Positions 1-32,755 of a DNA stretch of 32,755 nucleotides are shown here, piece by piece. Every line of letters begins with the position of its first letter. Within the stretch, counting starts at the first letter, position 1. The translations under genes and the position numbers were made by a program. Origin of the DNA: Chitinophagaceae bacterium (GTDB lineage: Bacteria; Bacteroidota; Bacteroidia; Chitinophagales; Chitinophagaceae); the NCBI GenBank assembly GCA_014379515.1, contig JACMLR010000135.1, positions 1 through 32,755 of the forward strand, written 5' to 3'. The notes below the pieces were generated by a model that was given only the letters and a program-made list of their open reading frames with translations, was not told where the DNA came from and did no database searches.

Positions 1-3000
1 AAAGCAAAATTGCGTTTAAGTTGTAATGACGAAGAGCATATCGATTTCGAAACAATCGTGCAGGATGTATTCCTCGGAAATATTCCTTACATGACGCCTC
101 GCGGCACATTCGTTATTAACGGTGCAGAACGCGTTGTTGTATCACAGTTACATCGTTCACCCGGTGTATTCTTTGGTCAGTCCATTCACCCGAACGGAAC
201 TAAGATCTATTCGGCTCGTGTAATTCCTTTTAAAGGTGCATGGATGGAATTCGCTACAGACATTAATAATGTCATGTATGCGTATATCGACCGTAAGAAG
301 AAATTCCCGGTAACTACATTGTTGCGTTCTATCGGATACGAAACCGATAAAGATATCCTTGAACTTTTCGGAATGGCCGACGAAGTGAAAGGTGATAAGA
401 AAGCACTCAATAAATATCTGGGACGTCGTCTCGCGGCGCGCGTACTAAGAAGTTGGGTAGAAGATTTCGTTGATGAGGACACAGGTGAAGTTGTGAGCAT
501 TGAAAGAAACGAAGTTGTTCTCGAGCGCGATTCAATCCTCGATGAAGAAGCTATCGAAATGGTCGTCGACATGGGCGTTGAAAGTGTGTTCATCCAAAAA
601 GATGATGTTGGTGGTGATTTTGCAATCATCTATAACACCCTTAATAAGGATACATCAAACAGCGAACTTGAAGCGGTACAACATATCTACCGTCAGCTTC
701 GCGGCGCAGATGCTCCGGATAATGAAACAGCTCGTGGTATTATCGACAAATTGTTCTTCAGTGATAAACGCTACGATCTCGGAGAAGTTGGTCGCTATAA
801 AATCAACCGCAAATTAAATATCACTGCACCTCTTGATCAGAAAACCCTGACCAAAGAGGATATCATTGAAATCATTAAATACCTGGTTCGTCTTACAAAC
901 GGCAAAGCGGAGATCGATGATATCGATCACCTCAGCAACCGTCGTGTTCGTACAGTTGGAGAACAATTGTATGCGCAGTTCGGTGTTGGTCTTGCACGTA
1001 TGGCTAGAACGATCCGTGAGAGAATGAACGTTCGCGATAATGAGGTCTTCACTCCAGTTGATCTTATTAACGCTCGTACACTTTCTTCCGTTATTAATTC
1101 ATTCTTCGGAACATCACAGCTTTCGCAGTTCCTCGATCAAACAAATCCACTGAGTGAGATCACGCACAAGCGTCGTATCTCCGCACTCGGACCCGGCGGT
1201 TTGAGTCGTGAACGTGCAGGTTTCGAGGTTCGTGACGTACACTATTCGCACTACGGTCGTCTATGTACAATCGAAACACCGGAAGGTCCGAACATTGGTC
1301 TTATCTCCACTCTTTGCGTTCACGCGAAGATTAATGAAATGGGCTTCATTGAAACTCCATATCATAAAGCTGATAACGGTAAAGTTGATCTCAAAAGACT
1401 GACCTTCCTGAGTGCAGAAGAAGAAGATACCGCGCGAATCGCACAGGCATCTGCTCAATTGAATGAGAAAGGTGAATTCGTAGAAGATAAAATTGAGTCG
1501 CGTCAAACAGGTGACTTCCCGATTCTCGAGAAGCACGAAGTTGAATATATGGACGTAGCGCCAAACCAGATTGTTGGATTGAGTGCTTCGTTGATTCCGT
1601 TCCTCGAACATGATGATGCTAACCGTGCGTTGATGGGATCGAACATGCAGCGTCAGGCAGTGCCTCTTATCCGTCCGGAAGTTCCAGTTGTAGGTACCGG
1701 GCTTGAAGGAAAAGCAGCGCGTGATGCACGTGTTCAAATTCTTTCTGAAGGCGAAGGCCAGATCGAATACGTTGACGGAAGTGAGATCCATGTTCGTTAC
1801 GATCGTACAGAAGCTGACCGCCTGGTAAGTTTCGAAGAAGATCTTCGGATTTATCGACTGACCAAATTCATTAAAACAAACCAGGAAACATCCATCAACC
1901 AGAAGCCGGCCGTTAAAAAAGGTCAGCGCGTACGGAAGGGAGATTTCCTAACAGAAGGATACGCTGTTCAAGGTGGTGAGCTTGCGCTGGGCCGCAATCT
2001 GAAAGTGGCATTCATGCCATGGAAGGGATACAACTTTGAAGATGCGATTGTAATCAACGAGAAAGTAGTTCGCGAAGATCTTTTTACCTCTATCCATATT
2101 TCTGAATATGAATTGGAAGTTCGTGATACTAAACTCGGTGAGGAAGAACTGACTCCGGATATTCCAAACGTCAGCGAAGAAGCTACTAAAGATTTGGATG
2201 AGCATGGTATCATTCGTCTCGGCGCTTCAATCAAAGAGGGAGATATTCTTATCGGTAAGATCACACCAAAAGGTGAAAGCGATCCAACACCGGAAGAGAA
2301 ACTTCTTCGTGCAATCTTCGGTGATAAAGCCGGTGATGCAAAAGATGCGTCCCTGAAAGCACCAAACGGAGTTGAAGGTGTAGTAATCGGAAAGAAATTA
2401 TTCCAACGTGCGAAGAAAGATAAGAACGCAAAAATTCGTGAAAAAGCATCTCTCGAGAAACTTGAAAAAGTGCACGAGAAGAATGAAGAAGACCTGAAAG
2501 AATTGTTGCTGAGCAAGCTTCAAACACTGTTGAGAGAGAAAACATCTTCAGGCGTTAATAATAATTTCGGTGAAGTTCAAATTGGTAAAGGAGCAAAATT
2601 CAATGCCAAGAACCTCGCAAGTATCGATTACCTCAACGTTAACCCACTTGGTTGGACGAGTGAAGCTAAGATTGATGATCAAATCAATACCCTTCTTCAC
2701 AACTTCAGTATCAAGTATAACGAAGAATTAGGTCGATATAAAAGAGAGAAATTCAATATTTCGATTGGTGATGAATTGCCAGCAGGTGTATTGAAACTCG
2801 CAAAAGTTTATCTCGCAGTGAAGCGTAAGCTGAAAGTGGGAGATAAGATGGCAGGCCGTCACGGGAACAAGGGTATTGTTGCAAAAATTGTTCGTGCGGA
2901 AGATATGCCGTTCCTTGAAGATGGAACTCCGGTAGATATCGTTCTTAACCCACTTGGTGTACCAAGCCGTATGAACCTGGGTCAGATTTATGAAACAGTT

Positions 3001-3513
3001 CTCGGTTGGGCAGGAACGAAACTCGGTCTGCGTTTCGCAACGCCAATCTTCGACGGAGCAACAGTTGAAGAAATAGCTAATCATATCGATCAGGCAGGTT
3101 TGCCAAGCTTCGGTCATACTTATTTGTATGATGGAGAAACTGGCGAACGATTCCACCAGAAAGCTACGGTAGGGGTGATCTACATGATCAAACTTCACCA
3201 CATGGTGGATGATAAAATGCATGCCCGTTCGATCGGGCCATATAGTCTTATTACACAACAACCGTTGGGTGGTAAAGCTCAGTTCGGAGGTCAACGTTTT
3301 GGTGAGATGGAAGTTTGGGCACTTGAAGCATATGGCGCGTCGAATATCCTTCAGGAATTGCTTACCCTTAAATCGGATGATATCATTGGTCGTGCGAAGA
3401 CTTATGAAGCAATCGTAAAAGGTGACAACATTCCGAGACCAGGAATTCCAGAATCATTCAACGTGTTAGTGCATGAGTTGAGAGGTTTGGGTCTTGATCT
3501 GAAATTCGAATAA
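1..3513 (+). CDS. rpoB: DNA-directed RNA polymerase subunit beta (5' truncated by window edge)
   Basis: Frame is open from base 1 ([58 protein letters not shown]); classic RpoB motifs [12 protein letters not shown] and [24 protein letters not shown]; stop TAA at 3511-3513. Confidence 0.98.
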
Positions 3514-3613
3514 GTATTGTTGAAGGCTTGCCTTCAGCAATGATTAATCAAAAGTTGTAAAATTACCAGTGAGAGTAACTGCTTGAGCTGGTAGCTAAAA
3601 AGTATAAATAAAT

Positions 3614-6600
3614 ATGGCTATTAAAAAAGACAATCGTCCAAGGGCCGCTTTTTCGAAGATCACCATTGGCCTTGCTTCTCCTGATTCGATCCTGGAACGT
3701 AGCTATGGCGAAGTGTTGAAGCCGGAAACAATCAACTACCGTACGTATAAACCAGAAAGAGATGGTTTATTCTGCGAACGTATTTTCGGACCAGTAAAGG
3801 ATTACGAGTGTGCTTGCGGAAAGTACAAACGTATCCGTTACAAGGGAATCGTGTGCGATCGTTGCGGTGTTGAAGTAACAGAAAAGAAAGTTCGTCGCGA
3901 GCGGATGGGTCATATCAAACTGGTTGTTCCGGTTGTACATATCTGGTATTTCAAAAGTCTCCCAAATAAAATTGGTTATCTCCTTGGTGTCAGTTCTAAG
4001 AAACTCGAAACGATTGTATACTATGAACGTTTTGTAGTTATCCAGGCTGGTATTAAGGAAGGGTTGAAGCCGGGTGATCTTCTTACCGAAGAAGAATACC
4101 TCGAAATGCTCGACACCTTGCCAAAGGACAACCAATACCTTCCTGACGATGACCCGCAAAAATTCATCGCCAAGATGGGTGCAGAAGCAGTGCATGACAT
4201 GCTTCAGCGCATTGATCTTGATTCATTGTCATTCAGCCTTCGTAACGCTGCCGCTACTGAAACATCACAACAACGGAAAGCGGATGCGCTTAAACGTTTG
4301 AGTGTTGTTGAATCATTTCGCGAAGCGAATACAAGAATAACAAACCGTCCTGAGTGGATGGTTATGCAATATATTCCGGTGATTCCACCAGAATTGCGCC
4401 CACTTGTTCCATTGGATGGTGGTCGTTTCGCCTCATCCGATTTGAATGACCTTTATCGTCGGGTTATCATTCGTAACAATCGTTTGAAGCGATTGCTCGA
4501 AATCAAAGCGCCCGAGGTTATCCTTCGTAACGAAAAAAGGATGCTCCAGGAAGCTATTGATAGCTTGTTTGACAATAGCCGTAAATCGAATGCTGTTAAA
4601 GCAGAAGGTGGACGCGCATTGAAATCATTAAGTGATGTATTGAAAGGAAAGCAAGGTCGTTTCCGTCAAAACCTTCTCGGTAAAAGGGTTGATTACTCAG
4701 GTCGTTCTGTAATCGTTGTTGGACCAGAACTCAAACTCCACGAGTGCGGTCTTCCAAAAGATATGGCGGCAGAATTGTTCAAGCCATTTATCATTCGCAA
4801 GCTTATCGAAAGAGGCATTGTGAAAACAGTTAAATCTGCACGTAAACTGGTCGATAGAAAAGAAGCAGTGGTCTGGGATATCCTTGAAAATATTCTGAAA
4901 GGACACCCGATCATGTTAAACCGTGCTCCAACACTTCACCGTTTATCGATCCAGGCCTTTCAACCAAAATTGATCGAAGGAAAAGCAATTCAACTTCACC
5001 CACTTGTTACCACGGCGTTCAACGCTGACTTTGATGGTGACCAGATGGCGGTTCACGTACCACTCAGCAATGCGGCGGTACTTGAAGCACAGTTGCTGAT
5101 GCTTTCTTCACATAACATTCTTAACCCGCAAAACGGTGCACCGATCACCCTTCCTTCTCAGGACATGGTACTCGGTCTGTATTATATCACCAAGGGTAAA
5201 AAATCTACTGACACCGAAACAATGCGTGGCGAAGGCAAAGCATTCTACAGTGCAGATGAAGTTTTAATCGCACATAACGAAGGCAAGGTTGACCTCCATT
5301 CATGGATTAAAGTCAAAACCATTATTCGTAGTGATAAAGGCGAAATGTCTAAAGTGTTACTGGACACAACAGTTGGTCGCGTAATCTTTAACCAGTTCGT
5401 TCCTAAAGAAGTTGGTTTCATCAATGCCTTGCTCACAAAGAAAAACCTTCGTGAGATCATCGGTGATATCATCAAAATCACGAACGTTCCAAAGACTGCT
5501 AAGTTCCTTGATGACATCAAGCAGCTTGGATTCCGCACAGCATTCCAGGGTGGGTTGTCTTTTAATATCAATGACCTTATCATTCCTTCTATTAAAGAAC
5601 AAGTACTTGAGAATGCGAAAGTAGAGGTTGACGAAGTGTGGGAAAACTACAACATGGGTCTGATTACGAACAACGAGCGTTATAACCAGATTGTTGATAT
5701 CTGGAGCCGTGTTGATACTCGTATCACTGAAACGCTTATCCGCGAACTCGCAATCGATAAACAGGGATTCAATTCTGTTTTCATGATGCTTGATTCCGGT
5801 GCGCGTGGTAGTAAACAACAGATCAAACAGCTTTGCGGTATCCGGGGATTGATGGCGAAACCAAGAAAATCCGGATCAAGCGGAAGTGAGATTATCGAAA
5901 ACCCGATCCTGTCGAATTTTAAAGGCGGATTGAACGTATTGGATTATTTCATCTCTACGCACGGTGCTCGTAAAGGTCTTGCTGATACGGCACTTAAAAC
6001 AGCCGATGCCGGTTACCTTACTCGTCGTTTGGTTGACGTTGCGCAGGACGTTGTTATTACAGAAGAAGATTGCGGAACGCTGCGTGGTATCGCTACCAGC
6101 GCTCTGAAAGATAATGAAGAGATTGTTGAACCATTGTATGATCGTATCATCGGTCGTACATCACTCCATAATATCTATCACCCAACTACTGACGAGCTAA
6201 TTGTTACAGCAGGTGATCAGATCAATGAAGATGTTGGTAAGTATATAGAAGAAGCAGCGATCGAAATTGTTGAAATTCGTTCGGTACTGACTTGCGAAAG
6301 CAAGCGCGGTGTTTGCGTGAAGTGTTATGGTAAAAACCTGGCAACGGGTAACCTCGCACAGAAAGGCGACGCTACCGGTATCATCGCAGCTCAATCAATT
6401 GGTGAACCAGGAACACAGCTTACCCTTCGTACTTTCCACGTGGGTGGTGTTGCAGGATCAGCTTCAGTTGAGTCTTCACTCGTTGCGAAATTTGACGGTA
6501 CGATCCAGTTCGATGGATTACGCTCAGTTACGACGGAAAATCACGAAGGAACAAAAATCCAGGTGGTTATCGGACGTACGGGTGAGGTTCGTATCATCGA

Positions 6601-7903
6601 CGTTAAAAACGATCGGATGTTAATCACCAATAACGTGCCTTACGGTGCTACGTTGTTTGTGAAAGACGGTCAGCAAATCAAGAAGGGAGATATCATTTGT
6701 ACATGGGATCCATTTAACAACGTTATCGTTGCTGAGATCGCAGGTCAGATTAAATTCGATGCAGTAATCGAAGGTATCACCTACCGTGAGGAAGCAGATG
6801 AGCAAACCGGTCACAGAGAGAAAGTAGTTATCGAAACAAAAGATAAAAACAAGATCCCGACGCTTATTGTTGAAGGCAGCAAGGATGTGAAGCAGTACAA
6901 CCTTCCGGTTGGATCACACATCAGTGCAGATGAAGGAGAAGATGTGAGAGCAGGCCAGGTTCTTGTAAAGATTCCACGTACGCTTCGCATGCAGCGTGAT
7001 ATCACGGGAGGTCTTCCGCGTGTTACAGAATTGTTCGAAGCACGTAATCCGGGCAATCCTGCTATCGTTTGCGAAATCGATGGTGTTGTTGGATTCGGCG
7101 CTATCAAACGTGGTAACCGCGAAATCGTTGTTGAAGCGAGAGACGGTGTAGTGAAAAAATATCTTGTTCCATTGTCACGTCAGATCCTCGTTCAGGATGG
7201 CGACTTTATAAAAGCTGGTGCACCACTTTCAGATGGTCAGATTTCTCCGGCGGATATTCTTTCTATTAAAGGACCATTCGCAGTACAGGAGTACGTGGTG
7301 AATGAAATCCAGGAAGTATATCGTTTGCAGGGTGTAAAAATCAACGACAAACACATCGAGGTGATCGTTCGCCAGATGATGAAGAAGGTTGAGATCAAAG
7401 ATCCGGGAGATACTCGCTTCCTCGAGGAAGATCTCGAAGATCGTTTGGACTTCAACGAAGAGAATGACTGGATTTTTGATAAGAAAGTCATTACTGAATC
7501 TGGTGAGAGTACAAAAATGAGAGCTGGTCAGATTGCAAGTCTTCGTGAAATCCGTGAAGAGAATTCACTTCTCCGCCGGAACGATAAGAAGACAGTTGAA
7601 TTCCGCGATGCTAATCCTGCAACGTCACAACCGGTGTTGTTAGGTATCACCAAAGCTTCGTTAGGTACTCAAAGCTGGATCTCTGCCGCATCATTCCAGG
7701 AAACTACCAAGGTATTGAGCAGTGCCGCTATCCAGGGTAAAACTGATGAGATGCTCGGCTTGAAAGAGAATGTTATCACAGGTCATCCAATCCCGGCTGG
7801 TACCGGCTTGCGTGACTTTGAAAACATGATCGTTGGAAGCAAGGAAGAATATGAATTGCTCCAGACTTCAAGAGAGGCAATGGCGTTCGACGAAGAAGAG
7901 TAA
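3614..7903 (+). CDS. rpoC: DNA-directed RNA polymerase subunit beta'
   Basis: 1429 aa; [16 protein letters not shown] catalytic motif, zinc-binding [24 protein letters not shown], downstream of rpoB. Confidence 0.99.
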
Positions 7904-7924
7904 ACTAGTAAGTATTAGTATACG

Positions 7925-7954
7925 GGCAGGGAGACTTCTCCCTGCCTTTTTTTT
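7925..7954 (+). terminator. Intrinsic terminator of the rpoBC transcript
   Basis: Perfect 10-bp inverted repeat GGCAGGGAGA-CT-TCTCCCTGCC followed by 8 T, 22 bp after the rpoC stop. Confidence 0.93.
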
Positions 7955-8044
7955 AAAAATTTTCATAGCAAGCAAGGCATTGCGCTGTTAATTTTTTTAA
8001 CAATTGTTTTCGGCTTTAGCCTTTATCTTGCGCAAAACGTGTTG

Positions 8045-8647
8045 ATGAAGCAGATCTCTACTGTATTGAGTATTGTAGCATTGGTTGGAACTGGCATCCT
8101 GTATTATTTACATTTTTCTCATTCAGAAAAGGTAGATCAGCGTATTACTCGGGGTACAACGGGTAAAAAAGATAGCACGGGTGTTAAGATTGCTTACTTC
8201 GACATCGACTCATTACAGAAAAATTTCAAGAGCTTCAAAGAGGCAGAAGAAGATATCAAGTCTAAAGAATCAGGTTTCAAAAATGAACTAACGGATTTAA
8301 ACAACCGCAATCAGCGGCGCTTGCGTGAACTCCAAGAACGTGCTCCAGCGATGACGCAGGCAGAAGGTGAGGCAGCTCAGCGGGAGCTGGCCGAATTGAC
8401 GCAACGATTTCAGCAAAAAGAAATGGAGCTTGATCAAAAGCTGAAGACGTTCCAGATGGACAAAATAACTGACCTTCAGAAAAAGGTTGAAGTCTATCTC
8501 AAAAAATACAATCAGCAAAAGGGCTACTCTTTCATCTTATCATATCGCCCTGGAGAATTTATGTACTACAAAGACAGTGCGTACGACGTGACACGTGAAA
8601 TTGTGGATGGTCTCAATCAGGAATATCCTGTCAAGAAAAAAGAATAA
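8045..8647 (+). CDS. OmpH/Skp family periplasmic chaperone-like protein
   Basis: Single N-terminal hydrophobic segment, then KIAYFDIDSLQKNFKSFKEAEEDIK and a long charged coiled coil, typical of OmpH. The track ORF starts at GTG 8039; ATG at 8045 is more likely. Confidence 0.85.
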   Translation: MKQISTVLSIVALVGTGILYYLHFSHSEKVDQRITRGTTGKKDSTGVKIAYFDIDSLQKNFKSFKEAEEDIKSKESGFKNELTDLNNRNQRRLRELQERAPAMTQAEGEAAQRELAELTQRFQQKEMELDQKLKTFQMDKITDLQKKVEVYLKKYNQQKGYSFILSYRPGEFMYYKDSAYDVTREIVDGLNQEYPVKKKE

Positions 8648-8737
8648 ACCTGACCGGGATTTTATGATGTAGCTCAAGCATCATGGCGTTTAAAATAATC
8701 ACACACATTCCTTATCTTCCGCTATAATTAACTGATT

Positions 8738-10186
8738 ATGGCTGAACAAACTACTGCTTTCAAACCATCACTTGGTCTTGTCGATGGTATTATGCTCGTT
8801 GCCGGCTCGATGATTGGGTCTGGAATATTTATTGTTAGTGCAGATATAACCCGAAACGTTGGAAGTGCAGGTTGGCTCGTTGTTGTTTGGCTGATAACCG
8901 GGTTCATGACAATTACCGCAGCAGTCAGTTATGGCGAATTGAGTGCAATGTATCCGAAGGCTGGTGGCCAATATGTTTATCTGAAAGAAGCATTCAATCC
9001 ATTAGCCGGATTTTTATATGGCTGGAGTTTTTTTGCTGTTATTCAAACCGCAACTATTGCTGCGGTAGCAGTGGCGTTTAGCCGTTTTACTGCCTATCTA
9101 ATTCCATCTGTGGGTGAGGGTAATGTCCTATTCAGTTTGGGGTCCGCCTCGGCGGATGGCTGGCAGTTTAAAATATCCGCAGCACAACTACTCGGGATCG
9201 CATTGATTATTTTTCTTACTTACACCAATACAAAAGGGATTAAAGGGGGAAAGATTATTCAAACCACGTTCACGTCAGCCAAACTTCTGTCTTTATTTGG
9301 ATTGATCATCCTTGGATTCTTGCTTGCAAAATCGAGCTTTTGGGAAGTCAATTGGGTAGATGCCTGGAATTCAGCACGACTGATACCGGATTCAACAACC
9401 AATTGGGAACCCATTAGCGGTTTAGTATTGGTGGGCGCCATCGCGGCCGCTATGACTGGATCTATTTTTAGTAGCGACTCCTGGAATAATGTAACATTCA
9501 TTGCAGGTGAAATAAAAAACCCTAAAAGGAATGTTGGCCTCAGTCTTTTTATCGGGACGCTCGTTGTCACAATCATTTACGTTTCCGCAAACCTGATGTA
9601 TCTCCACGTTCTGCCACTGAAAGATCCTGCAGGATCGATTGCTTTTCCGGAAGGAGACCGAGTGGCAGTTGCTGTTTCTAATTCACTATTCGGATCCAGC
9701 GGTGCCATTGTGATTGCGGTAATGATTATGGTTTCAACGTTTGGATGTAATAATGGGTTGATATTAGCAGGAGCTCGAGTATATTATACAATGGCAAAAG
9801 ACGGCCTGTTTTTTCGCAAAGCCGGAACACTTAATAAAAATGCAGTACCAGAAGTGGCGTTATGGATGCAATGCGCTGTTGCATGTTTGTTATGCCTTAG
9901 CGGAAGCTACGGTAACCTGCTCGACATGATTGCGTTTGTAGCAGTATTGTTTTATGCAGTTACGATTATCGGAATTTTCGTGCTGCGCAGGAAGCGTCCT
10001 GATATTGAACGTCCTTATAAAGCTTTTGGTTATCCGGTCTTGCCAATCATTTATATTATCATGGCGCTAACGTTTTGCGTATTCCTGATAAAAATGAAAC
10101 CGCTCTATGCTGGCATTGGCCTTGGGATTGTACTGGCAGGCATTCCGCTTTATTATATTGCGGTGTCTAACAAAAAATCATCTTAA
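8738..10186 (+). CDS. APC superfamily amino acid permease
   Basis: 482 aa, about 12 hydrophobic segments, N-terminal GLVDGIMLVAGSMIGSGIFIVSADI typical of APC/LAT permeases. Confidence 0.9.
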   Translation: MAEQTTAFKPSLGLVDGIMLVAGSMIGSGIFIVSADITRNVGSAGWLVVVWLITGFMTITAAVSYGELSAMYPKAGGQYVYLKEAFNPLAGFLYGWSFFAVIQTATIAAVAVAFSRFTAYLIPSVGEGNVLFSLGSASADGWQFKISAAQLLGIALIIFLTYTNTKGIKGGKIIQTTFTSAKLLSLFGLIILGFLLAKSSFWEVNWVDAWNSARLIPDSTTNWEPISGLVLVGAIAAAMTGSIFSSDSWNNVTFIAGEIKNPKRNVGLSLFIGTLVVTIIYVSANLMYLHVLPLKDPAGSIAFPEGDRVAVAVSNSLFGSSGAIVIAVMIMVSTFGCNNGLILAGARVYYTMAKDGLFFRKAGTLNKNAVPEVALWMQCAVACLLCLSGSYGNLLDMIAFVAVLFYAVTIIGIFVLRRKRPDIERPYKAFGYPVLPIIYIIMALTFCVFLIKMKPLYAGIGLGIVLAGIPLYYIAVSNKKSS

Positions 10187-10191
10187 TTTCT

Positions 10192-11193
10192 ATGTCGTTG
10201 AACCTGGATCAACTGTTTGCTGATTTTTCATCCTTAAAGGTTGGAGTAATTGGTGATGTGATGCTTGATACGTATTGGTGGGGAAGAGTTGACAGAATTT
10301 CACCTGAAGCTCCTGTACCAATCGTGGCTTTGTACAAAAAGGATCACCGAATTGGCGGAGCAGGAAACGTTGCGTTAAACCTCGCCGCATTGGGAACTAA
10401 AGCGACCGTTCTATCTGTAATCGGAAACGATGACGAAGGAAATCTGCTCACTCGATTGTTTCGCGAAAATAATATTGACGATCGCTACCTCGCAAGAAGC
10501 GATAAGCGAATAACCACTAACAAATCCCGTATCATCAGCAGAAATCAACAAATGATGCGGTTGGATGCTGAGATTACGTCGGATCTCCAGGCTGAAGATG
10601 AAGAGGCACTTCTTCAAAGTGTAGGTGAATATGTTTCCCGTGAGAAACCAAACGTTATCATTTTTGAGGATTATAACAAAGGAGTGTTGACCGAGAACAT
10701 TATCACAAAAGTGATCGAACTCTGCAAGCAGGCAAACGTTATTACAACTGTCGATCCAAAACGAAAGAACTTTTTTTCATATACTGGGGTGGACATCTTT
10801 AAACCAAATCTTACGGAGGTCAAAGACGGGTTGAATTTGCTGATCAATGATGTAGATCTTCCTACGCTACAAGAAATCCATCATCAGTTACAGCAGAAAA
10901 TTCATCATCAAATTTCTTTCATTACCCTTTCAGAGAAAGGTGTTTTTTATCAGGATAAGTCCGATGCGCAATTAATTCCATCACATCTTCGAAATATTGC
11001 AGATGTTTCTGGTGCCGGTGATACGGTTATTGCAGTGGCTTCGGTTCTCTATGCCGCAACCAGGAACGTTCAACTAATGGCTGAGGTTGCAAACATCGCG
11101 GGCGGCTTGGTTTGCGAAGACGTTGGCACTGTAGCCATCAACAAAACAAGATTGTTGGAGGAGTGTAAATTATTGCTTCCGACTCTCCGCTAG
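10192..11193 (+). CDS. rfaE1: D-glycero-beta-D-manno-heptose-7-phosphate kinase (RfaE1/HldE kinase domain, PfkB family)
   Basis: VGVIGDVMLDTYWWGRVDRISPEAPVPIV, GGAGNVALNLAALG and DVSGAGDTVIAVAS PfkB signatures; kinase domain only. Confidence 0.88.
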   Translation: MSLNLDQLFADFSSLKVGVIGDVMLDTYWWGRVDRISPEAPVPIVALYKKDHRIGGAGNVALNLAALGTKATVLSVIGNDDEGNLLTRLFRENNIDDRYLARSDKRITTNKSRIISRNQQMMRLDAEITSDLQAEDEEALLQSVGEYVSREKPNVIIFEDYNKGVLTENIITKVIELCKQANVITTVDPKRKNFFSYTGVDIFKPNLTEVKDGLNLLINDVDLPTLQEIHHQLQQKIHHQISFITLSEKGVFYQDKSDAQLIPSHLRNIADVSGAGDTVIAVASVLYAATRNVQLMAEVANIAGGLVCEDVGTVAINKTRLLEECKLLLPTLR

Positions 11194-11856
11194 TGCTTGT
11201 TTTCTTGCCGCGATTGAAATTATTCTTCGATAATCAATCAGCACATCTACAAGAAGTTTGAATAATACAAAAATGGTGATAAAGGCTTTTCCGGCACCAA
11301 ACCCGAGAAACATGCTCCCGACAATTACTGTAAATTGTTGTACAAAGATTCTACCATAGGGTTCAAACATAATTACATTCAGAGGCGTCGTTTTGTATGC
11401 GCCCGTCCAGAGAAAATCTTTAATCATTACGAAGCCGTAGCTGATCACGAAAGCAAGCAGCAACCACTGGTTCGGTTTGCTGAGATAGGTAGTAAAGTTA
11501 GTAACGAATTGCCATGGGTTTGAAATACCAAAGCTTCGTTCTGCACCCGAGACTTCGAGAAAGATAGTTAACTGCACCGCAACGAAAAATCCATAATGAA
11601 TTAGGAAAAAGACCATGAAAAATAGCGTGGGCATTTTTGTTACTGTGGTCTCTGTCTTATTCCATACGTCCGTTTTTTTAACGCTGCCGGCTATCGCAAA
11701 TCGAACGAGTGTGAAGAGCCCAATAATTACTGTTTCAAGGCAGTAAACGAAGAAAACCTCTCGCGGATCCCATCCTTCAAACCAGACGCCCCAAACCGGA
11801 ATAAGGTTTACGGCAATCAATAGAAGCTCGGAGGGAGAGAGTCGCTTTTTCAACAT
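11170..11856 (-). CDS. DUF6498-like multi-pass membrane protein
   Basis: 228 aa, several hydrophobic segments; N-terminal pattern LIPVWGVWFEGWDPREVFFVYCLETVIIGLFTLVRF resembles DUF6498 proteins. Confidence 0.65.
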   Translation of the reverse strand: MLKKRLSPSELLLIAVNLIPVWGVWFEGWDPREVFFVYCLETVIIGLFTLVRFAIAGSVKKTDVWNKTETTVTKMPTLFFMVFFLIHYGFFVAVQLTIFLEVSGAERSFGISNPWQFVTNFTTYLSKPNQWLLLAFVISYGFVMIKDFLWTGAYKTTPLNVIMFEPYGRIFVQQFTVIVGSMFLGFGAGKAFITIFVLFKLLVDVLIDYRRIISIAARKQALAESRKQ

Positions 11857-11933
11857 AGTTCGTGGGGTTAGGGGAACGATTCGATAACAAATTACCTAAT
11901 TTCGGCGCACATCAAATACCCGCTACTACGCAT

Positions 11934-12860
11934 ATGCAAACATTTTCCCTTGCCATTCACGGCGGAGCAGGCACCATCCTGAAAAAGCATATGACAGCCG
12001 ATAAAGAAAATCTATACCGAGCTGGCCTTAAGCAGTCATTAGAAGTTGGTTATTCCATTCTTAAGAACGGTGGTAGCGCCATAGATGCAGTATTAGCAGC
12101 CGTTACCGAACTCGAGAATAATGAACTTTTTAACGCAGGCAAAGGATCCGTATTCACCAATACAGGTACACATGAAATGGACGCATCGATCATGGATGGA
12201 GGCAATCTGGGTGCGGGCGCAGTCGGGGCGGTGAGGAGTGTAAAGAATCCTATCCAGCTTGCCCACCAGGTGATGATGCACAGCGGTCACGTATTTTTAG
12301 GTGGTGAAGGTGCGATAGATTTCGCGCGGCAACAGGGATTCGAGATGATGCCGGATGATTATTTTTATTCTGACTTTCGATATGACCAATGGCAAAAAGT
12401 GAAAGGAAGTGATACATTTCATCTTGATCATGATACACCGGATGATAAGAAATTTGGCACGGTCGGCGCCGTGGCTCTTGATGCGTCCGGAAATCTTGCA
12501 GCGGCAACAAGTACCGGTGGAATGACCAACAAAAAATTTGGACGCATTGGAGATACACCGGTAATTGGATCCGGGACCTATGCAAAAAATAGTACCTGCG
12601 CAATTTCGTGTACGGGCAATGGTGAGGTCTTTTTACGCACAGTTGCAGCCTACGATGTGAGCGCATTGATGGAATACCGTGGTATGACGTTGAACGATGC
12701 CATGCATGAAGTCGTTATGAACAAACTGAAGCCAATGGACGGAGACGGTGGGATGATTGGGATTGATTCACTAGGAAATTGTTCCCTGCAGTTCAATAGT
12801 GCCGGTATGTACAGAGCCTATAGAAAAAGTGATGGCACGTCAGAAATTGCGATCTTCTAA
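11934..12860 (+). CDS. Isoaspartyl peptidase / L-asparaginase (Ntn hydrolase)
   Basis: FSLAIHGGAGTI N-terminus, GTVGAVALD autoprocessing Thr motif, STGGMTNKKFGRIGDTPVIGSGTYA. The track ORF starts at 11862 but ATG 11934 fits the family start. Confidence 0.93.
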   Translation: MQTFSLAIHGGAGTILKKHMTADKENLYRAGLKQSLEVGYSILKNGGSAIDAVLAAVTELENNELFNAGKGSVFTNTGTHEMDASIMDGGNLGAGAVGAVRSVKNPIQLAHQVMMHSGHVFLGGEGAIDFARQQGFEMMPDDYFYSDFRYDQWQKVKGSDTFHLDHDTPDDKKFGTVGAVALDASGNLAAATSTGGMTNKKFGRIGDTPVIGSGTYAKNSTCAISCTGNGEVFLRTVAAYDVSALMEYRGMTLNDAMHEVVMNKLKPMDGDGGMIGIDSLGNCSLQFNSAGMYRAYRKSDGTSEIAIF

Positions 12861-12881
12861 GAAGTTATTAAAATAAACTAT

Positions 12882-13775
12882 ATGGAAATTAAGAATGTCG
12901 CGGTGATCGGTGCCGGTACAATGGGTAACGGAATTGCTCATGTATTTGCGCAAAGTGGCTTCAACGTCAAGCTCGTCGACGTCAATGCTGCGCAGTTAGA
13001 AAGAGCATTGCAAACCATTACAAAGAATTTGGATCGGCAACTTGCCAAACAGACCATCACAGAAGAGAAAAAAAACACGACCCTGGCCCTGATTGAGCCA
13101 ATAAGCGATATCGCGACAGGCGTTAGTGCTTGTGAACTTGTAGTTGAGGCTGCAACCGAGAATGTTCAATTGAAACTGGACATCTTCCGCAAACTGGATG
13201 AATTTGCAGCACCGGATGCGATTCTTGCTACCAATACTTCATCTATATCAATAACAAAAATTGCAGCGGTGACCAAGAGACCTTCGCAGGTGATCGGCAT
13301 GCACTTTATGAACCCCGTTCCTGTGATGAAGCTCGTCGAAATCATTAATGGATATGCAACCAGTAAAAATGTTTCCGACCTGGTTGCAGCCCTAAGTGTG
13401 AAGCTTGGGAAAATACCCTGCATCGTGAATGATTATCCCGGATTTATCGCGAACAGGATATTGATGCCGATGATCAATGAAGCGATTTATACTTTGTATG
13501 AAGGTGTGGCTGACGTTAATGCAATTGATACAGTAATGAAATTAGGAATGGCCCATCCAATGGGACCTCTTCAGTTGGCAGACTTCATTGGCCTCGATGT
13601 TTGTTACTCGATCCTGAATGTATTGCACGATGGATTTGGGAATCCAAAATATGCGCCTTGTCCTTTATTAACCAATATGGTTACCGCGGGTTACCTGGGT
13701 GTAAAATCAGGGGAAGGTTTTTATAAGTATACCGCCGGTAGCAAGGACCTGACCGTAAGCAGTCGCTTTCAATAA
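12882..13775 (+). CDS. 3-hydroxybutyryl-CoA / 3-hydroxyacyl-CoA dehydrogenase
   Basis: VAVIGAGTMGNGIAHVFAQSGF Rossmann motif, GMHFMNPVPVMKLVEII, family length 297 aa. Confidence 0.94.
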   Translation: MEIKNVAVIGAGTMGNGIAHVFAQSGFNVKLVDVNAAQLERALQTITKNLDRQLAKQTITEEKKNTTLALIEPISDIATGVSACELVVEAATENVQLKLDIFRKLDEFAAPDAILATNTSSISITKIAAVTKRPSQVIGMHFMNPVPVMKLVEIINGYATSKNVSDLVAALSVKLGKIPCIVNDYPGFIANRILMPMINEAIYTLYEGVADVNAIDTVMKLGMAHPMGPLQLADFIGLDVCYSILNVLHDGFGNPKYAPCPLLTNMVTAGYLGVKSGEGFYKYTAGSKDLTVSSRFQ

Positions 13776-13778
13776 AAA

Positions 13779-14381
13779 TTACTGCTTGACTAGTTCAACA
13801 CCGCGAATTTCATTGAGATGATATACCGTTTCATCGAGCCGGTTCTTCGGTATTCCGATTACAAGCCGACAAAAAAGATTTAATTCTTTTTCAATGATGG
13901 TAACCTGTTGCTGTTTGATGATATTCATTACATCATTCATTGTTGTATAATCGAATTGAAGAGAGTATATTATTTCAACTGACTTCTGTATGATGGTTGT
14001 GGTTTGCAAAACCAATGCAGCGGAATTTTTGTAGGCATTGATCAAACCCGGCACTCCCAGTAGGGTTCCCCCAAAATATCGAACTACAATTATCAACGTA
14101 TTTGTTAACTGCTTGCTATCAATCTGCCCCAGTATCGGTTTGCCGGCAGTTCCCGACGGTTCTCCATCATCGCTCACGCGGAAGCTATTGCCGTCGAGGC
14201 CAAGTCGGTACCCAAAGCAATGATGCGTTGCTTTGGAATGTTCTTTCTTAACCAGGTCGAGCGAAAGTTTAAAATCGCTGGTACTCATTATAGGAAACGA
14301 ATACGCCAGGAATTTGCTTCCGCGTTCTTTGAACTCAGCGTTGCCGGGTGCGGCTATTGTAAAATAAAATGAATCATTCAT
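13779..14381 (-). CDS. YigZ / IMPACT family protein
   Basis: ERGSKFLAYSFPI, ATHHCFGYRLG, SDDGEPSGTAGKPILGQI and VVRYFGGTLLGVPGLINAY motifs. Confidence 0.92.
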   Translation of the reverse strand: MNDSFYFTIAAPGNAEFKERGSKFLAYSFPIMSTSDFKLSLDLVKKEHSKATHHCFGYRLGLDGNSFRVSDDGEPSGTAGKPILGQIDSKQLTNTLIIVVRYFGGTLLGVPGLINAYKNSAALVLQTTTIIQKSVEIIYSLQFDYTTMNDVMNIIKQQQVTIIEKELNLFCRLVIGIPKNRLDETVYHLNEIRGVELVKQ

Positions 14382-14384
14382 CTG

Positions 14385-15260
14385 CTAACCGTATGCGATT
14401 AATGCTATTGCTACAAGTGATAAAAAAACGCCGGACCAGTTCATCGCGGAAAGCTTTTCTTTGAAAACAATCCACGCAATGACAGTGCTGAATAAAACAA
14501 TACCCATATTATTGACGGGGATCACTACTGAACTGCTTTCCGAATATTCTTTTAACGCCCGTACTAAAAACCAAATCGAAAAATAATTAGGAATACCGAT
14601 GCTGATTCCCAATGCCAAAGCTTTCCATGAAAAACGCTGTTTGCCTGTTGCAAATTGAACACCCACCCAAACAATTCCTATAAGCGCCGCGACCGAAAAG
14701 GCTGTTACCAGGTAATCGTTTTTGTTTGATTCATTGAGAAATGTTGCTTCTACATATTTAATCATTGTATCAAGCAAGCCGCTTCCGACGAACAATATGA
14801 GTGGAAGTAGTGCAGTCGCGAGCGATTTCTTTGGTTGGTTTTCTCCAGAAGAAGGTTTCCAACAAGTAAGAAATACTGCAACAAGGGCAAGTACAATACC
14901 AGTAATTTTCAAACCAGTTACGGGCTCGCTGTAAAAGAAAACGGAGAACAAAAAAGGAATGATCAGTGAAAGTTTGTAGGCTACAGAGGCCACCGCAACA
15001 CCCATATATTTTGTCGTCAAACCCACCACATTAAAAAGTAAGATGAAAAATGCGCCCATGACTAAAGCCCAAATTATCCAAGGTGAATTGATAACTGAAT
15101 TTCCCAATGGAAATTTCCCATTGAAGATGGAACCTGTAATCACGCACGTGATGTAATTGAACACGATCACTTGAAGAATATTCAACTTCAAACGGTCGAC
15201 GAGTTTGAAAGAGAGAACGAGATAGGAGGTTAAAATTATACTGCCAATTAAAAAAATCAA
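14385..15260 (-). CDS. EamA/DMT superfamily transporter
   Basis: 291 aa with about 10 hydrophobic segments; C-terminal half NNMGIVLFSTVIAWIVFKEKLSAMNWSGVFLSLVAIALIA is typical EamA. Confidence 0.85.
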   Translation of the reverse strand: MIFLIGSIILTSYLVLSFKLVDRLKLNILQVIVFNYITCVITGSIFNGKFPLGNSVINSPWIIWALVMGAFFILLFNVVGLTTKYMGVAVASVAYKLSLIIPFLFSVFFYSEPVTGLKITGIVLALVAVFLTCWKPSSGENQPKKSLATALLPLILFVGSGLLDTMIKYVEATFLNESNKNDYLVTAFSVAALIGIVWVGVQFATGKQRFSWKALALGISIGIPNYFSIWFLVRALKEYSESSSVVIPVNNMGIVLFSTVIAWIVFKEKLSAMNWSGVFLSLVAIALIAYG

Positions 15261-15270
15261 AGCTGCTGTT

Positions 15271-16290
15271 TTATAAGATTGGTATATATGTTGAAATTAA
15301 ATCTGAACCTTCTTCAGTTGCATCTGTCTTTGATGCATTGAATAAATGCGGTGCTTTAATTCCATCGTCGATTACCATTTTTTTATTGACAATCACTCTT
15401 GCTTCATCCCAAATTCCACTATCGATAAATGAGTTGAGTAGTTGAGTCCCGCCTTCTACCAGTACGCTTTGTATAGAGAGTGCTGACAGTGCCTCGCAAA
15501 TTGCAGATGGCAAACCAACCTGTTCATTTATGATCACAAATTCAGCCGACCCTACTAATTCCGATTTGAGAAAATTTAGCACAACTGTTCGCCCGCCATG
15601 AAAAAGATTGAGCGTTTGCGCCAAGCGCAGGTTTTTATCCAGTACAACTCTTACCGGCGAATTTCCTGTCCACAGGCGATTTGTCAAATTTGGGTTATCA
15701 ATCGCTGCCGTATTTGTTCCAACTAAAATAGCGGCTTCTTCACTACGCCACCGATGAACAAACCGATCACTGATCTCGTTGCTTATTTTCAGCGGGTCAC
15801 CTTGTGGACCACTTATAAATCCGTTCGCCGATTGAGCCCATTTAAGAATGATATACGGCCGATGTTTTGTATGAAAACAGAGGAATCGTTTATTTAGTAT
15901 TGATGCCTCATGCTCAAGGATTCCAGTTCGCACAAGAACTCCCGCAGCTTGCAATTTTTCAATTCCTTTACCATCTACTTTGATGAAGGGGTCCAGGTTT
16001 GCAATAACAACTTCTTTAATTCCTTTGGCAATTATAAAATCAGCACATGGCGGCGTTTTTCCAACGTGTGCGCATGGCTCGAGGTTTACATACAATGTTG
16101 AGTGTGGAATGAATTGTTGTTCGTGTGATGGTACCGAATCGATACAATTTACTTCTGCATGTGCATGGCCATATTGTTTGTGATATCCCTCGCCAATTAT
16201 ACTTCCTTGATGAACAAGCACGGCTCCAACTAAAGGATTCGGCGCAGTCGGGCCAAGTCCAAGTGCTGCCAGTTGCAGGCACCGATGCAT
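15271..16290 (-). CDS. ribD: Bifunctional diaminohydroxyphosphoribosylaminopyrimidine deaminase / 5-amino-6-(5-phosphoribosylamino)uracil reductase
   Basis: MHRCLQLAALGLGPTAPNPLVGAVLV, HAEVNCI and PCAHVGKTPPC zinc deaminase motifs, plus C-terminal reductase. The track ORF extends to 16551; likely start is ATG 16290 or TTG 16311. Confidence 0.93.
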   Translation of the reverse strand: MHRCLQLAALGLGPTAPNPLVGAVLVHQGSIIGEGYHKQYGHAHAEVNCIDSVPSHEQQFIPHSTLYVNLEPCAHVGKTPPCADFIIAKGIKEVVIANLDPFIKVDGKGIEKLQAAGVLVRTGILEHEASILNKRFLCFHTKHRPYIILKWAQSANGFISGPQGDPLKISNEISDRFVHRWRSEEAAILVGTNTAAIDNPNLTNRLWTGNSPVRVVLDKNLRLAQTLNLFHGGRTVVLNFLKSELVGSAEFVIINEQVGLPSAICEALSALSIQSVLVEGGTQLLNSFIDSGIWDEARVIVNKKMVIDDGIKAPHLFNASKTDATEEGSDLISTYIPIL

Positions 16291-16328
16291 GTATTGTTCA
16301 TCGTGCGTCAAGTAATACCGTTTCGCGG

Positions 16329-16336
16329 CAAATATA
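16329..16336 (-). promoter_or_regulatory. Bacteroidota -7 box (TATATTTG) upstream of ribD
   Basis: Minus strand reads TATATTTG, a full TAnnTTTG match, 18-39 bp upstream of the candidate ribD starts. No clear -33 TTG at ideal spacing. Confidence 0.5.
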
Positions 16337-16389
16337 GAAGATTTGACGCGCCGCTTGTTATCTCTGAAGAGAGCGTAGTAAGTTTGCGG

Positions 16390-17262
16390 ATGACCATCCA
16401 CCAGGCACAACAGCAACTGAAAGTTCAATTGTATGATATACATGAGCCGTCCGAGGCAGAGGCAATTGCTGCGATGGTTATAGAAAGTATGACAGGGTGG
16501 AAAAGAATTGACCAAATCATCAATAAAACGCTTCCTCTTACCAAACCTCAAATAGCATGGCTTGAACAGATCACCAGCGAGTTACTAATGCATCGACCTG
16601 TCCAATATGTACTGAGGGAATGCTGGTTTGCGAACCTGAGATTATTTGTTGATGAGTCCGTCCTCATTCCACGGCCCGAGACAGAAGAACTCGTCGATTG
16701 GATCATCAGGGATCTCAAACGAGTAGGGTCAGGCGTTCAATCAACCAGGATACTCGACATCGGAACGGGCAGCGGTTGTATTGCGTTAGCGTTACAGTCG
16801 GCAATGCCCTCATCAGCAATTTTTGCTTGCGATATCAGCCAAAAAGCGATCGAAGTTGCTGCGCGAAACGCCAACACCTATCAACTGCCTGTGAATTTTA
16901 TCCTGGCCGATATCCTGGCATCGGGCGCTGCAAGCGCACTGCCACACATAGATGTTATTGTGAGTAATCCGCCATATATCCCACAGAAGGGTAGGGCGTC
17001 GATGAATAGAAACGTTGTTGAATTTGAGCCCTCGATCGCATTATTTGTACCTGACGATGATGCATTAATTTTTTATCGCGCAATCGCAGACTTTGCAAAA
17101 ACCAATCTTACTGAAGAAGGATCTATCTATTTTGAAATTCACGAAGGCAGTGCGAACGAGATCGTTCAACTATTGGGCGAACTTGGTTGGCAAAATGTGG
17201 AATTAAGGAATGACATGCAAGGAAAGGAACGGATGATCCGCGTGCAAAAAGTTGAGAAATGA
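16390..17262 (+). CDS. prmC: Peptide chain release factor N5-glutamine methyltransferase
   Basis: ILDIGTGSGCIALAL and VSNPPYIP (NPPY) motifs, RPETEELVDWI. Track ORF starts at 16273; ATG 16390 avoids overlapping ribD. Confidence 0.94.
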   Translation: MTIHQAQQQLKVQLYDIHEPSEAEAIAAMVIESMTGWKRIDQIINKTLPLTKPQIAWLEQITSELLMHRPVQYVLRECWFANLRLFVDESVLIPRPETEELVDWIIRDLKRVGSGVQSTRILDIGTGSGCIALALQSAMPSSAIFACDISQKAIEVAARNANTYQLPVNFILADILASGAASALPHIDVIVSNPPYIPQKGRASMNRNVVEFEPSIALFVPDDDALIFYRAIADFAKTNLTEEGSIYFEIHEGSANEIVQLLGELGWQNVELRNDMQGKERMIRVQKVEK

Positions 17263-17272
17263 CAAACTTTTC

Positions 17273-17674
17273 TTATTGCACTTTATTGTCGACCAGTAAA
17301 GTTGTACGTGCCCCAAGATCGCGCGCAATTCGCATCACTGCTACTACGTTGTCGAGCGGTACTGTTTTGTCTGCATTAATTGCAATTGTTGCCTGCAAAG
17401 AATCCTTCATGATATACGGCTGAATAAAATCTCTCATTTGCTCAAGGGCAATGGACTTACCATTAATTATATATTCGCCGGTCATTTTGATGTTTACAAT
17501 GACAGTTTGTTTTGCTTTCGTATCGCTTTTTGCTTTTGGAGTCGATAGCTTAATAACGTTTGGATTTGCCAACGTCGAAACGATGAGGAAGAAGAAAAGC
17601 AGGATAAACAGGATGTCGTTCAACGCTCCTGCATGCAGCTCCTGATTTCCTTTTAGTCGTTTTCTTAAATTCAC
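17273..17674 (-). CDS. exbD: ExbD/TolR family biopolymer transport protein
   Basis: 133 aa with one TM segment bearing the conserved Asp (GALNDILFILLFFFLIVSTLANP) and a periplasmic domain. Confidence 0.88.
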   Translation of the reverse strand: MNLRKRLKGNQELHAGALNDILFILLFFFLIVSTLANPNVIKLSTPKAKSDTKAKQTVIVNIKMTGEYIINGKSIALEQMRDFIQPYIMKDSLQATIAINADKTVPLDNVVAVMRIARDLGARTTLLVDNKVQ

Positions 17675-17697
17675 GTTTTTGCCTTTTGTAATTGATA

Positions 17698-18408
17698 TTA
17701 TCTGGTTGGTTCCTGCAGAATGTCAATGAACTCGGCACTCGCCACTTCCATCTTGTTTACCGTTTTGTCAATTTGAGCATTCAGGAAATTAGCACCAACA
17801 TATGCTAACAAGCCAATGATCAAACCCGAAGCGGAGGTAATCATCTTGGTATATATACCGCCTGCAATCTGCGCGGGCGTAAATTCACCAGAAGAATTAA
17901 TGTTATAGAACAATTGAAGCATACCGATGATCGTACCAAGAAATCCAAACATTGGCGCAATGCCATAGATCAATGATAGAACTGATAAATTTCGCTCCAT
18001 CTTATAAATCTCCAATTTCCCTACATTCTCCATGCTCTTCTCGATTGCATCAATCGGTTTCCCGATACGTTGAAGACCTTTATCAATCATCTTGGCAACG
18101 GGGTTTGAAGTATTCTTTGCGAGTGAACGCGCAGCGGCAACATTTCCGGTAAGAATATTATCGCGGATAATATTCATAAAATTAGGATCAATATTACTCG
18201 CCTTCCGAATGGCTATCAATCTCTCAAAAAAGAAGAAAATCGCCACGACCAACAGCAATGCCAGCGGGATCATGATCGGTCCGCCGCTGGTAAGCATTTC
18301 CATCACATTCATTGTGGCGGGTGGCGCTGCAGGGTTACTGCCAGCCTGCCTCAATGAATCAGCAACTGTGTTCGCGGGATTTGTAATCTGGAGAAAAAAC
18401 CAATTCAT
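17698..18408 (-). CDS. MotA/TolQ/ExbB proton channel family protein
   Basis: GPIMIPLALLLVVAIFFFFERLIAIRKA and IAPMFGFLGTIIGMLQLF...MITSASGLIIGLLAYVGANFLNA, typical ExbB/TolQ. ATG 18408 preferred over ORF start 18465. Confidence 0.92.
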   Translation of the reverse strand: MNWFFLQITNPANTVADSLRQAGSNPAAPPATMNVMEMLTSGGPIMIPLALLLVVAIFFFFERLIAIRKASNIDPNFMNIIRDNILTGNVAAARSLAKNTSNPVAKMIDKGLQRIGKPIDAIEKSMENVGKLEIYKMERNLSVLSLIYGIAPMFGFLGTIIGMLQLFYNINSSGEFTPAQIAGGIYTKMITSASGLIIGLLAYVGANFLNAQIDKTVNKMEVASAEFIDILQEPTR

Positions 18409-18634
18409 CCGGTATTTTTTAGTGTTGTAAATGTACTCAAATGTGTGCCTAAAACGGGAAGGCACATTTATTATTTCTTAAAAGATTGTTAGTAATGTGT
18501 TGATAGTGAGATTTCTGTTCGGAAGTGGGGATTAATGCCGGCGATCGAACGAAGCCTTAGCATATAAACCATCATTGATGTTTGGAACAACAGAACTGTT
18601 GTGGTTGACTGCATCAAACTCCAGCGGGTGAGCG

Positions 18635-19327
18635 CTATTGATTTTCGGTTGGATTGATCTTCGCCTTTGCCCAGCCTAATGCCATCCCCAATTGATCCTT
18701 TTCGCTGAGTGAGGTATTATCAAGAACAATTGCATCGTCTGCCTGGCGCAGTGGGCTGACCTCGCGGTGAGAATCGATATAATCGCGGAGCTCAAGATTA
18801 TTCTTTACTTCGTCGATTGTGATATTGGGATTTTTTTCGTAGAGTTCTTTGAAGCGGCGTTGCACCCGGATGCCGTTGTCAGCAGTCATAAAAATTTTCA
18901 ATGCTGCATTCGGGAAAACAACGGTTCCAATATCACGGCCGTCCATCACGATTCCTTTTTTTGTTCCCATTTCCTGTTGTTGGGCAACTGCAAAAGTGCG
19001 GACGTCTTTGATGGCTGCTATGTCGCTCACCTTTTCCGCGACAACCAAATCCCGAATTACATACTCCACATTCTCGCCATTCAAATGCATTTCTGTTTGA
19101 CCTGTTTTGTGATTCGACACAAACTCCAGCCGAATATTCTGCAATGCATTCATAACCTCTTCGCTTGCCGTCCAATCAATATGATTTCGTAGAAAGTAAA
19201 GAGTGATTGCACGATACATCGCGCCACTGTCGATATACACATAGCCTAACTCACGGGAAAGTTGTTTGGCAAGCGTGCTTTTACCGCATGACGACCAGCC
19301 ATCAATTGTAATGATGATCTTATTCAT
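18635..19327 (-). CDS. cmk: Cytidylate kinase
   Basis: IIITIDGWSSCGKSTLAKQLSRELGYVYIDSGAMYRAIT and MDGRDIGTVVFPNA motifs. ATG 19327 preferred over ORF start 19393. Confidence 0.95.
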   Translation of the reverse strand: MNKIIITIDGWSSCGKSTLAKQLSRELGYVYIDSGAMYRAITLYFLRNHIDWTASEEVMNALQNIRLEFVSNHKTGQTEMHLNGENVEYVIRDLVVAEKVSDIAAIKDVRTFAVAQQQEMGTKKGIVMDGRDIGTVVFPNAALKIFMTADNGIRVQRRFKELYEKNPNITIDEVKNNLELRDYIDSHREVSPLRQADDAIVLDNTSLSEKDQLGMALGWAKAKINPTENQ

Positions 19328-19421
19328 TGTTGCAATAATGGGAGGAATTGAGGGAAGAACCAAATGATGAACTAAATGAAAAGAATTTTTCATTTGCCCT
19401 TGTTGCTATTAAGCCCAACAA

Positions 19422-19446
19422 AAAACCCCGCGTGTTGCGGGGTTTT
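19422..19446 (-). terminator. Intrinsic terminator downstream of clpC
   Basis: Perfect 10-bp inverted repeat AAAACCCCGC-GTGTT-GCGGGGTTTT, 20 bp beyond the clpC stop; symmetric A/T tracts give a T-run on either strand. Confidence 0.9.
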
Positions 19447-19465
19447 ATAGAGCTTTTCATTTTTA

Positions 19466-21994
19466 TTATTTCGCTTGTGACTTTTCTTTGGTTGGCGCTT
19501 TAAGCGTGAAATTCAGCTTTCCATTTTCTTTATCAAGATCGGCAATCATTGTATCACCTTGCTTGATATGGAGGTTGAGAATTTCTTCTGCAAGCGGATC
19601 TTCCAGGTATTTCTGAATGGCGCGATGAAGTGGACGTGCACCAAACTGTGCGTCGTATCCTTTTTCAGCGATGAAGTTTTTAGCTTCTTCAGTCAATTCA
19701 AGTGAAAACCCGAGCGCAATCAGGCGTTTCATTACACCCTTCATGAGAATATCAATGATACGGAAGATATGATCCTTGGTAAGTGAATTGAAGATGATAA
19801 CATCGTCGATCCTGTTAAGGAACTCTGGTGAAAACGTTTTCTTCAACGCCTTTTCGATAACGGCTTTATTATTTTCTTCGCTGCTGGCTGTCCGCGATGC
19901 AGTTGCAAATCCAACACCGTCACCGAAATCTTTCAACTGGCGTGCGCCGATGTTAGAAGTCATTATGATGGTAGTGTTTTTGAAATCTACTTTGCGTCCG
20001 AGGCCATCTGTAAGTTGACCATCATCCAAAACCTGCAACAGAATATTGTAAATATCCGGATGCGCTTTTTCAATTTCATCGAGGAGGATAACGGAATATG
20101 GTTTGCGTCTGACTTTTTCAGTTAACTGACCGCCTTCTTCATACCCAACATATCCCGGAGGAGCACCAACTAGCCGGCTCACAGTAAATTTCTCCATGTA
20201 TTCACTCATGTCAATACGAATGAGTGAATCTTCAGAATCGAACATATAACGGGCTAATGCACGTGCTAATTCAGTTTTACCAACACCGGTAGGTCCAAGG
20301 AAAATAAATGTACCGATAGGTTTCTTTGGATCTTTCAAACCAACGCGGTTACGTTGAATAGCTTTCACCACTTTGCTTATCGCTTCATCCTGCCCAACAA
20401 CCATCTCACGCATATCGTCGGCCATCTTCCTCAACTTTTCCGTTTCTGCCTGCACCATGCGTTTAACAGGTATGCCGGTCATCATACTCACTACTTCAGC
20501 AATTGCTTCCTCATCAATCGGGTAACGCTTGTGTTTGCTTTCTTCTTCCCATTTCGCTTTGGCAGCTTCAAGTTCTTCCTGCAAACGTTTTTCAGTATCG
20601 CGAAGAGACGCGGCTTCTTCAAACTTCTGGCTTTTTACAACCTTGTTCTTTTCGCCTTTCACATCTTCAATCTTCTTTTCAAGATCAAGTATCTCTTTTG
20701 GAACGTTGATGTTTTTCAAGTGAACGCGTGCACCGACTTCATCCATTACGTCAATGGCTTTGTCTGGTAACAGACGATCTGTTATATAACGATCGCTCAA
20801 TTTCACACAAGCATCGATTGCTTCTACAGAATAGGATACGTTATGATAGTCTTCGTATTTTGATTGGATGTTTGTAAGGATCTGAATTGTTTCATCCACA
20901 CTTGGCGGATCAATCAAAACCTTTTGGAAACGACGATCGAGTGCACCGTCTTTTTCAATGTACATGCGGTACTCATCAAGTGTTGAAGCACCGATACATT
21001 GAAGTTCGCCGCGTGCAAGAGCGGGCTTGAAAATGTTCGAGGCATCAAGTGAGCCACTAGCACCACCCGCACCAACGATTGTATGAATTTCATCGATGAA
21101 CAAGATTACATCCCTGTTCTTTTCGAGTTCGTTCATGATCGCTTTCATTCGTTCTTCAAACTGTCCACGATATTTAGTACCCGCAACGAGTGCGGCAAGA
21201 TCAAGCGAAATAACACGCTTGTCGAACAATACACGGGAAACTTTACGTTGCACAATACGAAGAGCCAGCCCTTCTACAATTGCAGTTTTACCAACGCCAG
21301 GTTCACCTATTAAAATTGGATTGTTCTTTTTACGACGCGAAAGTATTTGTGATACGCGTTCAATTTCTTCTTCACGACCAACGATTGGATCTAACGCACC
21401 ACTCTCAGCGAGACGAGTGATATCACGACCGAAATTATCAAGAACGGGAGTTTTACTTTTTGCATTACCGGCAGAACGAGATTTAGATTGAGAGTATTTT
21501 TTTTCTTCGTCAAAGTCGTCATCATTCTCATCCGTGTATTCACTTCGAACATCGTTGCTTTTTACGACACCAAGTTCATTTCTAAAAAGATCGTAATCCA
21601 CGTCGAATTGATTTAAGATTTGAGTAGCTACGTTTTCCTTATTCTTTAAGATCGAGAGCATGAGATGCTCCGTTTCTACAGTAGGGCTCTTCAGCGCCTT
21701 TGCTTCAAGTACCGTAACCCGAATGACCTTTTCGGCTTGCTTGGTTAGGGGCAAGCTGTTGATGTTGGCAATGTTTTTACCAGTTTTATCTTTTACTGCA
21801 AGTTCCACTTCTTTACGCAATTCATACAAATCCACATTAAAACTTTTAAGAATGCGCACCGCAGTGTTCTCTCCTTCACGAATCAATCCTAACAGCAAAT
21901 GCTCGGTACCGATAAAATCATTTCCCAGCCTCAAAGCTTCTTCCCTGCTAAACGAGATAATCTCCTTTACCTGGGCTGAAAAATTGTTATCCAT
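19466..21994 (-). CDS. clpC: ATP-dependent Clp protease ATP-binding subunit ClpC
   Basis: 842 aa; two Clp N repeats, two Walker A sites (GEPGVGKTAIVEG, GPTGVGKTELARAL) and a UVR-like linker between the ATPase modules. Confidence 0.96.
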   Translation of the reverse strand: MDNNFSAQVKEIISFSREEALRLGNDFIGTEHLLLGLIREGENTAVRILKSFNVDLYELRKEVELAVKDKTGKNIANINSLPLTKQAEKVIRVTVLEAKALKSPTVETEHLMLSILKNKENVATQILNQFDVDYDLFRNELGVVKSNDVRSEYTDENDDDFDEEKKYSQSKSRSAGNAKSKTPVLDNFGRDITRLAESGALDPIVGREEEIERVSQILSRRKKNNPILIGEPGVGKTAIVEGLALRIVQRKVSRVLFDKRVISLDLAALVAGTKYRGQFEERMKAIMNELEKNRDVILFIDEIHTIVGAGGASGSLDASNIFKPALARGELQCIGASTLDEYRMYIEKDGALDRRFQKVLIDPPSVDETIQILTNIQSKYEDYHNVSYSVEAIDACVKLSDRYITDRLLPDKAIDVMDEVGARVHLKNINVPKEILDLEKKIEDVKGEKNKVVKSQKFEEAASLRDTEKRLQEELEAAKAKWEEESKHKRYPIDEEAIAEVVSMMTGIPVKRMVQAETEKLRKMADDMREMVVGQDEAISKVVKAIQRNRVGLKDPKKPIGTFIFLGPTGVGKTELARALARYMFDSEDSLIRIDMSEYMEKFTVSRLVGAPPGYVGYEEGGQLTEKVRRKPYSVILLDEIEKAHPDIYNILLQVLDDGQLTDGLGRKVDFKNTTIIMTSNIGARQLKDFGDGVGFATASRTASSEENNKAVIEKALKKTFSPEFLNRIDDVIIFNSLTKDHIFRIIDILMKGVMKRLIALGFSLELTEEAKNFIAEKGYDAQFGARPLHRAIQKYLEDPLAEEILNLHIKQGDTMIADLDKENGKLNFTLKAPTKEKSQAK

Positions 21995-22032
21995 TTTTTA
22001 TAATTAATTGTGTTTGATACAATAATAACGAA

Positions 22033-22040
22033 TATTTTTG
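22033..22040 (+). promoter_or_regulatory. Bacteroidota -7 box (TATTTTTG) upstream of the STAS gene
   Basis: Full TAnnTTTG match 50 bp upstream of ATG 22091, with an upstream TTG at 22-nt spacing. Confidence 0.5.
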
Positions 22041-22090
22041 AGATGTCCGACGGCCAATTTCTTAACGGCTGTTAACATCTAATAGTATCT

Positions 22091-22474
22091 ATGGAGGTCA
22101 AAATTGATACCAGAGAAAAATTCCATGTCATAACCATCAAAGAATCAATTCTCGCTGCAAATATGACAGCAGACATGGAAAAATGTTTAATCCCTTTTCT
22201 ACAAACTCCTGTAAAAAATATCGTTCTTAATCTGCAACATGTCGCACAAGTTGATGAGACCTTTGCGGCCAGTCTTGTCACCCTTCAACAATCATTCTAC
22301 GAGCAAATGGCTTCCTTTGTTGTCTGTTGTTTGCAGCCTAAAGTGGAAAAGTGGCTTGACAACCAGGAGATGCTCGAGGTCATGAATGTAACGCCCAGTG
22401 AAAGCGAGGCATGGGACATTGTGCAGATGGAAGAAATCGAACGGGAATTTTTTGATGGTGAAGAAAAGCAATGA
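22091..22474 (+). CDS. STAS domain protein (anti-anti-sigma-factor-like)
   Basis: 127 aa; KFHVITIKESILAANMTADMEKCLIPFLQTPVKNIVLNLQHVAQVDETFAASLVTLQ matches the STAS strand/helix pattern. Confidence 0.7.
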   Translation: MEVKIDTREKFHVITIKESILAANMTADMEKCLIPFLQTPVKNIVLNLQHVAQVDETFAASLVTLQQSFYEQMASFVVCCLQPKVEKWLDNQEMLEVMNVTPSESEAWDIVQMEEIEREFFDGEEKQ

Positions 22475-22574
22475 TTAATCTATCTGAAAACACTTATGAA
22501 GGGGCGAAGGTTCTCGAACGTTCAAACAATTTCTGTTAAACAAATACATTTCCGGAATATCTGTGGTGGACATT

Positions 22575-23282
22575 ATGATTTCAACTTCAAATAAATACGC
22601 TGTCATAGTGGCCGGAGGATCTGGCAAACGAATGGGAAATGTTACCCCTAAGCAATTTCTTGAGATTCATGGCAAGCCATTGCTGGTATATTCAATAGAC
22701 GCCTTTCTTCTTGCTTATCCCGATATGAAGGTCATTCTTGTTTTGCCTGCGAATTTTATTAAGGTGGGTACTAAACTGGCAGAGGTGTCAGTCGATCCGG
22801 CAAGAGTTCTGTTAACTGAAGGAGGTGAAACGCGTTTTCATTCGGTACAAAACGGACTGCACTCTGTTCCGGCGTCAGCGATTGTCTTTGTGCATGATGC
22901 TGTTCGCTGCCTGATCGGGGTCGACCTGATCCAACGCTGTTTTGAATGTGCACGTGAGCATGGAACTGCGGTGCCCGCTATTGCAGCAACGGACAGCATC
23001 CGGATAATTACTGGCGAACACAATGAAGCTGTTGATCGCGAGCGTGTCAAAATAATCCAAACTCCACAAACGTTTTCCTCTGACATCTTGAAAGTTGCTT
23101 ATCGACAAGAATATCATCACCAATTCACAGATGATGCAAGTGTTGTTGAAAAAGCCGGAATGAGAATTCAACTTTTGGAAGGTGAGCCGACCAATATAAA
23201 AGTAACTCGCCCGATAGATTTACTGCTCGCCGAAAAAATTCTTGCTGATCGAAAAAATAGTATTACTAACGGGACTACCTGA
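22575..23282 (+). CDS. ispD: 2-C-methyl-D-erythritol 4-phosphate cytidylyltransferase
   Basis: YAVIVAGGSGKRMGNVTPKQFLEIHGKPLLVYSI, VFVHDAVRCL and QTPQTF motifs. Track start is GTG 22563; ATG 22575 likely. Confidence 0.95.
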   Translation: MISTSNKYAVIVAGGSGKRMGNVTPKQFLEIHGKPLLVYSIDAFLLAYPDMKVILVLPANFIKVGTKLAEVSVDPARVLLTEGGETRFHSVQNGLHSVPASAIVFVHDAVRCLIGVDLIQRCFECAREHGTAVPAIAATDSIRIITGEHNEAVDRERVKIIQTPQTFSSDILKVAYRQEYHHQFTDDASVVEKAGMRIQLLEGEPTNIKVTRPIDLLLAEKILADRKNSITNGTT

Positions 23283-24207
23283 TCGCTTTACGTTTTAACC
23301 AACGCAGGTACCAGGGAATTCGATTCAAACGTAACGCCGGGTATGTTTCCGTACTTGCCCCGAAACTTCCATAAAAAAAAGCAAGATTCCGAACGTCTGA
23401 TCCTTCGAAATCAAGTGTAAGATTGCTGCCAGCACGTTTTTCAATAAACTGATCGATCAAAAAATGTGAAGCTCCCATTACTTTACTGTTTGGATGATTG
23501 CCCACCAGGATGTAGTACGCGCGATCATGAGAGAAAAAATAAACGCACGACGCAATCAATACGTTTTCCGAAGTATAAACTCCACAAGCAAGTGCTTGTT
23601 CGCGAGCCAGCAAATAGTCGAATAATTTTTTGAATTCATCGTAGTCGCTATCTGTAAGATTTGAAATTGCCTGCATTTGGCTTTTAGATAACTTGATTAC
23701 ATCATCCACATCAATCTCTTCACGATAACTGCAATTAAATTGTCGCGCTTTCTTGCAGTTCCGTTTTATATTATCACGATATTTCTGCGAAATTTCTACA
23801 TAGCTCCAGTTCAACGGAAGGATGTAATTCGTTCTAACGAACATCCCAGTGTCCATCGCTATCAGGTTGTTTTCACGGTTAAGATCGATTTCAATCACCC
23901 TAAACTTCGATGGAATTGCCTGGATGAATGCAGCAACGACGGTGTCGGTGATCCCGGTGCCGAATACACCAAGTGATGCGGAAAATTGTGGTTGATACAG
24001 ATAGGAAACACCATACTTGCTTTTCCAGGTAAGCGGCATTACGTACTCGTAGTTGCCCAGCACTAAGCCATCCCAACCTGGTGACATGAAGTCGAGATAA
24101 AATGAATATCCATAAACTAATCCATTTGATGCATTGTCTATGCATTTGTCCCAGGCCGCGAGATCAATTTCGTTATGCAAAAGATATCGGATGCTTTCAT
24201 CCTTCAT
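23275..24207 (-). CDS. FemAB/GNAT-like acyltransferase fold protein
   Basis: 310 aa; YSFYLDFMSPGWDGLVLGNYEYVMPLTWKSKYGVSYLYQPQFSASLGVFG and GVYTSENVLIASCVYFFSHDRAYYILVG resemble FemAB/GNAT_6-type proteins. ATG directly abuts the upstream stop (TAGATG). Confidence 0.65.
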   Translation of the reverse strand: MKDESIRYLLHNEIDLAAWDKCIDNASNGLVYGYSFYLDFMSPGWDGLVLGNYEYVMPLTWKSKYGVSYLYQPQFSASLGVFGTGITDTVVAAFIQAIPSKFRVIEIDLNRENNLIAMDTGMFVRTNYILPLNWSYVEISQKYRDNIKRNCKKARQFNCSYREEIDVDDVIKLSKSQMQAISNLTDSDYDEFKKLFDYLLAREQALACGVYTSENVLIASCVYFFSHDRAYYILVGNHPNSKVMGASHFLIDQFIEKRAGSNLTLDFEGSDVRNLAFFYGSFGASTETYPALRLNRIPWYLRWLKRKAIR

Positions 24208-27048
24208 CTAAAATGGAAATTTATTTTTTGTAAACTTGCGCAGATCAAACCGGTGAATGTCGATGCTAAAAGAAATCTTCCGAAAAAATTTATTCTCTTC
24301 CGGCACTGTTTTCAAATTATCGCGGAACTCTTTGCTATAGACGAGCGGTGCATAAATATTTACAAGCCCCTGGATTAGCGATAACTGCAAGCCACCCACG
24401 AAAAGGAACCGATTTCCTTCCCATTGCTTCTCCCACGATTCTGCATAGGTTCCTACATCCAGAAAAAGTTTCAGTGGAATTTGCTTCGGTAAGATGGCAG
24501 TTGGGATGCTTGTGGTCAGGTTGATCGCTCCAATCCAATTATCGCTACGACCTTGTAAACCCTGGAACAAATCAGTCCTGAGCTTTAACCCACCATCGCG
24601 GATCATCACTTGTTGACTTTGATATCCGTCATTTTCATTTCTTCCAACAAAGGGGTTACTGTATGTATAATCTTCATAACCGCGGACTGCGGTTAGCTTT
24701 GGCTGGTAGACCTGTGTTTCAAACTCTTTTTCGATCGTTTTCTCTCCGAGGTATCCAAATTTAGCGGCGAAAAACCGGGCAGATGCTCCGCCACCATCGC
24801 CGTAATTAAGAAAATAATTCGCCGTGGCTGACGCACGAAAAAAGCCTTCGCCCTGCTGTAGCTGAAGTTGTAAATCGTAAGGATACAATGCTCGGTATTC
24901 CGTTACACTGAAAGTTAATTGGTTTACATATCGACTTTTTGAATCCGCTCTCTCGGGATAATAATTTGAGTCGCTTAATTTCTGTACATAGTTGAAACCC
25001 CGTTCCCTGAGTAGGAACGATTTCAATTCAATCCACGATTCCCGCGAACTCTGCAGGGATCGCGGTTTAAATACAAATTTCAAGGCGGGCGCAAATTTCA
25101 CGAAGCCGCCATAGATTTTAGATCCAACACTATCGGTGCCGGACATCGTCGAAAATTTCGAAAACCCAACTGAAGCCTGTATTCGATAAAAATTGTTGTC
25201 AGGAAACCAATTATAATTGACTCCACCAGTGCCGTTTATTTGTTTACTTGTAAATCCAAATAATGGGACGGCAACAAAACGAAATCTATCCGGTGGTAAA
25301 TTATAATTGTGCACCAATAACCCAAGCATAAGGCCGTCGTACTTATTCCGTCCAATCGCAGGAAGGAAATTAATGTAGGAGTATTTATCAGTATCCCGAA
25401 GATTGAAAAGAAATGCGGGTTTAACTTTTTTTCGTTTAATGGTTTCCGGAAACAGATTGCCCGTCGTTGAGATGTCTTCTTTAAATGTTGCCAACTCTTT
25501 TGCATTGTTCTTTTCAAATGCCGCAAAGAAATCAGCGGGCTGCGGATGTCTAAATTTCCATTGACTGTAATAGTTCTGCATTATCGCATCAAACTTTTCG
25601 CGGCCAATAGAATCCTCTAACTTTTTTAATAAGTTGGCCGTTTTAGAGTAAGCAACCAGAGCATAATTTATTCCCGTAAAATCCTGGGAGGAAGTAATCA
25701 CCGGCTGATCTTTTTTCAAAGTTGCGAGCATATTGATCGCAAGCAGGTTTTCATCATCAGGTAACCGTTTCGCGATAAACGGCCCGGTTGATTCCTGCCA
25801 GTCTTTTCCGTGGTATTTCCACTGTTTATAACGTTCATCGTAGTAGCTGTTAACACCTTCATCCAACCACGGATGATCGCGCTCATTACTGGCCAGTATC
25901 CCGTAGAACCAGTTGTGGCCAATCTCATGTTGCAGAACAATATCCAACGTTTTCAAATCAGGCATTGCTGAAATGCTTGTAATTGTTGGATATTCCATTC
26001 CGCCTTCAACTCCAATCTTCGCTTGCACGGCACTGATAGTATTGTATGGATATTCGCCAATTAATGCAGACCGAAAATGAACAGCATCTTTAATCATTTG
26101 CATGCTCTTACTCCACATTTCTGATTGTCCGTGTGAATAGAAGCTGTATGCGTCAACAGTTCTTCCCGATGTTAATTTTATCGTGTCATACAATACGCCG
26201 AAATATTTATCGGCGAACCAGGCGAAGTCGTGCACATTATTTTGAATGTATCGGAGTGTCTTTGTTTGTGCTGACGATTTGATTTCGCCATCATATTTTG
26301 TTACAGGGGTTTTTTTCTTCGGTGCGCCAAATGTTTTAACCTTAACCGGTGGAGGAGGAGGTGTGCCTTTCTGCCGCAACCAGTTTTTTTCATTTTCATT
26401 TTGTAGATCGCCCGTAGCGGCAACAACATAGTTTTCTGGTACAGTGATCTGAACATTGTACGTCCCAAATTCTCCATAAAACTCACCCAATTCCAGGTAA
26501 GGCATTGGGTGCCATCCGGTTTTGTCGTACACGGCAGGTTTAGGATACCATTGAGTAGCTTGATATGATTGACCGGTATGGCCACTCCTTGAAAAATTTG
26601 CAGGAAGTTTTACGTGGAAAGGAGTTGTGATCTCCACATCTTTGCCCGGAGCGAGTGGCGCATCCAACATTACTTTTACCAAATCAATATACAATGGATG
26701 ATCTTCCGTTTTCAAGCCGTTGTTCCCGGAACGGAAATCAAGGCGATTTATATAACCCCGTTCATCCCTTTCAGCGAAGTAAAAATCAGTACGGCCATTT
26801 TGCAATAGTTGTTCACTGAAAGCGGTTCGATCATTTTTATATGCATTCGGCCATAATTGAAACCAGATAAAGTGAAGTGTATCGCGGGAGTTGTTTTTAT
26901 AACGCAACTTCATAAACCCGTCCAGGCTATGTTCCTGGTCATTGAGCGAAACATCAATCGTGTAGTCGAGCGATTGCTGCCAGTAATCCTGTTGACTATA
27001 AGCAGATACATTGATCGCAATGAAAAACAGGATGAGCAGTTTTTTCAA
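24208..27048 (-). CDS. M1 family (gluzincin) metallopeptidase with a C-terminal Omp85-like beta-barrel
   Basis: GGMEYPTI and HEIGH-x18-E (25858..25929) M1 motifs; residues encoded by about 24211..25416 show barrel-like alternation with VRGYED (24670..24687) and FLDVGTY (24445..24465). TTG 27048 (LKKLLILFFIAINVSAYSQQ signal peptide) is a better start than ATG 27153, which lies inside the upstream gene. Confidence 0.85.
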   Translation of the reverse strand: MKKLLILFFIAINVSAYSQQDYWQQSLDYTIDVSLNDQEHSLDGFMKLRYKNNSRDTLHFIWFQLWPNAYKNDRTAFSEQLLQNGRTDFYFAERDERGYINRLDFRSGNNGLKTEDHPLYIDLVKVMLDAPLAPGKDVEITTPFHVKLPANFSRSGHTGQSYQATQWYPKPAVYDKTGWHPMPYLELGEFYGEFGTYNVQITVPENYVVAATGDLQNENEKNWLRQKGTPPPPPVKVKTFGAPKKKTPVTKYDGEIKSSAQTKTLRYIQNNVHDFAWFADKYFGVLYDTIKLTSGRTVDAYSFYSHGQSEMWSKSMQMIKDAVHFRSALIGEYPYNTISAVQAKIGVEGGMEYPTITSISAMPDLKTLDIVLQHEIGHNWFYGILASNERDHPWLDEGVNSYYDERYKQWKYHGKDWQESTGPFIAKRLPDDENLLAINMLATLKKDQPVITSSQDFTGINYALVAYSKTANLLKKLEDSIGREKFDAIMQNYYSQWKFRHPQPADFFAAFEKNNAKELATFKEDISTTGNLFPETIKRKKVKPAFLFNLRDTDKYSYINFLPAIGRNKYDGLMLGLLVHNYNLPPDRFRFVAVPLFGFTSKQINGTGGVNYNWFPDNNFYRIQASVGFSKFSTMSGTDSVGSKIYGGFVKFAPALKFVFKPRSLQSSRESWIELKSFLLRERGFNYVQKLSDSNYYPERADSKSRYVNQLTFSVTEYRALYPYDLQLQLQQGEGFFRASATANYFLNYGDGGGASARFFAAKFGYLGEKTIEKEFETQVYQPKLTAVRGYEDYTYSNPFVGRNENDGYQSQQVMIRDGGLKLRTDLFQGLQGRSDNWIGAINLTTSIPTAILPKQIPLKLFLDVGTYAESWEKQWEGNRFLFVGGLQLSLIQGLVNIYAPLVYSKEFRDNLKTVPEENKFFRKISFSIDIHRFDLRKFTKNKFPF

Positions 27049-27082
27049 CAGGTATATTTTTTCAAAAATAAGAGATTGATTC

Positions 27083-28660
27083 TTATTTGAAGTTTCCTTG
27101 TTTATCGAGGAGTTCGAACAGGTTGTTGAGATTTGTGTCGATCGATTCTTCAAGAGCCGCCTTCAAATCTTCCGGATACGGGTGTCTGAACTTCCATTTG
27201 TCGAAATAATTATGCATCGCCTTATCCAATGCAGGCTGACCTACCGAATTTTGTACGATATAAAGCCACACAGCCGTCTTAATATATACAACGATCCCGT
27301 ACTCATCTTTATTGGCAAAGGCGGTAGAAGAAGTATTGATCGCTTTTTTTGCGGGCAGGTTGTTTAGAGCACCGAAAATCCGATCGAGGAATTCGGGAAC
27401 GGAAAGACTTTTTAATTCATTTGGCACTTCCTTGCCGAAGATCGCATTGCTTCGATATTTTGTTGCTTCATACCTGAACTGATAAAATGTATTCAGTCCT
27501 TCATCCATCCAGGGGTGGTCGCGTTCGTTTGTTCCGAGTATGCCGTAAAACCAGTTGTGCCCAACTTCGTGTGTGATGACTGCATCCAAACCTTCTCTGC
27601 CTTCATCTGGACTTGTAATGAGTGTGATCATTGGATATTCCATGCCGCCACTCGATGCGTTCTTCGGTCCTTCAACGGCCTGCGCTGCCGGATACGGATA
27701 CTCACCCAGCCATGCGGAGTAATTTGTTACAGCATCTTCAATAAAGCTGATGCTGTTTCGCCATTCCTTATTTCCATTAGGTTGGTAAAATGAAAAGACG
27801 TCGGTAATCTTTCCAGATGGCAATAACAATGTGTCATATTGAATAACAAAATCCTTATCGGCAAACCATGCGAAATCATGAACATTAGAAGCTGTGTAAT
27901 TCAATCGTTTCAACTGAGCTGTTGCAGTGGCCTGGTACGGATGAACGGGGCCCGCCTCCCGGTCACGGTAATTGGCTGCGCCGATTGTTTTATATAAGTC
28001 AAACTCTTTCCTGGTTTGCAAAATCCCTGTTGCGCCAACAACATAGTCGGCCGGAAGCGAAATAGTTACATCGAAACTGCCATACTCACTATAGAATTCA
28101 CCCTGATCGAGGTACGGCATCGGATGCCAGCCCTTTTTGTCGTACACCGCAGGTTTCGGGTACCATTGACAAATAAAATATTGCTGCCCGTCATGACCTG
28201 ATCTTGAAAAGTATTCTGGTAATTTAACAACGAAAGGAGTTTTGATTTGAGTCTTCGATCCTGGCAATAGGGGAACCGACAATAATAATTTCACCACGTC
28301 GATATGTTCGGGATGCGGTTCTACAATTACCTTCCTTCCATCAATCTCAAAATTCAGGCTATCGATCCATCCGGCTTCTTTGTTGCGAAAGGATTTTCGT
28401 CCGGTGCGATCTGCCGTTAATTGTTTTGCAAGCGCGGTTTTATCATTCTTGTAAGCGTTCGGCCAAAGATGAAACCAGATATAATGAAGTGTATCTGGTG
28501 AATGATTGAGATAATCGACAGCGATATTGCCATGGAGCGAATGCGCCTGATCGTTTAATGTTACGTCAATGCGGTAATTGACTTCCTGTTGCCAGTAATT
28601 AGTTTGAGAAATACCGTCAATGCTGACGAAAACTGACAGTACGAACAACCATTTATACAT
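27083..28660 (-). CDS. M1 family (gluzincin) metallopeptidase, barrel-less paralog
   Basis: 525 aa with signal peptide, SGGMEYPMITLI and HEVGH-x18-E (27500..27571); aligns with the first part of the adjacent longer M1 protein. Confidence 0.92.
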   Translation of the reverse strand: MYKWLFVLSVFVSIDGISQTNYWQQEVNYRIDVTLNDQAHSLHGNIAVDYLNHSPDTLHYIWFHLWPNAYKNDKTALAKQLTADRTGRKSFRNKEAGWIDSLNFEIDGRKVIVEPHPEHIDVVKLLLSVPLLPGSKTQIKTPFVVKLPEYFSRSGHDGQQYFICQWYPKPAVYDKKGWHPMPYLDQGEFYSEYGSFDVTISLPADYVVGATGILQTRKEFDLYKTIGAANYRDREAGPVHPYQATATAQLKRLNYTASNVHDFAWFADKDFVIQYDTLLLPSGKITDVFSFYQPNGNKEWRNSISFIEDAVTNYSAWLGEYPYPAAQAVEGPKNASSGGMEYPMITLITSPDEGREGLDAVITHEVGHNWFYGILGTNERDHPWMDEGLNTFYQFRYEATKYRSNAIFGKEVPNELKSLSVPEFLDRIFGALNNLPAKKAINTSSTAFANKDEYGIVVYIKTAVWLYIVQNSVGQPALDKAMHNYFDKWKFRHPYPEDLKAALEESIDTNLNNLFELLDKQGNFK

Positions 28661-28740
28661 ACCTGGAATTCTATTTTGAAATGTAATGCGTTTTGTGATG
28701 CAGTCCTACTCAGATGAATTATTATCAAGAAATTTAACAG

Positions 28741-30156
28741 CTACCGTCCCTGCCCCATGAACACGATGCGCAAGGTGTGAATCATAATTTTCAGGTCCAG
28801 CGCGAGAGAAATGTTTTCAATATAGATCAGATCAAATTTCATTCGGTCGATCATCTGGTCAATATTTTCTGCATACCCGTACTGGACCATACCCCAGGAA
28901 GTGATGCCGGGCTTTACTTTCAACAGGTAATTGTAATAAGGTGTCGCCTGCCTGATCTGGTCTACATAAAATTGCCGTTCGGGTCTCGGGCCAACCAAAC
29001 TCATTTCTCCTTTTAAAATATTCCATAGTTGCGGTAATTCATCCAATCGCCATTTGCGCATTGTTCGTCCCCAGGGGGTGATGCGTGGATCTTTTTCTGA
29101 TGAGAGTCGCGGCCCATCGGGTTCGGCATCGCTAACCATCGACCGAAATTTATAAATTTTGAAAATTCGTCCCTTGTAGCCAAGTCGTGGTTGAGAATAA
29201 ATAATCGGACCTGTCGACGACAAGCGCACCTTAATAGCGGTATATAAGAATAATGGAGAAAGAACGATCAAACCAAGCAAGGCAATTACGACGTCGATAA
29301 CTTGTTTAATATTCTGTTGCCAGTCGGGCATCAAACCAGTTCGAATATCGGATAGCACCGCACCAAATACGTTGCTGGTTTTTACAGAACCAGATAATAT
29401 GTCTAGTGTATTAGGTACGATCTTAATGTCTACATCCTGTTCGCTTAATGTATTGATGATCTTTTCAACCTGGTCTTTTTCTGTTTTTTCCATCGCAATT
29501 ACGACGAGTTTGATCTTCTTCACCCGGACGATCGATTCGATGTCCGCGATTTCGCCAAAATGCGGCAAATGTTCACGGATACCGTTAACATGATTTGTTC
29601 CGGAAACAAACCCTGTATAATGAAAACCTACGCGGCTCAAGCCCTCTGCTGTTTCGAGGAAAGTTTTTTTCGCTACAGGGTTTCCGCCAACCAGCAGGGT
29701 GTTAAATCGAACAACACCTGAGTCCAATTGACGTTTTACTTTGCGAAGAATTAACCACCTGCCGAACCACGTAAATACAAATTGCGCTGCAAGAAAACAA
29801 AAGAAGGCTTTGTAATAGTAGGTGTATTCGCGTTGCGGATCGTTAATGACGATAAGAAAAAATACAATGGTGCAACCAATGATGCTGCTTATGAATGTGA
29901 GTGTAAACTCGTTGAGCCTGGACTTCGCATAAAGGGACCGGTAAGAACCAATGATGGTATAGAAGATGAGCCAGGCGAGTGGTATCAAGCTAATTCCCCA
30001 CCAGAAACGATTATTGAGATAAATGCCGCGTTCCAGTGTGATCGTTTCTTCAAGTAAATACCGACGGGTAAAATACAGAACCATCCATGCAAGCACGGCA
30101 GCCAAATAATCGCTCAGCAGGTACCATTTGCTATGAAGGCTTTTGGAAGTTGGCAT
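28741..30156 (-). CDS. Undecaprenyl-phosphate sugar phosphotransferase / exopolysaccharide polyprenyl glycosylphosphotransferase
   Basis: N-terminal TM segments, CoA-binding-like middle and C-terminal YKFRSMVSDAEPDGPRLS...DELPQLWNILKGEMSLVGPRPER bacterial sugar transferase signature. Confidence 0.94.
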   Translation of the reverse strand: MPTSKSLHSKWYLLSDYLAAVLAWMVLYFTRRYLLEETITLERGIYLNNRFWWGISLIPLAWLIFYTIIGSYRSLYAKSRLNEFTLTFISSIIGCTIVFFLIVINDPQREYTYYYKAFFCFLAAQFVFTWFGRWLILRKVKRQLDSGVVRFNTLLVGGNPVAKKTFLETAEGLSRVGFHYTGFVSGTNHVNGIREHLPHFGEIADIESIVRVKKIKLVVIAMEKTEKDQVEKIINTLSEQDVDIKIVPNTLDILSGSVKTSNVFGAVLSDIRTGLMPDWQQNIKQVIDVVIALLGLIVLSPLFLYTAIKVRLSSTGPIIYSQPRLGYKGRIFKIYKFRSMVSDAEPDGPRLSSEKDPRITPWGRTMRKWRLDELPQLWNILKGEMSLVGPRPERQFYVDQIRQATPYYNYLLKVKPGITSWGMVQYGYAENIDQMIDRMKFDLIYIENISLALDLKIMIHTLRIVFMGQGR

Positions 30157-30164
30157 TTGTAATC

Positions 30165-31139
30165 CTAAGAAGTGACGCTGTTGTTTTTTATTTTAAGAAG
30201 TATCTGATGAGCTACGTCCATCGCGCGGAAGCCATCCACCTCACTAACCACTGGCGGTGTGTTCGTCACAATCGCATCCCGAAACTTTTCAAGCTCCATT
30301 CTAATTGCATTCACTTCTATCGTTATTGGTTGTGCGATTGCAATTGTTTTTGTACCGTGCGGCGTTTCGAGATCAAATGAAAACACGTCGACATCCTGCG
30401 GTGTTTTCAGCTTAATGATTTCTGATTTTTTAGCAAGGAAATCGATACCAATATATGCATCCTTCTGAAAAAGCCGCATCTTCCGCATTTTCTTCATCGA
30501 TATCCTGCTCGAAGTTAGATTTGCAACACAACCGTTATTGAATTCGATTCGAACGTTTGCGATGTCCGGGGTATCCGTCATCACAGCGACGCCACTTGCG
30601 GATATCGTTTTCACCTCGCTTTTTACGATGCTCAAAATGATATCAATGTCGTGTATCATCAGATCAAGGATCACACTAACCTCTGTTCCCCGCGGGTTGA
30701 ATTCAGCAAGTCGATGCACCTCAATGAACATTGGGCTCAACTGTAAATCTTTTATAGATAGAAAAGCAGGATTGAATCGTTCAACATGACCAACCTGGAA
30801 CTTCAGGTTTGATTCTTTTGCGAGTTTAACCAGTTCTCTTGCTTCCTCCATCGTATTAGCAAGCGGTTTTTCAACGAAAACGTGTTTGCCTTTGCGAATT
30901 GCCAGCCGGCAAAGTTCATGGTGATGCGTAGTGGGAGCAACAATATCGACTGCATCAACGATATCCATCAATACACCCGGATCCAAAAATCGCGCAAGCT
31001 GGTATTTTTCACTTACCTCCTGGGCTGCAGAATCATTGGGATCGTAAAATCCAACGAGTTCTACATCCTGGATGTCTTTCCAGTTGTTAAGATGAAATTT
31101 TCCAAGATGACCAACACCAAAAACACCAACCTTCAGCAT
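30165..31139 (-). CDS. Gfo/Idh/MocA family oxidoreductase
   Basis: LKVGVFGVGHLGKFHLNNW Rossmann start, KGKHVFVEKPLANTMEEARELV (EKP motif). ATG 31139 preferred over ORF start 31175. Confidence 0.93.
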   Translation of the reverse strand: MLKVGVFGVGHLGKFHLNNWKDIQDVELVGFYDPNDSAAQEVSEKYQLARFLDPGVLMDIVDAVDIVAPTTHHHELCRLAIRKGKHVFVEKPLANTMEEARELVKLAKESNLKFQVGHVERFNPAFLSIKDLQLSPMFIEVHRLAEFNPRGTEVSVILDLMIHDIDIILSIVKSEVKTISASGVAVMTDTPDIANVRIEFNNGCVANLTSSRISMKKMRKMRLFQKDAYIGIDFLAKKSEIIKLKTPQDVDVFSFDLETPHGTKTIAIAQPITIEVNAIRMELEKFRDAIVTNTPPVVSEVDGFRAMDVAHQILLKIKNNSVTS

Positions 31140-31155
31140 ATTAAAAATTAATGTG

Positions 31156-31163
31156 CAAAGATA
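31156..31163 (-). promoter_or_regulatory. Bacteroidota -7 box (TATCTTTG) upstream of the Gfo/Idh/MocA gene
   Basis: Minus strand reads TATCTTTG, a full TAnnTTTG match 17 bp upstream of ATG 31139. Confidence 0.5.
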
Positions 31164-31224
31164 AACAGCCCACACTGAAGGATTTGCGTTTTTTATTACC
31201 AGTAAAAAGGAGGATGTGAATAAA

Positions 31225-32088
31225 CTAACGGAGAAGCGAGGAACGACTGATATACGTCGAAGAGGGATGATAGATGAAAAGGCACGAACCTTCCTTTATC
31301 GAGTCGATGAGTGCTGCACTTATTTCAGGCATAACGGCCGGGCAACCCTGACTTCTTCCAATATAACCCTGGCTATTTATATAATCTGTGTTTACATAAT
31401 CCGCGCCGTGCAAAACAATTGCACGTTTGAACGCATTGCTATTGAAACCTGACTCCATGCCCATAAGCTTCATGGAATACCCGTTGCTGCCATTGTAAGC
31501 ACTTCCTGTGACATAAAAACCAAGGCTGCTTTTATTTGATTGTACTTTATTCGAGAAAATATTTGCAGTTTCTTTCCCGGAATTTTTTCCGTGCGCAACC
31601 CAGGTGTTATAAAGAATCTCTTTTGTATCCAAATCGATAACGAATAATCTCTTTTCAGTGCTTGATTTACTGAAATCAGCAATCGTGATGATGTTCGAAT
31701 GAATGCGATCGGTACGTCTCAGTTTATCCATCCCGTGAAGTGCGAACTCAAACACTTTTCTTGACAAACCAAGTTCGTCTAAATGTAAGCTGTCGAACAG
31801 TTGCTTTTTAGAACTCACCCAGGCAGATGGTTTTGAAACGCGCTTAATTGCCGTTTTTGATATTGAAACTTTTGACTTTGCAGTTTTTGATTTTGCAACG
31901 CTCGTCTTTGACCGTGTTGCGGTTACTTTCGACTTTGATGTGGATTTTTTAGATTTGGAGCTAACTGATTTTGCTTTCGAATGTTTTGGGTTGCCTTCAC
32001 CGGCTTCGCTCACTTGTACGGCAAAAAGGGACACTAATATAAGTGTACCTACAATTCGGAAAATTCTTTTTCTAATCAACTGTTGCAT
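31225..32088 (-). CDS. Murein L,D-transpeptidase catalytic domain family protein (YkuD_2-like), secreted
   Basis: Signal-like N-terminus, Ser/Lys/Thr-rich linker, then VLHGADYVNTDYINSQGYIGRSQGCPAV with catalytic HG...S-x-GC motif. Confidence 0.85.
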   Translation of the reverse strand: MQQLIRKRIFRIVGTLILVSLFAVQVSEAGEGNPKHSKAKSVSSKSKKSTSKSKVTATRSKTSVAKSKTAKSKVSISKTAIKRVSKPSAWVSSKKQLFDSLHLDELGLSRKVFEFALHGMDKLRRTDRIHSNIITIADFSKSSTEKRLFVIDLDTKEILYNTWVAHGKNSGKETANIFSNKVQSNKSSLGFYVTGSAYNGSNGYSMKLMGMESGFNSNAFKRAIVLHGADYVNTDYINSQGYIGRSQGCPAVMPEISAALIDSIKEGSCLFIYHPSSTYISRSSLLR

Positions 32089-32102
32089 GAAAGAAATAGT
32101 TT

Positions 32103-32130
32103 TTGATATCAACAGTTAGCAGGATATCAA
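32103..32130. repeat. Inverted repeat TTGATATC-N12-GATATCAA
   Basis: 8-bp arms at 32103..32110 and 32123..32130, at the 5' end of the L,D-transpeptidase-like gene. Confidence 0.5.
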
Positions 32131-32367
32131 TTTTCAAACGATCTATCTAAAAAAAAATTGTGGTCCTGCTGCCCTAACCCGCAGTTACGAATATAATATA
32201 ACGCGTCGATAAATGCAAACACATGCCGTTCAAGTAAGTTTTGTAAAACGCTAAGGGCCAGTGGGCTCGATTTTTTTTCTTTATTTATTATTTCAAAAAC
32301 TGTCTATGCTTCTAAATGGTTTATCTGCCTTTTGTAGCCATAGGCCTACACTACTCTTGGTTTAGAA

Positions 32368-32392
32368 CGATAGTCAATTGACTGCACTATCG
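32368..32392. repeat. Nested palindromes CGATAGT...ACTATCG overlapping AGTCAATTGACT
   Basis: 12-bp perfect palindrome at 32372..32383; 7-bp arms at 32368..32374 and 32386..32392; 40 bp upstream of ATG 32433. Confidence 0.55.
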
Positions 32393-32432
32393 GTTACTTT
32401 GCAATATCATTATCCCTGCCCAAATAACCACT

Positions 32433-32755
32433 ATGAAAAACTCGGTACTGTTGAGACGAATCAACGTCTTTTTACTATTGCTATCACTTCTCTACACAAA
32501 TAATCTATCGGCTCAAACAGTTACGGAAGTAGTTACAGATTTTAACGGCTACTGGCGATCAGGAGTTCGACCGAATACCAACGGTGTTCATCCTAATAAC
32601 AGCCATAATCTTGTTTCATTTACTTTATCTGGCACTCGATTCTCGACAGGTGTCAACGATGCTATCCTGACTTCGAACGGCCTGGCATTTACTGCAGGAA
32701 ATTATAAAGCATTACCCATTACAGCATTGTCTGTGGCTCCAACAACAAGTACGTA
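32433..32755 (+). CDS. Secreted protein, 3' truncated by window end
   Basis: Not in the ORF track. ATG followed by MKNSVLLRRINVFLLLLSLLYTNNLSAQTVTEVVTDFNGYWRSGVRPNTNGVHPNNSHNLVSFTLSGTRFSTGVNDAILTS, a signal peptide then an uninterrupted frame to the window edge. Confidence 0.75.
   Translation, partial: MKNSVLLRRINVFLLLLSLLYTNNLSAQTVTEVVTDFNGYWRSGVRPNTNGVHPNNSHNLVSFTLSGTRFSTGVNDAILTSNGLAFTAGNYKALPITALSVAPTTST

Follow-up and report, generated by a model that had tools for sequence, protein, structure and literature searches.

To our knowledge, fusions of an enzyme to an Omp85-type barrel are few, and they are of the patatin and PF00149 types. In the patatin-Omp85 proteins PlpD and FplA (type Vd), a soluble enzyme lies N-terminal to a 16-strand Omp85 barrel within one chain. 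Earlier regarded as secreted, the enzyme domain of PlpD has been shown to be periplasmic, as are the POTRA regions of Omp85 proteins (PMC11116518). In the "Metallo" Omp85 subfamily of Heinz and Lithgow (2014), an enzyme domain replaces the POTRAs, and these proteins were discussed as possible periplasmic proteases (PMC4104836). The domain in question, PF00149, is termed a metalloprotease domain in that survey, while its Pfam name is calcineurin-like phosphoesterase, which is no protease family. Omp85 proteins also share signature motifs. The Arg of (V/I)RG(Y/F) in loop L6 bonds the Asp of (F/G)xDxG on strand 13, the same strand in BamA, TamA, and FhaC, and in BamA and TamA the Phe of the strand-13 motif bends toward a conserved Gly on strand 14 (PMC4490367).

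Here, we investigated a locus in a window of 32,755 nucleotides (the whole stretch of DNA analyzed, contig JACMLR010000135.1 of a Chitinophagaceae bacterium), where an M1 metallopeptidase fused to an Omp85/BamA-like outer-membrane barrel had been predicted from the sequence alone. The predicted coordinates, 24208..27048, are correct. The original prediction named no strand; the gene is carried by the minus strand in an open frame spanning 24208..27153, and every C-terminal stretch quoted in the prediction is found in the minus-strand translation. A plus-strand reading of 24208..27048 was ruled out, as the frame is full of stops. The start codon is likely the TTG at 27048, which we prefer because the in-frame ATG codons lie far downstream and any residues encoded ahead of 27048 would run into the end of the upstream gene. 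A clear signal peptide follows immediately after this TTG. The mature chain would begin with Gln (Q-rule) at base 26994, from which mature residues are numbered throughout. Most homologues share this layout, with an [ASGT]Q pair near the mature start in 52/63. The features of the locus are as follows.

23275..24207, minus strand: GNAT/FemAB-like gene, a near miss to PF13480, whose start abuts the stop codon of the M1-barrel gene
24208..27048, minus strand: M1-barrel coding sequence, likely TTG start, 946 aa, stop at 24208-24210; an open frame with same-length homologues in many genomes
26995..27048, minus strand: signal peptide MKKLLILFFIAINVSAYS, assigned by eye
25468..26994, minus strand: M1 peptidase part, mature residues 1-509 (Pfam PF01433; Foldseek matches to M1 aminopeptidases)
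25987..26004, minus strand: GGMEYP, residues 331-336; G332, E334, Y335, and P336 invariant (n = 57)
25858..25929, minus strand: HEIGH-x18-E zinc site, residues 356-379; H356, E357, G359, H360, and E379 invariant (n = 57)
25384..25467, minus strand: short linker from M1 part to barrel, residues 510-537, ~28 residues; 27-34 residues (one of 20) in close relatives
24262..25383, minus strand: predicted 16-strand beta-barrel, residues 538-911 (AlphaFold2; Foldseek)
24538..24750, minus strand: long loop joining strand 11 to strand 12, where Omp85 proteins have loop L6, residues 749-819 (DSSP of the model)
24676..24687, minus strand: VRGY, residues 770-773, with the Arg in only 8/57 homologues
24640..24642, minus strand: Arg785 (GRN), invariant in 57/57
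24451..24465, minus strand: FLDVG, an FxDxG motif on strand 13, residues 844-848; F/Y in 57/57, D in 50/57, G in 49/57
24391..24393, minus strand: Gly868 on strand 14, invariant in 57/57, matching the conserved strand-14 Gly of BamA/TamA (PMC4490367)
27083..28660, minus strand: tandem M1 paralogue lacking the barrel, 525 aa, active-site motifs intact, directly upstream of the M1-barrel gene

The only Pfam match in the chain is to PF01433 (Peptidase_M1), at 55.2 bits against a cut-off of 27.7, and 18/18 aligned members match it as well. Both M1 motifs named in the original prediction, GGMEYP and HEIGH-x18-E, are present, and Tyr444 and Tyr449 of the M1 part are also invariant across the 57 homologues. 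The GXMEN exopeptidase motif reads GGMEYP, with invariant Gly and Glu and with Tyr instead of Asn in all 57. As the active site is intact, the M1 part is likely to be catalytically active. A Foldseek search with the peptidase part returned M1 aminopeptidases. Among the matches listed, the best by length-normalized score is the two-domain M1 enzyme of Deinococcus radiodurans (PDB 6kp0 and 6iff), with TMt values of 0.70-0.71. The Deinococcus enzyme has 432 residues and no barrel.

AlphaFold2 modeling of the mature protein, using a 57-sequence alignment, gave a mean pLDDT of 91.3 and a pTM of 0.89, with 16 strands within residues 538-911. Modeling the barrel domain alone with 37 sequences gave the same barrel (pLDDT 90.1, pTM 0.86). 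The barrel fold and strand order are thus predicted with high confidence, and the whole-chain pTM of 0.89 suggests that the two parts pack against each other in a defined way. A Foldseek search of the whole PDB with the barrel shows that the best 50 matches all belong to the Omp85 superfamily (BamA, TamA, Sam50, and CdiB), with E values of 2e-8 to 1e-6 and a probability of 1.00. No other barrel family appears among these 50. The TM-scores to Omp85 structures are moderate, with TMq of ~0.40-0.50 by query length. The C-terminal ~400 residues therefore have, as predicted, a BamA/TamA-like shape in the models, including the 16 strands and the long loop at the L6 position.

The signature motifs are only partly retained. 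The FxDxG strand claimed originally is real, and, together with the strand-14 Gly, the L6 position, and the predicted barrel fold, it is shared with BamA, TamA, and Sam50. VRGY, which was also put forward as evidence, is present in the window protein yet is no family feature, as its Arg position is mostly Asn or Lys elsewhere. We dropped it as a diagnostic motif and regard it as local to the lineage of the window. The invariant Arg785 lies 14 residues past the VRGY Arg, and this conservation suggests that it could be a candidate stand-in for the missing L6 Arg. Unlike BamA, TamA, and Sam50, the M1-barrel protein has no POTRA domain, does not conserve the Arg of VRG(F/Y), and shows no match to PF01103, either in the window protein or in its homologues.

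The sequence kinship of the barrel points elsewhere. No Pfam model matches over the barrel in the window protein or in 37 homologues, apart from two weak matches to DUF5686 (2/37, best E 2.2e-4; the window protein itself has none). A profile match to BamA-type barrels, which would have supported the prediction, was likewise absent at any significant level: the barrel profile had no match among PDB sequences, and hhalign gave a non-significant 19% over 37 columns against Bacteroidota TamL-type Omp85 barrels and nothing significant against PF00149-type and BamA-like barrels. In contrast, hhalign against DUF5686 (PF18939) gave 89% (E 2e-6, 210 columns), a result that suggests kinship only and not membership; the control barrels, PorP and a TonB-dependent receptor, scored 0.1-0.4%. 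DUF5686, found in Bacteroidota, is the nearest sequence relative of the barrel, and its proteins are typically ~820-880 aa and encoded by separate genes (loci L232-L261). We found no mention of DUF5686 in the literature searched. Sequence places the barrel close to DUF5686, and the predicted structure places it close to Omp85. The predicted Omp85 assignment holds for the predicted fold and the strand-13/14 motifs but not for the sequence profile or the L6 Arg. We therefore use the term Omp85-like and refrain from assigning the barrel formally to Omp85, given these two results and the absence of POTRA domains.

No POTRA domain is present in the window protein, as only the 28-residue linker lies between the M1 part and the barrel, and the proposal that the peptidase occupies the place of the POTRA domains is borne out by the predicted architecture. 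The linker length varies, at ~98-128 residues in most other families versus 27-34 (one 20) in close relatives. Beyond the close relatives, the region separating M1 from the barrel includes in most families a further segment of ~85 residues, which the window protein lacks and which is probably beta-rich, as judged by eye (columns 624-720 of alignment A1, loci L013-L035; linker region of A2). Compared with PlpD and FplA, then, the enzyme is an M1 peptidase rather than a patatin lipase (Pfam finds no patatin domain), and the POTRA domain that PlpD retains is missing. PF00149, the domain of the "Metallo" subfamily, is also absent from the window protein. The same genome separately encodes a PF00149-Omp85 protein of ~1214 aa (L269:509-4150, G000 contig C81). 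The M1-barrel protein adds another enzyme type to the known fusions of an enzyme with an Omp85-like barrel.

Next, we surveyed the M1 and barrel pair across genomes of the class and found it to be common and usually single copy. A single-sequence scan of the genome contigs found no relatives; an alignment-based scan did. The barrel profile matches 266/395 sampled class genomes (67%), nearly always once per genome. All but ~5 of the ~150 matches listed lie in frames long enough to hold an M1 part as well, and the M1-fused frames are ~900-1070 aa. In a separate sample of the phylum, 51/52 matching genomes came from the same class, plus one weak match. A chance origin of the architecture is excluded, because the profile recurs at this frequency and almost always as one M1-fused frame. 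The protein is thus not the isolated chimera it might have seemed, as the fusion is kept stably in single copy throughout much of the class; this wide spread within one bacterial class also sets it apart from PlpD/FplA. Relatives include Niastella, Puia, Terrimonas, Neolewinella, and Hymenobacter, with the nearest kin of the window protein in Niastella, and a host within the Chitinophagaceae is accordingly most likely.

We also looked for the barrel outside the M1 context. Two short candidates proved to be a contig edge and a broken gene, and a third (G704, 420 aa, E 5e-4) is a weak and unconvincing match. In Phaeodactylibacter xiamenensis, a tandem pair of complete M1-barrel genes occurs, encoding 992 and 1021 aa (L134:5986-12017). 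At L122:5926-8931 and L262 (G142), the M1-barrel gene is split over several frames, either as a broken gene or through assembly error.

In a tree of the M1 parts, all ten sampled barrel-less copies like the upstream paralogue group as a single clade (100/100) next to the barrel-bearing clade of Chitinophagaceae (94/73), and other barrel-bearing lineages fall outside both. Copies of the barrel-less clade occur in Niastella, Flavitalea, Terrimonas, and others. Since the barrel-less copies form one clade and other barrel-bearing lineages lie outside it, the tree is most simply read as showing an ancestral barrel that a duplicated copy lost in a single ancient event. The GNAT-like gene is a conserved neighbor in Chitinophagaceae, where the order of sugar transferase, M1-barrel gene, and GNAT-like gene is kept.

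We propose that the protein is probably an outer-membrane-anchored M1 zinc aminopeptidase on the periplasmic face, with an Omp85-like barrel and with the peptidase in the POTRA place, that trims nearby N-termini. It would be a Sec-exported outer-membrane protein composed of a two-domain M1 zinc aminopeptidase, a short linker, and then the 16-strand barrel. The barrel would lie in the outer membrane, its N-terminal end facing the periplasm, and the peptidase would hang below the mouth of the barrel, at the site that POTRA domains occupy in other Omp85 proteins. We place the M1 part in the periplasm because it lies at the POTRA end of an Omp85-type barrel and because the enzyme domain of PlpD is periplasmic (PMC11116518). 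There it would trim the N-termini of peptides or of unprotected proteins near the outer membrane. The barrel would serve mainly as an anchor and perhaps also as a peptide conduit or a substrate-presenting surface. The architecture is well supported, and we infer the periplasmic placement, the catalytic activity, the substrates, and the role of the barrel.

Of the two locations first suggested, a barrel-tethered periplasmic protease or a self-secreted surface peptidase, the PlpD analogy favors the former. Self-secretion, in which the barrel would carry its own peptidase to the cell surface in a type Vd-like manner, agrees with the original PlpD model and its identical domain order, and no sequence feature forbids export. 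However, the patatin domain of PlpD itself proved to be periplasmic (PMC11116518), the linker has only ~28 residues, and M1 is a large folded domain, so we regard this route as very unlikely. A barrel of the DUF5686 kind would be a 16-strand Bacteroidota barrel acting as a plain anchor without insertase-like properties, its likeness to Omp85 having arisen by convergence or very distant descent. On the peptidase side, this overlaps with our preferred explanation. DUF5686 is the sole sequence-profile link of the barrel, through the hhalign result and the two weak Pfam matches, whereas the strand number, loop position, and strand-13/14 motif are as in BamA/TamA and the best 50 structure matches contain no other barrel family. 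We consider it rather unlikely.

The same BamA/TamA-type fold, FxDxG motif, and strand-14 Gly could instead mark an active insertase or translocase of the Omp85 type, with the M1 part processing the chains it handles by N-terminal trimming or removal of stalled outer-membrane proteins. A widespread and almost strictly single-copy gene would fit such a role. The protein nevertheless lacks POTRA domains and mostly lacks the canonical L6 Arg, the gene is absent or undetected in about one-third of the class, and the solved BAM complex of Flavobacterium has no M1-barrel subunit, none of BamG, BamH, BamM, and BamP being described as one (PMC12611786). An active insertase is therefore unlikely in our view, and the tethered periplasmic aminopeptidase is the reading we carry forward.

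We found no description of an M1-barrel protein in the literature searched (subscription papers and further database annotations lay outside its scope), in line with the original prediction, which knew of no characterized M1-Omp85 protein. In the 2014 survey that covers ten Omp85 subfamilies (PMC4104836), the word peptidase does not occur in the main text, nor is an M1 fusion mentioned there. The barrel has no Pfam model, although it is detected in 67% of the sampled class genomes, and DUF5686 is a Bacteroidota family still awaiting description. Furthermore, the M1-barrel protein can serve to test the role left to an Omp85-like barrel when both POTRA domains and the canonical L6 Arg are missing.

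An N-terminal pyroglutamate is thought to shield exported Bacteroidota proteins from aminopeptidases (PMC10653852). Trimming of unprotected N-termini near the outer membrane would fit this idea. Tying the M1-barrel protein to this shielding is speculation, and there may be Q-rule species without an M1-barrel gene. A bolder version, which we hold to be quite improbable, is an Omp85-type machine whose barrel handles or takes up polypeptides while the M1 part trims N-termini in passage, amounting to class-wide N-terminal quality control. If true, such a machine, with an aminopeptidase as part of its own chain, would contribute to the pressure from periplasmic aminopeptidases that has been proposed to explain pyroglutamate protection in Bacteroidota. 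As a tethered peptidase, the M1-barrel protein appears to be a common envelope enzyme of these bacteria, so far unstudied, and it is a direct candidate for a periplasmic aminopeptidase bound to the outer membrane of Bacteroidota.
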